NCBI RefSeq assembly: GCF_001433995.1
Contig: NZ_AZCX01000002.1
Span: 372,001-436,000, forward strand
Source: Secundilactobacillus kimchicus JCM 15530
GTDB taxonomy: Bacteria; Bacillota; Bacilli; Lactobacillales; Lactobacillaceae
Reading direction: 5' to 3'
DNA length: 64,000 nucleotides
The translations under genes and the position numbers were made by a program. This document shows, in pieces, positions 1 through 64,000 of the stretch (positions within the stretch are counted from its first letter, which is position 1; each line of letters opens with the position of its first letter). Under the pieces are notes generated by a model, which was not told the DNA's origin, did not search any database, and saw only the letters and a list, made by a program, of their open reading frames with translations.

Positions 1-713
1 CTCTTTAAGTCTTCTAAGACCGGTTTTTGCGTTTTGGCGGTGTCCCCCGCATAGTCTAAAATATCGTCCAGAACCTGATAGGCCTGGCCAATTTTTCGGC
101 CAATTTGGGGCGCCAGCTTCTGAACGCTCTCGGGGCTATTAGCCAACACGGCGCCCTGTTTACAAGCTAATTCAAATAAGACGGCGGTTTTACCCGTAAT
201 TTCGTGAAAATAATCAGTTTGAGTGGCGTCCTGACGAAAGTTTAAGGCCATTTGATCTAATTCGCCGACCAGAATTTGTTGCATGCTTGAAACGTGTTCC
301 CGGAAGATGGCTTGATCATCAGTCGACAGCATCACTTGATTGAAATAACACGTAAACAAATAATCGCCAGCATAAATGGCATTTCGCTGGCCATATTCGG
401 TATGAATGGTTTTAACACCACGGCGAAGCGGTGAGTCGTCGATCACGTCGTCGTGAATCAGGGTCGCCAAATGGAGGAGTTCAACGGCGGCAGCCCCGGC
501 GCGCAAGTGCTTGGTGTTTTTAGCATCACCAAATTCACTGAACAAATAAAAGAAACCGGGCCGTAGGAGCTTGCCTCCGGATTTCAATAGTTCTAAAATC
601 TTAGTATGGATGGGTTGATTCGGTAATGCAGCCGCTTTTAATAAGTAGGGCTGAAGTAAAAGAAGCTGTCGTTGCACTTTCGGAAATTGTCGCCAAAGTT
701 GATGAACCATCAT
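1..713 (-). CDS. Polyprenyl diphosphate synthase, 3' part missing
   Basis: Chain-elongating trans-prenyltransferase that condenses isopentenyl diphosphate onto an allylic primer to make the long isoprenoid tail of menaquinone. An uninterrupted minus-strand frame starts at the ATG at 713 (a second ATG follows at 710) and runs off the left window edge, giving about 237 of the usual ~320 residues. The first aspartate-rich motif reads HDDVIDDSPLRRG and the second reads QVLDDILDYAG; both bind diphosphate through magnesium. The gene is divergent from menA, whose enzyme would use the product, so a tail-synthesis role is favoured over a farnesyl/geranylgeranyl role. Chain length cannot be read from the sequence. 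The C-terminus is outside the window. Confidence 0.9.
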   Translation of the reverse strand, partial: MMVHQLWRQFPKVQRQLLLLQPYLLKAAALPNQPIHTKILELLKSGGKLLRPGFFYLFSEFGDAKNTKHLRAGAAAVELLHLATLIHDDVIDDSPLRRGVKTIHTEYGQRNAIYAGDYLFTCYFNQVMLSTDDQAIFREHVSSMQQILVGELDQMALNFRQDATQTDYFHEITGKTAVLFELACKQGAVLANSPESVQKLAPQIGRKIGQAYQVLDDILDYAGDTAKTQKPVLEDLK

Positions 714-824
714 GCACCTCAAGGTTAAGAAATAGTAAAGACTCTTAGATTAAGATACAAATTCATGGCGCGGATGTCAATTCATGACACGCTGTTTATG
801 AGATTATTTGGAGGGAAATTAGGC

Positions 825-1733
825 ATGTCAGTGTCAGTTTTTTTAGAACTAGTGGAAGCGAAGGCCAAGATTGCCTCCGTATTCCCGTTTTTTATGGGCT
901 TGTTTTATGCAAATACAGTTTTTCACCATGTCAATTGGCCGTTGATGGGGCTTTTTTTTGTCGCCATGTTGTTATTTAACATGGCAGTTGACGCTCATGA
1001 TAATTATTCGGATTATCGGCATGCCACCGCTGAAGCGGACGAATGGAAACAACAAACTAACATCATCGGTGTTCACCATTTAAGTCTGGGATTAATTCGG
1101 TGGTTAATTATTTTGTTTGCCGGGACCGCCGCACTGATTGGAATCGTAATGGTGGCACTGACAGGCTGGCCACTTTTGGTAATGGGGATGTTTTGTTTTG
1201 CTGTCGGTTATTTTTACGCAGCTGGGCCACGGCCCATTTCAACCACGCCGTTTGGTGAGGTCACGTCGGGCCTTACGATGGGGTTTGTCATTTGCTTAAT
1301 TACGGTTTATCTGAACCTACCGGCTAATCAAACGTTAACTTGGACAGTCTTTTGGCAAGTGTTGTTGGTGTCGGGGTTGGCGGTTTTTGCCATCAGCAAC
1401 ATTATGCTGGCTAATAATTTAAGTGACGCTGATGAGGACCGCTTATTAAAGCGTAAAACGATCGTTTACTATGTTGGAAAGCCCGCCATGTTGAAGGTCT
1501 TTAGCTGGAGCTATGTTTTAGGCTACGGTTGCTTGATTGTCAGCGTGGTGCTTCACCTGCTCCCTTGGTTTAGTTTACTGGTTTTGTTGAGTGCACCGAT
1601 TGTCTTGAAAAATACACGGTATTTTTTGGCCAAACAAGTCAAGAAAGAAACGTTTAAATATGCAGTCCAAAACGCCCTTGTTATTGCATTATTCAGTATT
1701 ATTAGTGGGGTTCTTGGGATGGTCTTTAATTAG
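825..1733 (+). CDS. menA: 1,4-dihydroxy-2-naphthoate polyprenyltransferase
   Basis: UbiA-superfamily membrane prenyltransferase that attaches a polyprenyl chain to 1,4-dihydroxy-2-naphthoate, giving demethylmenaquinone. About eight to nine hydrophobic segments span the 302 residues. The first Asp-rich motif lies in the NMAVDAHDNYSDY stretch and the second in NNLSDADEDRLLKRKT. The frame is open from an ATG at 765, but the ATG at 825 is preceded by GGAGGG at 810-815 with nine bases of spacing and starts the conserved FLELVEAKAKIASVFPFF block, so 825 is preferred. It is divergent from a polyprenyl synthase. No other men gene is visible, consistent with lactic acid bacteria that use externally supplied naphthoate precursors; that is inference. 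Confidence 0.9.
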   Translation: MSVSVFLELVEAKAKIASVFPFFMGLFYANTVFHHVNWPLMGLFFVAMLLFNMAVDAHDNYSDYRHATAEADEWKQQTNIIGVHHLSLGLIRWLIILFAGTAALIGIVMVALTGWPLLVMGMFCFAVGYFYAAGPRPISTTPFGEVTSGLTMGFVICLITVYLNLPANQTLTWTVFWQVLLVSGLAVFAISNIMLANNLSDADEDRLLKRKTIVYYVGKPAMLKVFSWSYVLGYGCLIVSVVLHLLPWFSLLVLLSAPIVLKNTRYFLAKQVKKETFKYAVQNALVIALFSIISGVLGMVFN

Positions 1734-1751
1734 GAGAAGGTTTCTTAACCA

Positions 1752-1781
1752 TTGAAAAAGATAAGGGGTTTCGGGTAAACT
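1752..1781 (+). promoter_or_regulatory. Candidate promoter for xpt
   Basis: TTGAAA and TAAACT boxes are separated by 18 bases, about 50 bases upstream of xpt. The leader is too short to hold a purine riboswitch aptamer, and none is visible. Confidence 0.4.
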
Positions 1782-1829
1782 AGGAATAACCATTTTTGAA
1801 GAAAGAAATCTCTAGGAGGCCATTCATCC

Positions 1830-2411
1830 ATGAAGTTGTTAGAGGATCGGATTAAGCGTGACGGAACTGTTTTACCAGGTAACGTATTGAAAGTAGATAA
1901 TTTTTTGAATCATCAGATTGACCCGAACCTCATGTATGCGCTGGGTGGTGAGTTTAAGCGATTGTTTGAAAAGGAGGGCGTGACTAAGGTCCTCACTGTT
2001 GAATCATCAGGGATCGCGCCAGCTTTAATGACAGGCTTACAGATGGATGTTCCGGTGGTTTTTGCCCGTAAGCACAGATCATTGACGTTGACGGACAATT
2101 TGTACACCGCCACGGTGTATTCTTACACCAAGCAGGTCAACAATGACATTAGTATCGATAAGCGGTTTATTGCGCCAGATGATAAGGTGTTGATCATTGA
2201 TGACTTTTTGGCCAATGGTCAAGCCGTTCAAGGGATGTTAGAAATTGCTAAGAGTGCGCATGTGGCAGTAGCTGGTGTTGGGATCGTGATTGAAAAAAGT
2301 TTCCAAAAAGGCCATCAAATGGTCTTAGACGCCGGAGTTCGGCTGGAATCACTTGCCCGGATTGCTTCGTTAGACGATAATCAGGTGACGTTTGTGACTG
2401 AAGACGAGTAG
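1830..2411 (+). CDS. xpt: Xanthine phosphoribosyltransferase
   Basis: Purine salvage enzyme that converts xanthine and PRPP to XMP in the cytoplasm. It has 193 residues, the usual length for the family. The PRPP-binding loop reads [13 protein letters not shown] near residue 120, and the N-terminal [25 protein letters not shown] block is broadly typical of Xpt. A TAGGAGG ribosome binding site lies just upstream. The next two genes follow closely on the same strand (UPF0316 after 18 bases, then a PurK-like protein after 11), so the three probably share a transcript; the PurK-like neighbour gives this small operon a purine theme. Confidence 0.93.
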
Positions 2412-2429
2412 AAACCGGGAGGCGTTAAC

Positions 2430-2978
2430 ATGACAATGACGATTGATGTGCCGACGCTATTACTGATTTTTTGCATTAATTTTATTTATATTACACTAAA
2501 TACCATTCGGTTTATGCTGACGATGAAGGGGTTTCGGAATTTAGCCCCGGTCTTGAGTGTGATTGAAATCACGGTTTACGTTGTTGGGTTGGCCCTAGTG
2601 TTGAACCGACTAGATAACGTGTTGAACGTTATGGCTTATGCTCTCGGGTATGGCGTTGGCGTCCGGGTTGGTATTTGGGTCGAAGATAAACTGGCGCTGG
2701 GCTACATTATGGCAACGGTGATTTTACCAAGTACGGATACGGAACTGCCTAAATTATTACGAGAAAACGCTTTTGGTGTCACCCAGAGTTTAGCTGAGGG
2801 CTGGGAAGGGGAACGGTTGGTTTTGGACATCTTAACCCCTCGTAATCAGGAGCGAAAACTCTATGCGTTAGTTAACGAAGCAGAACCGAAGGCCTTTATT
2901 ATTACGTATGAACCGAAGTATATATCGGGCGGATTTTGGGTTAAACGGGTTCGTAATAGCCGGTTTAAGCGCCGTTAA
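2430..2978 (+). CDS. UPF0316 membrane protein (DUF5698/DUF2179)
   Basis: A 182-residue protein with about three N-terminal transmembrane helices (residues ~8-80) and a soluble C-terminal ferredoxin-like DUF2179 domain (about 110-175, with conserved GVTQSLAEGWEGERLVLDI and FIITYEPKYISGGFW stretches). GGGAGG lies seven bases before the ATG. This matches the UPF0316/YebE-type family in Firmicutes; the biochemical function is unknown. The DUF2179 fold resembles small-ligand sensor domains, but no ligand can be inferred here. It is probably cotranscribed with xpt. Confidence 0.8.
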   Translation: MTMTIDVPTLLLIFCINFIYITLNTIRFMLTMKGFRNLAPVLSVIEITVYVVGLALVLNRLDNVLNVMAYALGYGVGVRVGIWVEDKLALGYIMATVILPSTDTELPKLLRENAFGVTQSLAEGWEGERLVLDILTPRNQERKLYALVNEAEPKAFIITYEPKYISGGFWVKRVRNSRFKRR

Positions 2979-2989
2979 CCCCACATAAT

Positions 2990-4165
2990 TTGAAGAAGGT
3001 AGTGAGCGGATTGGACGATGAAATTTTATATCCGGGTGAAACCGTGGGCATTATCGGTGATAGTGAAAATGGACCGATGATCGTGACGGCAGCCCGTCGA
3101 GCTGGCTTTCAGGTCGGCGCATACGGGCCGGACGAAACGAGTCCGATGCTACAGCTTGCTGATTTTAGGTTTGTTGGTGAGTATTCTGACGCCCAACGGC
3201 TACAAGATTTTTCACAGAGTTGTGACATGGTCATTATCGCCTCAGAACATCTAAATGCGGGTGTGATTGAGACTATTAAACAGTACACGCGGGTGCCGCA
3301 GGGCTCGGATTTCCAGATGATGATGCAAGATCGGTTACTGGAACGGGCATTTTATGAGCAATTGAACGTCAACATTCCCCCTTACGCAACAATTGTGAGC
3401 CTGGATGACGTCTATCAAGCCATTAACTCAATTGGTTATCCGAGTGTGTTGAAGCCGATTCAAAAGGATTTGGAGCACGGTGAAGAGTTAATTATTAACA
3501 CCCAAACGGACATTGCGAAAGCTAACGGGTTAACGGATTGGGGGACCTATATTTTAGAGTCTCTGGTCAGTTATCAGCGCGAGTTGGCCATGACCGTTGT
3601 TCGGACAGCAGATGGCGATTTTAAGCTGTTTCCACCAGTTGGCGTTGTGCGGGAAGGGGACCAGATTCAGTGGGCTTACACGCCGATTCAACTGGATCCG
3701 GAGGTCACGATCGAACTGGAGCGCATTTGTCGAGAAGTGGTGGCTAACATCGAATATGTCGGGGTTTTTGAAATTGACTTTATGATTACCGACGCAGGTA
3801 GTTTGTACGTCAAACAAATCGTTCCGACCTTTGGCCCAGCAGGCCGGATTTTTGATCGGGCCACGACAGTTACCCAGTACGAACAGCACTTGCGAGCAGT
3901 CGCCGGGTTACCCCTAAGTGAGCCCAACATAACATTACCTACAGCAATGGGAATTTTTAATGAGAGTCAACTTGGTGCTTTGCGGACGCAATGGGTGCTC
4001 AAAGCAAACTGGCACTTCACATACTACCGGTTGCCACCTCGGAACCTACCAACGGGCAAGCGGCCAGCTGGGAACGTTATCTTACAGGGGCCTAACGTTG
4101 CAAAACTAATTGATCAACTTGAAGATACGGGGATTTGGCGGTCAGAAACGGACGCTGAAGCCTAG
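2990..4165 (+). CDS. PurK-like ATP-grasp protein (degenerate paralogue)
   Basis: Related to 5-(carboxyamino)imidazole ribonucleotide synthase: an N-terminal Rossmann-like domain (GIIGDSENGPMIVTAARRAG), an ATP-grasp domain and a C-terminal lid, 391 residues as drawn. The first ATP-grasp metal ligand is kept (VFEIDFM). The second motif, normally an N-E-x-x-P-R-x-H-N-S-G-H type sequence, is replaced by KQIVPTFGPAGRIF, so the acid and the histidines are lost. True AIR carboxylation is therefore doubtful. The family call is firm but activity is not. The start is uncertain: TTG at 2990 has no ribosome binding site, while TTG at 3011 has AAGAAGG ten to eleven bases upstream. It ends before a strong terminator. 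Confidence 0.75.
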   Translation: MKKVVSGLDDEILYPGETVGIIGDSENGPMIVTAARRAGFQVGAYGPDETSPMLQLADFRFVGEYSDAQRLQDFSQSCDMVIIASEHLNAGVIETIKQYTRVPQGSDFQMMMQDRLLERAFYEQLNVNIPPYATIVSLDDVYQAINSIGYPSVLKPIQKDLEHGEELIINTQTDIAKANGLTDWGTYILESLVSYQRELAMTVVRTADGDFKLFPPVGVVREGDQIQWAYTPIQLDPEVTIELERICREVVANIEYVGVFEIDFMITDAGSLYVKQIVPTFGPAGRIFDRATTVTQYEQHLRAVAGLPLSEPNITLPTAMGIFNESQLGALRTQWVLKANWHFTYYRLPPRNLPTGKRPAGNVILQGPNVAKLIDQLEDTGIWRSETDAEA

Positions 4166-4180
4166 TCGTTAATTGTTTAA

Positions 4181-4215
4181 AATGGTCGGTGAGCCGGGTT
4201 CACCGACCATTTTTG
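4181..4215 (+). terminator. Rho-independent terminator after purK-like gene
   Basis: A perfect 12-bp stem (AATGGTCGGTGA paired with its complement, loop GCCGGGT) is followed by a run of T. It closes the xpt-UPF0316-purK-like transcript. Confidence 0.9.
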
Positions 4216-4293
4216 CGCGGTCAACTAGCAAACAAACAGCTACTTAAGAAAAAACAAACGTTCTCATTGATGGACGCAAGTCGGTGGGATTTT

Positions 4294-4302
4294 TGCTATA
4301 AT
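4294..4302 (+). promoter_or_regulatory. Extended -10 promoter for the pcrA operon
   Basis: TGCTATAAT is a perfect extended -10 box about 38 bases before the pcrA start. No good -35 box sits at 17 bases, which is tolerated by extended -10 promoters. Confidence 0.6.
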
Positions 4303-4339
4303 TAGAGACGATTATGAGATAGAGAGGATTGGAGTTCAC

Positions 4340-6592
4340 TTGGCTGAAAATAGCTTACTGTCATCACTCAATAACAAACAACAAGAGGCCGTGTTACAGA
4401 CCGAGGGGCCACTATTGATCATGGCTGGCGCCGGAAGCGGTAAGACGCGGGTGTTAACTCACCGGATTGCCTATCTAATAGAAAAAGGGGTCATGCCCTG
4501 GCACGTTTTAGCCATCACTTTTACCAATAAGGCTGCCCGGGAGATGCGTGAGCGAATCGTGAAACTGCTCGGTCCCGAAGGAAACGATGTCTGGGCCTCG
4601 ACTTTCCATGCGCTCTGTGTGCGTATTCTACGCCAGCATGCTGATAAAATCGGGTATAATCGGGCGTTCACCATTGCTGATACTGGGGATCAACGAACAC
4701 TTATGAAGCGGGTCTTGGCAGAGTTGAATGTCGACTCCAAAAAGTTTGAACCGCGAGCCATTTTAAGTGCAATTTCATCAGCCAAAAATGATCTCAAAAC
4801 GCCTAAGGCACTTGCAGAATCAGCAGGCTCATTATTTGAAGATATCACTGCTAAGGCCTATGAGGCTTACCAACAGGGGTTACAGCGAAATCAGGCCATG
4901 GACTTTGATGATCTGATTATGTTGACCATCCAACTCTTTCAGCAGGAACCAAGTGTGTTGGAACAATACCAAGATAAGTTTCAGTACATTCATGTGGACG
5001 AATACCAGGATACTAACGATGCGCAATACACGTTGGTTAACATGTTAGCTAAGAAAAACCGAAACCTGTGCGTTGTTGGGGATGCCGATCAGAGTATTTA
5101 TGGTTGGCGGGGTGCCAACATGGAAAACATCATGAACTTTGAACGGGATTATCCGGACGCTCACGTGACCATGCTTGAACAAAACTATCGGTCAACCAAA
5201 ACCATTTTGGATGCGGCCAATCAAGTGATTCAAAATAACTCGTACCGCCGGGATAAAAACCTTTGGACCGAAAACAATGATGGTCCGCAGATTTCGTATT
5301 ACCGCGGTCAAAATGAAAATGACGAGGCCAGGTTTGTCGTGAGTTCAATTCAGGAATTGATGCAATCCCAGCATTTCGGTTACGGGGATTTTGCCATTCT
5401 GTACCGAACTAACGCGCAATCTCGGGTCATGGAAGAAACGCTCGTTAAAGCTAATGTCCCGTATACGATCGTGGGTGGGCACAAATTCTACGACCGAAAA
5501 GAAATCCGGGATCTACTCGCATACTTAACGCTCATTGCTAACCCTGCCGATGCAATTAGTCTTGAACGGGTGATCAATGAGCCCAAACGAGGGATCGGTT
5601 CGGGGAGTCTTGAAAAGCTCCGCGGGTTTGCCGACGAAAATGGCTGGTCAGAACTTGATGCTGCCAAGAACGTTGACGTGGCCAACGAGATTTCAGGGCG
5701 TGCTCGTGGGGCCATCAGTGGGTTTGCGACGACAATTGATAAACTTCAAGAAGTGGCGGCTCACAGTACAGTTACTGAGTTGGCCGAACAGATATTAGAT
5801 ACGACTGGTTACATGGCGAACTTAAAGGCTTCGCGCAGTTTAGAAGCCGAAACCCGAATTGAAAACATTGAGGAATTTTTGTCTGTCACCAAGCAGTTTG
5901 ACGACCACTACGATGTCGAAGAGAGTGATTCAAACAACCGAGTTGTGGATTTTTTGGCTGATTTAGCCCTCGTTTCTGATCAGGATGACGTTGACGAAAA
6001 TCCAGCACAAGTGACGTTGATGACCCTTCATGCTGCTAAGGGGTTGGAATTTCCAGTCGTCTATTTGATTGGATTAGAAGAAGGTATTTTCCCACTCAGT
6101 CGAGCCGCTGCTGAAAGTGACGAATTAGAGGAAGAGCGGCGGTTAGCGTACGTTGGGATTACCCGAGCCCAAAAACGGTTATTTATGACCAATGCCTTTT
6201 CACGGATGCTATATGGTCGGGTCCAACGTAATCCAGAATCACGGTTTATTGACGAAATCGATGCCAGCCTGATTCACAGTTTGAACCAGCAGAGTGGTGG
6301 TCAGAAGCAAGAAACGCTCAAAACGCCATTTGATCGGCGAACGGCATCGGCGACAGCGACGACTTACCAACCACGGGGCACAAAATCGACCGTCTCAACC
6401 GTGTCGGGGACTGGCGCGGAAAAGGTCCGTTGGCAATCCGGTGATAAAGTCAGCCACAAAAAGTGGGGCATTGGGACGGTTGTGAAAGTTAGCGGAACGG
6501 GTGAAGATACCGAACTAGACATTGCATTTCCAAAGGAGGGCGTCAAACGGCTTTTAGCAGCGTTTGCCCCTATCACACGAGTCGAAGTATAA
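4340..6592 (+). CDS. pcrA: ATP-dependent DNA helicase PcrA (UvrD/Rep family)
   Basis: Superfamily 1A 3'-5' helicase of DNA repair and rolling-circle replication. It has 750 residues. Walker A is AGAGSGKT, motif II is DEYQDTN, the region after it gives VVGDADQSIYGWRGAN (motif III), and motifs IV-VI are present, including TLHAAKGLEFPVVY and EERRLAYVGITRA. The C-terminal tail, with the DKVSHKKWGIGTVV stretch, is the Tudor-like domain that PcrA uses to contact RNA polymerase. The start is TTG with GGAG five bases upstream. It precedes ligA by 18 bases, and the pcrA-ligA order is conserved in Firmicutes. Confidence 0.97.
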   Translation: MAENSLLSSLNNKQQEAVLQTEGPLLIMAGAGSGKTRVLTHRIAYLIEKGVMPWHVLAITFTNKAAREMRERIVKLLGPEGNDVWASTFHALCVRILRQHADKIGYNRAFTIADTGDQRTLMKRVLAELNVDSKKFEPRAILSAISSAKNDLKTPKALAESAGSLFEDITAKAYEAYQQGLQRNQAMDFDDLIMLTIQLFQQEPSVLEQYQDKFQYIHVDEYQDTNDAQYTLVNMLAKKNRNLCVVGDADQSIYGWRGANMENIMNFERDYPDAHVTMLEQNYRSTKTILDAANQVIQNNSYRRDKNLWTENNDGPQISYYRGQNENDEARFVVSSIQELMQSQHFGYGDFAILYRTNAQSRVMEETLVKANVPYTIVGGHKFYDRKEIRDLLAYLTLIANPADAISLERVINEPKRGIGSGSLEKLRGFADENGWSELDAAKNVDVANEISGRARGAISGFATTIDKLQEVAAHSTVTELAEQILDTTGYMANLKASRSLEAETRIENIEEFLSVTKQFDDHYDVEESDSNNRVVDFLADLALVSDQDDVDENPAQVTLMTLHAAKGLEFPVVYLIGLEEGIFPLSRAAAESDELEEERRLAYVGITRAQKRLFMTNAFSRMLYGRVQRNPESRFIDEIDASLIHSLNQQSGGQKQETLKTPFDRRTASATATTYQPRGTKSTVSTVSGTGAEKVRWQSGDKVSHKKWGIGTVVKVSGTGEDTELDIAFPKEGVKRLLAAFAPITRVEV

Positions 6593-9803
<3,211 letters not shown>

Positions 9804-9819
9804 AGTTAATTTGGAGTTC

Positions 9820-9846
9820 AAAAAGGGGCAGAAATGGCCCTTTTTA
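9820..9846 (+). terminator. Terminator after camS
   Basis: AAAAAGGG pairs with CCCTTTTT around a ten-base loop and is followed directly by T-rich sequence. It separates camS from gatCAB. Confidence 0.75.
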
Positions 9847-9929
9847 TGTGGTAAACTGTTTTTGTGTAGCGTTGAAAACAGACCATGATTCAACGCCCAT
9901 GACAATATCTTGTGAAAGAGGGAAACTTG

Positions 9930-10238
9930 ATGGCAAGTCGAATTGATCAGGATCAGGTAAAACACGTTGCCGGTTTGGCAAAACTTGAGCTTAAAGACAA
10001 CCAGGTGGATTACTTTACAAAACAACTAGACGACATCATCGGTTTATTTGAAACCCTTGATGAAGTTAAGACTGATAACATCGAACCAACATCTTCCGTT
10101 AGCGATCAATTGAACGTCATGCGTGAAGACGTAGCGGACAACTGGGGCCAGCGTGGTGCATTGCTAGCAAACGCGCCAGAATCCGAAAATGGCTATATTA
10201 AGGTTCCGGCCATCATTGACGAAAGCGAGGATGAATAA
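9930..10238 (+). CDS. gatC: Asp/Glu-tRNA(Asn/Gln) amidotransferase subunit C
   Basis: Small subunit that clamps GatA to GatB in the transamidosome making Gln-tRNA(Gln) and Asn-tRNA(Asn). It has 102 residues with the family signature [12 protein letters not shown] near the N-terminus and [20 protein letters not shown] in the middle. The frame extends back to GTG 9912, but GAGGG before the ATG at 9930 and the usual family length favour 9930. It is followed at five bases by gatA. Confidence 0.95.
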
Positions 10239-10243
10239 TACCC

Positions 10244-11713
10244 ATGAACTACTTTGGAAAAGACCTCGCCACACTACACGATGATCTTTTAAACAAAAAA
10301 ATCACAGTGGTCGATTTGGTTCAACAAACTTTTGACAATATTGATAAAACCGACCCAAAGATCGGTGCATTCTTAGCGCTGAACAAGGAAGCCGCCCTCA
10401 AAAAAGCAGCTGAAATCGATGCTGCCGGGGTGGACGCCGATAACGTCTTGTCAGGTATTCCATTAGCAATCAAAGACAACATTGTAACAAAGGGGCTCAC
10501 AACGACTGCCGCATCTAAAATGCTCGAAAATTTCAAGCCTATTTACGACGCCACAGTTGTTGAAAAGTTAGCGGCACTAGGCACGGTTAATGTTGGGAAA
10601 ACCAACATGGACGAGTTTGCTATGGGTGGTTCGACTGAAAATTCAGCCTTTAAGATTACTAAAAACGCCTGGGATCAAGACCGAGTACCAGGTGGCTCCT
10701 CAGGTGGTTCAGCGGCCGCCGTTGCCTCTGGTCAAGTGATCGCAGCTCTCGGTTCTGATACTGGTGGTTCTATTCGACAACCTGCTGCGTTTAACGGCAT
10801 TGTTGGGATGAAGCCAACTTACGGTCGAATCTCACGGTGGGGTCTTATCGCCTTCGCTTCAAGTTTGGATGAAATTGGACCCATGACGCGGACGGTTAAA
10901 GATAATGCCACATTGTTATCTGCATTGGCCGGTCATGACGGCCACGATTTAACCTCGTCAACTCAAGAAGTTCCAGATTTTGCAGCCGAATTAAACGACA
11001 CCACTTCTGTTAAGGGGATGAAGATTGGGTTACCAACTGAATTTCTCGGTGAGGGGGTCGATGAAGGTGTCAAAGCTGCCATTTTGGCCGCAGCCGATAA
11101 ATACCGGGAACTAGGAGCAACCGTTGAAGAAGTCTCACTGCCACATAACAAGTATGGCGTCGCTGCTTATTACATCATCGCGTCATCTGAGGCTTCGTCT
11201 AACTTGCAACGGTTTGATGGTATTCGTTATGGTTACCGTGCTGACGACGTCACTAACTTGGAAGACGTGTACGTGAAATCGCGGTCAGAGGGATTTGGCG
11301 ACGAAGTTAAGCGGCGCATTATGCTGGGAACGTTCTCACTTTCAGCCGGTTTTTACGATGCCTACTTTAAGAAAGCCGCTCAGGTTCGGACGCTTATTAT
11401 TGACGATTTCAAGGCAGTTTTGAAGGATCACGATTTTATTATGGGACCGGTTACGCCAACCACGGCTTTCAAGATTGGTGACGAGATTTCGGATCCGATG
11501 ACGATGTACATGAATGATATTTTAACAATTCCGGTTAATTTGGCTGGATTACCAGGATTATCATTGCCAGCTGGACAAGTAGCTGGATTACCGGTTGGGA
11601 TGCAGCTAATTGGCCGGCCATTTGACGAAAGCACGCTGTATAAAGCAGGCTATGTCTTTGAACAAGCAACCGATTATCACAACCAGACACCAAGTTTAGG
11701 GGGGCAAGCATAA
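10244..11713 (+). CDS. gatA: Asp/Glu-tRNA(Asn/Gln) amidotransferase subunit A
   Basis: Amidase subunit that hydrolyses glutamine and passes ammonia to GatB. It has 489 residues. The amidase signature has all three catalytic elements: Lys in PLAIKDNI, the cis-Ser in [15 protein letters not shown] and the nucleophilic Ser in [14 protein letters not shown]. Its stop codon overlaps the gatB start (TAATG), as expected for stoichiometric subunits. Confidence 0.97.
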
Positions 11714-13134
11714 TGAACTTTGAAACAACGATTGGCTTGGAAGTCCACGTTGAACTTAAAACAAATTCAAAGATTTTCAGTCCGTCTCCCGTTGAATTTG
11801 GGGACGATCCAAACGCTAACACTAACGTTATTGATTGGGGGTACCCCGGGGTATTGCCAACGACGAACAAAGGGGTTGTCGAAAGCGGCATTAAGGCAGC
11901 TTTAGCGCTGCACGCTAAAGTCGAACAACAGACTCACTTCGACCGAAAAAATTACTTCTATCCGGATAATCCCAAAGCCTACCAGATTTCTCAATCTGAT
12001 AAGCCACTTGCCCACGATGGGTGGATTGAAGTTGACGTTGATGGTACCAAGAAGAAAATCGGTATCGCTGAAATGCATATTGAAGAAGATGCCGGGAAAA
12101 ACACCCATGAACGCGACTATTCATACGTGGATCTGAACCGTCAAGGCACGCCACTAATTGAAATTGTGTCGAAGCCAGAAATTGCATCGCCTGACGAAGC
12201 ATATGCTTATCTAGAAGCGTTAAGACAACGGATTCAATTTACGGGCATTTCTGACGTGAAAATGGAAGAAGGATCCATGCGGGTTGACGTTAACATTTCG
12301 GTGCGACCGGTTGGACAAACTGAATTTGGGACAAAAACTGAGTTGAAGAACTTGAACTCCTTTAACTATGTTCGAAAGGGATTGGCTTTCGAAGAACAGC
12401 GGCAACAACGGGTGTTAATGTCTGGCGGTGAGATCCAACAAGAAACTCGGCGCTATGATGAAGCTAGCGGTCAGACGATTTTGATGCGGGTCAAGGAAGG
12501 TTCTGATGACTACCGTTACTTCCCAGAACCGGATCTACCGGCCTTGCAAATTTCGGATGACTGGATTAACGACATTAACGCTAGTATGCCCGAGATGCCA
12601 GGTAAGCGGCGTGACCGTTACGTCAATGAGCTAGGCATCACGGACTACGATGCTATGGTTTTGACACAAACCAAAGAAATGTCAGATTTCTTTGACGAAA
12701 CCGTTGCATTGGGCGCTGACCCTAAGATGGCAGCTAACTACCTGCAAGGTGACGTCAATGCCTTTTTGAATGACAAACAAGTTGATTTGCAGGATACGGA
12801 TTTAACGCCTGCTAACTTGGCCGGAATGATCAACTTGATCAATGATGGGACGATCTCAACGAAGATGGCCAAGAAAGTCTTTAAGGCCATTACAGAAGGT
12901 CAAGAACCCAAGGCGTTTGTTGAAGAAAAAGGACTGGTTCAATTATCCGACCCAGCTCAACTCCAGCCAATTATTGATGGGGTCTTAGCTGACAACCAAC
13001 AGTCCGTTGAAGACTTTAACAATGGTAAAGACCGGGCAGTTGGCTTCCTTGTGGGCCAAATTATGAAACAAACCCACGGTAAGGCAAATCCGAAAGTGGT
13101 TAACCAACTTTTGATGGCTTCACTGAAAAAATAA
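11713..13134 (+). CDS. gatB: Asp/Glu-tRNA(Asn/Gln) amidotransferase subunit B
   Basis: tRNA-binding kinase/amidotransferase subunit that phosphorylates the mischarged Glu or Asp and completes transamidation. It has 473 residues. It shows the GatB N-terminal signature ([19 protein letters not shown]), the EEDAGKNTH and [14 protein letters not shown] active-site blocks, and a C-terminal GatB/YqeY helical domain (GRAV-like [14 protein letters not shown]). It is translationally coupled to gatA. Confidence 0.97.
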
Positions 13135-13155
13135 GCGGAATGGTGGCGGCAGGAT

Positions 13156-14181
13156 ATGCGTAAACGTGCGCGAGTAATCTACAACCCAACTTCGGGGCGT
13201 GAAGCTTTGAAGAAGGATATGATCGAAATCTTAAACGTATTTGAACAAGCAGGTTACGAAACAAGTGCCTTTGCGACGACTGCCGACCCTGACTCCGCTG
13301 CCAATGAAGCGAATCGGGCAGCGCGGGACGGGTTCGATCTAGTTGTCGCAGCCGGCGGCGACGGGACGATTAATCAAGTGGTCAACGGCATTGCTGGCCT
13401 GAAGAAACGGCCTAAGATGGCGGTTATTCCAGCCGGGACAACGAATGACTATGCGAGAGCCCTTCATATTCCGAGAGAAGATCCGTTGGAAGCGGCTAAA
13501 GTGGTGTTGAAACAACAAACGATTAAGATGGACATTGGCCAGGCGGGAGAGACGTACTTCGTCAACATTGCAGGGGGCGGACGGCTAACCGAATTGACCT
13601 ATGATGTGCCCTCAGAATTCAAATCGCTATTTGGCTACCTGGCCTACCTTGTTAAGGGCGCCGAATTACTGCCACAAATTCGACCGTTCAACATGGATTT
13701 GAAGTACGATTCAGAGACTTATTCGGGGAAGGCGTCGATGTTTTTCTTGGCCCTCACCAATTCGATTGGTGGCCTAGAACAAATTGTGCCGGACGCCTCA
13801 CTAAACGACGGTAAATTTACGATGATTATTGTGAAAACCAGCAACATGGTTGAGATCTTACATTTGATTACGTTAGTGCTAAATGGTGGTCGACACGTTA
13901 AAGATCCCCGAATTATTTATCGGAAAGTGTCAACTGTTACTGTTAAACCACAGGATGGTTCACGGATTATGATTAACTTAGACGGTGAATACGGCGGCGA
14001 TGCCCCAATGACGTTTAAGAACTTGAAACAACACATTGAATTTTACGCCAACTTGGATGCGATTCCGGATAATGCGGTTGAAACTGAAGCCCAGGAGCTT
14101 CTTGAGGCTGAGCGTCGGTTTGTTGAAGGGGTCAAGGAACTTCCTGCCGACCAGCGACCAGATAGCATTAACGAAGAGTAA
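13156..14181 (+). CDS. dagK: Diacylglycerol/lipid kinase
   Basis: YegS/BmrU-family kinase, the Gram-positive DgkB/DagK type, which returns diacylglycerol from lipoteichoic acid synthesis to phosphatidic acid. It has 341 residues. The nucleotide-binding signature AAGGDGTINQVVNG is near residue 75 and GTTNDYARAL near 95; the C-terminal half is the beta-sandwich lipid domain with a conserved NLDGEYGGDAP. It lies 21 bases after gatB and probably reads on from it. Confidence 0.92.
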   Translation: MRKRARVIYNPTSGREALKKDMIEILNVFEQAGYETSAFATTADPDSAANEANRAARDGFDLVVAAGGDGTINQVVNGIAGLKKRPKMAVIPAGTTNDYARALHIPREDPLEAAKVVLKQQTIKMDIGQAGETYFVNIAGGGRLTELTYDVPSEFKSLFGYLAYLVKGAELLPQIRPFNMDLKYDSETYSGKASMFFLALTNSIGGLEQIVPDASLNDGKFTMIIVKTSNMVEILHLITLVLNGGRHVKDPRIIYRKVSTVTVKPQDGSRIMINLDGEYGGDAPMTFKNLKQHIEFYANLDAIPDNAVETEAQELLEAERRFVEGVKELPADQRPDSINEE

Positions 14182-14194
14182 TGGTGTTCTTTTG

Positions 14195-14237
14195 AAGGGT
14201 TTTGCTGTATGATACGTAGTGCAGTTAAACCCTTTTT
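14195..14237 (+). terminator. Candidate terminator / promoter overlap after dagK
   Basis: AAGGGTTT (14195-14202) pairs with AAACCCTT (14227-14234) and runs into T. The loop holds a TATGAT -10-like box, so this segment may both end the dagK transcript and start the next one. Confidence 0.5.
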
Positions 14238-14254
14238 CAGATTAAGGAGAACTA

Positions 14255-15628
14255 ATGAAAATTTCAGCACCTGTAACAAAGAACCAAACAATCGAAGGCA
14301 CAATCGAAGACCTCACATACGAAGGGCTTGGTGTCTTAAAAGTCGACCGTTACCCACTTTTTGTGGCGGATGCGCTACCGGGTGAAACCATCAAGGCCGT
14401 GGTCACAAAAGCGGGTAAAAACTTTGGCTACGCACGTTGCCTTGAACGAGAGACAACATCGCCAGACCGGGTTGAAGTCAAAAAAGAGGATCGTCGACTG
14501 GCTCAAGCGGGGATTGCGCCGTTACAACACATGACGTACGCCGCTCAATTGGTTTTTAAACAGCACCAGATTGAGTCTTTACTGGCTAAAGCGAAGTTGG
14601 ATATTGAAGTGTCAGAAACGCTGGGAATGGAAAAACCATACCAGTATCGGAATAAAGCCCAAATCCCGGTTCGGTTGGTCAACGGTCAGTTGGAAACGGG
14701 ATTTTATCGGCAACATTCTCACGATTTAGTGCCGTTAGAGGACTATTACATCCAAGATGCCCGGATTGATCAAGCAATTATTGTGGTTCGCGATCTTCTC
14801 AGGGAATATGGGTTGGCCCCATACAATGAAGCTGATCAGTCAGGGATAATTCGAAACATCATGGTCCGTCAGGGTTATTACAGTGATGACATGATGATTG
14901 GTTTCATTACCAACAGCAAGACGCTACCTCATGCTCAGGATTTGATCAAGGGGATTACGGCACAATTACCGCACGTTAAAAGCATCGTTCACAACGTCAA
15001 TAACCGGGCGACAAACGTGATCATGGGACCAGTAACGAAGACAATCTACGGCGAAGACGTTATTTTTGATAAATTACTTGGCAATCAATTTGCCATCTCA
15101 GCACAGTCATTTTATCAAGTTAATCCACAGCAGACCGAGAAGTTGTACCAAATTGCGATTGATAAGGCACAGCTGTCCGATCGGGATGTTGTCATTGATG
15201 CCTACTGTGGGATTGGAACCATTTCGTTGGCCATGGCTCGGCATGCAGGTGATGTGTTTGGGGTTGAAGTGGTTAGCGATGCCGTTGCGGACGCAAAGCG
15301 GAACGCAAAGTTAAACCATTTAGACAACGTTGAGTTCGTGGCTAATAAAGCTGAGTATCAAATGAGCAAGTGGCAAGAAATGGGCATGAAACCCGATGTC
15401 ATCGTGGTCGATCCACCACGAAAAGGATTAGACGAGACACTGATTGAAAGCGCCACTCAAATGGCGCCTAAACGGGTCGTTTATGTCAGTTGTAATCCTT
15501 CCACTTTGGTCCGGGATATTCAACGGTTCGCTGAACGTGGTTACCACGTGGTTGGTCCGATTCAGCCGGTGGACCAATTTCCACAAACGCCGCATATTGA
15601 AAGTGTTACGTTGTTGGAACGCGACTAA
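14255..15628 (+). CDS. rlmD: 23S rRNA (uracil-C5)-methyltransferase RlmCD/RlmD type
   Basis: SAM-dependent m5U methyltransferase of 23S rRNA; in Gram-positives one enzyme usually serves both U747 and U1939. It has 457 residues: an N-terminal TRAM domain (about 5-60), a central domain with FYQVNPQQTEKLY, SAM motif DAYCGIGTISLAMA, DPPRKGLDE, and the catalytic cysteine in VSCNPSTLVRD. In most RumA proteins the segment before LQHM carries the [4Fe-4S] cysteines; here it reads AQAGIAPLQHM with no cysteine, so this copy is predicted to be cluster-free. AAGGAG precedes the ATG. Confidence 0.92.
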   Translation: MKISAPVTKNQTIEGTIEDLTYEGLGVLKVDRYPLFVADALPGETIKAVVTKAGKNFGYARCLERETTSPDRVEVKKEDRRLAQAGIAPLQHMTYAAQLVFKQHQIESLLAKAKLDIEVSETLGMEKPYQYRNKAQIPVRLVNGQLETGFYRQHSHDLVPLEDYYIQDARIDQAIIVVRDLLREYGLAPYNEADQSGIIRNIMVRQGYYSDDMMIGFITNSKTLPHAQDLIKGITAQLPHVKSIVHNVNNRATNVIMGPVTKTIYGEDVIFDKLLGNQFAISAQSFYQVNPQQTEKLYQIAIDKAQLSDRDVVIDAYCGIGTISLAMARHAGDVFGVEVVSDAVADAKRNAKLNHLDNVEFVANKAEYQMSKWQEMGMKPDVIVVDPPRKGLDETLIESATQMAPKRVVYVSCNPSTLVRDIQRFAERGYHVVGPIQPVDQFPQTPHIESVTLLERD

Positions 15629-15640
15629 GTGGTCTTTATT

Positions 15641-15676
15641 AAATCCGACAGGTCATTGGCCTGGAGGATTTTTTAA
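15641..15676 (+). terminator. Terminator after rlmD
   Basis: Two-part stem: AAATCC with GGATTT outside and CAGG with CCTG inside, followed by six T. Confidence 0.75.
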
Positions 15677-15781
15677 TTAGTTCAGTAGTTTGACCCTGAA
15701 ATTTAAGGATTTCGATGAAAAGTCAGGCCATTCTACGTATAATACTTAAGAAAGACATCTCAGTTTACAAAGGACGGTTCT

Positions 15782-17560
15782 ATGACCCCAGAAACATTAT
15801 TAAAAACTAAATTTGGATATGATCAGTTTCGATCTGGTCAAAAAGAAGTCATCGATGATCTCTTGGCGGGCCAAAACGTGTTAACGATTATGCCAACAGG
15901 GGGTGGGAAGTCACTGTGTTACCAGATTCCAGCAATGTTAATGGCGGGGGTCACGCTGGTGGTTTCGCCCCTGATTTCGCTTATGAAAGATCAAGTAGAT
16001 GCGTTAAACGATAACGACATTCCAGCGACGTTTATTAATAGCACTTTGGACTACTCAGAAATGCGAGATCGATTTGAAGTCCTTCAGGCGGGGCGAATTA
16101 AGCTTCTCTATGTGTCACCTGAACGGTTGGATTCAGAAGCGTTTGACCAATTGGCGACGTTACCCATTGACCTGGTCGCAATTGACGAAGCCCATTGTAT
16201 TTCCCAATGGGGCCACGATTTTCGGCCAAGTTATTTGACACTAACAGATAATTTGAAGCGGCTACCTAGTCAGCCGACAGTGGTGGCGTTGACGGCTACT
16301 GCGACGCCTCAAGTTGCCCGGGATATCAAACAGCGATTGGGGATTAATAACGAAGTTAAAACTGGATTTGAACGCGATAATCTTGCCTTTAAGGTGGTCA
16401 AGGACCAGGATAGTGATCGCTACCTATTAGATTATGTGCGGCTAAATGCGGATCAGGCGGGTATCATCTATGCCAGTACGCGAAAAGAAGTTGAACGTGT
16501 CTATCATCTATTGAAAAAACATCATGTTAAAGTGGCGCTCTACCATGGCGGTCTCTCTAAAGAAGAACGGCAGGCCAATCAGGATGATTTTTTGTATGAT
16601 CGTGCCAGTGTGATGGTTGCGACGAACGCTTTTGGGATGGGAATTGATAAGAGCAACGTTCGATTTGTCATTCACGATCAAGTGCCAGGTTCATTGGAGG
16701 CCTATTATCAAGAAGCTGGTCGGGCAGGTCGAGACGGGTTACCCAGTGAAGCAATTTTGCTCTTTAAATTGGCTGACGTCGCGATTCAACATTTTTTAAT
16801 TGATCAGTCTGAGCGTGATGAAGCTGGCAAAAAGCGAGAATATGAAAAGCTACAGTTGATGAGTCAGTACGCGAATACGGAAGAATGCCTTCAAACGTTC
16901 ATTTTGAGTTACTTTGGCGATGTGGGAGAAGCCTGCGGTCGTTGCAGCAACTGTTTAGATACCCGTGAATTGCAAGATATTACAGTCGACACGCAAAAGG
17001 TGTTATCCTGTGTTCGGCGGATGAACGAACGGTTTGGTAAAGGGCTTGTGGCTCAAGTATTAGTGGGATCCCAAGTCGCCCGAATTAAACAGTTTCAATT
17101 TGACCGGCTCTCAACGTATGGGTTAATGAAAGGCCAGTCTCAAAAGGCGGTCGTGGGTCTCATTGATTATTTAACCGCCGCTGGTTATCTGCAGGCCTCT
17201 GGCGGCCAATACCCTACGTTGCGCGTTTCGGCCCTTGGACTTGAAGTCTTGCAAGGCCAGCAACAGGTCTTTCGTAAAACAGCCCTCAAGGCGACTAAGA
17301 GCTTGCCGGTTAATGATGCGTTGTTTGAACAACTCCGACAGTTACGGTTGAGCCTTGCCAGTGAGCAAGGTGTCCCGCCTTTTGTTATTTTTTCTGATAA
17401 GACCCTTCGAGATATGTGTGCTGTTATGCCACAAACTGAGACGGAAATGTTAACCGTTAAGGGAATTGGTGAAAGTAAATTGGCGAAGTATGGGGCACAA
17501 TTCTTAGCAATTATTCAAGCTAATCAGGCGGAGAAGTCAGAAATGTCGCCTAATCAGTGA
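15782..17560 (+). CDS. recQ: ATP-dependent DNA helicase RecQ
   Basis: Superfamily 2 3'-5' helicase of recombination and fork repair. It has 592 residues with TGGGKSLCYQIPA (motif I), DEAHCISQWGHDFRP (motif II and the aromatic-rich loop), QEAGRAGRDG (motif VI), RecQ-Ct zinc cysteines (EECLQTFIL, then CGRCSNC), a winged helix, and an HRDC domain at the C-terminus (FVIFSDKTLRDMCAVMPQTE). This is a full-length RecQ. A TATAAT box at 15738-15743 precedes the start, without a convincing -35. Confidence 0.96.
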   Translation: MTPETLLKTKFGYDQFRSGQKEVIDDLLAGQNVLTIMPTGGGKSLCYQIPAMLMAGVTLVVSPLISLMKDQVDALNDNDIPATFINSTLDYSEMRDRFEVLQAGRIKLLYVSPERLDSEAFDQLATLPIDLVAIDEAHCISQWGHDFRPSYLTLTDNLKRLPSQPTVVALTATATPQVARDIKQRLGINNEVKTGFERDNLAFKVVKDQDSDRYLLDYVRLNADQAGIIYASTRKEVERVYHLLKKHHVKVALYHGGLSKEERQANQDDFLYDRASVMVATNAFGMGIDKSNVRFVIHDQVPGSLEAYYQEAGRAGRDGLPSEAILLFKLADVAIQHFLIDQSERDEAGKKREYEKLQLMSQYANTEECLQTFILSYFGDVGEACGRCSNCLDTRELQDITVDTQKVLSCVRRMNERFGKGLVAQVLVGSQVARIKQFQFDRLSTYGLMKGQSQKAVVGLIDYLTAAGYLQASGGQYPTLRVSALGLEVLQGQQQVFRKTALKATKSLPVNDALFEQLRQLRLSLASEQGVPPFVIFSDKTLRDMCAVMPQTETEMLTVKGIGESKLAKYGAQFLAIIQANQAEKSEMSPNQ

Positions 17561-17594
17561 CGGTTAGCGTTGGCTAATCTTTAAAGCATCAGCG

Positions 17595-17623
17595 TTGTTT
17601 CACCATTTGCTTTAATGTATAAT
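17595..17623 (+). promoter_or_regulatory. Promoter for gshA-like gene
   Basis: TTGTTT and TATAAT are spaced by exactly 17 bases, about 33 bases ahead of the next start codon. Confidence 0.65.
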
Positions 17624-17655
17624 TAAAGTAATTTTAATGGTAAGGGGCAGGGCGC

Positions 17656-19179
17656 ATGCTAGAAAACCTACTGGGTGTTATTCAACAAGAAGGCGTGTCT
17701 GAGCAACTCTTTCATAGCCTAATTGGAATTGAGATAGAAGAAAACCGAATTGATAAAGCCGGCCGGGTAAGCACCCGACCGCATCCCACAGCATTGGGTT
17801 CCCGGACGTTTCATCCGTACGTGCAATCCGATTTTGGCGAAAGCCAAACGGAGTTGATTACGGACCCCAACCCTAATATTAGCGGCGTTTTGGATCAACT
17901 TGATACCCTCCAAACCGTCTTATTTCGGACCCTCGAGGGAGACGACCGAATCTGGCCATTGAGTATGCCACCTGCAGTGAGTGAAGCCGATCGAGAGACC
18001 ATTAAATCTCATTTTGGCCGACCGGCTTACCGGGCGTACCGAGACTATTTGACTAAAAAGTACGGTGTTGACCGAAAAATCGTGACGGGTGTGCATATTA
18101 ACTTTAACTTGCCAGATCCGGTGATTAATCGATTATTTGGTCACTATCAAGATCAGTTCGACCACGTGACCGCTTTTAAAAATGCCCTCTATTTCCAGCT
18201 AGCCCAAAACATGGTCTTAAATCGATGGCTGTTAACGTATTTATTTGGCGCTTCACCGGTTGCCGAAAAGGGTTACTTTGAGAGTATGGGGACCGCACCA
18301 CTCTCCGGACCTGCTAGAAGTCTTCGCAACAGTCAGTATGGGTATTCGAATCAGCCGGCTGACGGTGTCGGTGCCGGTATTTATCAGTCCTTGCCAGCCT
18401 TTATCGAGACGCTTGAAAAACAAGTGGCCGCCGGCGTGTTGTATTCACAAGCCGAATTTTACGGCCCCGTTCGTTTTCGGGGTCAAAAAGCGCTGCCGGA
18501 TTATCTGACTCGAGGGATCAAATACCTGGAGTTCCGGGTTTTTGATAACACGCCATATACGTCAAATGGTGTTAGTCGCCATGCACTGAATTTTTTGAAA
18601 ATATACTTTTTATATTTAATGGTCACACCGGTGACTGGGTCGACGCTTGAAGCAGACTTACAGGCGGCTGAACGTTTGAATAATCAGGTCGCACTAGAGG
18701 CCCCGACTAGCCATACGATTGCGGAACAACAGGGACGGCAAATTTTTGATGAGCTCCATGATTTGGCGGTGAAGTTGGCTGCTCACAGCGAACAGTTAAC
18801 AGCCCTCGATGACTTTAGTGAAGTCATGACACATCCTGAATTAACACCGGCGGCCAAATTGACAAAACACATCAAAAACGGCAGTCTGATGGAATATGGT
18901 GTCACCCGTGCAGCGCAACTGAAGGCTGAACGAACGGGGGCAGCGGATTTACTACCAGTCTTTTCACGGCTGTCGGTGCGAGCCCAGGAGCTGATTTTTA
19001 GGGCGGTTCAGCTGGGTGTTCGTTACTATGAAGTCCGCGATGAAAATGGCGAGAGTATGTTAATGATGACATTTGACGGGATGACCCAAGTGGTTTCCGT
19101 TGATTTCTTGCCCGAAGAGGACGCGACAACCTACTTAAAACGACTCTTTCCGGATCTTCCAGTTCCAACAACACGATAA
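17656..19179 (+). CDS. gshA: Glutamate-cysteine ligase (GshA type)
   Basis: First enzyme of glutathione synthesis, joining glutamate and cysteine at ATP cost. It has 507 residues and matches the ligase half of the bifunctional GshAB proteins of lactic acid bacteria: IGIEIEENRID with the metal/glutamate residues near the N-terminus, TDFGESQTEL-like QSDFGESQTELITDP, GVHINFNL, and YLEFRVFDNTPY. The C-terminal ATP-grasp (GshB) half present in GshAB is absent and no gshB follows, so only gamma-glutamylcysteine synthesis is predicted from this locus. It has its own promoter and a strong terminator, so it is monocistronic. Confidence 0.87.
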   Translation: MLENLLGVIQQEGVSEQLFHSLIGIEIEENRIDKAGRVSTRPHPTALGSRTFHPYVQSDFGESQTELITDPNPNISGVLDQLDTLQTVLFRTLEGDDRIWPLSMPPAVSEADRETIKSHFGRPAYRAYRDYLTKKYGVDRKIVTGVHINFNLPDPVINRLFGHYQDQFDHVTAFKNALYFQLAQNMVLNRWLLTYLFGASPVAEKGYFESMGTAPLSGPARSLRNSQYGYSNQPADGVGAGIYQSLPAFIETLEKQVAAGVLYSQAEFYGPVRFRGQKALPDYLTRGIKYLEFRVFDNTPYTSNGVSRHALNFLKIYFLYLMVTPVTGSTLEADLQAAERLNNQVALEAPTSHTIAEQQGRQIFDELHDLAVKLAAHSEQLTALDDFSEVMTHPELTPAAKLTKHIKNGSLMEYGVTRAAQLKAERTGAADLLPVFSRLSVRAQELIFRAVQLGVRYYEVRDENGESMLMMTFDGMTQVVSVDFLPEEDATTYLKRLFPDLPVPTTR

Positions 19180-19221
19180 AAACCATGGTCTACTCGGCAT
19201 CTGAGTAGACCATGGTTTTTT
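19178..19221. terminator. Bidirectional terminator between gshA and the permease gene
   Basis: An 18-bp near-perfect stem around loop GGCATCT, with A tract on the left and T tract on the right, so it serves both converging genes. Confidence 0.93.
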
Positions 19222-19222
19222 G

Positions 19223-20542
19223 TTAGTTTCGATAGCGATGACCGTAATAAACGGGAATTCCGAGTAAGGTCAAACCAACTCCCACCAGCGCTAGGCCAGT
19301 TTGGGTCACAATGGTGACCACAACGATAAACAGGCCACCAATGATGGCGATAATGGGAATGATGGGATAGCCCGGCACGCGATAAGGGCGCTTTAATTGA
19401 GGCTCTCGCCGCCGGAGCACAAACAAGGCCACAAACAACATGACATTGAAAATCCACATGACGAAAACCAACATGTCCGTTAAGGTGTCAAACGACCCCA
19501 TAAAAATCATTAACAGAGAGATTCCTAATTGGACGAGGCCGGCGAAGTAAGGGACGTATGTGTGCGGTGACAGCTTCTTCAGTTGTTGACTGAAGGGGAG
19601 TGCATCCTCACTAGCCATAGCAAAGGGAATGCGCATCCCAGTCAGGGTGTAGCCGTTAATCGCGCCGTAGACTGAAATTAATATGCCCACTGTGACCAGT
19701 TTGCCACCTGCTGGTCCGAAGATGACTTGAGCCGCCTGGGAGGCGGCATTTTGATTACCAGCTAATTGGTCCAACGGTAACGTTTTAAGAAAAACAAAGT
19801 TAACGATAGCATAGATCAGGGTAATTAAAGTGAGACCACCAATGATGGCTTTGGGGAGGTCTTTTTCAGGGGATTTCATTTCGCCTGCAATATTACCAAT
19901 ACTGATCCAACCATCGTAGGCAAACATCGTGGCAAGTAACCCACTACTGAAGGCGTGCCAGAAGTCGAGGTGAGCACCAGCCGAAACGGGCCAAAGACTA
20001 ACTGCCACGTTGCTGGGTGCGAGCAACCCGAAAATGACAATAATGGCGAGGGGAATGAGCTTAAAAATGAGGGCAATGGATTGGAAAGCACCACCGACTC
20101 GAGCCCCTAAGAAGTTCAGTCCTGCTAGACTGGCGGCGCACGCAACGGCAATCGGAATGTGCCAAATGGCCGATAAGTTAAACAGGTTCAGGACCTGAGT
20201 CGAAAAAATAATTGAGAGGGCTGCAATATTAGCTGGATAATAGACCAGAATCAGGGCCCAACCCATGAGAAACCCTGGTAACTTTCCGTAAGTGTATTCT
20301 AGGTATTTGATGGCCCCACCGGTTTTGGGGATGGCCGCTGCTAGTTCCGCCGCGGAAAGCCCACCACAAAGCGTTAACAAGCCGCCTAAGACCCAGGCAA
20401 GTAATGTTAGACTCGTTGATTGGGTTGCGCCAACAACGGCAGCAACCTTGAAAAATACGCCGCCTCCAATGACCGTTCCCATCACGGTAGATAGGGCGGA
20501 GAATAATCCAATTTCGCGTTTTAGACTTGGTTGTGACTTCAA
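19223..20542 (-). CDS. APC-family amino acid permease
   Basis: Amino acid/polyamine/organocation transporter with about 12 membrane helices in 439 residues. Helix 1 carries the conserved unwound GTVIGGGVFF motif, and the overall sequence resembles SteT/LAT-like exchangers; the substrate cannot be fixed. The frame is open to 20602, but that start lies inside the upstream gene's terminator hairpin. The TTG at 20542 has AAAGGAG nine bases before it and begins the conserved KREIGLFSALSTVMG block, so it is the better start. The gene sits downstream of gntP but is separated by a terminator. Confidence 0.85.
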   Translation of the reverse strand: MKSQPSLKREIGLFSALSTVMGTVIGGGVFFKVAAVVGATQSTSLTLLAWVLGGLLTLCGGLSAAELAAAIPKTGGAIKYLEYTYGKLPGFLMGWALILVYYPANIAALSIIFSTQVLNLFNLSAIWHIPIAVACAASLAGLNFLGARVGGAFQSIALIFKLIPLAIIVIFGLLAPSNVAVSLWPVSAGAHLDFWHAFSSGLLATMFAYDGWISIGNIAGEMKSPEKDLPKAIIGGLTLITLIYAIVNFVFLKTLPLDQLAGNQNAASQAAQVIFGPAGGKLVTVGILISVYGAINGYTLTGMRIPFAMASEDALPFSQQLKKLSPHTYVPYFAGLVQLGISLLMIFMGSFDTLTDMLVFVMWIFNVMLFVALFVLRRREPQLKRPYRVPGYPIIPIIAIIGGLFIVVVTIVTQTGLALVGVGLTLLGIPVYYGHRYRN

Positions 20543-20583
20543 CTGACCGGACTCCTTTTTTGAATAACGATTTATTATAGCAA

Positions 20584-20620
20584 ACAAAAACCCCCGCGAC
20601 AATTAGCTGTCAGCGGGGGA
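20584..20620 (-). terminator. Terminator after gntP
   Basis: On the minus strand CCCCCGCTGACA pairs with TGTCGCGGGGG and is followed by five T, 20 bases after the gntP stop. Confidence 0.85.
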
Positions 20621-20643
20621 AGGGTTATTCAAACAAAAATAGT

Positions 20644-22002
20644 TTAGTGGAAGAATAAATTCAAAATTAAGACAACGAGAATCCCGACAATGGAGATGAT
20701 CGTCTCCAGCACGGTCCAGATCGAAAGTGTTTGCTTGACCGTCAAATCGAAGTATTCCCGGAACATCCAGAAACCAGCATCGTTAACGTGAGAAGCGGCC
20801 AGTGACCCAGCACCGATTGCCAGTACCATCAACGCAGGATCAACATTTGCTTGAACCATCAATGGCGCAACGATTCCGGCAGCTGTCAATGAAGCAACGG
20901 TTGCAGAACCAAGTGCAACCCGTAAGATCACAGCAACGAGCCAACCTAAAATGAGTGGTGAGAAGTTTGAATGAATGAATAATTTGGCAACTTCATCACC
21001 AACGCCACCTTCAATCAACACGTTCTTGAAAGCACCACCACCACCAATAACTAACAGCAACATGGCAATGGATTTAACCGCATTTTCAACGGTATCCATA
21101 ATTTGCTTAGTTGACCGGTGCCGGTTCCAGCCCATGGCCCACATTGCAAACATTAAAGAAAGCAACATTGCCATCGACGGTGATCCAATGAGGGCAACAA
21201 TCTGATCCATGATGGATAGGTTCTTGCTTGGCATGTGACCGCCGTGAAGGACCATGGTGTAAACGGTCGTGATGGCCATTAAGATAACGGGCATCAACGA
21301 TGTCAAAACTGAGATCCCAAAACCGGGTGCTTCACCTGGAGCAGGGGTCTTCATTTCACCAAATGAACTCAAGTTACCCTTTTGGGCGAAAGCCGATGGG
21401 GCGAACTTTTGGGCTAATTTCGTGAATAATGGGCCGGCCACGTAAGCAGAAGGAATTGCCACAATTAACCCAAACAAGAGCACTTTACCGTCGTTAGCGC
21501 CCAAAACTTGAGCGATCGCAACTGGGGCCGGGTGAGGTGGCAAGAACCCGTGGGTGACAGACAACGCAGCTGCCATTGAAATCCCAAGATACAAGATTGG
21601 GACGCCGGCTTCAACTGCGATGGCAAAGACGATAGGAATCAGCAGAACCATCCCAACTTCGAAGAAGAGGGCGATCCCAATAATAAATGAGGCTAACATA
21701 ATAGCTAATTGTAGCCGTTTCTTACCGAACTTTTGAATCAAGGTTGTTGCAATGGTGTGGGCCCCACCAGCGTCGGCAACTAACCGACCCAGCATCGCGC
21801 CAAAACCAAAGACAAGTGATAACTCACCAAGTTGGCTACCAATCCCAGTTTCAATCGTTGAAGCGATCGTGGAAAGGTTCATACCAAGTAAAATAGCGGT
21901 CAACACGGATGTTAAGATCAGTGAGACAAACGTATTGATTTTAAACTGAATAATTAAAACCAACAGGAAAATGACACCAATCACTAGAGCAAGTAGTTCC
22001 AT
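20644..22002 (-). CDS. gntP: Gluconate:H+ symporter
   Basis: GntP-family carrier with about 12-14 membrane segments in 452 residues. It shows FGFGAMLGRLVADAGGAHTIA-type and GFLPPHPAPVAIAQ motifs typical of gluconate permeases. AAAGGG precedes the ATG. It lies 110 bases after gntK on the same strand, so uptake and phosphorylation of gluconate are encoded together. The gap between them has a palindrome (see the 22028-22100 entry) that may give separate control or mRNA processing. Confidence 0.93.
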   Translation of the reverse strand: MELLALVIGVIFLLVLIIQFKINTFVSLILTSVLTAILLGMNLSTIASTIETGIGSQLGELSLVFGFGAMLGRLVADAGGAHTIATTLIQKFGKKRLQLAIMLASFIIGIALFFEVGMVLLIPIVFAIAVEAGVPILYLGISMAAALSVTHGFLPPHPAPVAIAQVLGANDGKVLLFGLIVAIPSAYVAGPLFTKLAQKFAPSAFAQKGNLSSFGEMKTPAPGEAPGFGISVLTSLMPVILMAITTVYTMVLHGGHMPSKNLSIMDQIVALIGSPSMAMLLSLMFAMWAMGWNRHRSTKQIMDTVENAVKSIAMLLLVIGGGGAFKNVLIEGGVGDEVAKLFIHSNFSPLILGWLVAVILRVALGSATVASLTAAGIVAPLMVQANVDPALMVLAIGAGSLAASHVNDAGFWMFREYFDLTVKQTLSIWTVLETIISIVGILVVLILNLFFH

Positions 22003-22027
22003 GATTTTAACCCTTTCGTTTATAGAT

Positions 22028-22100
22028 TTGGAAACAAAACTGTTTCCGGTATTCCAAGTTAAGACAAACCCTTTTTAATTTTTAAGAAGCTTGGAAACAA
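22028..22100. promoter_or_regulatory. Palindrome and direct repeats in the gntK-gntP gap
   Basis: A perfect inverted repeat, GGAAAC-N6-GTTTCC, lies at 22030-22047. The decamer TTGGAAACAA occurs at 22028-22037 and again at 22091-22100. It could be an operator or an RNA stem; it does not match the A/T-rich palindromes upstream of gntK. Confidence 0.45.
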
Positions 22101-22112
22101 TGTTAATAGTGA

Positions 22113-23663
22113 TTACTTTTCAGCCTTTTTAGATTCATGTTGGCGTTGGTAATCAGCAATTGCTTTATATTCAGTCTGTAATTGACGACTTAAGCGAATA
22201 TAAATTGGAACAAGGGCGCGATAAGCGTCGTAGGTCTCAGGATTAGGCTTGTGAACGTTTGTCACCCCGACAAAGTTTTTCACTTCACTGAGATCTTGAA
22301 TAGCACCAAGGCTATACATGCCTAATACTGCAGCTCCAAGCGCCGTACCTTCAACACTTTCTGGAATGTTGACGTCTTGTTCAAAAATGTCAGCTAACAT
22401 TTGGCGCCAAAGGGCCGAACGGGCAAATCCACCGGTAGCCTGGATACTCTTTGGTTTACCGACCACTTCTTCAAGGGCGATCATCACGGTGTACAGGTTG
22501 TAGACAATGCCTTCAAGAGCAGCCCGAACCATGTGCGCGCGAGTGTGTGTTCTGGTTAATCCAAAGAACGAGCCACGAGCATTAGCGTCCCAGATCGGTG
22601 CCCGTTCACCACCGAGGAACGGATGGAAAATGAGACCATCAGAACCAGCTGGTACCTTAGAGGCAATCTCCGTTAATAAGTCGTAACTATCGACTTGGAG
22701 TTGCTCAGCGGTAATTTTTTCAGGTGCAAACAGTTGATCGCGAACCCAACGGAAAACAATCCCACCGTTATTAACGGGGCCACCCACAACCCACTTGTTT
22801 GGTGCCAAGTAGTAACAAAAGACACGGCCCTTTGGATCGATTTTCGGCTTGTCAGTGACAACTCGCACGGCCCCTGAGGTTCCAATCGTCACAGCGACAA
22901 CCCCGGGATCAATGGCATTGACGCCAAGGTTAGCAAGTGGACCATCTGAAGCACCCATCACAAATGGTGTGTTAGGGTCAATGCCAATCACCTTAGCATA
23001 ATCCGCATTCATGCCGCTGACGGTAGCCGTTGTATCAACCAATTCTGGTAACTGATCGCGAGTGACACCAGCTAAGTCGAGGGCCTGTTGGTCCCAATCC
23101 ATATTAAAGATGTTGAACATCCCAGTTGCGTTGGCAATCGAGTAGTCTTCTTTTAACTCGCCAAAGAGTTTATAGATGACGTATTCCTTGATTCCAACGA
23201 ACCATTTGGCTTGATTAAATAAATCTTGATGCTCATTTCGCAACCAGATGAGTTTAGTGAAAGGCGTCATCGGGTGGATAGGGGTCCCAGTTTTTTCATA
23301 AATTTGCTTGCCAACGCCGTTTTCACGGAGCTCGTCGGCATACTTCACGGCCCGGTTATCCGCCCATGTAATAGCCCGAGTCAGCGGTTTATGATTCTCA
23401 TCAAGTAAAATTAAGCTGTGCATGGCGGCTGAGAATGAAACCCCTTTCAGTTCGCCGGACCTTAAATCAGCTTTTCGTAAAACGGTGGTCAAACCGTCGA
23501 CAATGGCTGAGAAGATTTCTTCAGGATCTTCTTCCGCCATATCAGGCACGTCTTGGTAGAGGGGGTAAAGGTTATTGGAATAGCCCTTAACCTGGCCCTT
23601 ATCATCGAACAATACCGTTTTGACGCTGGTTGTTCCGATGTCTACACCAATCATGTAATCCAT
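22113..23663 (-). CDS. gntK: Gluconokinase (FGGY family)
   Basis: Phosphorylates gluconate to 6-phosphogluconate, feeding the pentose phosphate or phosphoketolase route. It has 516 residues of FGGY-kinase fold: N-terminal phosphate-1 loop GVDIGTTSVKTVLFD, the phosphate-2 block VTIGTSGAVR, and the C-terminal adenosine motif QATGGFARSALWRQ followed by GTALGAAVLG. Promoter, palindromic operator and cre-like site can all be read upstream. A divergent RpiR-family regulator and the downstream gntP support the substrate call over xylulose or glycerol. Confidence 0.92.
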   Translation of the reverse strand: MDYMIGVDIGTTSVKTVLFDDKGQVKGYSNNLYPLYQDVPDMAEEDPEEIFSAIVDGLTTVLRKADLRSGELKGVSFSAAMHSLILLDENHKPLTRAITWADNRAVKYADELRENGVGKQIYEKTGTPIHPMTPFTKLIWLRNEHQDLFNQAKWFVGIKEYVIYKLFGELKEDYSIANATGMFNIFNMDWDQQALDLAGVTRDQLPELVDTTATVSGMNADYAKVIGIDPNTPFVMGASDGPLANLGVNAIDPGVVAVTIGTSGAVRVVTDKPKIDPKGRVFCYYLAPNKWVVGGPVNNGGIVFRWVRDQLFAPEKITAEQLQVDSYDLLTEIASKVPAGSDGLIFHPFLGGERAPIWDANARGSFFGLTRTHTRAHMVRAALEGIVYNLYTVMIALEEVVGKPKSIQATGGFARSALWRQMLADIFEQDVNIPESVEGTALGAAVLGMYSLGAIQDLSEVKNFVGVTNVHKPNPETYDAYRALVPIYIRLSRQLQTEYKAIADYQRQHESKKAEK

Positions 23664-23689
23664 TTTTTAAACTTCCTTTCTTAAATCTA

Positions 23690-23704
23690 AGGTAAACGCT
23701 TTCT
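23690..23704 (-). promoter_or_regulatory. cre-like site upstream of gntK
   Basis: On the minus strand AGAAAGCGTTTACC matches the CcpA consensus TGWAANCGNTNWCA at 12 of 14 positions. It lies just downstream of the gntK promoter, where bound CcpA would block transcription when preferred sugars are present. Confidence 0.6.
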
Positions 23705-23729
23705 TGTCCATGTAGTTTAAACAAAACCA

Positions 23730-23758
23730 ATTATATGAAAAAAATTTTCACATTTCAA
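23730..23758 (-). promoter_or_regulatory. gntK promoter with operator in the spacer
   Basis: TTGAAA and TATAAT are 17 bases apart on the minus strand. The spacer contains TGAAAATTTTTTTCA (23736-23750 on the plus strand as its complement), a perfect palindrome of 6-bp arms matching the GAAA...TTTC style of RpiR/MurR operators. Confidence 0.75.
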
Positions 23759-23766
23759 GTATTATC

Positions 23767-23795
23767 TTGTAAAAGTTTTTCAAATGCCATAGAAT
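23767..23795 (+). promoter_or_regulatory. rpiR-family gene promoter with overlapping operator
   Basis: TTGTAA and TAGAAT are 17 bases apart, 43 bases before the GTG start. A near-palindrome TTGTAAAAGTTTTTCAA covers the -35 region at 23767-23783, a plausible autoregulatory site. Confidence 0.65.
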
Positions 23796-23837
23796 GGTGA
23801 TGAATTGAACTAAGTTTGTGACAGGGGGCTTATTAAA

Positions 23838-24695
23838 GTGGCACGCTCAGCTATCAGTACCATTCGCTCTTATTATCCGAATCTGAGCCGATTGCACCAA
23901 AAAATTGCCGATTATATTTTTGCCCAACCCCAGTCTGTGAGCGAGTTGACCATCAACGAACTTGCCGAGAAGGTTGGTGTTTCTACGGCGTCCATTTCGC
24001 GGTTTGCAAAAACAGTTGGCTATACTAACTACCGTGAGTTTAGCATGGAACTTGCCAACGTGAAAGCAGATGGTGCTCAAAGTACGATTTTTAAGAAAAT
24101 TGACCCGGACGACTCGATGAATACCATGGCCCGTAAAACTTTTCAGGCCATGATTGATGCTTTGATTTCGACTCAAGCGGTTCTTCATGAGGAAACTTTA
24201 GATGAAGCAGTTGAGTGGATATTACGGGCCCATCAACTGGCATTTTTCGGGTTAGGTGGATCATCGGTCGCAGCGCTAGACGGTTATCACAAGTTCTTGC
24301 GGACTTCTATTAATAGTGAATATTATCCCGACTACGACGTCCAGTTGATGCAGGCTGCCAAACTAACGAAAAACGATTGCGCGATTATGATTTCTCATTC
24401 AGGAGAAAATCAGCAGACACTAACGGTTTTAAACCAGTTAAAGCGCAATCACGTGCCCGTGATTGCGATTACTAGTTATGGGCGGTCCTCGCTGGCACAA
24501 AAAGCAGATATTGCGCTGTTATCGTTAGCCGATCAAGTCAATCAACGCTCGGATGGAATTTATACGCTGATTGCTCAACTCGCGTTAATTGATAGTTTAT
24601 TTACCATTGTCGCTATTAAGTTAAGTCATCGGACTGAAGCTGTGATGCACCGGGTTCGCCAAGCCATTGATGAAACGCGAAATCCTGAATCATAG
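23838..24695 (+). CDS. RpiR/MurR-family transcriptional regulator (gluconate locus)
   Basis: It has 285 residues: an N-terminal RpiR-type helix-turn-helix (about 1-75, with MTINELAEKVGVSTASISRFAKTVGY-like sequence) and a C-terminal SIS domain that binds phosphosugars (FGLGGSSVAALDGYHKFLR, ISHSGENQQTL). It is divergent from gntK, so control of the gluconate genes by 6-phosphogluconate or a similar sugar phosphate is the simplest reading. The GTG start has AGGGGG upstream. Whether it represses or activates cannot be told, but an operator within the gntK promoter spacer favours repression. Confidence 0.88.
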   Translation: MARSAISTIRSYYPNLSRLHQKIADYIFAQPQSVSELTINELAEKVGVSTASISRFAKTVGYTNYREFSMELANVKADGAQSTIFKKIDPDDSMNTMARKTFQAMIDALISTQAVLHEETLDEAVEWILRAHQLAFFGLGGSSVAALDGYHKFLRTSINSEYYPDYDVQLMQAAKLTKNDCAIMISHSGENQQTLTVLNQLKRNHVPVIAITSYGRSSLAQKADIALLSLADQVNQRSDGIYTLIAQLALIDSLFTIVAIKLSHRTEAVMHRVRQAIDETRNPES

Positions 24696-24700
24696 GTGAC

Positions 24701-24728
24701 TTTACCGATTTGCAGAGTATGGTAGAAT
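24701..24728 (+). promoter_or_regulatory. Candidate promoter for the GH25-like gene
   Basis: TTTACC and TAGAAT boxes with a 16-base spacer lie 33 bases before the GTG start. Confidence 0.5.
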
Positions 24729-24760
24729 AAATGGCAGATTGGTAAAGCGAGGACAATAGC

Positions 24761-25534
24761 GTGAAACGGCGAGATGTGCAACCCATTTACTCGAATACGT
24801 ATCAACAAATGCACCGTCGATACTGGGTGACGCGATTCTTGATTATTTTAGCGGTCATCCTGTTATTTTTTTCGGTCTGGTTGTTTTGGCAACACGAAAA
24901 ACAGGTGCGTTTGAGCCGGTTTCCAATTCACGGTGTTGCCTTGAACCAGCAGGCCGGCTTTGTGGACTTTCAGCAGCTGGCTAACCAGCATGTCGCCTTT
25001 GTATACCTGAAAGCCACAACGGGCGCGTCCTACACGGATGACCAATTCCAAAGCGGCTATGATCGGGCGGAGGGGACGAGGTTGAAGTTAGGTGTCGACC
25101 ATTTTTTCAGTTTCTCGACAACGCCAACGGCGCAACTTGACCATTTTAAAAAGGCTGTCGGAACCCGACTTGGTGACTTGCCAATAGCGGTTCAAGTTGA
25201 TTTTTATGGGGACTATACGGCTCAGGTCGTGAGCCAGCGCCACCTCGGCCGCCGCTTATTGGTCTTTCTTAATAAGCTCCGACTGACAACCGGGCACCCC
25301 GTTATCGTGTGGTGCTCACAGAAGGTCTGGCAGGCCGTTAAGGTGCGCGGATTAGGGGCCTATGGCCGGTGGGTTACGGATAGTAACCCGGGCCAGCTCA
25401 GTCGCCGGATTCGGTTTATTGAATACAATCCAGATGGGAAAATGACGATTAATGGGCAAGCTCAAACAGTGTCGTTATCCGTATTTAACGGGACCAAAGT
25501 TCAGTGGAAACAGTATCTCAATCGGGTTAATTAA
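24761..25534 (+). CDS. Membrane-anchored GH25-like (lysozyme-fold) protein
   Basis: It has 257 residues with one N-terminal transmembrane helix (about 25-47) and an extracellular domain resembling glycoside hydrolase family 25: VAFVYLKATTGASYTDDQF, GVDHFFSFSTT and LPIAVQVDF correspond to family blocks. The first active-site block, usually GIDVSxxQ, reads GVALNQQ, and the D-x-E of the third block reads VDFYG, so the catalytic acid/base residues seem to be missing. It is probably a surface or wall-binding protein rather than an active muramidase. The start is GTG with GCGAGGA upstream. Confidence 0.7.
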   Translation: MKRRDVQPIYSNTYQQMHRRYWVTRFLIILAVILLFFSVWLFWQHEKQVRLSRFPIHGVALNQQAGFVDFQQLANQHVAFVYLKATTGASYTDDQFQSGYDRAEGTRLKLGVDHFFSFSTTPTAQLDHFKKAVGTRLGDLPIAVQVDFYGDYTAQVVSQRHLGRRLLVFLNKLRLTTGHPVIVWCSQKVWQAVKVRGLGAYGRWVTDSNPGQLSRRIRFIEYNPDGKMTINGQAQTVSLSVFNGTKVQWKQYLNRVN

Positions 25535-25575
25535 AAAGACAAGCATCAGCATTTTGCTGACGGCTTGTCTTTTTT
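25533..25575. terminator. Bidirectional terminator
   Basis: AAAAAGACAAGC pairs with GCTTGTCTTTTTT, with an internal CAGC/GCTG pair. It lies between convergent genes. Confidence 0.85.
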
Positions 25576-25588
25576 GGTTATGACGGGT

Positions 25589-25963
25589 TTATTTATTATT
25601 AGTCGGGTCAGTTGGACTGTTATGACCCTCAATCGTATAGGTCATCTCGCCAGCTTCATCGTACATTTCAATTGGTTGTGTCTCGTTACATTTGACGGCG
25701 AGATGGTAGCCAAAGCGATCCAAAAATAGCAGTTCGTTCGCCGTCACTTTTTCGACGTTGCCTGGAATGGTGTGGTTATCGATGGTGACCGTCAAGTCCG
25801 GGCCAATCAGTAGGGAGTGATGACGATTTGAATCACTGGCATGAAGCGTCCAGGAGCCAACAAAGATCATCGGGGATGCTGGCGCAGGCTGCTTTTTGGC
25901 GGATCGTTTGGCTAGTCCGAATAAGAGCGATTTACCATGTTCAATTAACCGCTTGCGTCGCAT
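25589..25963 (-). CDS. Small conserved protein, probably DUF4828
   Basis: A 124-residue protein with a basic N-terminus (MRRKRLIEHGKSLLFGLAKR) followed by a beta-rich domain containing FVGSWTLHASDSNRHHSLLIGPDLT. Length and layout fit the lactobacillal DUF4828 family, which I recall only by resemblance. The frame extends to 25996, but AAGGAGGGG before the ATG at 25963 fixes the start. There is no signal peptide and the function is unknown. It is convergent with the GH25-like gene and divergent from the oxidoreductase. Confidence 0.65.
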   Translation of the reverse strand: MRRKRLIEHGKSLLFGLAKRSAKKQPAPASPMIFVGSWTLHASDSNRHHSLLIGPDLTVTIDNHTIPGNVEKVTANELLFLDRFGYHLAVKCNETQPIEMYDEAGEMTYTIEGHNSPTDPTNNK

Positions 25964-26168
25964 AATCTGCCCCTCCTTTTTCCAGTAATATAACACGTTT
26001 ATGGGCTAAATTCATAAAATAAGCACAATGTTTCCTGTCTCTTTAAAATTATTGTACCATTCAAATGCACCGCTTAGTTGGTCGCCGGAAAAATAACGTG
26101 AATCGTCATTTCATCGGGGCCGTGGAACTGCTATCATATTAGGTGAAGCCAAATTAAGGAGGACGACC

Positions 26169-27167
26169 ATGATTAAACTCGGAATTATTGGAACAAACTG
26201 GATTACCCAACAGTTTGTTGAAGCTGCCGCAAGCTCAGAACAGTTTGAATTAACTAGTGTCTATTCTCGCCGATTAGAGACCGCTGAGGCATTTGGTCAA
26301 AAGAACGGTGCCCAGGAATTTTTTAGCAATCTAGATGATTTTTTTAACAACGGGACCTTTAATACTGTATACATTGCGTCGCCTAACAGTCTTCATTATG
26401 AACAGGCCGTTATGGGAATCAAAGCCGGCAAGCATATCATTGTTGAGAAACCCGCATTTGAAAACCAACGCCAAATGGAAGCTATCATGGAGTTGTTGAA
26501 GACGCACCCCGAATTGAAATACTTTGAAGCTGCTCGAAACATTCATACGCCGAACTTCCACGCCATTGAAGCTCAAATCAAAAAAATGCCCGTCATTCAG
26601 GGGGCAACATTGACGTACATGAAGTACTCATCACGGTATGATAACGTGCTCGCAGGCGAAGAGCCCAACGTGTTTTCACGGCATTTTGCTGGTGGGGCGT
26701 TACAAGATCTCGGCGTTTATACCGTATATGACGCAGTGACACTGTTCGGCGTCCCTGAGGATGTGGCCTATTATCCGCAACTCATCCGCACTCGCGTTGA
26801 TGGCAAGGGGACGGCCGTTTTAAGTTACGACGAGTACGATGTCACACTTAATTTTGGGAAGATTGTGAACTCCCACATGGTGTCGGAGGTGTACGGGCTC
26901 AAGGACACGATTGTGATTGACGATGCTGGGGAAATTAGCAACGTGGATTACTTTGATGAAGCGGGTGAAAAGCAAACAATCAGCCAGCCAGTGACTGATA
27001 ATCCGATGTTGCCCGAAGTCCTGGATTTTGCCCGGGTTATTAACGATCCGGATAATCCAGACAACCACCGTGACTATCAACGTTGGTTAAATCTGAGTGT
27101 TCAGGTCAATAAAGTGCTGTTCAACCTTCGTCAATCTGGTAAGATTGTCTTTACTGACGAAAAATAG
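26169..27167 (+). CDS. Gfo/Idh/MocA-family NAD(P)-dependent oxidoreductase
   Basis: It has 332 residues. An N-terminal Rossmann domain begins IKLGIIGTNWITQQFVEAA and contains the VYIASPNSLHYEQA segment; the EKP motif (VEKPAF) is typical of the family. The C-terminal alpha/beta domain has GGALQDLGVYTVYDAVTLFG, including the conserved D-x-G-x-Y. It probably acts on a sugar, cyclitol or derivative; the substrate is unknown. TAAGGAGG precedes the ATG. It is followed after 13 bases by the helicase gene. Confidence 0.85.
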   Translation: MIKLGIIGTNWITQQFVEAAASSEQFELTSVYSRRLETAEAFGQKNGAQEFFSNLDDFFNNGTFNTVYIASPNSLHYEQAVMGIKAGKHIIVEKPAFENQRQMEAIMELLKTHPELKYFEAARNIHTPNFHAIEAQIKKMPVIQGATLTYMKYSSRYDNVLAGEEPNVFSRHFAGGALQDLGVYTVYDAVTLFGVPEDVAYYPQLIRTRVDGKGTAVLSYDEYDVTLNFGKIVNSHMVSEVYGLKDTIVIDDAGEISNVDYFDEAGEKQTISQPVTDNPMLPEVLDFARVINDPDNPDNHRDYQRWLNLSVQVNKVLFNLRQSGKIVFTDEK

Positions 27168-27180
27168 AATGGAGACACAC

Positions 27181-28482
27181 ATGATAACCGAGTTTCAACA
27201 ACGATTTGAAAAATTAGGGTTTAGCCAACTATCACCCATTCAAGAAGCCGTGTACCAGCCGCTCTTAGATGGGGACAGCGTGCTCGGCCTAGCACCTACG
27301 GGTTCCGGCAAAACGCTTGGGTTTGTCTTACCCATGCTTGAGAAAATGACGCCTGGTGATGGCATCCAGGCCATGATTGTGGCTCCCTCCCAGGAGTTGG
27401 CGATGCAACTCACCAATGTTGCGCGAACGTTTGCGGACCTTGTGAACTTAAAGGTGACCGCGATCACTGGTGGGGCTAACGTTAAGCGACAAATGGAGCA
27501 ACTTAAAAAGCATCCTGATTTAATTGTGGGGACACCGGGTCGGATTCAAAATTTAATTGATGACCGACGACTTAAGGTGGCTGGGGTCAAAACCGTGATT
27601 ATTGATGAGGCGGATGATCTGCTGGAGGGCGAGACTTTCGACACGGTTCGGTGGATTTTGCAAGCTGTCCCCGGCGAGGTTCAGCTCGGCTTTTTCTCGG
27701 CAACCGAAACCCCACAACTGACCGGTGAATCGCTTGAAAAATGGTTTGGCCAACCCGTGACACGTTACGATGTTCGGGCTATTGACCAAACTCAAGGAGC
27801 GGTCCGTCACGGGTTGCTCACGATTTCTAATTTAAAGAAAAACGTCATGCTCAGGCGGTTGGCCGAAATGAAGCAGTTTAAAGGCTTGGTCTTTTTTGAC
27901 AACGTCGCTGGCTTGCAAAAAACAGCCAGTTGGTTGCGCCATAACCACGTTGCTGCGGCCACTTTGACGGCCAACCAACGACAAACAGAACGTCAAAAAG
28001 CACTGACGGATTTTAGATTGGGCCGTATCAAGCTATTGTTGTCGACTGACGTAGCCGCTCGAGGGTTAGATATCGCTAAGCTACCAGCCGTGGTTAATTA
28101 TGACTTACCGTCGACTGCTAACGGTTATACACACCGTGCCGGTCGAACAGGCCGCATGGGCGAACCGGGGCAAGTCATCAATTTTGGGAACGACCACGAT
28201 TTTCGTGATCTGAAACGACTACTGGTTAAGACCGACCTTAATCTAGTTCCGATAGCTTACCAAGACCGCCAATTGGTCGCAGCTAATGAGGCAACGGACC
28301 AAGCACCAACGGTGACAGCAAAACGGGTGTCAGCTGGCGGTGTGCCTGCCACATCATCGACCCCAACGGAGAGGACCGTCACCCGGCCGGCCGCACCTGT
28401 TGAACCGACCGCAAAAAAGAAACATAAAAATAAACATTCCAAACGGAAGGGAATGCGCCATAAGCGGCAACAACAAAACTAA
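27181..28482 (+). CDS. DEAD-box RNA helicase
   Basis: It has 433 residues with the standard motif order: Q motif (FSQLSPIQEAVYQPLL), APTGSGKT, PSQELAMQ, GTPGRI, DEADDLL, SATE (a SAT variant), RGLDI and HRAGRTGRMG. The C-terminal tail is Lys/Arg-rich (KKKHKNKHSKRKGMRHKR), suited to RNA binding. It resembles CshB/YfmL-type helicases of Firmicutes, which act in ribosome assembly or cold growth. The frame runs back into the preceding gene; GGAG and the ATG at 27181 give the proper start. Confidence 0.9.
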   Translation: MITEFQQRFEKLGFSQLSPIQEAVYQPLLDGDSVLGLAPTGSGKTLGFVLPMLEKMTPGDGIQAMIVAPSQELAMQLTNVARTFADLVNLKVTAITGGANVKRQMEQLKKHPDLIVGTPGRIQNLIDDRRLKVAGVKTVIIDEADDLLEGETFDTVRWILQAVPGEVQLGFFSATETPQLTGESLEKWFGQPVTRYDVRAIDQTQGAVRHGLLTISNLKKNVMLRRLAEMKQFKGLVFFDNVAGLQKTASWLRHNHVAAATLTANQRQTERQKALTDFRLGRIKLLLSTDVAARGLDIAKLPAVVNYDLPSTANGYTHRAGRTGRMGEPGQVINFGNDHDFRDLKRLLVKTDLNLVPIAYQDRQLVAANEATDQAPTVTAKRVSAGGVPATSSTPTERTVTRPAAPVEPTAKKKHKNKHSKRKGMRHKRQQQN

Positions 28483-28531
28483 GGCCAACCTTTACAAGCA
28501 GTACCAGGCATGAGAAAATAGTTCTTGTGCT

Positions 28532-28604
28532 GGCCCCATAGCACAACTGGATAGGGCACCCGCCTCCTAAGCGGATGATCCCGGTTCGAGCCCGGGTGGG
28601 GTCA
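28532..28604 (+). tRNA. tRNA-Arg (anticodon CCT)
   Basis: The acceptor arms GGCCCCA and TGGGGTC pair over 7 bp, the anticodon arm is CCGC-CTCCTAA-GCGG and the T arm is CCCGG-TTCGAGC-CCGGG. CCA is not encoded. The integrase gene begins 144 bases downstream, so this tRNA is the likely bacterial attachment site, with the 3' end regenerated by the phage. Confidence 0.93.
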
Positions 28605-28741
28605 TATTTATTACTTTTAGTCATTTTCTATCACTCAGAAACGTTGATTTAACGGCATTCTTGAATGACCCAACGTGATAGTAAATGAAATTACTGTGCA
28701 CATTTGGTGCACAAAAGGCATTTTTTAACCGATTGGTGCAC
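28580..28741. other. Probable attL region with integrase arm-type repeats
   Basis: The segment runs from the tRNA T-arm to the integrase stop. GTGCAC occurs at 28696, 28707 and 28736, the last two inside a shared TTGGTGCAC(C)AAAA element. CTATCAC (28628-28634) and GTGATAG (28675-28681) form a separated inverted repeat. These look like integrase arm-type and bending-protein sites beside a core in the tRNA 3' end. The exact core cannot be set without the right end of the prophage. Confidence 0.6.
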
Positions 28742-28747
28742 CAAAAC

Positions 28748-29884
28748 CTACATGACTGCTAGAGCCGCAAGGGCTTTGGTGGTCTCCTTTTTTTCCATTT
28801 CTTTCAGCATGTGGCTGTAAACCCGGATCGTGGTTGAATAGTTCGAGTGCCCTAATCGGGACGAAATGTAGTAAATGGATACGCCCTTGTAAATTAAATA
28901 TGAAGCATGGGTATGCCGTAGGCCGTGGAAGCTAATATCCTTGGCGCCAATGGCTCGTAAAACAGAGTGCAAGGTTTTGTTAGCGCCTGTTGAATCTCCA
29001 ACTTTACCATACTGATTTAAAAAGATAAGGTTAAACGGGTTTTCAATGCCAAGGTCGCTAAACTTTAATAACTGCAATTTGCGGTAGTTTCTGAGTTGCT
29101 CGGCTAATCTATCGGTTATCTTGATAACTCGCTTAGATTGCTCGTTTTTTGTGGTGGTGAAGCCGTTTTTATTGATTGTGTCCCAAGCCTTTTCGATTCG
29201 AATGGTTTTCATTTCATATGAAAAATTGTCCCAAGTTAGGCCAGCAATTTCGGAAAATCGAGCACCAGTTTGGAGGGCAACTAAAGCCATGAACTTTGTG
29301 GCATGTTCAACACTGATATCGGCTTCTAGTGCTTTGGTCAATTCAGAAGCATCTGCCGCATCTAAGTATTTCATATCTTTGGATTTTTCAGGGCGTCCAG
29401 TGATAGTGGTCTTAGCGGTAAAATCACGAGTTATCAAACCATCTTCAATAGCATCACGGACGGATGCTTTAATTTGGGTGTTTACTTTCTCAGAACTATT
29501 AATGGACTTTTCTTTTTTACCTACTGGATGGGCATAGTCATTTAAAAACTTTTGGTACTCAGCCCTGGTAATTTGGTTGAGCTTACGCCCAGTAAAATAC
29601 TGCATGACAATGGATATTGTATACCGGTAGCGGAGCTTTGAACTATCGGATAATACCGGTTCTTTGTATGTTTTGTACCAGTTTACGAAGTAGTCCACAA
29701 AGTTTTGATTACCAGCGGCTAAATTAACCCCATTATCCTTTTGAACTTCATTCTTGTTTGCCCACATTTGCGCCTCTTTTTTTGTTTTAAAGCCACCTTG
29801 ATTGGCGAATTGTCGCTCGTTGTTTGCATCATAAAATGAAACCCGAACGAACCAAGTTTTGCCACGTTTTGTAATTGAAGCCAT
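28748..29884 (-). CDS. int: Prophage tyrosine recombinase (integrase)
   Basis: It has 378 residues. The N-terminal AP2-like arm-binding domain (KRGKTWFVRVSFYD) is followed by a SAM-like core-binding domain and the catalytic domain with Arg in TGARFSEI, a Lys in the beta-hairpin, HGLRHTHASYL (H-x-x-R), LGHSN and the nucleophile Tyr in RVYSHM. All catalytic residues are present. Its 3' end faces the tRNA-Arg. An 18-bp element repeated 3.6 kb away lies in its 5' leader. Confidence 0.95.
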   Translation of the reverse strand: MASITKRGKTWFVRVSFYDANNERQFANQGGFKTKKEAQMWANKNEVQKDNGVNLAAGNQNFVDYFVNWYKTYKEPVLSDSSKLRYRYTISIVMQYFTGRKLNQITRAEYQKFLNDYAHPVGKKEKSINSSEKVNTQIKASVRDAIEDGLITRDFTAKTTITGRPEKSKDMKYLDAADASELTKALEADISVEHATKFMALVALQTGARFSEIAGLTWDNFSYEMKTIRIEKAWDTINKNGFTTTKNEQSKRVIKITDRLAEQLRNYRKLQLLKFSDLGIENPFNLIFLNQYGKVGDSTGANKTLHSVLRAIGAKDISFHGLRHTHASYLIYKGVSIYYISSRLGHSNYSTTIRVYSHMLKEMEKKETTKALAALAVM

Positions 29885-29910
29885 AGTTTATCATCCTTTT
29901 CTTTTTTTGA

Positions 29911-29930
29911 TTACCTAGGCGGGTAATTGA
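29911..29930. repeat. Repeat copy 1, upstream of int
   Basis: ACCTAGGCGGGTAATTGA (29913-29930) is identical to 33529-33546. Here it is also part of an extended palindrome, ATTACC-N6-GGTAAT (29911-29928). It lies in the int 5' leader. Confidence 0.7.
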
Positions 29931-30006
29931 AAAACGGATATTGTGGCATCACCTTCTTTCATGTAAAATGGGGTACACAAAGAGCCTATAAAGACGGCTT
30001 TCAGTG

Positions 30007-30049
30007 AAAACACATCGACTTTCTTGGCGGAGGGGCGATGTGTTTTTTT
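30007..30049. terminator. Terminator between mscL and int
   Basis: AAAACACATCG pairs with CGATGTGTTTT; A and T tracts lie on either side, so it works both ways. It separates the mscL transcript from int. Confidence 0.8.
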
Positions 30050-30413
30050 ATTGTTTCTTTAAAAGTTCAGCAATTTCTTTTAGATACAGTTCCTCATTAG
30101 AAGGGGAAGCTTCTGCTTTTTTAGGTTTAGGCACTACTTTATTAATTGCCTTCACCATTAAGAAGACTACAAAGGCAATAATAAGAAAGTTGATAATTGA
30201 GTTAATGAATGCGCCATATTTAAAAGAAGCAGCGCCTACTTTTAACACCAAACTTGAGAAGTCTACTTGACCTAGAAAGACACCTAAAAGTGGATTGATC
30301 AAGTTATCGGTTAGCGATGCCACAATACTGGTGAATGCACCTCCAATAATGACACCAACAGCCAAATCAATAACGTTACCTCGATTAATAAAATCCTTAA
30401 ATTCTTTAAACAT
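30048..30413 (-). CDS. mscL: Large-conductance mechanosensitive channel carried by the prophage
   Basis: It has 121 residues and a complete MscL: an amphipathic N-terminus MFKEFKDFINRGNVIDLAVG, pore helix TM1 with VGVIIGGAFTSIVASLTDNLI, TM2 (SIINFLIIAFVVFLMVKAIN) and a charged C-terminal bundle (NEELYLKEIAELLKK). The channel opens under membrane tension to release solutes. It lies in the lysogeny block between int and the repressor, on the same strand as two other membrane-associated genes, so it is probably expressed in the lysogen. MscL is normally a chromosomal housekeeping gene, and its presence here is unusual. Confidence 0.9.
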   Translation of the reverse strand: MFKEFKDFINRGNVIDLAVGVIIGGAFTSIVASLTDNLINPLLGVFLGQVDFSSLVLKVGAASFKYGAFINSIINFLIIAFVVFLMVKAINKVVPKPKKAEASPSNEELYLKEIAELLKKQ

Positions 30414-30437
30414 AGCTAGTACTATCTCCTTCTAAAA

Positions 30438-30833
30438 TTATTCTTTATCGGATTCCAATTGTTGACTTAATTCATCGATGGTTTGCTGTTGCTGGCCAGA
30501 GAGTTGTTTACCGTTGGAATTTTTAAGTCTAGTGGTAAGTAAACTATTTTCGGCCCGTAATTTTGTTAAGCGTTTGGTCTGTTGGTCAATTTTTTCTTGG
30601 TAACTTGTTTCTAAGGCTCGTATTTTTTTCTTGATTTTTAGAGAGTTTAGTGAAGTGACCAAAAAAGTCAAAAAAGCTCCTATTAGTAAATTCAATAATA
30701 TTAGAATGATTAAAGGAATATTGAAATTAGCAACTAAAAAATTAACACGAACATTTTCTACATTGGCAATAGTGAAAATAGAAATAAGAATGATTAACAA
30801 AATTATAATAATGATATATATTTGTCTTTTCAA
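30438..30833 (-). CDS. LapA-like (DUF1049) membrane protein with coiled coil
   Basis: It has 131 residues with two N-terminal transmembrane helices (about 3-25 and 40-62) separated by the VRVNFLVANFNIPL segment typical of LapA/DUF1049 proteins, then a cytoplasmic coiled coil (about 70-131, ALETSYQEKIDQQTKRLTK onward). The frame is open to the ATG at 30842, but that ATG touches the AAAGGA; the TTG at 30833 has eight bases of spacing. It sits between mscL and the Ltp lipoprotein. The function is unknown, with a membrane scaffold role being possible. Confidence 0.7.
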   Translation of the reverse strand: MKRQIYIIIIILLIILISIFTIANVENVRVNFLVANFNIPLIILILLNLLIGAFLTFLVTSLNSLKIKKKIRALETSYQEKIDQQTKRLTKLRAENSLLTTRLKNSNGKQLSGQQQQTIDELSQQLESDKE

Positions 30834-30849
30834 AAAGCACATTCCTTTC

Positions 30850-31290
30850 TTATTTGTTCAAGTGTTGAACCGCATAGTTTGCTTGTGATTCTGTAAATTG
30901 CTTGCCGACGCTTGATGTCAGTTGCGTTTTGATCCGTGCAGGTGACAAACTTTGTTGGTCCTGGTAATCCTTTGCTTTAGCCAATGCGTTTTCGTTCCAG
31001 TTGGCTTTTACGTGGTTAACCGCATATAGTGCAGGTTTCTTTTCAAAAGCCTCACCAGAGCTAGAAGTTAGCTGTCGGTACAAGCCCTTTTTAGAAAGGT
31101 GCATCGTGTCTGAGTACGTCTGTGCTTTATTTAAAGCCGATTGATACTCGGCAGGCAGCTTCTTTTGAGAACTCGAAGAAGCTGTGGTGTTTTGGCTGCT
31201 ACTATTTGAGCTACTTGACGACGTGCTACCACACGCTGCCAAGGTAAGTGTTGCTAAAATAGTGGCCCCCATAGTTACTACTTTTCGCAT
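30850..31290 (-). CDS. Ltp-family lipoprotein (superinfection exclusion type)
   Basis: It has 146 residues. The signal peptide ends in lipobox LAAC (Cys20), followed by a Ser/Gln/Thr-rich linker (about 22-45). Two Ltp-type helical repeats follow, each with the pattern AL.KA..Y......S..G....L.SS.G..F....A.YAV.HV (about 52-97 and 99-144). Ltp of Streptococcus thermophilus phage TP-J34 blocks DNA injection by other phages, acting on their tape measure protein. The same role here is inference from family and from its place in the lysogeny block. Confidence 0.87.
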   Translation of the reverse strand: MRKVVTMGATILATLTLAACGSTSSSSSNSSSQNTTASSSSQKKLPAEYQSALNKAQTYSDTMHLSKKGLYRQLTSSSGEAFEKKPALYAVNHVKANWNENALAKAKDYQDQQSLSPARIKTQLTSSVGKQFTESQANYAVQHLNK

Positions 31291-31324
31291 GATTAAACCT
31301 CCAAACTTTCAGCTTTTTGCGCCA

Positions 31325-31510
31325 TCAGGATTTGGGCGTTTTAACACGGTAACGCCGTTCGAGAATATGAACCAAATCAATTAGATCGTAGGCCTTTTGA
31401 ATGGCGTCTTCACCAATATAGGTTTTGCCTTCTACTTCAATGGGACCTCCAATTAGTCCCTGACTAGATACTCTTAGTAATTCATCCCGTAAGTCAATTT
31501 TTTTCACCAT
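31325..31510 (-). CDS. Small hypothetical phage protein
   Basis: A 61-residue protein, charged, without membrane segments, preceded by AAAGGG. The EVEGKTYIGEDAIQKAYDLIDLVHILERRY part is predicted helical. It lies 11 bases after the ImmA-like gene and is probably cotranscribed with the repressor. I do not recognise the family. Confidence 0.6.
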   Translation of the reverse strand: MVKKIDLRDELLRVSSQGLIGGPIEVEGKTYIGEDAIQKAYDLIDLVHILERRYRVKTPKS

Positions 31511-31521
31511 AAAGGATCCCT

Positions 31522-31974
31522 TTATATTTTTGTGATGTTAACTCCATGAGTGAGGTCAAAATAATAGCCATTGTATTTAAATAGCTCGCCATTTTTAGAA
31601 CGATAGTTGTCGATAGCTTCAAGCAGATATTTTGGGGAAACATTGAAATATTCCGCCATTTCGTCTACCGCCCACAGTTGTTCTTCGAAGCAATTGATCA
31701 GACCGTCAAGAGGAACCGCTTCTTGGTGAGCGACCGACCGAGCGTATAGCTCTTGCTTGACCTTATCTTGCGTATCCTGAGCCGTAATGTCACCCACAGT
31801 GGTAGCGTGGTGGGCTAGTTCCTCAAGTAGAACCTCATATTGAGTTACCGAGGACCGGTTAGGATTGATATAGATCTCATCCCCCAAGGTGAGACCGCTA
31901 AGCCCGCCTGGCATAGGTTTCATTTTAAATTTGAGTTTTGGATGTTGACTGATTAATTTCTCAAAAGGTGTCAT
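31522..31974 (-). CDS. ImmA/IrrE-type metallopeptidase-like protein
   Basis: It has 150 residues. The EELAHHATTVGDI sequence matches the variant zinc motif EE(I/L)xHH of prophage-encoded ImmA proteins in Lactobacillales, in place of HExxH. ImmA proteins cleave or inactivate the neighbouring phage repressor after DNA damage or signalling. It is immediately downstream of the repressor gene on the same strand, the classical arrangement. AAGGGGA lies seven bases before the ATG at 31974, preferred over a TTG six bases earlier. Confidence 0.85.
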   Translation of the reverse strand: MTPFEKLISQHPKLKFKMKPMPGGLSGLTLGDEIYINPNRSSVTQYEVLLEELAHHATTVGDITAQDTQDKVKQELYARSVAHQEAVPLDGLINCFEEQLWAVDEMAEYFNVSPKYLLEAIDNYRSKNGELFKYNGYYFDLTHGVNITKI

Positions 31975-31986
31975 AGGCAAGTCCCC

Positions 31987-32319
31987 TTAATCCTGATTAC
32001 GGGCCTTTTTGAGGGCCTCGATAAAATTGATGATTTGCTCTTGCTCAGTTTCTGATGTGTCATCATCAATATGGGCGGCAACCACGTCGGCAGTTGAAGG
32101 CGCCCGGTTATCTTCATCTGGAAAAAAGTCATTTACTGATTTATGGAAGATACCAGCAAGCTCAAATAACACGTCCTGAGTGGTTTTACGATCCCCGTTT
32201 TCATAACGGCTGATAGTTTGACGGGTAGTTCCGAGCTTGTCCGCCAATTGATCTTGTGTCATACCCTGTGCTTCTCGAAAGATTTTTATTTGTGAGCCGA
32301 TAAATTTATTTACGTCCAT
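31987..32319 (-). CDS. CI-like phage repressor
   Basis: It has 110 residues: an XRE-type helix-turn-helix (about 8-65, with MTQDQLADKLGTTRQTISRYENG) and a short acidic C-terminal tail. It lacks a LexA-type autocleavage domain, in keeping with control by the adjacent ImmA-like protease. It is divergent from cro across a 146-base operator region. Confidence 0.88.
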   Translation of the reverse strand: MDVNKFIGSQIKIFREAQGMTQDQLADKLGTTRQTISRYENGDRKTTQDVLFELAGIFHKSVNDFFPDEDNRAPSTADVVAAHIDDDTSETEQEQIINFIEALKKARNQD

Positions 32320-32350
32320 TTTCCATGCCCCTTATATGTAGGATTATGAG

Positions 32351-32382
32351 TTTATGGTAGCACATAAATCACCGAAATGGAA
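32351..32382. promoter_or_regulatory. Left operator elements of the genetic switch
   Basis: TTTATG-N6-CATAAA (32351-32368) is a perfect palindrome. The adjacent TCACCGAAATGGAA (32369-32382) is a degenerate copy of the palindrome in the cro promoter. They cover the region where the minus-strand repressor promoter should lie (TTCCAT, 17 bases, TACCAT is a weak candidate). Confidence 0.55.
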
Positions 32383-32410
32383 CTAAATATTATTTTTTCG
32401 CACATTTTTG

Positions 32411-32439
32411 TTTACATGTCACCGAAACGGTGCTATTCT
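32411..32439 (+). promoter_or_regulatory. Early rightward promoter with operator
   Basis: TTTACA and TATTCT are 17 bases apart. The spacer contains the perfect palindrome CACCG-AAA-CGGTG (32420-32432), so a bound repressor would directly occlude the promoter. Confidence 0.75.
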
Positions 32440-32465
32440 AAATGGCATAGAAAGGAGGTCGCCAT

Positions 32466-32690
32466 ATGCAACACAAATTATACGCACTGCGGAAAGAAAG
32501 TAGCATGTCTCAATCCGATGTCGCACGAGCTCTTGGAATTACTCCGAAGACGTATGGAATGAAAGAACGGGGTGATACACCGTTTGATAGCGATGAAATG
32601 TTTAAACTGGCAAAGCTTTTTCGTAAACCGATGGACGATATTTTTTTGCCCAGAAGTCACCAAATTGGTAACAAAAGTAAGGAGGCATAG
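32466..32690 (+). CDS. Cro-like regulator
   Basis: A 74-residue XRE-type helix-turn-helix protein (LRKESSMSQSDVARALGITPKTYGMKERG) with a very strong AAAGGAGG site. It is first in the rightward early operon and divergent from the CI-like gene, so it is the natural opposing regulator of the lysis/lysogeny switch. Confidence 0.82.
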   Translation: MQHKLYALRKESSMSQSDVARALGITPKTYGMKERGDTPFDSDEMFKLAKLFRKPMDDIFLPRSHQIGNKSKEA

Positions 32691-32692
32691 TC

Positions 32693-32896
32693 ATGGCAAA
32701 AATTCGACTGGTTAGCGATTTTTCAACGAAAGAGTTGCTAACAGAATTATCAAAACGAAAAGAAGTTCAGTATCTTCGAGCCGGACTTTACCAAAAATGG
32801 AAATTGATAGGGAAATACGGTAATCGAGATATTGAACTTCCAGATGAGTATGGTGTGTTGTTAATTACAGATGTTCTTCGGCCAAGTAATAATTAA
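32693..32896 (+). CDS. Small early hypothetical protein
   Basis: A 67-residue soluble protein two bases after the cro-like gene, with AAGGAGG. The end overlaps a convergent minus-strand gene by 32 bases. No recognised domain. Confidence 0.65.
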   Translation: MAKIRLVSDFSTKELLTELSKRKEVQYLRAGLYQKWKLIGKYGNRDIELPDEYGVLLITDVLRPSNN

Positions 32897-33074
32897 AGGC
32901 ATTTTTGATAGATTCGAACTCTGCTCCGGGATTTACAGCAAAGATGTAATCCTGCAAGTTATCCCAGTTAGATACGTTTTGAGGAAAGTTCTTATCTTCG
33001 GCTGCATCTCTTGCAAAATCTCCAATAGGTAAGTCTACATCAGAGAATTTCATTAACCAGTTGTAAAAGCTCAT
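32865..33074 (-). CDS. YozE-like SAM-fold protein
   Basis: A 69-residue protein matching the YozE family: MSFYNWLMKFSDVDLPIGDFARDAAEDKNFP is close to the Bacillus YozE N-terminus. The fold is a small helical, sterile-alpha-motif-like bundle of unknown function. It is on the strand opposite to all surrounding early genes, with its own AAAGGTGG site; expression from the lysogen or as a counter-transcript is possible. It overlaps the preceding gene tail to tail by 32 bases. Confidence 0.78.
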   Translation of the reverse strand: MSFYNWLMKFSDVDLPIGDFARDAAEDKNFPQNVSNWDNLQDYIFAVNPGAEFESIKNAFNYYLAEEHL

Positions 33075-33122
33075 TTTATCACCACCTTTAGCAAAAATTA
33101 TATCAGAAAGGAAGTTTTAACC

Positions 33123-33356
33123 ATGGCAAAACCAAGACTAGTTCTAGAAAAGAAATCCAAAGAACCAAAAGTATCAAAGCTGATCAGCATCGATGTGAGT
33201 TTGCATGATCAATTGCTTGATATCAAGCACGAGACAGGCTTAACAGTCACTTCAATCGTTAATAAGTTTATTGCTTACGGCGTCAAGAACGTTGAAATTG
33301 AAGAGGCCGAGGATGAGGAGGAATGGCCATGCCAACTCAAGTACCAATGGAACTAA
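33123..33356 (+). CDS. Ribbon-helix-helix-like early protein
   Basis: It has 77 residues. After a basic N-terminus, VSKLISIDVSLHDQLLDIK and GLTVTSIVNKFIAYGV have the strand-helix-helix pattern of MetJ/Arc-type DNA-binding proteins. The tail is acidic. AAAGGAAG precedes the ATG. Its 3' end overlaps the next gene by 28 bases. Confidence 0.65.
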   Translation: MAKPRLVLEKKSKEPKVSKLISIDVSLHDQLLDIKHETGLTVTSIVNKFIAYGVKNVEIEEAEDEEEWPCQLKYQWN

Positions 33357-33526
33357 TGACTCGCAAGGATTTAGCATCAAAGGTTCTCCATGTGGATGTT
33401 AACACGGCTGACAAGCGGTTCCTGTATGAGCCGGATTTTCCGTTCGTCATGGTCGGAACTCAACGACGATATTATTTACCAGCAGTTCATGACTGGCTAA
33501 TGAAACATCAAATGTTTAATGACTAA
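33329..33526 (+). CDS. Excisionase-like small winged-helix protein
   Basis: It has 65 residues. MTRKDLASKVLHVDVNTADKRF followed by a GTQRRYYLPAVHDWL segment resembles MerR/Xis-type helix-turn-helix proteins that read a DNA site through a small wing. GAGGAGG is seven bases before the ATG at 33329. The 18-bp element shared with the int leader begins three bases after its stop, which fits a role in controlling integration or excision, though this is inference. Confidence 0.6.
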   Translation: MPTQVPMELMTRKDLASKVLHVDVNTADKRFLYEPDFPFVMVGTQRRYYLPAVHDWLMKHQMFND

Positions 33527-33528
33527 AG

Positions 33529-33546
33529 ACCTAGGCGGGTAATTGA
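33529..33546. repeat. Repeat copy 2, after the excisionase-like gene
   Basis: ACCTAGGCGGGTAATTGA, identical to 29913-29930 and in the same orientation. The pair brackets the lysogeny and switch region. Confidence 0.7.
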
Positions 33547-33583
33547 TGTTTTTGACCAGGAATGACTAGTAGGAGGAATAATT

Positions 33584-33694
33584 ATGATTTTTACAGTTTT
33601 AGAAATCAGTTTAGTAATCGTAGGCGCGTCCACTGTGGTTTGGGGTTGGCTGGAATTTAAAAAAGACCCCGAAGAATTTTTCGGGGTTAAGTGA
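33584..33694 (+). CDS. 36-residue membrane miniprotein
   Basis: A strong TAGGAGGA site is followed by a small frame whose residues 1-24 form one hydrophobic helix (LEISLVIVGASTVVWGWL) with a charged KKDPEEFF tail. The last codons form an 8-bp hairpin, ACCCCGAA with TTCGGGGT (33666-33687 region). Small single-span proteins of this type are common in lactobacillal phages; no function is known. Confidence 0.6.
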   Translation: MIFTVLEISLVIVGASTVVWGWLEFKKDPEEFFGVK

Positions 33695-33696
33695 TT

Positions 33697-33870
33697 ATGG
33701 ATAAGAAAGAGCTTTTGCTATACAACATCGACAATAATCTTTCTCGTATTGCTAATTCACTCGAAACTATCGCAAGTAGTTTAAGCGGAAAACGAGAGGC
33801 TGATGGAAAGGCTGTAGTAGATGCGATTGAGGACCACCTTAAGAATCTTGATCAACGAGAAAGGCTTTAA
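33697..33870 (+). CDS. Small early hypothetical protein
   Basis: A 57-residue, largely helical, charged protein (NIDNNLSRIANSLETIASSL) starting two bases after the miniprotein stop. The ribosome binding site is weak, so translation may be coupled. Its 3' end overlaps a convergent gene by 32 bases. Confidence 0.55.
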   Translation: MDKKELLLYNIDNNLSRIANSLETIASSLSGKREADGKAVVDAIEDHLKNLDQRERL

Positions 33871-34087
33871 GCGTTTCATGGTTCATTTCTCGTTCGAAGA
33901 CCGCTCTGTTATCAATGGCTTGCAGCACGTAGCGCATTAAGACTGACATCGAATTTTCTTCGGTTTCGATATCTTTGGCGGCTTTTTCTGAAGCTAATTG
34001 CATCTCTTTGTGGTATTTACTTTCCAACTTCGATAAAGCTGATTTTCGAGCTGTTTCGTAACGACTTTCAAAAGTTTTTTCGTCCAT
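33839..34087 (-). CDS. Helical hypothetical protein on the opposite strand
   Basis: An 82-residue, strongly helical and charged protein (KTFESRYETARKSALSKLESKYHKEM). GGAGGTG lies before the ATG at 34087, which is preferred to an upstream start. Together with the YozE-like gene it is one of two minus-strand genes inside the early operon. The function is unknown. Confidence 0.65.
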   Translation of the reverse strand: MDEKTFESRYETARKSALSKLESKYHKEMQLASEKAAKDIETEENSMSVLMRYVLQAIDNRAVFEREMNHETLKAFLVDQDS

Positions 34088-34166
34088 TTTTTTCACCTCC
34101 AATCTGTTTCAAGTATATCAGTGGAGGCCGGCTCAGAATAGACGAGTTTTCGGACAAGAAGGGACG

Positions 34167-34607
34167 GTGATAATCATAAACTTACAACTTAGAACCCTGA
34201 GACGAAAACGAGGGCAAACCATCAAGCAAGTTTCGGATGCCCTTGGCGGGACCGTGTCAGCTGATTTGTTGTCAAAGTATGAACGCGGCGAACGGGAGGC
34301 AGGATATCAGGTATTGATTTCCTTGGCGGACTATTACCGAGTTTCGGTTGATGAAATCTTAGGACACGATCCGAAGCCAGCCAACACGCTCGGCCAGAAA
34401 ATTCGCGAATTGCGTTTAGCTCAGAATCTTTCAATGGAAGAGTTCATTGAACGTATTGACGGCAAGCCCGGCAAGGGGCGCAGCGGTACAGTCAATAACT
34501 GGGAAAAAGGGAAGAACCGGCCGAACAAAATGCGGTTGAAACGAATTGCTCAAATTGCGGGCGTTGAACCAGATGAATTTTTGAAAGGAGGTGATTCCAG
34601 TCAATGA
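34167..34607 (+). CDS. Double helix-turn-helix early regulator
   Basis: It has 146 residues with two XRE-type domains: residues ~5-60 (GQTIKQVSDALGG ... LSKYERGER) and ~75-140 (NLSMEEFIERIDG ... NNWEKGKNRP). A linker with the SVDEILGHDP sequence joins them. It is probably a second phage transcription regulator. The GTG at 34167 is only two bases from AAGGGA; a non-standard ATA at 34176 would have better spacing, so the start is uncertain. Confidence 0.75.
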   Translation: MIIINLQLRTLRRKRGQTIKQVSDALGGTVSADLLSKYERGEREAGYQVLISLADYYRVSVDEILGHDPKPANTLGQKIRELRLAQNLSMEEFIERIDGKPGKGRSGTVNNWEKGKNRPNKMRLKRIAQIAGVEPDEFLKGGDSSQ

Positions 34608-34689
34608 CCAATATGTTTACCGACGGATCGTTTTTAAAACCAAACGGCCGAATATCTTCAAACGGCTGTGGCGTAAATTTTGGCAGTAA
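34591..34689 (+). CDS. Small basic phage peptide (frame uncertain)
   Basis: After AAAGGAGG there is an open frame encoding a basic peptide with RRIVFKTKRPNIFKRLWRKF, which looks like genuine protein. Its only usual start is a GTG overlapping the ribosome binding site. A different frame from the ATG at 34604 gives a 38-residue Gly/Ser/Asn-rich peptide to 34720. One of the two is probably made. Confidence 0.35.
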   Translation: MIPVNDQYVYRRIVFKTKRPNIFKRLWRKFWQ

Positions 34690-34718
34690 AAAAAGCCAGC
34701 TACCGCAAATAGCTGACT
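34687..34718 (-). terminator. Minus-strand terminator-like hairpin
   Basis: Read on the minus strand, AGTCAGCTA pairs with TAGCTGGCT (one mismatch) and runs into seven T. No minus-strand gene lies directly upstream. Confidence 0.5.
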
Positions 34719-34753
34719 AAAACAAAAAAACTTATCTAAAAGGAGTATATCAC

Positions 34754-34903
34754 GTGACTAACAAAGAACAAGCCAATTACTGGCACGCTAAGCTAATGCG
34801 CACCCCGGTGAACTACCAAGCACTAGCAACTTACCGGTTTGAGCAATGGCAGCATTTTCTGGAACTGGCACGAGTTGAAGAAATGGGGGAGCTAGATGAG
34901 TGA
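34754..34903 (+). CDS. Small early hypothetical protein
   Basis: A 49-residue protein starting with GTG after AAAAGGAG; it is helical and rich in aromatic and charged residues (YQALATYRFEQWQHFLELARV). It overlaps the next start by eight bases, so translation is coupled. Confidence 0.55.
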   Translation: MTNKEQANYWHAKLMRTPVNYQALATYRFEQWQHFLELARVEEMGELDE

Positions 34904-35024
34904 TGAGGATCGTTTTTATGCTAACCTAGCGGCTCGTCATGAAGACCGTAAGTCAATCAGTTATGAAGATTCAGATTTGGCCCGCTGCCAAGAACACGAA
35001 TGGGAAGAAGAGGATAACAGATGA
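34896..35024 (+). CDS. Small acidic early protein
   Basis: A 42-residue, strongly acidic peptide (ending EHEWEEEDNR). It overlaps its neighbours by eight and four bases, with ATGA coupling to the next gene. No family recognised. Confidence 0.5.
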   Translation: MSDEDRFYANLAARHEDRKSISYEDSDLARCQEHEWEEEDNR

Positions 35025-35275
35025 AGGCATTTGATGGAACATTTTCAACGCAAGCCGGTCTAGCAAGTCGAATTAGTTTTCTTTCCGGCAAGCTTGAAAT
35101 CAAAGATTGCGACGTTGGACGAGTGGTAGATCTCGCCGCGGAATTTGGCCGAAAGCAAATGTTTTTGCAGTACGTTGAAAAATACGACCCGTTTAATAAT
35201 GCAGAAATTTGGTCGGTACGTAAGGAACTAAACTCAATCGTAGACCAGTTAAATGGTCTACTGGGAAATGAATAG
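35021..35275 (+). CDS. Early hypothetical protein
   Basis: An 84-residue soluble protein with predicted helices (KQMFLQYVEKYD, KELNSIVDQLNGLL). It is coupled to the previous gene by an ATGA overlap and followed by a strong AGGAGG for the next. No domain recognised. Confidence 0.6.
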   Translation: MKAFDGTFSTQAGLASRISFLSGKLEIKDCDVGRVVDLAAEFGRKQMFLQYVEKYDPFNNAEIWSVRKELNSIVDQLNGLLGNE

Positions 35276-35287
35276 GAGGACACTCAT

Positions 35288-35656
35288 ATGATTCAAATTA
35301 CTATTTCAGGTAACACGTTGGAAGATCTGAAGAAAAACATGGACGAGTTGGCTACATCCATGCTCACTGGCACAACCGTCGTAGCGGAAGCAATTCCAGA
35401 CACGTGGACCCCCGGCGGTGAAAATGAGTCGGTTGCCGAGCCTAAAGCACCAGCTAAGCCTAAGAATGAAGCTAAAACAGAAACACCTCAAGTTACTAAG
35501 ACCGACCTGCAAAGCGAAATCAAAGTTCTGTTGAAAGCTGGCAAAAAGTCGGAGGTAACAGCGCTTATGAAAGACCAATTCAAGGCGGACAAGCTGTCGG
35601 AAGTCAATTCTGATGATTATCCCAAATTTTTAGTAGCTTTAAAGGAGTTGGAGTAA
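35288..35656 (+). CDS. Phage protein preceding the DUF2800 nuclease
   Basis: It has 122 residues: a short N-terminal beta/alpha segment, a Pro/Lys/Glu-rich linker (about 50-75) and a C-terminal helical domain (KTDLQSEIKVLLKAGKKSEV ... DYPKFLVALKEL). The C-terminal part resembles small domains found beside phage recombination genes. It is adjacent to DUF2800, with the stop and start codons abutting, so an accessory role in replication or recombination is likely. Confidence 0.6.
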   Translation: MIQITISGNTLEDLKKNMDELATSMLTGTTVVAEAIPDTWTPGGENESVAEPKAPAKPKNEAKTETPQVTKTDLQSEIKVLLKAGKKSEVTALMKDQFKADKLSEVNSDDYPKFLVALKELE

Positions 35657-36817
35657 ATGGCAAGTCCAACATCACACGCGACACTCTCAGCTAGTGGGGC
35701 GGGTAAATGGATTAATAATCCGCCATCCCTATGGATGGAAATGGGGATCCCGGATACTGGATCTGCCTACGCAGCGGAAGGGACAACAGCGCATTCGTTG
35801 GTAGAGCTAAAGCTCCGTCAAGCTACCAATCAAATTTTAGACTCTGAGTATGAGACTCGGATGGCAAAAATTAAAGCGAGTGATTTCTACAACCAGTCAA
35901 TGGAGGATTACACCGATGCTCATGTCGGGCTGGTGATGGAGGATTACAATGCTATCCCAGATGCGGATATCATGCTTGAAGAGCGAGTGGATTACTCCGA
36001 ATGGGCACCGGGTGGCTATGGAACCTCTGACACGATTATTGCAACTACCGGGCGTCTTGAAATCTGGGATCTTAAGTACGGCAAAGGGGTTAAGGTTCGC
36101 GCTAATCACAATGTTCAACTTATGCTATACGCGTTAGGCGCCATCGCTGAGTACAATCTGGCCTACGAGTTTGAGACCGTCAAGATGACCATCTCACAAC
36201 CGCGGTTAGGGAACGTGGATAGCTTTGAGATTAGCTATAAGGACTTGATGGACTGGGCTGAGACGGTGGTTAAGCCAGCAGCGGACGACGCTTTAAATGG
36301 CGCTGGTGAATGGAATTTCGACGATCCTAGCACTTGGCACTTTTACAAGGCAGCCGGTTTTTGTCGGCACTTAGCAGAGACTAACTTAAGGATCCGACAG
36401 TACGAATTTAAAGAAGCCAATAGTCTCAAACCCGACGAAATCGCAGACATACTAAGTCAAACTGACCGAATTCGAAAATGGTTAGATGCCGTAGAATTTT
36501 ACGCCACCAAGCAGGTTCTTGATGGAAAGATGGCCCTACCAGGCTACAAAGTTGTGGCTGGGCGATCGAATCGTAAGATTACAGATGAAAGTGCAGCGGA
36601 AGACGTTCTTCGTAAGGCGGGTTATCTCAAGCGTGATATTGTTCAAACCAAGTTAGAAAGTATCACCAAGTTAGAAAAGCTGACCGGAAAAGATAAATTC
36701 GCTGAGCTACTCGGCTCCTTAATCATCAAGCCTGAAGGTAAACCAACTTTAGTACCAGACTCAGATTCACGCCCAGCAATGGGTTCAATTGCAGAAGCGC
36801 AAAACGATTTTAAGTAA
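35657..36817 (+). CDS. DUF2800 PD-(D/E)XK-type nuclease
   Basis: It has 386 residues, matching the phage DUF2800 family related to Cas4/RecB nucleases. It opens with [19 protein letters not shown] and carries the [26 protein letters not shown] core in two parts: the catalytic acid region, then the D-L-K of the E/D-x-K motif. A QLMLYALG block follows. In phages it is paired with DUF2815 in a single-strand annealing or replication module, as here. Confidence 0.85.
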
Positions 36818-36834
36818 AGAGGAGATTATACATT

Positions 36835-37404
36835 ATGACAAACACACAAAACACTACCAAGGTAATCACTGGCAAGGCTCGGGCTTCATTTGTTCACTTA
36901 TTGGAACCAGATGCATTTGAGGGCCAGGACCCGAAATACTCGGTAATGCTACTGATCCCAAAGACGGATAAGGCGACATTAACAAAGATTAAAAGTGCCC
37001 AAAAGGCTGCCGCTGAAGCAGGGAAGTCCAGCAAATTTAATGGCAAGCTTCCAGCAAACCTGAAGACCACGCTTCGAGACGGTGATGAGGAAATGGACAC
37101 GGAGGAACGTCCGGAGTTCAAGGGCATGATGTTCATTAACGTGTCAAGCAAGACCAAGCCAGGGATTGTTGATGCCCAGTTAAACGAAATTATGGATGCC
37201 AGCGAAATTTATTCAGGAATGTACGTCCGGGCCTCAATTAATTTTTACGCCTACAACACTGCTGGTAATAAGGGCATCTCAGCTGGTTTGAACAATGTTC
37301 AAAAGGTGGCCGACGGTGACTTTCTGGGAGGTCGTTCCAAAGCCGAAGACGATTTTGATGACTGGGAAGACGATAGCGATGATGATGAAGATTTATTCGA
37401 CTAG
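36835..37404 (+). CDS. DUF2815 single-stranded DNA-binding protein
   Basis: It has 189 residues. The DUF2815 OB-fold-like domain begins [18 protein letters not shown] and contains [15 protein letters not shown] and [12 protein letters not shown]. The tail is very acidic ([15 protein letters not shown]), as in other phage SSB proteins where it recruits partners. It sits between DUF2800 and the DNA polymerase, with AGAGGAG upstream. Confidence 0.87.
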
Positions 37405-37415
37405 GAGGGGTTTTG

Positions 37416-37529
37416 ATGACAGCAAAGAAAGTCCCCCGGGCCTTTACGGCCTTGGTTCAGTGGCAAAAAGAACAAATTAAAATTCAGCAACTAAGGAAGG
37501 ATGGTCAAAATCGAACAATTAAACATTGA
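37416..37529 (+). CDS. Small basic phage protein before polymerase
   Basis: A 37-residue basic helical peptide (MTAKKVPRAFTALVQWQKEQ) with a strong AGGAGGGG site. It overlaps the polymerase start by 29 bases in another frame. No family recognised. Confidence 0.5.
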   Translation: MTAKKVPRAFTALVQWQKEQIKIQQLRKDGQNRTIKH

Positions 37530-39456
37530 TATTGAAACCTATTCCGAGGCTGATTTGCCTAAGGTTGGTGTCTACAGATATGTTGATGATCCAAGCTTTG
37601 AGATTTTAATTTTTAGCTATGCTGAAGACGGTGGAGAAGTTGAGACCATTGATTTAACAGACAAGAGTTCACAACTTCCTGCTGGTGTTTTAAAAGCCCT
37701 CACAGACCCAGCGGTAATTAAGATTGCTTATAATGCCCAATTTGAAAGAGTGGCTATTGGCAAAATGCTAAACAAAACACTGGATCCAAGTCAGTGGCAT
37801 GACACCATGGTGGTTGCTAACGAGTTAGGGTTGCCAGCTGGGTTAGGCCAGGTCGCCAAGTATTTGAAGATTGACCAGCAAAAAGACACTCGGGGCACTC
37901 AGCTGATCAACTTCTTTTCTAAACCCTGCAAGCCAACTAAGGCCAATGATCACCGTACTCGTAACCTACCAGCTGATGACCCAGAAAAGTGGTCCCTGTA
38001 CGTATCGTACAACCGGCAGGACGTGCGAACAGAAATGGCAATTGCGGACAAGCTAAAGAAGTTTCCAGTCCGTAAAAGCGAGTGGGACTTATATGCCATG
38101 GACCAGCGAATTAATGATCGCGGCGTGGGAATCGACGTCAAGCTAGCCCAAGGGGCGATTGAGCTGATGAATGGCTTAAACGACCTGCATAATGCTGAAT
38201 TGAAGCAAGTTACTGGACTAGACAATCCCAACAGCCTATTGCAGTTTAAGGGCTGGCTAAAGACTCTAGGCGTGGAGTTCAAAACCCTAGGCAAGGCAAC
38301 CATCCAAGCAGCGCTTGAAGAAGGCAATTTGCCGGCGGTGGTTCAGACCACTCTGCGACTTCGACTAAGCCTCAGTAACTCATCCACCAAGAAATATCTG
38401 ACCATGGTGAACGCCCAATGTCGGTCAGATGACCGGATCCACGGTTTACTTCAATTCTACGGTGCCAACCGGACTGGGCGTTGGGCAGGGCGACTGGTTC
38501 AGGTTCAAAATTTGCCTCGCAACTACATGAACCCAACCCAGCTTGATATTGCTCGCGAGTTGGTCGAGGAACGGGATGGTGAAGCAATCGAGCTGTTGTT
38601 TGATGATGTGTCTGACACGCTTAAACAACTTATTCGAACCGCATTAGTACCAGCAAAAGACAAGCAATTTATGATCTGCGACTTCAGTGCGATTGAAGCT
38701 CGGGTAATTGCCTGGTTTGCCAATGAAAAATGGTCACTGGCAGAATTTGCGGACAACGAAGATATCTACAAAGCTACTGCCAGCCGGATGTTTAATATCC
38801 CAAAAACCGATATCGATAAAAAGATTCGGCAACGGGGCAAGGTGGCCACGCTGGCTCTGGGGTATCAAGGGGGCTCTGGTGCGTTAATTGCGATGGGTGC
38901 CCTTGATATGGGCATCCCAGAAGATGAATTGCCGGACTTAGTAACCTCTTGGCGCAAAGCTAACAAGCACGTCGTGGCGTTTTGGAAAGAAGTTCAAGCC
39001 GGTGTGATCGAGGCCATTGAAAATGGTGGCGCGCAACGAATGTCAAAAGGGCTTAAGGCCTTTGTTAAAGATGACTTTCTGTTTATCCAGTTACCCAGTG
39101 GGCGCCGGATAGCCTACGCCAACCCACGATTAGAAGAAGGTGATTACGGCTATCGTATTGTTTACGATGGTCAAGGTACACACGTTGGTTTTGCCAAGCT
39201 TGAAACTTACGGCGGTAAGTTGGTTGAAAACATTGTGCAGGCAACAGCGCGAGACCTCCTAGCTGAAGCCATGCTTCGGTTAGAATCTGCTGGTTTTCAT
39301 GCCGTGTTCCATGTGCATGATGAGGTGGTGGCTGAAGTCAATTTAGACGCTGATTTAGCCCAGATGGAAGCTGTGATGTGTGAGGTGCCTCAGTGGGCGA
39401 AAGGCTTGCCACTCAATGCGGCAGGCTTCACAACGAATTATTACCGAAAGGATTAG
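37501..39456 (+). CDS. Phage family A DNA polymerase
   Basis: It has 651 residues. The N-terminal 3'-5' exonuclease domain starts with NIDIETYS (ExoI acids) and continues with an IAYNAQFERV block. The polymerase domain has motif A CDFSAIEARVIAWFA, motif B RQRGKVATLALGYQGG and motif C FHVHDEVVAEV, so it is catalytically complete. It is the replicative polymerase of the phage module. The AAGGAAGG site is close to the ATG. Confidence 0.93.
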   Translation: MVKIEQLNIDIETYSEADLPKVGVYRYVDDPSFEILIFSYAEDGGEVETIDLTDKSSQLPAGVLKALTDPAVIKIAYNAQFERVAIGKMLNKTLDPSQWHDTMVVANELGLPAGLGQVAKYLKIDQQKDTRGTQLINFFSKPCKPTKANDHRTRNLPADDPEKWSLYVSYNRQDVRTEMAIADKLKKFPVRKSEWDLYAMDQRINDRGVGIDVKLAQGAIELMNGLNDLHNAELKQVTGLDNPNSLLQFKGWLKTLGVEFKTLGKATIQAALEEGNLPAVVQTTLRLRLSLSNSSTKKYLTMVNAQCRSDDRIHGLLQFYGANRTGRWAGRLVQVQNLPRNYMNPTQLDIARELVEERDGEAIELLFDDVSDTLKQLIRTALVPAKDKQFMICDFSAIEARVIAWFANEKWSLAEFADNEDIYKATASRMFNIPKTDIDKKIRQRGKVATLALGYQGGSGALIAMGALDMGIPEDELPDLVTSWRKANKHVVAFWKEVQAGVIEAIENGGAQRMSKGLKAFVKDDFLFIQLPSGRRIAYANPRLEEGDYGYRIVYDGQGTHVGFAKLETYGGKLVENIVQATARDLLAEAMLRLESAGFHAVFHVHDEVVAEVNLDADLAQMEAVMCEVPQWAKGLPLNAAGFTTNYYRKD

Positions 39457-39467
39457 GAGGTGCTGAA

Positions 39468-41894
39468 ATGCAGGAGGCCAACACAATCATCAAAGCAGCG
39501 CATGACCGGGACGTGAACTTAGCGGTTGGCCAGTCCCGAACTGAGAAAAAGTGGCACAACGAGACTATGCGCTGGAGCGAGTTCGTTGACCGGCTGAGTA
39601 GACCGACTGTGACGCAAGAGACCTATGATCGGTTTATGAAGCTGGGTAAGGCTAAACGCGACGAAGTCAAAGACGTTGGCGGCTACGTTGGTGGCTTTCT
39701 GAAAGAAGGTCGACGCAAAGCTGACAAAGTTCAATCCCGGTCGCTGATTACGCTAGACGCAGATTTTGCCACCTCCGACATGTGGGATGAAATTCAGTTA
39801 CTGTTTGATAACGCCATTGCAGTTTACTCAACCCACAGTCATGGACCTGGGCACACCCGCCTGCGGTTAATCATCCCGATGTCTCGGATAGTGACGGCGG
39901 AAGAGTATCAGCCAGTCGCCCGTAAGGTTGCCCAGATTTTCGGCATGGATCTGTTTGACGATACCACCTATCAAGCGGAACGGCTCATGTACTGGCCGAG
40001 CCACTCGATTGATGGTGAGTACTTCTTCGAGTACATGGACGGTGACTGGCTAGACCCTGACGAAATTCTAGCTAAGTATGATGACTGGCATGACGCCACG
40101 TTTTGGCCTGAAAGTTCACGGCAAAAAGACGTTCATGTGTCAGCCGCCAAACGGCAGAGCGACCCTCTGGAAAAGAAAGGCGTTATTGGCGCTTTTAACC
40201 GAACTTACTCAATTGTAGACGCCATTGAAAAGTTCTTGCCTGACGTATACGCGCCAACGAGTCACCCCGACCGGTACACCTACATTAACGGGTCAACGGA
40301 GGGTGGCCTGGTCCTGTACGAAGACAAGTTCGCCTACAGTCACCATGGGACTGACCCAGTGGGGGACACGCTCAATAGTGCCTTTGACCTGGTTCGTAAG
40401 CAGAAGTTTGGTGACTTAGACGACGAGGCGAAGCCGGGAACCCCGGTGACGCGACTACCAAGCTACAAGGCGATGGGTGATTTCGCCCGGGCGGACGATG
40501 AAGTGCGACAGGCCTTAGCTGAAGCCCAGATTAGTGACGCTCACGCTGATTTTGACATTGTTGAAGATGACAACAGTTGGATGCGTGAGTTAGATATGAC
40601 CGACGCAGGTGTGATTGACAGTACAGCGACTAACTTGAAACTGATCCTTGATCATGACCCCAATTTGAAAGATGCGTTTGCTCTTGATAGTTTCAGTCAG
40701 CGGTTAGAGATTAAGCGGGACATGCCATGGCGGGAACTTCGTGATGAGCCGTGGTGGAAAGATAGCGATATTGCGGGTCTGAGAGCCTATCTTGAAATGA
40801 CTTACAAAATTGTGAACAAGGGTAAAGTGGATGATGCTTTTATTCTTGAGGCCGAACAGAACCGCTATCATCCGGTGCGAGAATATCTCGATGGCTTGGT
40901 ATGGGATGGCGTGAAGCGGGTTGAAACCCTGCTGGTCGATTATCTCGGTGCCGAAAATACCGAGTATGTTCGTACTGTCACTCGTAAGTTTTTAGCCGCA
41001 GCAGTGGCCCGGGTTGAACGCCCAGGCGTGAAGTTTGACTACATGCTAGTGACCAGTGGCCCACAAGGGATTGGGAAGACCAGTTTACCGCAGATTCTAG
41101 CTGGAAAATGGTTCTCAAACTCACTAGAAGGCGTTTCCGGCAAAGATGCCTATGAGAGCTTACAAGGTACTTGGATTATGGAAATGGGTGAAATGAACGC
41201 TACCAAAAAAGCAGACATTGAAGCTACCAAGCACTTTATTAGTAAGACAGAAGATATCTTTCGGGTAGCTTACGGCCATTACAAGAGTTACTTCAAACGC
41301 CAATGTGTTTTCTGGGGCACAAGCAATGACAGTGAATTTCTGCGAGACCGTACAGGTAACCGGCGTTTTTGGCCGGTAGATGTGGGCGTCAATACCCCCG
41401 AGAAATCCGTGTGGGATGACCTCACTAATGAAGTTCGTGACCAAATTTGGGCTGAAGCAAAATTCCTGTATGACAATGGTGAAAAATTGTACCTTACGGC
41501 CAGCGAAGAACAGTTAGCTGTTGAACAGCAAAAATTGCACACAGAAGTGAATGCCTTAGAGGGTATGATTCAAGAGTTTGTGGATATTCCTATTACTGGC
41601 GATTGGTATGAGAGGAGCGCTGACGACCGGCGTCGATACATTCAAGACTTTGGGGAAGATGAACTGGCACCAGAGGGGAGTGTTAGACGTGAAAAAGTTA
41701 GCGTCATGGAAGTCTGGAACGAACTTTTAAAGGGTGATCCTAGGAATTTGATTCCAGTTAAGGCGGCTGAAATCAGAAATATTTTGACCAATATGGACGG
41801 ATGGCGAAAGGCTAATACGAATAAAGGTCAATCAAGTTTTGGTAAAGATTATGGCCGCCAAGTTGCATATCTCAGGTTGCTACCGGGGTCCTAA
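39468..41894 (+). CDS. Prim-Pol/VapE-type primase-helicase
   Basis: It has 808 residues. The N-terminal part resembles an archaeo-eukaryotic primase: LITLDADFAT gives the acidic pair and VYSTHSHGPGHTRLRLIIPM the His-containing strand. The C-terminal part is a VapE/superfamily 3-like ATPase with Walker A SGPQGIGKTS, an MEMGEMNATKKADIE block and the GTSNDSEFLRDRTGNRRFW signature. Together they suggest primer synthesis and unwinding at the phage origin. AGGAGG lies seven bases before the ATG at 39468. A candidate origin follows directly. Confidence 0.9.
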   Translation: MQEANTIIKAAHDRDVNLAVGQSRTEKKWHNETMRWSEFVDRLSRPTVTQETYDRFMKLGKAKRDEVKDVGGYVGGFLKEGRRKADKVQSRSLITLDADFATSDMWDEIQLLFDNAIAVYSTHSHGPGHTRLRLIIPMSRIVTAEEYQPVARKVAQIFGMDLFDDTTYQAERLMYWPSHSIDGEYFFEYMDGDWLDPDEILAKYDDWHDATFWPESSRQKDVHVSAAKRQSDPLEKKGVIGAFNRTYSIVDAIEKFLPDVYAPTSHPDRYTYINGSTEGGLVLYEDKFAYSHHGTDPVGDTLNSAFDLVRKQKFGDLDDEAKPGTPVTRLPSYKAMGDFARADDEVRQALAEAQISDAHADFDIVEDDNSWMRELDMTDAGVIDSTATNLKLILDHDPNLKDAFALDSFSQRLEIKRDMPWRELRDEPWWKDSDIAGLRAYLEMTYKIVNKGKVDDAFILEAEQNRYHPVREYLDGLVWDGVKRVETLLVDYLGAENTEYVRTVTRKFLAAAVARVERPGVKFDYMLVTSGPQGIGKTSLPQILAGKWFSNSLEGVSGKDAYESLQGTWIMEMGEMNATKKADIEATKHFISKTEDIFRVAYGHYKSYFKRQCVFWGTSNDSEFLRDRTGNRRFWPVDVGVNTPEKSVWDDLTNEVRDQIWAEAKFLYDNGEKLYLTASEEQLAVEQQKLHTEVNALEGMIQEFVDIPITGDWYERSADDRRRYIQDFGEDELAPEGSVRREKVSVMEVWNELLKGDPRNLIPVKAAEIRNILTNMDGWRKANTNKGQSSFGKDYGRQVAYLRLLPGS

Positions 41895-41897
41895 AAG

Positions 41898-42152
41898 GTA
41901 GCAGGTAAAGTAGCAAGGTAGCAGGCAGAAATTTTAGCCGGTAGTAATGTAGCAGGCAGGTAGCAAGCAAAGTAGCAGGCCCAAGTCATTGTGAGAGTAA
42001 GACGCATACAGCCCGTTGCTACAATACTACCTAAAACCTACTACTTTTAGAAAAAGGGTATTTAGGTATATATGTATACGCTATATACGCCTAATTGGCC
42101 TAATAATAGTTTCCGTGATTTTCGGTAGTAATGTAGCCGCCACCGAAAATCA
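41898..42152. other. Iteron-bearing non-coding region, candidate phage replication origin
   Basis: The 295-base gap after the primase gene has no convincing frame. GTAGCARG occurs on the plus strand at 41898, 41910, 41918, 41949, 41960 and 41972, and inverted at 42016-42022. CGGTAGTAATGTAGC occurs twice (near 41939 and 42123). An AT-rich stretch with TATA steps spans about 42050-42110. An 11-bp perfect inverted repeat, TGATTTTCGGT with ACCGAAAATCA (42116-42126, 42142-42152), encloses the second long repeat. Iterons, AT-rich DNA and a stem next to primase-helicase are the usual parts of a phage origin. Confidence 0.7.
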
Positions 42153-42189
42153 ATGAGAAAAGGGTGGGTGGGAGGCATAGGAGTTTGCT

Positions 42190-42471
42190 ATGCAGATTGA
42201 AAATGATATTGAAAAATATTTGAACCAGCAGGCTAAAAAGTTTGGCTGGCTGTCGCTTAAGTTTGTCTCGCCTGGAAATGCTGGTGTTCCCGATCGAATT
42301 TTAATTCGAGAGGACGGACTGTTAGTCTTTGTCGAATTGAAGCGTAGCGCTGAGTTTAATCCCCGTCCACTTCAACAGCATTGGCTGGATAAGCTAAATC
42401 AGTTTCGACAACGCACCGCGGTACTTTGTACAAAGCTTGATGTGAATCATTTTTTCTTGAACTGGAGTTGA
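42190..42471 (+). CDS. VRR-NUC domain nuclease
   Basis: A 93-residue stand-alone VRR-NUC domain of the PD-(D/E)XK superfamily: GNAGVPDRILI gives the catalytic D, VFVELKR the E-x-K, and PLQQHWLDKL the following helix. In phages this family acts as a Holliday-junction or flap nuclease during replication and recombination. AGGAG precedes the ATG. The helicase gene follows after four bases. Confidence 0.88.
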   Translation: MQIENDIEKYLNQQAKKFGWLSLKFVSPGNAGVPDRILIREDGLLVFVELKRSAEFNPRPLQQHWLDKLNQFRQRTAVLCTKLDVNHFFLNWS

Positions 42472-42475
42472 TTAT

Positions 42476-43843
42476 TTGGAAGCCAAACTGCATGAGTACC
42501 AGCGCTATTCGGTCGATTGGATTGAGGCTCACCCATATTCTGGATTATTTCTGGATATGGGGCTGGGCAAAACGTTAGCCACCTTGACGGGCTTACATGA
42601 ACTCATGAAAGACTTTGAGGTTATTGATAAAGTGCTAGTCATTGCACCATTGAAAGTTGCCCAAAGTACTTGGCCCGCAGAGATTCATAAGTGGGACCAA
42701 TTTTCAGACTTTACCTATTCAGTTGTGACTGGTACGCCCAATCAGCGGATGTCAGCACTAGCTGAAGATGTTGATATTTACATCACTAATCGTGAGAGTG
42801 TAGTTTGGCTGACGGAATTGTATGGCAAGAAATGGCCATTTAAAACTGTAGTCATTGATGAGCTATCCAGTTTTAAGTCGACCCGGTCAAAACGATTTAA
42901 AGCACTGCGTAAAGTTCGACCATTGATGGAACGGGTGATTGGCTTAACCGGTACACCTGCACCGAACACGTTGCTAGACCTTTGGCCTCAGTTGTATCTT
43001 TTAGACCGAGGCAAACGGTTAGGCCGCACTGTGACCCAATACCGCAACGATTATTTTTATCCGGGACAGGCTAGCGGGCATGTGGTCTATTCGTGGAATC
43101 TTCAAAATGGCGCTGAAGATGCCATCTATGATCGTATTGGTGACATTTGTGTCTCGATGAAAAAGGCTGATCATTTAAAATTGCCAGCCCGAACTGATGA
43201 AGTTGTGACCGTTTCACTTTCGGCTAAAGAGCGCGAGGTGTATGACACCATGGAACGAGATTATGTATTGAATTTGAATCAAGACGAAATTGTGGCAGCC
43301 AATGCGGCGGTCCTAGCTAACAAGTTGTTGCAGTTGGCTAGTGGTGCCATTTACGACGAGGACGGTAAAGCTTTGCCAGTTCATGAAGCCAAGTTAGAGG
43401 CCTTGGATGATTTGATTGAACAAGCTAATGGGCAACCTGTTTTGGTGTTCTACAACTTCAAGCACGATCGAGAGCGCATCATGAAGCGTCATCCAGAAGC
43501 GGTTGATTTAACCTCAGAGGTGATTGACGACTGGAACGCTGGTAAGATTCCCGTTCTTTTGGCTCACCCACAATCCAGCGGTCACGGGCTAAACTTGCAG
43601 GCTGGGGGCCACATTATCGTATGGTTCTCCCTGACATGGTCGTTGGAATATTACCAGCAGGCCAATGCCCGCCTGGACCGACAAGGACAAAGTCAACCGG
43701 TTACGGTATATCACTTGGTCACTGAAAATACGGTGGATGAACGAGTTATGAAAGTCTTACAGGGTAAGGCCAAAAGCCAAGATGAACTGTTAGCGGCTGT
43801 TAAGGCTCAAATTAAGAAAGCGAGAGTGAGTGATTATGACTAA
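42476..43843 (+). CDS. SNF2-type DNA helicase
   Basis: It has 455 residues of superfamily 2 SNF2-like helicase common in phage replication modules: motif I LDMGLGKTLATL, motif II DELSSFKS, VIGLTGTPAPN (motif III), and the C-terminal RecA lobe with QASARLDRQGQ-like QANARLDRQGQSQPVTVYHL (motifs V-VI). The start is TTG with GGAG upstream. It probably works with the adjacent VRR-NUC nuclease in fork remodelling. Confidence 0.9.
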   Translation: MEAKLHEYQRYSVDWIEAHPYSGLFLDMGLGKTLATLTGLHELMKDFEVIDKVLVIAPLKVAQSTWPAEIHKWDQFSDFTYSVVTGTPNQRMSALAEDVDIYITNRESVVWLTELYGKKWPFKTVVIDELSSFKSTRSKRFKALRKVRPLMERVIGLTGTPAPNTLLDLWPQLYLLDRGKRLGRTVTQYRNDYFYPGQASGHVVYSWNLQNGAEDAIYDRIGDICVSMKKADHLKLPARTDEVVTVSLSAKEREVYDTMERDYVLNLNQDEIVAANAAVLANKLLQLASGAIYDEDGKALPVHEAKLEALDDLIEQANGQPVLVFYNFKHDRERIMKRHPEAVDLTSEVIDDWNAGKIPVLLAHPQSSGHGLNLQAGGHIIVWFSLTWSLEYYQQANARLDRQGQSQPVTVYHLVTENTVDERVMKVLQGKAKSQDELLAAVKAQIKKARVSDYD

Positions 43844-44063
43844 GATTCAAAAAGCGTTAGCTAAAAACTTGCACTATTTTATGAACGAAAAAGGATGGAA
43901 GCGTACCCCGCTAGCTGTCACAGCCCGAGTTCCACAGGGAACGTTAGAAGCTGCGTTAAATGGTGAAGGGGCTAACGGCATGAGTTTAGTTTCTCTCGGG
44001 AGACTTGCGGAAACTTTGGACGTTGAGCCTGGTGACTTAGTAGATGATTGGAGAGAAGATTAA
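43836..44063 (+). CDS. Small helix-turn-helix protein
   Basis: A 75-residue XRE-like domain (NEKGWKRTPLAVTARVPQGTLEAALNGEG, then LGRLAETLDVEPGDLV). The ATG overlaps the helicase stop, so translation is coupled. It is probably a regulator of replication or of the early-to-late change. Confidence 0.7.
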   Translation: MTKIQKALAKNLHYFMNEKGWKRTPLAVTARVPQGTLEAALNGEGANGMSLVSLGRLAETLDVEPGDLVDDWRED

Positions 44064-44075
44064 AGGAGGCATTAG

Positions 44076-44291
44076 ATGGCAACTGCAAAAGTCCATGCGC
44101 ATTGGTATGTGCAAGACGGACTAATTGAAATCTGGCTAGTCGGGAAATACCTGTATTACTATTCTTGGGAAGATCTACCGAATTTTAAATTGGGACAAGT
44201 CGTAAGTAAGGAAGAAATTGGGCATCCGATCAAGTGGTTGCCGTGGAATCCTAAGTACATTCCGATTCAATCCTATCGGGCGTTGAATTAA
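44076..44291 (+). CDS. Small hypothetical phage protein
   Basis: A 71-residue, aromatic-rich soluble protein (HWYVQDGLIEIWLVGKYLYYYSW) with a strong AAAGGAGG. It is the last gene of the replication transcript before a convergent cassette. No family recognised. Confidence 0.6.
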   Translation: MATAKVHAHWYVQDGLIEIWLVGKYLYYYSWEDLPNFKLGQVVSKEEIGHPIKWLPWNPKYIPIQSYRALN

Positions 44292-44313
44292 AAAAAGCAC
44301 TCCGAGGAGTGCT
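44289..44313 (-). terminator. Terminator of the secreted-protein cassette
   Basis: On the minus strand AGCACTCC pairs perfectly with GGAGTGCT around two bases, followed by seven T. Confidence 0.88.
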
Positions 44314-44321
44314 AGCAAATC

Positions 44322-44690
44322 TTAGCGATAACATTGCCTGCCACTAACTGAGATGTGATGTTTTGAATACCACTTAAAGGTGGTACCCATTGATTTTTTA
44401 GACCAACTAACATCTTCTAAAATACGGTATTTATGGTGGCCTAAGTATGCGTAACGGGTGTTACGTGAGTGCGTATAACTAGGCGACCAAGCGTACGAGG
44501 TACTCCAAATCTTGATAATGTTGTTGTTAGGCGCAGCTGGGCCAGTATGCTTTGCTTTCCAGGTTCCTCGTAAAGCAGCGGGCATCCCTTTATGCCAAGT
44601 AGCAGCATCTGCTGATGTGGTTGTGGTTAACACACCACCAATCAATCCGGCGCTTAATGTGAGCATTGCGATAGTAGATTTTTTAAACAT
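44322..44690 (-). CDS. Small secreted protein A
   Basis: A 122-residue protein with a signal peptide (TIAMLTLSAGLIGGVL, likely cut after SADA). The mature part is short, basic and aromatic, with a WHKGMPAALRGTWK motif at its start; the family of small secreted lactobacillal proteins with an M-P-x-A-L/F-R-x-T-W motif has no known activity. It shares signal sequence and motif layout with the neighbouring secreted protein. AGGAGGAG precedes the ATG. It is second in a two-gene minus-strand cassette. Confidence 0.75.
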   Translation of the reverse strand: MFKKSTIAMLTLSAGLIGGVLTTTTSADAATWHKGMPAALRGTWKAKHTGPAAPNNNIIKIWSTSYAWSPSYTHSRNTRYAYLGHHKYRILEDVSWSKKSMGTTFKWYSKHHISVSGRQCYR

Positions 44691-44717
44691 TCTTTCTCCT
44701 CCTAATTAGAACGGATA

Positions 44718-45074
44718 TTAGCGGTGGTAACGATCCCAACCATCCTGTTGATTTTTAGCATAAAGATGATTGTGCTTAACAACAAAGGCTGGAACATCAG
44801 CATTTACAGCCGGTATGTATTCGTAACCGCCTTTGATTTTGAAGCGAATTACTTTTTTGAATTTTGCAACATAGGCAAACTTTTGCCCCTTTACCCCGTT
44901 GGCCCAAGTATGGGCAGTAAAGCGAAGTGATTGATTCCCACGATACCAGGTATGACGAAATGCTTTGGGCATTGCCGAAACGTATGTAGTTTTGGCAGAA
45001 GCAGATTGCGTACTAATGAGGCCTCCGACTAACCCAGCACTTAAAGCAAGCGTAGCTAAAACTGATTTCTTCAT
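44718..45074 (-). CDS. Small secreted protein B
   Basis: A 118-residue protein with a signal peptide (LATLALSAGLVGGLI, likely cut after SASA), then a basic beta-rich domain starting TTYVSAMPKAFRHTWYRG. It is a divergent paralogue of the downstream secreted protein (M-P-x-A-x-R-x-T-W shared). The frame is open to 45122, but GGAGGGG before the ATG at 45074 and the signal peptide set the start. It is first in the cassette, behind its own promoter. Confidence 0.75.
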   Translation of the reverse strand: MKKSVLATLALSAGLVGGLISTQSASAKTTYVSAMPKAFRHTWYRGNQSLRFTAHTWANGVKGQKFAYVAKFKKVIRFKIKGGYEYIPAVNADVPAFVVKHNHLYAKNQQDGWDRYHR

Positions 45075-45098
45075 AAATTTCCCCTCCAAACTACTAAA

Positions 45099-45128
45099 AG
45101 TATACCAGAAAGGACTGATCACGATTAA
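45099..45128 (-). promoter_or_regulatory. Promoter of the secreted-protein cassette
   Basis: On the minus strand TTAATC and TATACT are 18 bases apart, with TGG before TATACT giving an extended -10 element. The segment overlaps the start of the next rightward gene. Confidence 0.55.
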
Positions 45129-45336
45129 TCAAAATCAAATTAAATTCAAAACGTACTTCATTCAGCAACTGGAATTTCGTGAGTACGATCTAGAAAAGAC
45201 CATTATCGCCATGAGTAAAAATTTTGCTTCGATGCCAAATACGGTAAGGGAAGCTCATGCAAAATTATCAGTTAGCGAACGAAATGAAATCATTAAAGAA
45301 TTGGCTATGATGGGAAGTGACCAAAGTGGCAATTGA
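45124..45336 (+). CDS. Phage protein preceding the late regulator (start uncertain)
   Basis: An open frame encodes about 70 residues (IKFKTYFIQQLEFREYDLEKTI, then LSVSERNEIIKELAMM) like small helical phage proteins found before ArpU/RinA genes. Only a non-standard ATT at 45124 sits properly behind AGAAAGGA; the first ATG is internal at about 45211. The end overlaps the late regulator. Confidence 0.55.
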   Translation: MNQNQIKFKTYFIQQLEFREYDLEKTIIAMSKNFASMPNTVREAHAKLSVSERNEIIKELAMMGSDQSGN

Positions 45337-45820
45337 GCTATCAGATGAAACAATCGATAAACTGGTTGATAAATTGATTCTTCGTGGCAACAAGTTTGCA
45401 GCTATGGAATCAGAGTTGAAGTTACGCAATACCCGTGTTTTGTTGCAAAATTATCAGCTATTGCGAAATCATCTCGATGTGGAACTACCTGCGCTGGAAG
45501 ATGATGCACCGTTATCCAAGAAGGAGTTAAACCTCTATTCACTGCTAGGGTATCGGGCCCGGTCCAAAGAGATGATGGAATTCGTGAATGAAGTGATTGA
45601 TCGCTATCGTGTTATTTGTGAGGGTGGTTCGCCTGAACAGAGCCGTCGATTCACAGTGATTCAGAAACTTTATTTGCAATTACCCACTTTGACCATTAAG
45701 CGCATTGCCACCTATCTGAATGTGGATGAAAAGACAGTCCGTCGTGATGAGCATGCCGCTGTGAACGAATTAAGTATAATGTTATTTGGAATTGATGGTC
45801 TTAATGATTTGTCCAAATGA
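45326..45820 (+). CDS. ArpU/RinA-like late transcription regulator
   Basis: It has 164 residues. The C-terminal sigma-region-4-like helix-turn-helix (LPTLTIKRIATYLNVDEKTVRRDEHAAVNELSIMLFG, about 115-155) is typical of ArpU/RinA-family activators of packaging and late genes. Its location just before the terminase genes agrees. GTG at 45326 has GGAAGTGA five bases upstream; GTG at 45317 is also possible. Confidence 0.8.
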   Translation: MAIELSDETIDKLVDKLILRGNKFAAMESELKLRNTRVLLQNYQLLRNHLDVELPALEDDAPLSKKELNLYSLLGYRARSKEMMEFVNEVIDRYRVICEGGSPEQSRRFTVIQKLYLQLPTLTIKRIATYLNVDEKTVRRDEHAAVNELSIMLFGIDGLNDLSK

Positions 45821-45927
45821 TGCCCGAAACGTGTCAACACATGCCCTTTTCGCCGTAGTAAGATGATAGTATGAAAAATTTATCAATCAATACTACTGCC
45901 CAATTTATTGATTGAACCTCCAAACGG

Positions 45928-45952
45928 CCCTAGCAGAGATGCTGGGGTTTTG
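45928..45952 (+). terminator. Terminator after the late regulator
   Basis: CCCTAGCA pairs with TGCTGGGG (one G-T pair) and continues into TTTT. It isolates the next two genes from the upstream transcript. Confidence 0.65.
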
Positions 45953-45978
45953 TTATGCTTAGGTTAATCTAATATGAT
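45950..45978 (+). promoter_or_regulatory. Candidate promoter of the two-gene cassette
   Basis: TTGTTA and TATGAT are exactly 17 bases apart and begin within the terminator's T tract. The expected start of transcription is only about eight bases before the ATG, so the mRNA would be almost leaderless, which weakens the call. Confidence 0.45.
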
Positions 45979-45992
45979 TGGGGATGGCAGTT

Positions 45993-46349
45993 ATGAGATT
46001 GACAGAAAAAACAAAACGCGCCGTTGAAGAGATATTGAAATATGGGAATTTCGAAAACGTTGTTGAGCTTCGCAATGAAGTATGGGCATTCGCAGATGAA
46101 GATGGCATTAAACAGGCCATTGAAAATTTAGCGAATGAAATTAAATATACAGACAATTTTATTGTGTACCCAAATAATTTTGATAAAAACATTCAAAAAG
46201 AATTTTTGAAATTATATGGTAAAACCCCATTGGGTAGAGATACTGACAGTGAAGAGCTGCCTAGTAAACAAATAGAATTAATTGGTCTCAGTAAAGCTAA
46301 TAAACACGTTAGAGATAATCGGCCGGTTTTGACTATTTCGTTTGAGTAG
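45993..46349 (+). CDS. Cassette protein 1, unknown
   Basis: A 118-residue soluble acidic protein (EKTKRAVEEILKYGNFENVVEL, later NFDKNIQKEFLKLYGKTPLG). It has no signal peptide or membrane helix. GGGG lies nine bases before the ATG at 45993; an ATG at 45984 is also in frame. The coding sequence is visibly more A/T-rich than the packaging genes beside it. With the next gene it forms a unit between two terminators. I do not recognise the family; toxin-antitoxin, anti-phage or regulatory roles are open. Confidence 0.65.
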   Translation: MRLTEKTKRAVEEILKYGNFENVVELRNEVWAFADEDGIKQAIENLANEIKYTDNFIVYPNNFDKNIQKEFLKLYGKTPLGRDTDSEELPSKQIELIGLSKANKHVRDNRPVLTISFE

Positions 46350-46357
46350 GAGGAACT

Positions 46358-46603
46358 ATGAGTAAAAGAGTTTCTGATGGCTTTAATGAAGTCTATGAAA
46401 AGTATGAGTCTGAACCCAAGAGTAAGATTGCTAGCTTAAAAGATGTATTGATGTTGACAATTAGTTTGTACAGAGATGCCAAGTCAAAATGTGACATTAA
46501 GACTGCTGCAAAAATGATTGATGAGTATCAATCGGACCTCGAGAATTACGACTTGTGGAAGTATATTGATGAGAGCGAGTTAAAAGCAGTTCTCGAAAAA
46601 TAG
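46358..46603 (+). CDS. Cassette protein 2, unknown
   Basis: An 81-residue helical, charged protein (NEVYEKYESEPKSKIASLKDVLMLTISLY in outline). A strong GTAGGAGGA site lies eight bases after the previous stop, so it is cotranscribed with cassette protein 1. It is followed at once by a terminator. No recognised domain. Confidence 0.65.
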   Translation: MSKRVSDGFNEVYEKYESEPKSKIASLKDVLMLTISLYRDAKSKCDIKTAAKMIDEYQSDLENYDLWKYIDESELKAVLEK

Positions 46604-46611
46604 CTTTTTTG

Positions 46612-46638
46612 AGAGTGGGATTATTGCCCGCTCTTTTT
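46612..46638 (+). terminator. Terminator closing the two-gene cassette
   Basis: AGAGTGGG pairs with CCCGCTCT (one G-T pair) and ends in five T. Confidence 0.75.
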
Positions 46639-46659
46639 ATTTGAAAGGAGGTCTGTGAA

Positions 46660-47088
46660 ATGGCTAAGCTAACGATTAAGCAACAGAAGTTCATTGAATC
46701 ATACATTGTCAGCGGTAACGCTACGCAGGCCGCCATCGAAGCAGGATATTCCAAGAAAACAGCTGGTCAAACTGGCAACGAAAACCTTAAAAAACCACAA
46801 ATTATGAAAGCACTTGAAAAACGCACCGAGCGATTGCAATCAGAAAAGGTTGACTCACAGCAAGACATTGTTGAGTTTTTATCATCCGTCCGGCGAGGTG
46901 AAGTTAGAGAACAGATTGTTACACCTAGTGGTTATGTGGTTGAAGTACCGGCTAAGATTTCTGATCGTGTTAAGGCTGCGGAACTCATGGGTAAAAGATA
47001 TGCAATGTGGACGGATAAGCATGATGTCAGCACCGATGGCGGGCCCGTTAAGATTGTAATTCGACCACGAGGTGATACCGATGGCTGA
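46660..47088 (+). CDS. terS: Terminase small subunit
   Basis: A 142-residue Terminase_2/YqaS-type protein that recognises phage DNA for packaging. The N-terminal helix-turn-helix reads LTIKQQKFIESYIVSGNATQAAIEAGY in outline, with the typical GYSKKTA segment; the middle is the oligomerisation helix and the tail contains DGGPVKIVI. AAAGGAGG is upstream. It overlaps terL by eight bases. Confidence 0.92.
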   Translation: MAKLTIKQQKFIESYIVSGNATQAAIEAGYSKKTAGQTGNENLKKPQIMKALEKRTERLQSEKVDSQQDIVEFLSSVRRGEVREQIVTPSGYVVEVPAKISDRVKAAELMGKRYAMWTDKHDVSTDGGPVKIVIRPRGDTDG

Positions 47089-48337
47089 TGAAATTAACCT
47101 GCTAGATCATACGGCGCCAGCGTTCGACGAACTGGTTTGGGATATCTTGGAAAACAAACATTCGAATTATTGGTTAAATGGGGGCCGTGGATCAACCAAG
47201 TCCTCTTTTATTTCGCTTATAATTATTGTAGGTATGATGAATGACCCGGATGCGAATGCGGTAGTTCTACGTAAGGTTGCAGACACGTTGAGGCGTTCAG
47301 TTTTTGACCAATATTTATGGGCGGTTGACTCGCTAGGAGTTGCTAGTAAATGGCTGGACTCATACAGCCCTTTGATGCTGACGTACTTACCAACAGGACA
47401 ACAGATTCGTTTTCTGGGTGCGGATAAACCCCGTAAAATCAAATCGCAGAAATTCAGACATGGTTATACGAAGTTCAAGCATTACGAAGAAGCAGACGAA
47501 TTTGATAGTTGGTTGGATTTACGTAATATTAACCAATCGCTCAACCGTGGCGGTAGCGACATCATCACCTTTTACTCCTACAATCCACCAGCCAACGTTA
47601 ATAATTGGGTGAATCAGGTAAGTACAAAAGAAGGACTGCGCGACGATACACTAGTCCATAACTCAGATTACTTGACGGTCCCTAAAGAGTGGCTTGGTAA
47701 GGAATTCTTAGCCGATGCTGAACAACTTAAAAAGGATAACCCTAAAGCTTACGCTCATGAATACCTTGGCGAGGTAACTGGGACAGGCGCTGAGGTTTTC
47801 AATAACCTCACAATCAGAGAGATTACCGATGAGGAAATCTCACATTTCGACAAGATATATCACGGGCTGGACTTTGGTTTTGCTCACGATCCACTAGCTT
47901 ATGGTGATGCGTACTACGACTCAGCTCGTAGGCGCATTTTTCTTTACAACGAGATTTACAGCGTTGGCATGACGAACAGGGAAGCGGTTGAGGCAATTCG
48001 CAAGCTTAATCCAATGAATGAACCGATCATTGCAGACTCTGCTGAACCGAGAACCATTGCCGAGTTTAGAGACCTTGGCTTAAATGTCCTAGGTGCTAAG
48101 AAAGGCCCTGGTTCACGTGAGCATGGATTCAAATGGCTACAAGATTTACGAGAAATTATTATTGATCCAGTGCGGTGCCCGAATACAGCTCGTGAATTCT
48201 CAGGTTATGAGTTAGCAAGAGATGCTAACGGGAACTTTAAGAGTGGTTATCCCGATGGTGACGATCACTCCATTGATAAAACACGTTATGAACTTGAAAC
48301 ACTGATGAAGAAAGGGGGCTTCGTGCCTTGGAAGTAA
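47081..48337 (+). CDS. terL: Terminase large subunit (PBSX type)
   Basis: It has 418 residues. The ATPase domain has Walker A GGRGSTKSSF and a Walker B-like HYEEADEF; the RNase H-like nuclease domain has DFGFAHDPLAYGD, IIADSAEP and GDDHSID with the metal-binding acids. It drives DNA into the head and cuts it. The ATG at 47081 follows GAGGTGAT; an in-frame GTG at 47072 is less likely. Confidence 0.94.
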   Translation: MADEINLLDHTAPAFDELVWDILENKHSNYWLNGGRGSTKSSFISLIIIVGMMNDPDANAVVLRKVADTLRRSVFDQYLWAVDSLGVASKWLDSYSPLMLTYLPTGQQIRFLGADKPRKIKSQKFRHGYTKFKHYEEADEFDSWLDLRNINQSLNRGGSDIITFYSYNPPANVNNWVNQVSTKEGLRDDTLVHNSDYLTVPKEWLGKEFLADAEQLKKDNPKAYAHEYLGEVTGTGAEVFNNLTIREITDEEISHFDKIYHGLDFGFAHDPLAYGDAYYDSARRRIFLYNEIYSVGMTNREAVEAIRKLNPMNEPIIADSAEPRTIAEFRDLGLNVLGAKKGPGSREHGFKWLQDLREIIIDPVRCPNTAREFSGYELARDANGNFKSGYPDGDDHSIDKTRYELETLMKKGGFVPWK

Positions 48338-49755
48338 AACAAATGCAAGAACTGCTTCGCAACACCGATAAGCGACGCCTTGAATTTTCCCGTAAGTATA
48401 AGAAGTCCCTGGACTACTACTTCAATAAAAACGACATCACGATTCGTAATAACGGCGAGTCGAAGCTCAAAGAAGACGGCAAAGATGAGCCGTTGCGTAA
48501 GGCTGACAACCGAGTGTCTAGCAACTATCACCAGTTGCTGGTTGATCAGGAAGCTGGCTACGTGGCAACTGTTCCTCCGCAGATTGATGTGGAAGATGAT
48601 GGGCTCAACGATGAGATTGATGAGGTACTAGGTGATAACTTCAATCTGCGTATGAACCAATTAGTAGTTGACGCTGCCAACGCTGGCGTTGCTTGGGTTC
48701 ACTATTGGATTGACGAGGACAAGAAGTTTAGATACGGTATTGTGCCACCTGATCAGGTTATCCCAATTTACACAAGTGACTTAGACCGTAAGCTTTTAGC
48801 AGTCAGACGGTCATATAGCCAGCTGGACCCCGATACTGGCAAGCTTTTTAAGATTCACGAGTATTGGACGGATAAAGACGTGACGGTCTTTAAGGATACC
48901 AGCAATAACTATGAAGAACTGCAACCGTACAATGACCGCTTTACTTTTTATGATACGACTACCGGTGTCGAGACTGGTACAAGTAATCGGCTAGTCCATA
49001 ATCTCGGTCGAATCCCATTTATTGCGTTCCCCAAGAACAAGTTTGAACGGCCGGAATTGTACAAGTACAAGGGCCTGATTGACGTGTACGACAATGTATA
49101 CAACGGTTTCGTGAATGACGTTGATGACGTGCAAGAAGTTATCTTGGTGCTAACTAACTACGGTGGTGAAGACCTGGCTGAGTTCAGACGTTCGCTTAAA
49201 GAAGACAAGGCTATCAAGATGAATTCCATGGGTGGTACCGATAAATCCGGTATCGACAAGCTCACCATTGATATCCCTGTGGACGCCCGCAACTCCCTAA
49301 TGGAGGTCACCAAGTCAGATATTTTCGTGCATGGTCAGGGTGTGAACCCGGTCGACTTTAAAGCGATTGGCAATGCCAGCGGGACAGCAATTAAGGCACT
49401 CTACGGTCATTTAGAGCTAAAGGCTAGTAACACTGAGGCTAACTTTAGAGATGGCTTATCCGAATTGGTTAGAGCCATCATGAAGCAGTTGAACGCTGCT
49501 CAATGGGATAGTCGCAAAATCAATCAGACCTGGACTCGTACAGCCATTCAAAATGATTTAGAGCAAGCCCAAATGGTGAGCCAAGTGGCAGCGGTTAGTT
49601 CTGATGAGGCGATTGCCAAGGCTAACCCAATCGTGACGGACTATCAGCAAGAATTGGAAGATCGTCAAGATGATATCGTAAAACGTGACGGATACTCGAA
49701 CCCCGGTGCCTTAGACGATGTAGAGGATGATGAGGATGAGTCGGAAGAAGAGTAA
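48328..49755 (+). CDS. Portal protein (SPP1 gp6-like)
   Basis: A 475-residue phage portal of the SPP1 gp6/PBSX type: dodecameric ring through which DNA enters the capsid. SGTAIKALYGHLELKA near residue 355 and the DNRVSSNYHQLLVDQEAGYV block (about 60-78) are typical. The start is TTG with AAGGGGG eight bases upstream; it overlaps terL by ten bases. The C-terminal end is acidic. Confidence 0.93.
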   Translation: MEVKQMQELLRNTDKRRLEFSRKYKKSLDYYFNKNDITIRNNGESKLKEDGKDEPLRKADNRVSSNYHQLLVDQEAGYVATVPPQIDVEDDGLNDEIDEVLGDNFNLRMNQLVVDAANAGVAWVHYWIDEDKKFRYGIVPPDQVIPIYTSDLDRKLLAVRRSYSQLDPDTGKLFKIHEYWTDKDVTVFKDTSNNYEELQPYNDRFTFYDTTTGVETGTSNRLVHNLGRIPFIAFPKNKFERPELYKYKGLIDVYDNVYNGFVNDVDDVQEVILVLTNYGGEDLAEFRRSLKEDKAIKMNSMGGTDKSGIDKLTIDIPVDARNSLMEVTKSDIFVHGQGVNPVDFKAIGNASGTAIKALYGHLELKASNTEANFRDGLSELVRAIMKQLNAAQWDSRKINQTWTRTAIQNDLEQAQMVSQVAAVSSDEAIAKANPIVTDYQQELEDRQDDIVKRDGYSNPGALDDVEDDEDESEEE

Positions 49756-50773
49756 TAACCAGCTTTACTGGGAGAAACGTTTTCTCCAAATTAAAGCACG
49801 TGAGATACGATCAACCGAAGAATTTGAAAAGGCCTTGCAACCACAGCTCGGAGTGCTTGAAAAAGAACTTCAATCTGAGATTGAGAAGTTCACCGTCCGA
49901 TACGCCAACAACCAAGGTGTGGATAAAGACGAAGCTCGTAAACTACTCAAGGATGTTAAATCTAAGAACTGGCGAATGACTTTGGAGCAGTTTGCTGCGC
50001 GTGCTAAGGCCGGTGAATTTCCAGAATTACTTGATGCCGAGTATTTACGTTCGAGAGTAGCTCGGTTGCAAGAACTGGAGAGCCAGCTAAAGATACTCAC
50101 TGCTAGCTTTAGCGACAATCAAACCGATCAGATGGAGCAACAGCTAGTCCATCAGTACATCGATACGTACACTCGTACCTCTTATGCTTCTCAGTCGATG
50201 ATGCAAAATTTTGCTGTGATTTATGCTGTATTTGACGAGCAACTACTCCGGGCTGTGGTGTCACGGCCATGGGAAGGTAGTAACTTCTCACAACACGTCT
50301 GGGGCACCTATCGCAATACGATGGTTGACGAGGTTATGGACGTAATTGTCCGTGGCACTCTTATGGGATATGGTCCGGCCAAGGTAACTTCGATGTTTCG
50401 GGCCAAGTTTGGTGATATCAAACGCTATGATGTTCACCGCCTGATCGTGACTGAGATGGCTCATGTGGCTGAGGAAGCGACTTTTAAATCCTATGAAGAC
50501 AATGAGATCGATTGGTATGAGTATTCAGCAACGCTTGAATCTCATACTTGTGATGTGTGCGCGGCACTTGATGGCCAGCATTTCAAAGTTATTGATAAGG
50601 TGGAGGGCAAAAATGCTCCAGTTATGCATCCGCATTGCCGTTGCACAACGATGCCTTGGCTGGAAGGGTTACCGCCAGTGTTGTTACGGGGCTATCGTGA
50701 CCCTGATTCCGGAAGATGGAAGACTGGCCCAAATATGAGTTTCAAAGAATGGAAAAAGAAATATGTAGTTTAA
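49736..50773 (+). CDS. Minor head protein (Mu F / SPP1 gp7 family)
   Basis: It has 345 residues. The long helical N-terminal half leads to a phage Mu protein F-like domain with TCDVCAALDGQ and PVMHPHCRCTTMPW, a Cys/His cluster typical of the family. It is a few copies per virion at the portal, aiding DNA ejection in SPP1. The start inside the portal gene end (ATG 49736) follows GAGG; earlier ATGs at 49727 and 49730 exist. Confidence 0.9.
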   Translation: MSRKKSNNQLYWEKRFLQIKAREIRSTEEFEKALQPQLGVLEKELQSEIEKFTVRYANNQGVDKDEARKLLKDVKSKNWRMTLEQFAARAKAGEFPELLDAEYLRSRVARLQELESQLKILTASFSDNQTDQMEQQLVHQYIDTYTRTSYASQSMMQNFAVIYAVFDEQLLRAVVSRPWEGSNFSQHVWGTYRNTMVDEVMDVIVRGTLMGYGPAKVTSMFRAKFGDIKRYDVHRLIVTEMAHVAEEATFKSYEDNEIDWYEYSATLESHTCDVCAALDGQHFKVIDKVEGKNAPVMHPHCRCTTMPWLEGLPPVLLRGYRDPDSGRWKTGPNMSFKEWKKKYVV

Positions 50774-50862
50774 CCTTTGACCTCAGCACGTCGTAAAACT
50801 GCTTTTTGTTTTACCCTGATCGTGGTCGCCCCACGTAAATCTAGCGAGAAGGAGTGTTTTAT

Positions 50863-51414
50863 ATGAAACGTGAATTATTGAAAGGCTTGGGTTTAACCGA
50901 GGAACAAATGGACAAAATTATGGCTGCCAATGGCGCTGATATTGAAAAAGCTAAGTCAGGCTTAGGTGATGTGGAGGCTTTAAAGACCGAAAACGCATCA
51001 CTTAAGGAGCAATTGACCGGGCGGGATAAGGATCTAAAATCACTGCAAAAACAGGCAGGCAACTCCGAAGAACTGACAAAGCAACTCGAAGACCTGCAAA
51101 ACCAGTACAAGACCGATACCGAAGCCCTGCAAGGACAGTTACACCAGACTAAGCTTAACGGCGCTTTAGACACTGTTCTAAGTGGCGCAAAGGTCCGTAA
51201 CACCAAAGCCGCTAAAGCCTTGTTAGATATGGATAAGATTGAGCTCACTGATAATGGTGATTTAAAGGGCGTTGACGATCAATTATCAGCCCTGAAGCAA
51301 TCGGACGCTTACCTGTTTGATGAGGGCAGTCAAGGGAACTACAAGCCACAAGGTGGTGACGGTTCTCAAGACACGGACCCGGCTCAAGCAATGATTGACG
51401 CTTTCAAAAATTAA
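50863..51414 (+). CDS. Capsid scaffold protein (GP20 family)
   Basis: A 183-residue phage minor structural protein GP20-type scaffold: it is a long coiled coil (about 35-95, KTENASLKEQLTGRDKDLKS onward) with a short C-terminal region that binds capsid. GAAGGAG precedes the ATG at 50863. It sits directly before the major capsid gene, as expected. The 90-base gap upstream holds a GTAAAAC/GTTTTAC hairpin and a CGTGG/CCACG hairpin of unclear use. Confidence 0.87.
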   Translation: MKRELLKGLGLTEEQMDKIMAANGADIEKAKSGLGDVEALKTENASLKEQLTGRDKDLKSLQKQAGNSEELTKQLEDLQNQYKTDTEALQGQLHQTKLNGALDTVLSGAKVRNTKAAKALLDMDKIELTDNGDLKGVDDQLSALKQSDAYLFDEGSQGNYKPQGGDGSQDTDPAQAMIDAFKN

Positions 51415-51436
51415 TTCGAAAGAAGGAAAATGATTT

Positions 51437-52375
51437 ATGGCAGACGCAACTGTAAATTACGCAGAGGCTTATCAGCAGGCTATTCAACAAGCCTTTTATG
51501 ATGGTCATCTGTTCTCACAAAAATTGTGGAACTCACCATCTAACAGCGTTATCAAGTTTGATGGCGCTAAGCATATCAAAGTACCCCGATTAACTATTAA
51601 CGAAGGTCGTAAGGATCGCGCCCGTCGGACCATTACACCGGTCGCTGCTAACTATTCCAACGACTGGGATTCATATGAGCTGACCAATGAGCGTTACTGG
51701 AGCACTTTGGTTGACCCATCAGATATTGACGAATCAAATATGGTCATCTCAATCGCTAATATCACTAAGCAATTTAATCTGGATGAAAAAATGCCAGAAA
51801 TGGATCGTCAAATGTACAGCAAGCTCTATCAAGAAAAGGTAGCAGCTGCTGATGGCGGCATCTACACCGATACGCTTGACGAAAAGAACATCTTACAAGC
51901 TTTCGATGATATGATGGTTAACTTTGACGAAGCCCGGATCCCAGGCAATAACCGTGAGTTGTACTTAACTCCAAAGGTTAACGCCATTTTGAAGCGTGCT
52001 GAAGCTATCAACCGTCAATTGACACTTGAAGGTAATGGCAACATCGCTCGGACTGTGTACTCATTAGATGACGTGAACATCAACGTGGTGCCATCTGACT
52101 TGATGCAAACTGCTTTCGACTTTACTACTGGCTCAAAAGCTGTGGATGATGCCAAGCAGATTCAAATGTTCTTGATCTACAACGGCGTTCAGATTGCACC
52201 TCAAAAGTATAGCTTTGTTGGCTTTGACGCTCCTACTGCTTCAAACAGTGGGAACTATCTGTACTACGAACAATCTTATGATGATGTGCTCTTACTCAAG
52301 ACTAAGACGGCTGGTATTGAATTCGTGACTGCTGATAAAGTCGCTCCTACGGAACCAACCGACCCAAAAGCCTAG
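51437..52375 (+). CDS. Major capsid protein
   Basis: A 312-residue major head protein, about the size of PBSX/XkdG-type capsid proteins; the expected HK97 fold is inferred from family and position. The N-terminus (NYAEAYQQAIQQAFYDGHLFSQKLW) and the VDPSDIDESNMVISI and PGNNRELYLTPKVNAILKRA blocks are typical of Lactobacillus/Bacillus homologues. The terminal codons contain a C CCA AAA slippery heptamer followed by a stem (separate entry), so a longer minor form of 334 residues is predicted. Confidence 0.92.
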   Translation: MADATVNYAEAYQQAIQQAFYDGHLFSQKLWNSPSNSVIKFDGAKHIKVPRLTINEGRKDRARRTITPVAANYSNDWDSYELTNERYWSTLVDPSDIDESNMVISIANITKQFNLDEKMPEMDRQMYSKLYQEKVAAADGGIYTDTLDEKNILQAFDDMMVNFDEARIPGNNRELYLTPKVNAILKRAEAINRQLTLEGNGNIARTVYSLDDVNINVVPSDLMQTAFDFTTGSKAVDDAKQIQMFLIYNGVQIAPQKYSFVGFDAPTASNSGNYLYYEQSYDDVLLLKTKTAGIEFVTADKVAPTEPTDPKA

Positions 52376-52440
52376 CGGCTCCCACCACAGTTAAGGTAGA
52401 AGCCAGTGAGGGCGGAGCCGATTTTAGTGCAACATATTAG
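52363..52440 (+). promoter_or_regulatory. Predicted -1 frameshift signal and extension of the capsid gene
   Basis: The slippery heptamer C CCA AAA (52363-52369) is in register with the capsid frame. After a six-base spacer a GC-rich 7-bp stem, CGGCTCC (52376-52382) with GGAGCCG (52414-52420), follows. The -1 frame then codes 23 residues ending at TAG 52438, including EGGADFSATY. GGADFSAT also occurs in the tail sheath (55486-55509) with five of eight codons different but synonymous, so the -1 frame appears to be selected as protein. Efficiency is unknown. Confidence 0.7.
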
Positions 52441-52457
52441 TGAGAGGAGGCTAAATT

Positions 52458-53165
52458 TTGGCCGATGAAAAATATACCCTGAATGTTTTTCAGGGTGACA
52501 AGCAAGTTGGTACTGGCGATAGTGCAAAAGTCCACGTCGATTTAGAAGCTAAAGAATATCCAGCTGGTACTTTTACCGGTGAACTTGTAAACGCTGAGGG
52601 TGCTAAGTCCAAGCGGTTTGATTTCCCAGCAGTGACTGTGGTCCCTAAGACGGTGGCTGTGACTGGTGTCACGATGAGTCAAGCGACTGCAACCGGCGAC
52701 ATTGGTAAAACCGTTGTCTTAACTGCTACGGTAGCTCCGGAAACTGCTACTGATAAGACGGTGGTATGGGCATCTAGCGATGACAAGATTGCGACTGTTA
52801 AAGATGGGACCGTGACCTTTGTCGCTGCTGGTACTGCTGATATTACAGCAACTGTTGGCGGTAAATCAGCAACAACTAAGGTAACCGTCAAAACACCGGT
52901 AGTAGCTGTGACTAAGATTACCTTAGATCCAGCAACTGCTAGTGTGGAAGCTGGTAAGACTGTCGCTTTAACCGCAAAGGTTGAGCCAGATAATGCTACT
53001 GATAAGACAGTCGCTTGGACTTCTAGTGACGATAAAATCGCCACGGTGAAGGATGGTACTGTCACTGGTGTGGTGGCCGGTGAAGCAACGATTACTGGCA
53101 CATCAGCAGACGGTAAGGTTACTGGTACTGCCACAGTGACGGTGACGGCACCCGCAGCGGGCTAG
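52458..53165 (+). CDS. Ig-like (BIg2) virion protein
   Basis: It has 235 residues: a short N-terminal beta domain (about 1-60) and two BIg2 immunoglobulin-like repeats (about 62-145 and 148-230). They share the VALTA/VVLTA, ATDKTV(V/A)W, SSDDKIATVKDGTVT blocks almost identically. Such domains decorate heads or tails and are thought to bind surface carbohydrates weakly. The TTG start has GAGAGGAGG upstream. Placement after the major capsid gene suggests a head decoration protein. Confidence 0.82.
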   Translation: MADEKYTLNVFQGDKQVGTGDSAKVHVDLEAKEYPAGTFTGELVNAEGAKSKRFDFPAVTVVPKTVAVTGVTMSQATATGDIGKTVVLTATVAPETATDKTVVWASSDDKIATVKDGTVTFVAAGTADITATVGGKSATTKVTVKTPVVAVTKITLDPATASVEAGKTVALTAKVEPDNATDKTVAWTSSDDKIATVKDGTVTGVVAGEATITGTSADGKVTGTATVTVTAPAAG

Positions 53166-53178
53166 GAGGTGACTGACA

Positions 53179-53562
53179 ATGGAGCAACACAAACGATTAG
53201 AAACTTTAACTAAGCTCGTATTAGACCTTAACGATAGCGATACCGATAATTCCGGTACCGTCATTAATTTTGTGGTGAACAAAGTCATTTTAGACGTTGC
53301 CAACTACACACATATTCCTGTGAGTGAACTTCCAGAGGAATTAGATCCGACTATTGTAGCTTTGTGCCAGCAGACAATCGCAACTCATGGCTTGCTCACT
53401 CCCCAAAGCGAACAGACCACAAACGTTGCTTCACTGTCGGAGGGTGATACAAGTGTCACTTTCAAGTCACCGGCCCAAGTCTATGCGGAGTTAGCAGCTG
53501 TCAATACAATCACTGACAGCTATATCGCCACGCTCAATGGATTCCGGAAAGTGAAGTGGTAG
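53179..53562 (+). CDS. Head-tail connector protein
   Basis: A 127-residue protein at the position of PBSX-like DNA-packaging/adaptor proteins (HK97 gp6/SPP1 gp15 type) that extend the portal channel. It is mostly helical, with LDVANYTHIPVSELPEELDPTIV in outline. TAGGAGGTGA precedes the ATG. It is first of the connector block. Confidence 0.75.
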   Translation: MEQHKRLETLTKLVLDLNDSDTDNSGTVINFVVNKVILDVANYTHIPVSELPEELDPTIVALCQQTIATHGLLTPQSEQTTNVASLSEGDTSVTFKSPAQVYAELAAVNTITDSYIATLNGFRKVKW

Positions 53563-53564
53563 CT

Positions 53565-53948
53565 ATGGGACTAGAAGATGCTTTTAGATCCATGCCACTC
53601 TCTAAGCTGTGGTTTGATAAAGCGACCATCTACGGCGTTATTCCGGGAGTTGATGCCGATGGTTTCACCAACGGAAAAGATACCGTAATCATCGAAAACG
53701 AACCATGCAAAGTGGTGCTTAAAGGTCTTAAGGCCAGTGAGCAATCGTTTTTCGGTACCGACAACTATGACGCCAAACTTTTGATTAGAGTAGGCATTGA
53801 TATTCCGGCCGGCGCAAAAATTACGATCAGAGACGCCAATGGGCGTACCACAAACTACAAGCGCGCCAGCAAGGGATATTCGGGCTATCTCAGTCACCAA
53901 GAGGTGGCTATGGTCAGGGATGAAAAGGCGAAGGAGGTAGTCAAATGA
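53565..53948 (+). CDS. Head closure protein
   Basis: A 127-residue beta-rich protein in the position of YqbH/XkdH (SPP1 gp16-like) head closure proteins that plug the connector after packaging. It has KASEQSFFGTDNYDAKLLIRVGIDIPAGAK in outline. The ATG at 53565 begins just after the preceding stop; a GTG at 53556 is also in frame. It overlaps the next start by four bases. Confidence 0.72.
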   Translation: MGLEDAFRSMPLSKLWFDKATIYGVIPGVDADGFTNGKDTVIIENEPCKVVLKGLKASEQSFFGTDNYDAKLLIRVGIDIPAGAKITIRDANGRTTNYKRASKGYSGYLSHQEVAMVRDEKAKEVVK

Positions 53949-54337
53949 GTGCTTTCTTTGAAGTAGGTGATGCGGAGTTTCAAGCATGGGTTCAAAAGGT
54001 TCAAGCCAAAGCTAACCCCGAAGCCATCAAGCGTGAGATGCAGACCAGCGTGAAACGTGTTGGCGTACAGGCTCAACGAACTGTTGAGAATGTGACTCCA
54101 GTTGATACCGGTACACTTCGCCGAGGCTGGACGCTTTCGAGTGGCGGACTTATGGCTGTTACACTTAGCAATGGTGTTGAATATGCACCGTTCATCGAGA
54201 ATGGTCACCGTACTCGTGGCGGTGGTGGCTGGGTGCCTGGGCATTTTATGCTGAGAGATTCAATAAAAGCTGTTGAATCTCAACTTGGCTCTCTGATCAC
54301 ACCACAATTTCAAAAGGTTCTGGAGGGGATGCTATGA
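53945..54337 (+). CDS. HK97 gp10-like head-tail joining protein
   Basis: It has 130 residues. The pattern AQRTVENVTPVDTGTLRRGW followed by NGVEYAPFIENGHRTRGG is the signature of the HK97 gp10/XkdI family, which joins tail to head. It is coupled to both neighbours by ATGA overlaps. Confidence 0.87.
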   Translation: MSAFFEVGDAEFQAWVQKVQAKANPEAIKREMQTSVKRVGVQAQRTVENVTPVDTGTLRRGWTLSSGGLMAVTLSNGVEYAPFIENGHRTRGGGGWVPGHFMLRDSIKAVESQLGSLITPQFQKVLEGML

Positions 54338-54795
54338 ACATTCTTACTAGAATCGCCCAATTACTAGCTACCATTGCCCCAGGTCTACCAATTTATAAGG
54401 AACAACAGAGTGGCGGTTTTCAAGAACCGTCATTTTTTGTGTCTTCGATTGGAGACCAGGTGCAGCCCGAGCTTTTCTCTAGGCAGAAGCGCACTCACAG
54501 CTACCAAGTGGTTTACTTTCCGGACCCTGCTAAACCGAACTCGGATATGAACGAAATGAAATTCAAACTCATGGATCAGTTCCTTGAGTTGAAAGATTTC
54601 GCTACTATCCGTGATCGGAATTTTAAGCCTGTGGATGGTGCTCTTACAGTCACTTTTGATGTGTGGGTCTGGGCATATCCGCAGGATGATACACCTAAGC
54701 AACAAACGCTCAAGCCGGTCAATCCGACTGCCAAGCCAGAACCTGAGCTGCCTGAGCGAATGAAACGTATTGGAGGTTCTACTCATGTCGAGTAA
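54334..54795 (+). CDS. Tail terminator/completion protein
   Basis: A 153-residue protein in the position of XkdJ/YqbJ. Its core (QPELFSRQKRTHSYQVVYFP, FDVWVWAY) is beta-rich; the tail is Pro/Lys-rich. Such proteins cap the tail tube at the end joined to the head. It is coupled to the gp10-like gene and overlaps the next small gene by 11 bases. Confidence 0.75.
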   Translation: MNILTRIAQLLATIAPGLPIYKEQQSGGFQEPSFFVSSIGDQVQPELFSRQKRTHSYQVVYFPDPAKPNSDMNEMKFKLMDQFLELKDFATIRDRNFKPVDGALTVTFDVWVWAYPQDDTPKQQTLKPVNPTAKPEPELPERMKRIGGSTHVE

Positions 54796-54940
54796 ATTCT
54801 CAAAAGCTTCGCTAGTAATGAGTAAGGGCTTTAAACCTATTGAGCGAGATATTCTCTCGCTTAAATTGGAGGATGGCAAGACTTACTCAAGAGTTGAAGC
54901 TGAAAAAATCATTAAAGAAACTAAAGGAGGCCTACGTTAA
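54785..54940 (+). CDS. Small tail-region protein before sheath
   Basis: A 51-residue charged protein (SKGFKPIERDILSLKLEDGK). TGGAGG lies upstream. Its stop overlaps the sheath start (TAATG). Small frames are found at this position in PBSX-like phages; its role is unknown. Confidence 0.65.
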   Translation: MSSKFSKASLVMSKGFKPIERDILSLKLEDGKTYSRVEAEKIIKETKGGLR

Positions 54941-56361
54941 TGGCTGGTGGAAACTGGAACAAGCAAAACAAGGTGCGACCTGGTGCTTATATCAACACCA
55001 AGGGCACACCACAACCCAAGCCGAACACCTCAATTGGTCGGACGCTACTTATCGGTAGTCAAGACCTTGGCTGGGGTGCTAAGGGCATCACCGAGTTAGA
55101 CGCCGACAGTGACTTTAAAGCGCTATTAGGAACTGACCTGAACGACCCTAAGTTATTGGCTTTGCGTGAAACACTTAAAGGTGCACTCACAGTGCTTTAC
55201 CTCAACAACAATGACGGCGAAAAGGCCAAGGCCGAGGAAGCCACTTTGCCTTGGAACTTTACTGCAAAGTACGCCGGGGTTAAAGGGAATGACCTGACCG
55301 TTTCGATCGAAAAAGACCCTAATGACGAAACGTTGATCACTGTGAACACCATTTATGGCACTGAGATTGTGGATCAACAACAAGTACGGACTACTACCGC
55401 CCGTGGTTTGGAATCGAATGCCTATGTAGATGTTACTTTTACTGGTGATAACACTGAACCAACCCCTGAAGTGACCGCTACTGATGGCGGGGCTGACTTT
55501 TCAGCAACTGCCGGCAAGGCAAAGCTAGAAGCACTCGCTGCTTCTTCTACCTATAAGTTGGCTGGTGGCACCACTGAAGCAGCTGAAATTACCGAATTGC
55601 TAGACGAAGCTTTAGCAACAGAAGTCTACCAAACGGTTACTACCGCTGGGTTCCCAATTGACAACGAAATCCACGAAATTGTGGGCCAAGCCGTCAAGCG
55701 GTTACGCAAGGAAGACGACTTCAAAGCTCGGGCTGTGGTGCCAGTACTGGAAGGTGCTTCTAAGTATGATAACTATGGCATTTCTAAAGTGTCGAATGGC
55801 GTTAAGCTGGCTAGCGGCGAAATTATCGAAAAGACTTACGCCACTGGTTACTTTGCAGGAGCTTCATCAGCAGCTAATTTTGATGAGTCTTTGACTTACG
55901 CTCAATACCCTGGTGCTGTGGGGGCTTATCCGAAGCTATCCAACGAACAGACCATCAACGCTTTGAATGACGGTGAAATTGTCTTCACCGGCCGCCGTGA
56001 TGGCACAGTTGTGATTGAACAAGATATTAATTCACTGGTCACTTTCACCGATGATACTCCAGCTTCTTTCCGTAAAAACCGGATTGTGCGGACTCTTGAT
56101 GAGATTGCTAATAATACTAGCGAAGTCTTCCACACTACTTTCATTGGCAAGGTTGATAACGATCCTACCGGTCGCGACCTGTTCAAGGCCAACCGGGTAG
56201 CTTACTTGCGCAGTTTAGAAAACGCTCACGCTATTCGTGACTTCGATCCAACTGATCTGACTGTGGACGCTGGCAATGACAAGGATTCTATCTTGGTTAG
56301 CCTGGCAGTTACACCAGTTGACGCTATGGAAAAACTGTACATGACCTTGTGGGTTAACTAG
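54940..56361 (+). CDS. Tail sheath protein (XkdK-like)
   Basis: It has 473 residues. The N-terminus NKVRPGAYINTKG and the C-terminal block (NDKDSILVSLAVTPVDAMEKLYMTLWV) are the sheath signature, so the phage has a contractile tail. An insertion around residues 175-200 carries TDGGADFSATAGKAKLEAL, matching the predicted capsid extension. AAAGGAGG precedes the ATG. The sheath surrounds the tube and contracts during injection. Confidence 0.95.
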   Translation: MAGGNWNKQNKVRPGAYINTKGTPQPKPNTSIGRTLLIGSQDLGWGAKGITELDADSDFKALLGTDLNDPKLLALRETLKGALTVLYLNNNDGEKAKAEEATLPWNFTAKYAGVKGNDLTVSIEKDPNDETLITVNTIYGTEIVDQQQVRTTTARGLESNAYVDVTFTGDNTEPTPEVTATDGGADFSATAGKAKLEALAASSTYKLAGGTTEAAEITELLDEALATEVYQTVTTAGFPIDNEIHEIVGQAVKRLRKEDDFKARAVVPVLEGASKYDNYGISKVSNGVKLASGEIIEKTYATGYFAGASSAANFDESLTYAQYPGAVGAYPKLSNEQTINALNDGEIVFTGRRDGTVVIEQDINSLVTFTDDTPASFRKNRIVRTLDEIANNTSEVFHTTFIGKVDNDPTGRDLFKANRVAYLRSLENAHAIRDFDPTDLTVDAGNDKDSILVSLAVTPVDAMEKLYMTLWVN

Positions 56362-56379
56362 GAAGGAGCGATATAAAGT

Positions 56380-56865
56380 ATGGATGAATCACAATCAGTA
56401 GTTGGCCAATTCTTAAATGGTCGAGATTCAATTTCAACCAAGGATGCCAAAGTTTTCGTCAATATGAACGGAAAAATTTGGCCAATGATCGAGTGTAACC
56501 AATTTGCGGCCAAACTCGAAAAGAACAAGGAAGACGTGCAAACGCTCGGTTCCCGGTGGAAACACAAGAAGACGACTTCAGTGGAAGGTACTGGTACCCT
56601 GGGCGGATATGTTATCAGTTCGAACTGGGTTAAATATGCTTTACCGTACATTCAAGGCGGTAAGGATTTGTACTTTGAAGTTACTATGACCATCGAAGAC
56701 CCTACTTCGCGGGCCGGCAAGCAAACGCTCCACTTTACTGACGTCAACCTTGACGATGTGCCATTTGCTGATTTCGAAGCAGATGATGATGTGATGCAAT
56801 GGGAGTCTGACTTTACTTTTGAAGGTGTAGAGTTAGTCGAGCCTTTTACTGGATTCGAAGAATAA
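56380..56865 (+). CDS. Tail tube protein (XkdM-like)
   Basis: A 161-residue tube subunit of the contractile tail: ISTKDAKVFVNMNGK and TLGSRWKHKKTTSVEGTGTL are characteristic. It follows the sheath gene by 18 bases with AAGGAG, the universal sheath-tube order. Confidence 0.93.
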   Translation: MDESQSVVGQFLNGRDSISTKDAKVFVNMNGKIWPMIECNQFAAKLEKNKEDVQTLGSRWKHKKTTSVEGTGTLGGYVISSNWVKYALPYIQGGKDLYFEVTMTIEDPTSRAGKQTLHFTDVNLDDVPFADFEADDDVMQWESDFTFEGVELVEPFTGFEE

Positions 56866-56887
56866 CAACTATTAGGAGGGCTATTTA

Positions 56888-57298
56888 ATGGCTGATCAAG
56901 TGTCGATTCAAGATTTTATTGTTAAAAAAGAAAACGAAAAACGTGAGCTTAAGTTTGCCCGTTTCAAATCACCGTTCATTGTGCGTGAAATTACCAATGA
57001 CGAAAATGAGGCCTTGCAAAAGAGTGCCACTAAACGTGTGAAAAATCCCAAAACGGGGCAGCTTGAACCGCAAGTTGATCAAAACTTGTATGTTGACTTA
57101 CTATTAGCAAAATCGGTAGTCCAACCAGATTTACAAGATGCCGAGTTACAAGAAGCATATGGAACCATGGGAGATGAAGCCGGAACTTTACGCGCAATGC
57201 TGAAGGTCTCGGAACTCAACCAAATCACTAAAACTGTTACCGACTTTGCTGGCGTTACGGAATCAGTAGACAGCGATGTAAAAGCGGTAAAAAACTAA
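56888..57298 (+). CDS. Tail assembly chaperone, short form (XkdN-like, gpG)
   Basis: A 136-residue cytoplasmic chaperone that coats the tape measure protein during tail assembly. FIVREITNDENEALQKSA is typical of the family. Its last codons, GTA AAA AAC TAA, contain the slippery heptamer A AAA AAC; the -1 frame continues into the T segment. TAGGAGGG precedes the ATG. Confidence 0.9.
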   Translation: MADQVSIQDFIVKKENEKRELKFARFKSPFIVREITNDENEALQKSATKRVKNPKTGQLEPQVDQNLYVDLLLAKSVVQPDLQDAELQEAYGTMGDEAGTLRAMLKVSELNQITKTVTDFAGVTESVDSDVKAVKN

Positions 57299-57498
57299 TT
57301 CAAGCCGGTCAGGGGGCGGAGTTTCAGTATTATCACTACACCATGAATGAATTTGGTTGGTTGCCCTCCGACTGGCTAAACTTGTCGGTCCGAGAAAAAG
57401 CCCTCGTGATTGCTGGTATCGACATTCGAATCAAGGAAGAAAAGAAGCAACAAAAAGAAGCAGAAAGGAAAGCCAGAGCTAAGGGCCGTCGCCACTAG
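57289..57498 (+). CDS. -1 frameshift extension of the tail chaperone (gpGT)
   Basis: The heptamer A AAA AAC at 57289-57295 lies at the end of the short chaperone frame. The -1 frame then codes 67 residues (AEFQYYHYTMNEFGWLPSDW in part, ending with a Lys-rich RKARAKGRRH tail) to TAG 57496. The joined product has 203 residues. No ribosome binding site serves the ATG inside this segment, so frameshifting is the only reasonable route. No strong downstream stem is apparent. Confidence 0.87.
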   Translation, partial: KKLIQAGQGAEFQYYHYTMNEFGWLPSDWLNLSVREKALVIAGIDIRIKEEKKQQKEAERKARAKGRRH

Positions 57499-57538
57499 GC
57501 CTCTGGCTTTTTTTATTATCTGAGAAAGGGGGATAGGA

Positions 57539-60500
57539 ATGGCAGGTACGGAAGTTTCAGCCACAATTAAACTGGTGGATGCCTTCAGCGGAACGCTTGG
57601 TAAGCTGAAATCTGGTCTAGGTGGTGCAGGGGCAGCCCTGAGTCAACTATCCGGAAACGCTGGGAAAACTGGTTCAATGTTTAAGTCAGTTTTAGGTGGA
57701 ACATTGGTAGGCCAGGGGATTACTAAAGGGATTAGTGCAATTGGTGGCGGATTGAAAAGCATGTATGGTGAGCTCGATGAATCTAGTCGAGCTTGGCAAA
57801 CCTTTAACGGTAATATGGGTATGCTTGGTAAGTCCGATTCACAAATCGCCACTACCCGTGCAGGGTTGCAAAAATTTGCTCAACAAACGATTTACTCGGC
57901 TTCTGATATGGCTTCCACATATAGCCAATTGGCTGCTGTTGGAACTAAAAACACCGGTAAACTGGTTAAAGGGTTTGGTGGGTTAGCTGCTGCGGCCAGT
58001 AATCCACAGCAGGCCATGAAAACTTTAAGTCAACAAGCCACACAAGCCGCTGCTAAGCCTAAAATTCAATGGATGGACTTCAAGTTGATGCTTGAACAAA
58101 CTCCTGCCGGTATGGCAATGGTCGCTAAGACCATGCACAAGTCCACTGGGCAACTGGTTAAGGATGTGCAGGCTGGCAAAGTCAAGACGCAAGACTTCTT
58201 TAACGCTATCGCCAAAACGGGTACTAATGCTAACTTTAGTAAGATGGCAACCCAGTACAAGACAGTTGGTCAAGCCATGGACGGTTTGCGGGAAACGGCC
58301 GCTAACAAGCTTCAACCAGCTTTTGACGCTGTTAGCAAAGTTGGCATTAAAGCTGTTTCAAAGCTGACAGATAGTCTTGGAAACATCAACGTCGGAAGTT
58401 TAACTAAATCCTTAGTGCCAATGGCACAGGGTGTGGTTAACGGAATCACGTCAGTTTTTAAATTGATTGGTCAAGCTATGAGCAATATCGGCAAGATGGA
58501 TCCAGGAGTACTGAAAGCTTTAGGAGTTGCGTTTGTTGCACTAAAGGCCGGCACATCAGGGTTAGTATTAGCTGGTGCGGTTGCTGGACTTAAGGCCTTA
58601 GCTAGTCTTAGCCCGGGAACTCTAAATGCTGTTGCCATTGGGATTACTGCGATTGCAGCGGCCATGGTGGCGATGAAGGCAGCTAAGGGCATAGCTGGAA
58701 TTTTTAATGTTTTTAAAGGATTGAAAGCCCCTAAAATACCTAAGGTGCAAGTCCCTGATGGAACCGCAGCAGGAAAATCTGCACTGGGCTTCTTAAAATT
58801 AGGCGCCGCTTTACTCATGGTAGGTGGTGCGATTGCTCTTGCTGGTGCAGGCTTCTTCTTAATGGCCCGGGCTTCGACACAACTTGCTTCCGCCGGAGGT
58901 GCCGCAATTGCGGTGTTCTTTGGCATGATTGTTGCAGTTGCCGCTTTGGCTGCTATTGTTGCCTTGCTGGGGCCAGCACTGCTAACCGGCTCAGCAGGGT
59001 TACTGGTCATGGGTGCGGCCCTGTTACTAATCGGCGTTGCGATTTTCTTAGCTACGGCTGGTATGGCACTGTTAACAACCCAGCTTCCGTTGATCGCTCA
59101 ATACGGTTTGATGGCCGCACTCAACATTGCAGTTCTTGGGGTGGCGTTGGCACTATTTGGTGCGTTGTCGTTGATTGCCACCGTTGGAATCGTGTTACTT
59201 GGTGTAAGTCTCGTTGTATTGGCTGCTGGATTAATGATTGCAGCCGTGGGAGCTATTGTTTTTGCGGCTGGTATGTTTATGGTCATGGCTGCTTCTATGA
59301 TGGCCTTCGTCGGGTTGCTCCTGGTGTTCACTGGATCGATTATGGCATTTGCCGGATTAATGATGGTGATGGTCGGCGGTATGATGGCGATGATGGGACT
59401 TATGATGGTCATGATGGGAGCTATGATGGCGTTTGTTGGGTTAATTTTGGTTATGACCGGTGGCATGATGGCAATGATGGGGTTAATGATGGTCATGGTG
59501 GGTGGAATGCTTGCGATGGTCGGACTAATGATGGTGATGGTTGGTGCTATGATGGCAATGGTCGGACTGATGATGATCATGATGACGGCTATGATGGCCG
59601 CAATGGGCTTAATGCTACTAGGTACAACAGCCATGGTAGCGGCGGCGGGAATGCTACTTTTAGCAGCCGCTGTTACCTTAGTCGCGACTCAGGTTTCTTC
59701 GATTGCCTCAAGCGCAGCTGCAGCTGCTGCCAGTTTAACTGGAATGGTTGCTGCTGTGGATGTTATTAAAGCTGGCTTAAACAGTTTGAAGTCTGCCGCG
59801 CAATCAGCAGTTCAAGGCTTCATCTCCGCACTGCGTGGTGGTGTTGGTAGTGCCACTGCTGCAGGTCTCGCTCTGGCAGATGCGGCTACTAACGGTATGA
59901 AGAGTGGTGTGGGTGCTGCTCGGTCAGCAGGTGTCATGATTGGTGCAGGGTTGGCTTCAGGGTTGCGCTCGCAAATTGGTGCTGTACAAGCTGCTGCTAG
60001 CGCTTTAGCTAATGCCGCAGCTAGTGCTGCAAGAGCTGCCGCTAAGGTCCATTCACCATCACGGGTTATGGCTGAGATTGGTGGCTATATGGGCCAAGGG
60101 TTGGCAAACGGGATGAGCGCGACTAACTCGCTGGTTGCCAATGCTGGTTCTGCTATGGCAACCGCTGCTTTAAACGGCGCCGGAATCAATGGTAATAATC
60201 CAGGCGATTTGTTGGCCGCAGGTTTTAACCGGGCATATGCAGCGGTCAATAATGTGGTTGGTGCTATGCGTGGCATTGGTGGTAATGGACTGGCTGTAAA
60301 TGGTCAAATGACCAGTAGTACCAGCCTAGCCACACCCACAACTTCACCGTTTAGTTATGGCCCTGGTACTACCGGTGCTGTTACTAATGCGTCCACAGCA
60401 ACTCAAACGAGTAGCTCTAACACGATCAACATTCAACCAGGTGCTATCAGTCTTACTAGCACTGGTGACGCGGATATAGATGGCGAAGCAATTGCTAGGG

Positions 60501-60544
60501 CGCTTGAAAATCACCTAATGAAAGTTAATGAAAGGATGGGTTAA
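57539..60544 (+). CDS. Tape measure protein
   Basis: It has 1001 residues; length sets the tail length (about 1.5 Angstrom per residue by the general rule, so near 150 nm). The N-terminal tape-measure domain (about 60-270, with SRAWQTFNGNMGMLGKSDSQI) leads to a very hydrophobic centre (about 420-740) that includes eight Met-rich 14-residue repeats, then an Ala-rich and low-complexity C-terminus with AAKVHSPSRVMAEIGGYMGQGLANG, common to the family. No lytic transglycosylase or peptidase domain is seen. AAAGGGGG precedes the ATG. Confidence 0.93.
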   Translation: MAGTEVSATIKLVDAFSGTLGKLKSGLGGAGAALSQLSGNAGKTGSMFKSVLGGTLVGQGITKGISAIGGGLKSMYGELDESSRAWQTFNGNMGMLGKSDSQIATTRAGLQKFAQQTIYSASDMASTYSQLAAVGTKNTGKLVKGFGGLAAAASNPQQAMKTLSQQATQAAAKPKIQWMDFKLMLEQTPAGMAMVAKTMHKSTGQLVKDVQAGKVKTQDFFNAIAKTGTNANFSKMATQYKTVGQAMDGLRETAANKLQPAFDAVSKVGIKAVSKLTDSLGNINVGSLTKSLVPMAQGVVNGITSVFKLIGQAMSNIGKMDPGVLKALGVAFVALKAGTSGLVLAGAVAGLKALASLSPGTLNAVAIGITAIAAAMVAMKAAKGIAGIFNVFKGLKAPKIPKVQVPDGTAAGKSALGFLKLGAALLMVGGAIALAGAGFFLMARASTQLASAGGAAIAVFFGMIVAVAALAAIVALLGPALLTGSAGLLVMGAALLLIGVAIFLATAGMALLTTQLPLIAQYGLMAALNIAVLGVALALFGALSLIATVGIVLLGVSLVVLAAGLMIAAVGAIVFAAGMFMVMAASMMAFVGLLLVFTGSIMAFAGLMMVMVGGMMAMMGLMMVMMGAMMAFVGLILVMTGGMMAMMGLMMVMVGGMLAMVGLMMVMVGAMMAMVGLMMIMMTAMMAAMGLMLLGTTAMVAAAGMLLLAAAVTLVATQVSSIASSAAAAAASLTGMVAAVDVIKAGLNSLKSAAQSAVQGFISALRGGVGSATAAGLALADAATNGMKSGVGAARSAGVMIGAGLASGLRSQIGAVQAAASALANAAASAARAAAKVHSPSRVMAEIGGYMGQGLANGMSATNSLVANAGSAMATAALNGAGINGNNPGDLLAAGFNRAYAAVNNVVGAMRGIGGNGLAVNGQMTSSTSLATPTTSPFSYGPGTTGAVTNASTATQTSSSNTINIQPGAISLTSTGDADIDGEAIARALENHLMKVNERMG
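59294..59629 (+). repeat. Eight 42-base tandem repeats in the tape measure gene
   Basis: Each unit codes 14 residues of the pattern x-M-M-A-x-x-G-L-M-M-V-M-x-G. The eight units are in register from SMMAFVGLLLVFTG to AMMAAMGLMLLGTT. The copies differ by scattered changes, so they are diverged rather than recent duplicates. Confidence 0.9.
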
Positions 60545-60546
60545 AG

Positions 60547-61236
60547 ATGAACTTCTATCTGACTGATTACAAAAATCGGACGTGGCCACTGCCGCTTAAC
60601 CCGTCCGAATTCAAATTAACCGCGGAACGAGATGACAAGACAGTGACGGTCGTCCGACTTGGTGAGATATCAACACTAGGCGAAGATAAGCTTCAATCTT
60701 TAGAGTTGAAATTCACTATCCCAACCGATATCCGAGCTGAGCACTACACCAGTGCCCCAAAGAAAAAGCTGGCCAAAAACGGGCAGAGTTACCTGACTTG
60801 GTTTAATTGGATCAAAAACCAACGGCACCTTTGCCGATTAGTGATCAGTGGGACCAAGGTTAACTTTCAGGGCGTGCTAAACACCTTTGAATATGGCATG
60901 GAGGAAGGTTACGCCGGTGACTACATCGTCACGATTAAAATTGCTCAGTACAAGCCACACCGGGCGATCAAGGTTGGGGCTTCAAAAAAGAAGAAAACTG
61001 CCAAGAAAGGCAAGCAACGCTCGGCTCCACCGAAAAAGGTGGGTCGGGGGTCTAAAGTCGTTGTGAATGGCGTGCTCCACCGTAGCAGTACGGGGAGCGG
61101 GCCAGGAGTCACTGAGCGTAACGCTCAACGAAAGATTTCATTAGTTGTCCCTGGCGCTAAATATCCTTACCACGTCACAACATTGTCCGGTGGTGCTCGT
61201 GGATGGGTTAGCGCCAGTGCTGTAAAGGCGGTGTAG
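60547..61236 (+). CDS. Baseplate/tail protein XkdP-like with SH3-like C-terminus
   Basis: It has 229 residues. The N-terminal part (FYLTDYKNRTWPLPLNPSEFKL) fits the XkdP/gp53-like family between tape measure and hub. Where many homologues end in a LysM domain, this ends, after a Lys-rich linker (about 140-165), in a beta-rich domain containing YPYHVTTLSGGARGWVSASAV that looks SH3-like. It probably anchors the tape measure end or the hub. Confidence 0.8.
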   Translation: MNFYLTDYKNRTWPLPLNPSEFKLTAERDDKTVTVVRLGEISTLGEDKLQSLELKFTIPTDIRAEHYTSAPKKKLAKNGQSYLTWFNWIKNQRHLCRLVISGTKVNFQGVLNTFEYGMEEGYAGDYIVTIKIAQYKPHRAIKVGASKKKKTAKKGKQRSAPPKKVGRGSKVVVNGVLHRSSTGSGPGVTERNAQRKISLVVPGAKYPYHVTTLSGGARGWVSASAVKAV

Positions 61237-61238
61237 CT

Positions 61239-62279
61239 ATGACAGTGACATCGTTTTTTATCCAACACGGCAAGGGTGGTGAGTCATGGGACGCTCGACA
61301 GGCCTTGCAGACCGATATCAAGTGGACCACGGACATTGATTTCTCCGCCGGCCAACTTGAATTTAAGTTGACTGAAGTTGACGAAGGTTTTATTCCCCGT
61401 ATGGGTGATATCGTTTGGTTCCGCTGGGACAAGAAGCCGGTCTTTCGTGGCATTATTTTCAAGTATGGCTATGACGAATCCGAAAACTTTTCAGTCACTG
61501 CCTATGACAGTTTGCGGTATTTCAAAAACCAAGATTCATTAGTTTGGCCAGTTTCTACGATTGGCCAACGGTTCGACAAGATTATCAAGTTGGCCGGTGT
61601 TAAGGGTAAGAAAGTGGCCACTAGTTCGCACAAACTGAAAGCAGAGGTTTGCGACAGTAAGAGTTATTTTGACATGCTGAAATCAGCAGTCAATAACACT
61701 TACAAGGCCACCGATGACCATTTCTTTTTGTGGGACAACTACGGTACGGTGGAGCTTCGTAAAACCGGGGCTAAGGCCAAGTATTACATTGGCGACAAGT
61801 CTAGCGCTACGGGCTTCACCTACAACCGTAGTATCGATAACTTGGTCAACACCATCAGGGTGGTACGGAGTGATAAGACGAAGAAACAGCAGTCTTCATC
61901 CACAGCCAAAGTTAAGGCAGACTCCACCAAGGATGATGCTAAAAACACCAAACTGACTACTGAAACAGCTGCAAGTAAGAACTCCGTTACTCGCTATGGT
62001 GTTCTTCAAAAGGTTGTTAAGGCTAAGGACAAGGCCAATGCGGCCCAAATGAAGCAGCAGGCCATCGATGAACTGAAAAAGGCCGGCAAAATGGAACACA
62101 CCCTCACCGTTAAGACCCGTGGGAGTCTGTACATGACGCCGGGCTACTACTGGCCGATCAAATTTAAGTCTCTTAAAGATATCGGCGTCGGCACTCACTA
62201 CATGATGATTACTAAGTCAACTTTGACTTTTGGGACTAATGAAATTACAGCGGAACTTGAAATGAAGGTGAGGTTGTAA
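61239..62279 (+). CDS. Baseplate hub protein (XkdQ-like)
   Basis: It has 346 residues of the gp27/GpD-type hub family, forming the central ring below the tube. GDIVWFRWDKKPVFRGIIFKY and ENFSVTAYDSLRYFKNQDS are family blocks. A Lys/Thr-rich linker (about 210-245) precedes the last domain, which ends with GTNEITAELEMKVRL. The stop overlaps the next start (TAATG). Confidence 0.85.
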   Translation: MTVTSFFIQHGKGGESWDARQALQTDIKWTTDIDFSAGQLEFKLTEVDEGFIPRMGDIVWFRWDKKPVFRGIIFKYGYDESENFSVTAYDSLRYFKNQDSLVWPVSTIGQRFDKIIKLAGVKGKKVATSSHKLKAEVCDSKSYFDMLKSAVNNTYKATDDHFFLWDNYGTVELRKTGAKAKYYIGDKSSATGFTYNRSIDNLVNTIRVVRSDKTKKQQSSSTAKVKADSTKDDAKNTKLTTETAASKNSVTRYGVLQKVVKAKDKANAAQMKQQAIDELKKAGKMEHTLTVKTRGSLYMTPGYYWPIKFKSLKDIGVGTHYMMITKSTLTFGTNEITAELEMKVRL

Positions 62280-62626
62280 TGGCTGGAGAACGTATTCTAG
62301 AAATGATGAAACAGCGGGGCGGGCATGACTCCGATTACGCCGATGTGGTATTTGGCACGGTCGTGAGTGCCAGCCCCCTAAAGATTCAAATCAGTAACCA
62401 AATGACGTTAACCGACGCCTTTTTGGTACTAGGCCGTTACGTTCAGAAACACAAGGAAAAGCATACCTACCATGACTACAAGCAAGACTCTGACACCACT
62501 CGCACTGAGGCGGTGGTTGTGGATGATTCGCTTGAGGCTGGTGACGGTGTGGCTATGATCCGGATGGACGGTGGCCAACAATTTTACGTTTTTGAAAAAA
62601 CTGAGGGAGGTGACGTAGATGGATGA
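62279..62626 (+). CDS. DUF2577 baseplate protein (XkdR-like)
   Basis: A 115-residue protein with VVSASPLKIQISNQMTLTDAFLVL, typical of DUF2577 in PBSX-like baseplates. The C-terminal VVDDSLEAGDGVAMIRMDGGQQFYV matches the OB-like domain. It overlaps both neighbours, so the baseplate genes are translated together. Confidence 0.85.
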   Translation: MAGERILEMMKQRGGHDSDYADVVFGTVVSASPLKIQISNQMTLTDAFLVLGRYVQKHKEKHTYHDYKQDSDTTRTEAVVVDDSLEAGDGVAMIRMDGGQQFYVFEKTEGGDVDG

Positions 62627-63059
62627 TGAGGATTTACAAGAGGTCGATGGCCTAGAAGTCGAAGATGATTTTGACGATGAGATTGAGGAGGAAACTCTGC
62701 CCAGTCTTGATTACAAGGTTGCCAACGGCCACATCGCTGGTTATGTGGATGAGCGTGAAGCTATGGTGCAAGCTATCGATAAGATCGCTAAGACTGACCG
62801 TTTCACTTATCCGATTTACTCTGATCAGTACGGTAATGATTTGCAAGAGTTGTTCGGCAAGGATTTTGACTATGCTAAAGTCGAAGTTGAACGGATGCTT
62901 GAAGAAGCTTTTCTAGCCGACGACCGGGTTAACTCAGTAACTGTGGATGATATCCGACAGACTGATTCGACTAGTTTGACTGTGACAGCCTCGGTCGATA
63001 CCATCTATGGCACTGTCCCAGTTGAAAGTGAGGTGGCAATTAACAGTGACACCGAATGA
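62619..63059 (+). CDS. DUF2634 baseplate protein (XkdS-like)
   Basis: A 146-residue protein of the gp25/XkdS (DUF2634) type: after an acidic N-terminus, GYVDEREAMVQAIDKIAKT and RFTYPIYSDQYGNDLQELFG are diagnostic. gp25-like proteins sit in the wedge and initiate sheath assembly. It overlaps the baseplate J gene by 14 bases. Confidence 0.9.
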   Translation: MDDEDLQEVDGLEVEDDFDDEIEEETLPSLDYKVANGHIAGYVDEREAMVQAIDKIAKTDRFTYPIYSDQYGNDLQELFGKDFDYAKVEVERMLEEAFLADDRVNSVTVDDIRQTDSTSLTVTASVDTIYGTVPVESEVAINSDTE

Positions 63060-64000
63060 CTTAATAGCGATTTATGAATCGCAAGATTTTGATTACTGGC
63101 TGAATCGGATGCTTGATGAGGTCAGCGATAAGTTCAACAAACGTGAGGGTTCAATTATCTATGATGCCATTGCTCCAGCTGCAACCATGCTAGCCGAAGG
63201 TAGTCTCGATAGAGCCCAAGTGGTCAAGCAAGTGTGGATTCCAACATCCACTGACGAGTTCTTGGACTTGCACGCAAGTGACAAAGGGACAGCCCGACAA
63301 GCTGCCACCTTTGCTCAGGTCACGGCTAAGTGGACTGATTCCGATGGTAAGCCAATTAATAACGTAGAAGTAGGGGACAGATTCGCTCAAGTGGGCGATG
63401 CCCCTATTTTTTATACCGTCGTTAAGGTGGAACCGGACGGGACGGGCTTACTGGTATCTGAATCTGATGGCGTGGGTGCAAACTCCTACATCGGCCAGAT
63501 TCTACCAGTCACGCCGAATGATTCGTTATCGTGGGCCGAGGTGACTGAAGTATCAGTTCCGGCCCGTGCTACTGAAACCGATGAAGATTTGCGGTCCCGG
63601 TTACTATCGGGCACCGATTACATCGCCTATGGCGGTAATGTGGCTGACTACATCGATATGATGGCAAAGATTACCACCATTGGCGCCGGTCAGGTCTATC
63701 CGACTTGGCAAGGCGGTGGAACAGTCAAACTGGTGATTTTGGATAATGACTTGAAACCTGCCAGTTCAGAATTGATTGAGCAAGTTCAAGAAACCATTGA
63801 CCCTGCACCACAAGGTGAGGGCTATGGACTGGCACCAATTGACCATGTGGTTACCGTGGTCGCTCCAGAAGCCTTAAAAGTGGATATCACTTCCACAGTC
63901 GAAGTGGCCACCGATACCACACTGGGTGCAGTAACCGAAAAGATTAAGGCAGCCATCGCAGACTATTTCAAAGCTTTATCTGAAAAGTGGGACACGGTGG
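63046..64000 (+). CDS. Baseplate J-like protein (XkdT-like), 3' end missing
   Basis: An open frame from GTG 63046 runs through the window end, giving 318 residues. It has the Mu gp47/baseplate J fold: an N-terminal FDYWLNRMLDEVSDKFNKREGS, then LDLHASDKGTARQAAT and the wedge part ATETDEDLRSRLL. It is in the correct position after gp25-like protein. The frame is intact up to the window end. Confidence 0.9.
   Translation, partial: MTPNDLIAIYESQDFDYWLNRMLDEVSDKFNKREGSIIYDAIAPAATMLAEGSLDRAQVVKQVWIPTSTDEFLDLHASDKGTARQAATFAQVTAKWTDSDGKPINNVEVGDRFAQVGDAPIFYTVVKVEPDGTGLLVSESDGVGANSYIGQILPVTPNDSLSWAEVTEVSVPARATETDEDLRSRLLSGTDYIAYGGNVADYIDMMAKITTIGAGQVYPTWQGGGTVKLVILDNDLKPASSELIEQVQETIDPAPQGEGYGLAPIDHVVTVVAPEALKVDITSTVEVATDTTLGAVTEKIKAAIADYFKALSEKWDTV

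Follow-up and report, generated by a model that had tools for sequence, protein, structure and literature searches.

What might a phage gain by shifting reading frame at the very end of its major capsid gene, when the shift adds only 23 residues to the protein? The question is raised by a 64,000-nucleotide stretch of the Secundilactobacillus kimchicus JCM 15530 genome (hereafter the window), in which the capsid gene closes with the sequence ...GAC CCA AAA GCC TAG. We compared this stretch with loci that carry relatives of its genes, labelled here by L-numbers (L002, L006 and so on).

A very likely frameshift site at the end of the capsid gene

Four features make up the site:

51437–52375, forward strand: major capsid gene, an open reading frame (ORF) matching phrog_422, major head protein (E 6.7e-93), with a 312-residue zero-frame product
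52363–52369, forward strand: slippery heptamer C CCA AAA, read from the sequence, in register with the capsid frame
52369–52440, forward strand: −1 frame tag SLAAPTTVKVEASEGGADFSATY with its stop, proposed to correspond to strands A and B of a fibronectin type III (FN3) domain
52376–52420, forward strand: candidate stimulatory stem-loop, in which 52376–52382 pair with 52414–52420

The heptamer has the form X XXY YYZ, in register with the zero frame and near its stop, and is followed by a six-nucleotide spacer, GCCTAG (52370–52375), that includes the capsid stop TAG at 52373–52375; phage A2 reportedly also uses CCCAAAA. After slippage the −1 frame runs for 23 codons, from AGC (52369–52371) to TAT (52435–52437), and encodes SLAAPTTVKVEASEGGADFSATY before a TAG stop at 52438–52440, giving a predicted shifted capsid of 311 + 23 = 334 residues. 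Conceptual translation of the window across the slip gives the predicted transframe sequence, ...TDPKSLAAPTTVK and ...PTEPTDPKSLAAPTTVK. The initial annotation of this DNA had picked out the heptamer, a six-base spacer, a 7-bp stem and an open −1 frame of 23 codons leading to a 334-residue protein; all of these are confirmed by the sequence and by the coordinates 52369–52440.

Capsid relatives gathered from viral contigs and whole genomes yielded a table of 52 distinct capsids, the window's included, in which identical C-terminal 280 residues were collapsed, the more distant relatives (L042 onward, except L055 and L068) were omitted, and extension types were assigned by sequence patterns. In 20 of the 52, the window among them, CCCAAAA precedes the capsid stop by exactly 10 nt, and every one of these 20 has a recognisable −1 extension: a GGADFSA-like tag in ten, and in ten a helical domain of about 40 residues, which we take to be HeH/SAP-like. 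A heptamer kept at the identical place in so many relatives, always with such an extension, is more than chance. For the helical domain Pfam returned one sub-threshold match, to Ish1, in a single capsid, and the family that matches it, phrog_12526, is of unknown function. A zero-frame helical domain of the same kind ends eleven other capsids, and in L068 (also in L082 and L099) the domain stands in the +1 frame directly after GTC TAA, so the same extension is found in frames 0, −1 and +1 among relatives. Since phrog_12526 is common to the −1 extension of L003, the zero-frame tail of L017 and the +1 extension of L068, the −1 reading of this domain is evidently protein. The capsid ORF of the L105 prophage, apparently a broken copy, stops prematurely in frame 0 and resumes in another frame up to the CCCAAAA region.

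The tag stretch can be judged in the same way. Compared pairwise over nine tag-bearing phages including the window (L005, L008 and L097 left out), it has a pN/pS of 0.52 when read at −1, where the two remaining frames give 1.00 and 1.67, and its differences by codon position number 170, 187 and 301, concentrated at the third, as pairwise counts that are hence not independent. Selection on the −1 protein, which the initial annotation had surmised, is thereby supported from an alignment of related 3′ ends. If heptamer and stem were accidental, the 312-residue capsid would be the only product and the −1 stretch an untranslated or regulatory RNA element; such a reading would suit L008 (= L096) and L097, which keep the tag in the −1 frame with GGGGGAA and CCCGGAA in place of the canonical heptamer. 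We regard it as very unlikely in view of the codon-position pattern and pN/pS of the tag stretch, of the helical domain that ten relatives encode in the −1 frame and eleven others in frame 0 (phrog_12526 matching both, in L003 and L017), and of phage A2, whose capsid gene frameshifting is described as experimental in the excerpted text of PMC5009743. Among the 52 capsids, 20 keep the heptamer, and L008 and L097 retain the tag without it; in both of these the A-site position is occupied by GAA.

The stem is the weakest part of the frameshift case. Its arms, CGGCTCC (52376–52382) and GGAGCCG (52414–52420), form seven perfect pairs, and folding of the 71 nt that follow the heptamer gives −23.3 kcal/mol (z −2.80), a value as good as which was reached by 2 of 200 shuffles. 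Across relatives the pairs are kept in 94% of cells, with a single compensatory cell (281 of 500 shuffles were as high) and hence negligible covariation; the stem is missing from the minimum-energy folds of L006 and L013, and stimulatory structure is weak in several relatives. The 3′ arm doubles as codons of the tag motif. The pairing first described for the stem stands, and a stimulatory role for it is plausible. With heptamer, position and −1 product kept in relatives and with purifying selection in the −1 frame, the programmed −1 frameshift that had been predicted at the end of the capsid gene is very likely on the sequence evidence.

The partner gene and the tag in the tail sheath

Directly downstream of the tag lies a second gene, which we call the partner:

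52445–52450, forward strand: AGGAGG, likely ribosome-binding site of the partner gene, read from the sequence, with a TTG start at 52458
52458–53165, forward strand: proposed docking or decoration protein of 235 aa; phrog_341 (E 9e-43), phrog_215 (E 2.7e-54), Big_2 (E 3.4e-28)
52458–52640, forward strand: N-terminal domain (N-domain) of about 60 aa, proposed FN3 strands C–G and putative tag-binding part, from alignments A2 and A4
52653–53135, forward strand: two Big_2 Ig-like domains, the proposed displayed part, in two stretches of which the best is residues 150–226; the start is approximate

Among the 52 distinct capsids, all 12 with the tag are followed by an N-domain gene, against 0 of the 40 without it, the latter including three loci with only 246–447 nt downstream (L019, L037, L039), one fragment (L106) and one broken capsid frame (L105). 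Capsids with the tag do not form one lineage in a capsid tree of 46 rows: the best tree requires 5 or more changes of the tag, and placing them all in one clade is rejected (p-AU 0.0016). Support is poor for most of the branches concerned, however, and where it is good there is one independent tagged/untagged pair, too few for a sign test. Partners also vary in what they carry. In L002, L006, L007, L091 and L107 the N-domain is joined to the helical domain that relatives fuse straight to the capsid (phrog_12526 matches it in the L006 partner), and the same cargo thus seems to be attached either covalently to the capsid or via tag and N-domain. The window's partner, a putative virion protein, is encoded beside the head genes and carries the PHROG labels given above. 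The label of phrog_341, 'major tail protein', looks inherited; the family matches partner proteins encoded after the tube gene.

The tag recurs once more in the window, in the tail:

54940–56361, forward strand: tail sheath gene; Pfam Phage_sheath_1 and 1C, phrog_279
55453–55515, forward strand: in-frame copy of the tag in the sheath domain II loop, PTPEVTATDGGADFSATAGK region

The initial annotation had already recognised the shared motif GGADFSAT, and its description is confirmed: at 55486–55509 five of the eight codons differ from those in the capsid gene (seven nucleotides), all synonymously, with one Ser codon different at all three positions. A scan of the whole window with a tag profile found two strong sites, the capsid −1 tag at 47.5 bits, itself a member of the profile, and the sheath copy at 27.7 bits, which is not a member although the sheath tags of six relatives are; the next best site scored 5.6. 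With its own cluster left out of the profile the window's tag scores 25.3 bits (best of 100 shuffles, 2.1), and a profile built from other phages gives window-family tags −2.6 to 6.2 bits, three of seven above the best shuffle.

As a domain II insertion, the tag is present in the sheath of 9 of the 11 tagged phages whose locus includes that gene, or 10 of 11 counting the variant DGAEFTA of L013; the sheath is without it in L008, and also in L025, whose capsid duplicates that of L013 and was collapsed in the table. Among untagged phages, 36 have the sheath gene within the locus, and the motif was found in none of these sheaths; because they do without the insertion, we rejected the idea that it is merely a general element of the sheath fold. 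In a model of the window sheath the tag loop, residues 171–190, is of low confidence (block mean pLDDT 50 and 52), behaving as a flexible loop would. The first reading of this DNA had suggested that head and tail might share an element for binding or decoration. Its core survives in the co-occurrence of capsid tag, sheath insertion and a downstream gene for Ig-like or helical domains; what it missed was that gene itself, at 52458–53165, and the likely split-FN3 nature of the motif. Further along the window, at 57539–60544, a long ORF with a Met-rich repeat (MMAMMGLMMVMVGG...) lies where a tape-measure gene would be expected.

FN3 signatures and the same layout in other phages

What kind of domain might tag and N-domain make up? 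We joined tag and partner pairs from five other loci, of which two pass the Pfam fn3 cut-off, one falls below it and two have no match. At L121, where one ORF ends NAPKNLQIKGLSDTSVGLFWERG and the next starts MAISYKIYQDDVFLKEVTELTATITDLQPNTKYTF, the joined sequence matches fn3 over positions 2–83 of 84 at 38.1 bits, against 25.8 bits over 42–83 for the partner alone; joined L132 likewise matches end to end, at 33.7 bits against 29.0 for its partner alone (41–83). For EH93P1 the joined score of 17.6 bits lies below the cut-off of 25, against 13.2 for the partner alone (53–81), and the phiSA039 and IMEP5 pairs gave no Pfam fn3 match, joined or separate. In L121 and L132 a canonical FN3 domain is split by a stop between adjacent ORFs, which in L132 also lie in different frames, and each partner again ends in an A–B-like segment.

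For the window's own family the signal is fainter: four joined pairs had no Pfam fn3 match, profile searches of the PDB with the family returned nothing significant, and hhalign of the family to three intact FN3 domains gave probabilities of 1.7–4.8%, with the C–G part alone aligned. A search of phage records by tblastn with the 66-aa window N-domain was unproductive. N-domain profile A4, which includes the window, nevertheless matches intact FN3 domains in long ORFs at strands C–G, and by Pfam the segments so matched in L160, L163 and L157 are intact or nearly intact fn3. The N-domain thus appears to be related to FN3 strands C–G, by a sequence signal that is weak for the window family alone. 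Since sequence methods by themselves are too weak for that family, its link to FN3 rests on the shared layout, on N-domain homology and on a structural model of the relative L006. There, an AlphaFold2 prediction of the tag read through into its partner, modelled as one continuous chain in which Gly replaces a stop codon, rather than as two proteins, has a mean pLDDT of 90 and a pTM of 0.66, with tag strands at 7–13 and 16–22. Many entries in the Foldseek list obtained with this model are FN3 domains, including 3pe9 (88 alignment columns, 85 residues) and 1k85 (86 columns, 88 residues). E-values run from 2e-3 up, with none below 1e-3; by E-value CopC tops the list, in which aligned query residues are not given. 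Taken with the joined pairs, the model makes the tag look like FN3 strands A and B.

Searches with relatives extended this layout to phages of Staphylococcus, Enterococcus and Brochothrix. In six of six named records (phiSA039, EH93P1, IMEP5, BtpYZU02, phiEf11 and phage 47) a tag precedes the N-domain gene, and in four of the six both capsid and tail tube are tagged: IMEP5 and phage 47 at +1 on each, BtpYZU02 at −1 on each, and phiEf11 at −1 on the capsid and in frame on the tube. The scan of EH93P1 found a tube tag only, and phiSA039 was counted without its capsid. A 70-aa query consisting mostly of N-domain found matches in 571 phage records out of 50,697; of these, 491 have Staphylococcus in the organism name and 77 Enterococcus. 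The tag was checked in the six named records.

How general is the pairing? From 112 free-standing N-domain candidates we took 57 distinct 300-nt stretches, shorter ones being dropped, which fell into 33 clusters at about 75% identity. In the 160 nt upstream of the partner genes, 31 of the 33 clusters beat all 100 of their own shuffles when the cluster was left out of a tag profile whose members had originally been picked by eye from the same upstream regions; the reverse-complement control gave 5 of 33, and above 10 bits there were 24 forward regions against 1 reverse. The two clusters missed were L151, which has tags on capsid and tube further upstream, and the second of two tandem partner genes. 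Assigned by eye over the 33 clusters, the tag frame is −1 in 14, +1 in 12 and zero in 5, with no tag in 2; several of the Staphylococcus-type +1 tags lie just after CCC TAA. A control with regions upstream of other genes proved contaminated, its top scores, up to 34.4 bits, being as high as those of real tags; some of its phages do carry a second tag, and the leave-one-out comparison with shuffles was used instead.

In L002, L005, L006, L007 and L107 tag and partner share one frame and are separated by stops only, as they would be after gene fission, and one might therefore see in the tag the decayed remnant of an FN3 extension broken by a stop, with both pieces drifting. Purifying selection in the −1 frame, the conserved heptamer and its position, a partner gene with its own start and likely ribosome-binding site, the recurrence of the split in 31 of 33 clusters and the second tag copy in the sheath all speak against decay, which we hold to be most improbable. 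Stop readthrough cannot be how the window obtains a whole FN3 domain, because its partner is not in the frame of the tag.

The genome that contains the window has another prophage, L253 (contig C34:186500–193500), which is of a different kind. This prophage has a Phage_cap_E capsid with the +1-frame tag ADTPKNVIATPTTDGVKVTAKAKK, a sheath (phrog_205) that contains APAPANVKATPANDGAKVTADV, and two N-domain genes, of which the first is N-domain only (71 aa, no cargo) and the second ends in a tag. The L253 tags, absent from the profile, are its three best matches in 7 kb (22.2, 14.2 and 11.5 bits; next, 4.1); a blastn search with this prophage was unproductive. Window and L253 together place capsid-and-sheath tagging in two different contractile phages, with the tags alike within each phage.

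Partner proteins that end in a tag of their own occur also in the Kayvirus phiSA039 and in L168, L149 and L254, as in this second prophage of the window genome. At L111:5344–6513 (Staphylococcus phage phiSA039) and in L170, a protein with an in-frame C-terminal tag is followed by an N-domain/Ig protein with a terminal tag of its own, and in L170 by a third N-domain ORF. Judged from their sequences, proteins of the phiSA039 and L170 type could be chained by strand exchange. PDB entry 9rox, 'Putative Ig-like protein', comprises residues 2–175 of the 210-aa tag-bearing phiSA039 protein and so ends short of the tag.

Could the frameshift be real and the tag nonetheless work on its own, say by stabilising shell or sheath as a short beta hairpin, with the Ig-like gene a mere neighbour? 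So short a tag might pack against the capsid, and co-inheritance of adjacent genes can by itself yield a correlation between tag and N-domain similarity (Mantel r 0.62, 28 clusters). We think this unlikely, for three reasons: the 12 of 12 against 0 of 40 co-occurrence goes along with 5 or more changes of the tag on the best tree; tags are found also at tube ends, in a second kind of sheath and at some partner C-termini, in phages with an N-domain gene; and the joined pieces of L121 and L132 match fn3 from end to end.

A proposed docking system and its known counterparts

The sequences directly support the heptamer, −1 coding, the co-occurrence of tag and partner, the sheath tag and the same layout elsewhere. 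Building on these, we consider it probable that the window encodes a natural split-FN3 docking system, in which the −1 capsid tag and the sheath tag, each supplying strands A–B, are completed by the C–G part of the partner, hanging an Ig-like protein on both head and tail. A minority of ribosomes would slip −1 at CCCAAAA, producing a few capsid subunits that end in a 23-residue A–B hairpin; strands C–G would form the N-terminus of the separate, downstream-encoded protein with its two Ig-like domains, and would capture the hairpin to complete one FN3 sandwich between two proteins. Docking sites on the head would then be limited in number by frameshifting, while the sheath, carrying the A–B tag in frame on every subunit, would let the same Ig-like protein dock on the tail too. 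Binding, location in the virion, stoichiometry with frameshift efficiency, and a role in surface adhesion are what we infer for this arrangement.

More broadly, it seems probable that many phages of Gram-positive hosts use a split-FN3 'tag and catcher', in which a hairpin is added by −1 or +1 frameshifting or in frame to capsid, tube or sheath, and a separate C–G protein docks Ig-like or other cargo there; partners that themselves end in a tag could chain. If so, this would explain why in some phages a frameshift close to the end of a capsid or tail gene serves to add a mere 20 residues or so, would assign a role to the proteins that go by the label 'major tail protein' (phrog_341), and would show one way of placing an adhesion protein on both head and tail with its copy number set by translation. 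With 571 matching phage records, the idea is open to test in well-studied systems. The function of phage Ig-like domains is called unclear in the excerpted text of PMC9022992, which allows that some may aid adsorption.

In the open-licence PMC literature, searched by title and start of abstract, we found no paper on split FN3 or tag docking in phages, which does not prove absence, and no domain of which a frameshift tag supplies one part and a second protein the rest is described in the excerpts of PMC13370021 and PMC12886913. Several known systems nonetheless resemble parts of the proposal.

Accessory proteins on the capsid surface, such as T4 Hoc, which is Ig-like, and T5 pb10, bind the shell itself, whereas here we propose a dedicated tag that frameshifting adds to the capsid and that the tail sheath has as well. 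In the donor-strand complementation of pili and in SpyTag-like pairs, a peptide strand completes the incomplete Ig-like domain of another protein; the present proposal differs in concerning phage heads and tails, in using a two-strand hairpin, and in that no covalent bond is indicated. RTX adhesins have 'split' Ig-like domains as well, within one adhesin and not in phage (PMC10865825, in excerpt), and the likeness lies in the word.

Closer parallels come from frameshifting itself, through which the addition of Ig-like domains is established (PMC5009743, PMC8718954 and PMC9022992, each in excerpt); that capsids of some phages are extended at the C-terminus in this way, as the initial annotation had stated, agrees with PMC5009743. 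In the Listeria phages PSA, A118 and A500 the same phage frameshifts both a capsid and a tail protein, and the tail gene has a CCC_UGA +1 site (PMC5009743, in excerpt); here, several Staphylococcus-type +1 tags follow CCC TAA. Lactobacillus phage A2 has −1 frameshifts in both capsid and tail (Garcia 2004 and Rodriguez 2005, as cited in the excerpt of PMC5009743), that in the major capsid gene yielding a second head component as we predict for the window. Its extension is described there as Ig-like, whereas the window's comprises 23 residues and leaves the rest of the proposed domain to another gene product. In SPP1 a frameshift, +1 according to the excerpt of PMC9022992, puts an FN3 domain on a fraction of the tail tube subunits as gp17.1*, at a 3:1 ratio (PMC8718954, in excerpt). 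Extensions of the A2, SPP1 and T3 type hold an entire Ig-like domain, while the window places its Ig-like domains on the next gene; and where SPP1 adds a whole FN3 domain covalently, the domain of the window is split over two genes and would reassemble by strand complementation.
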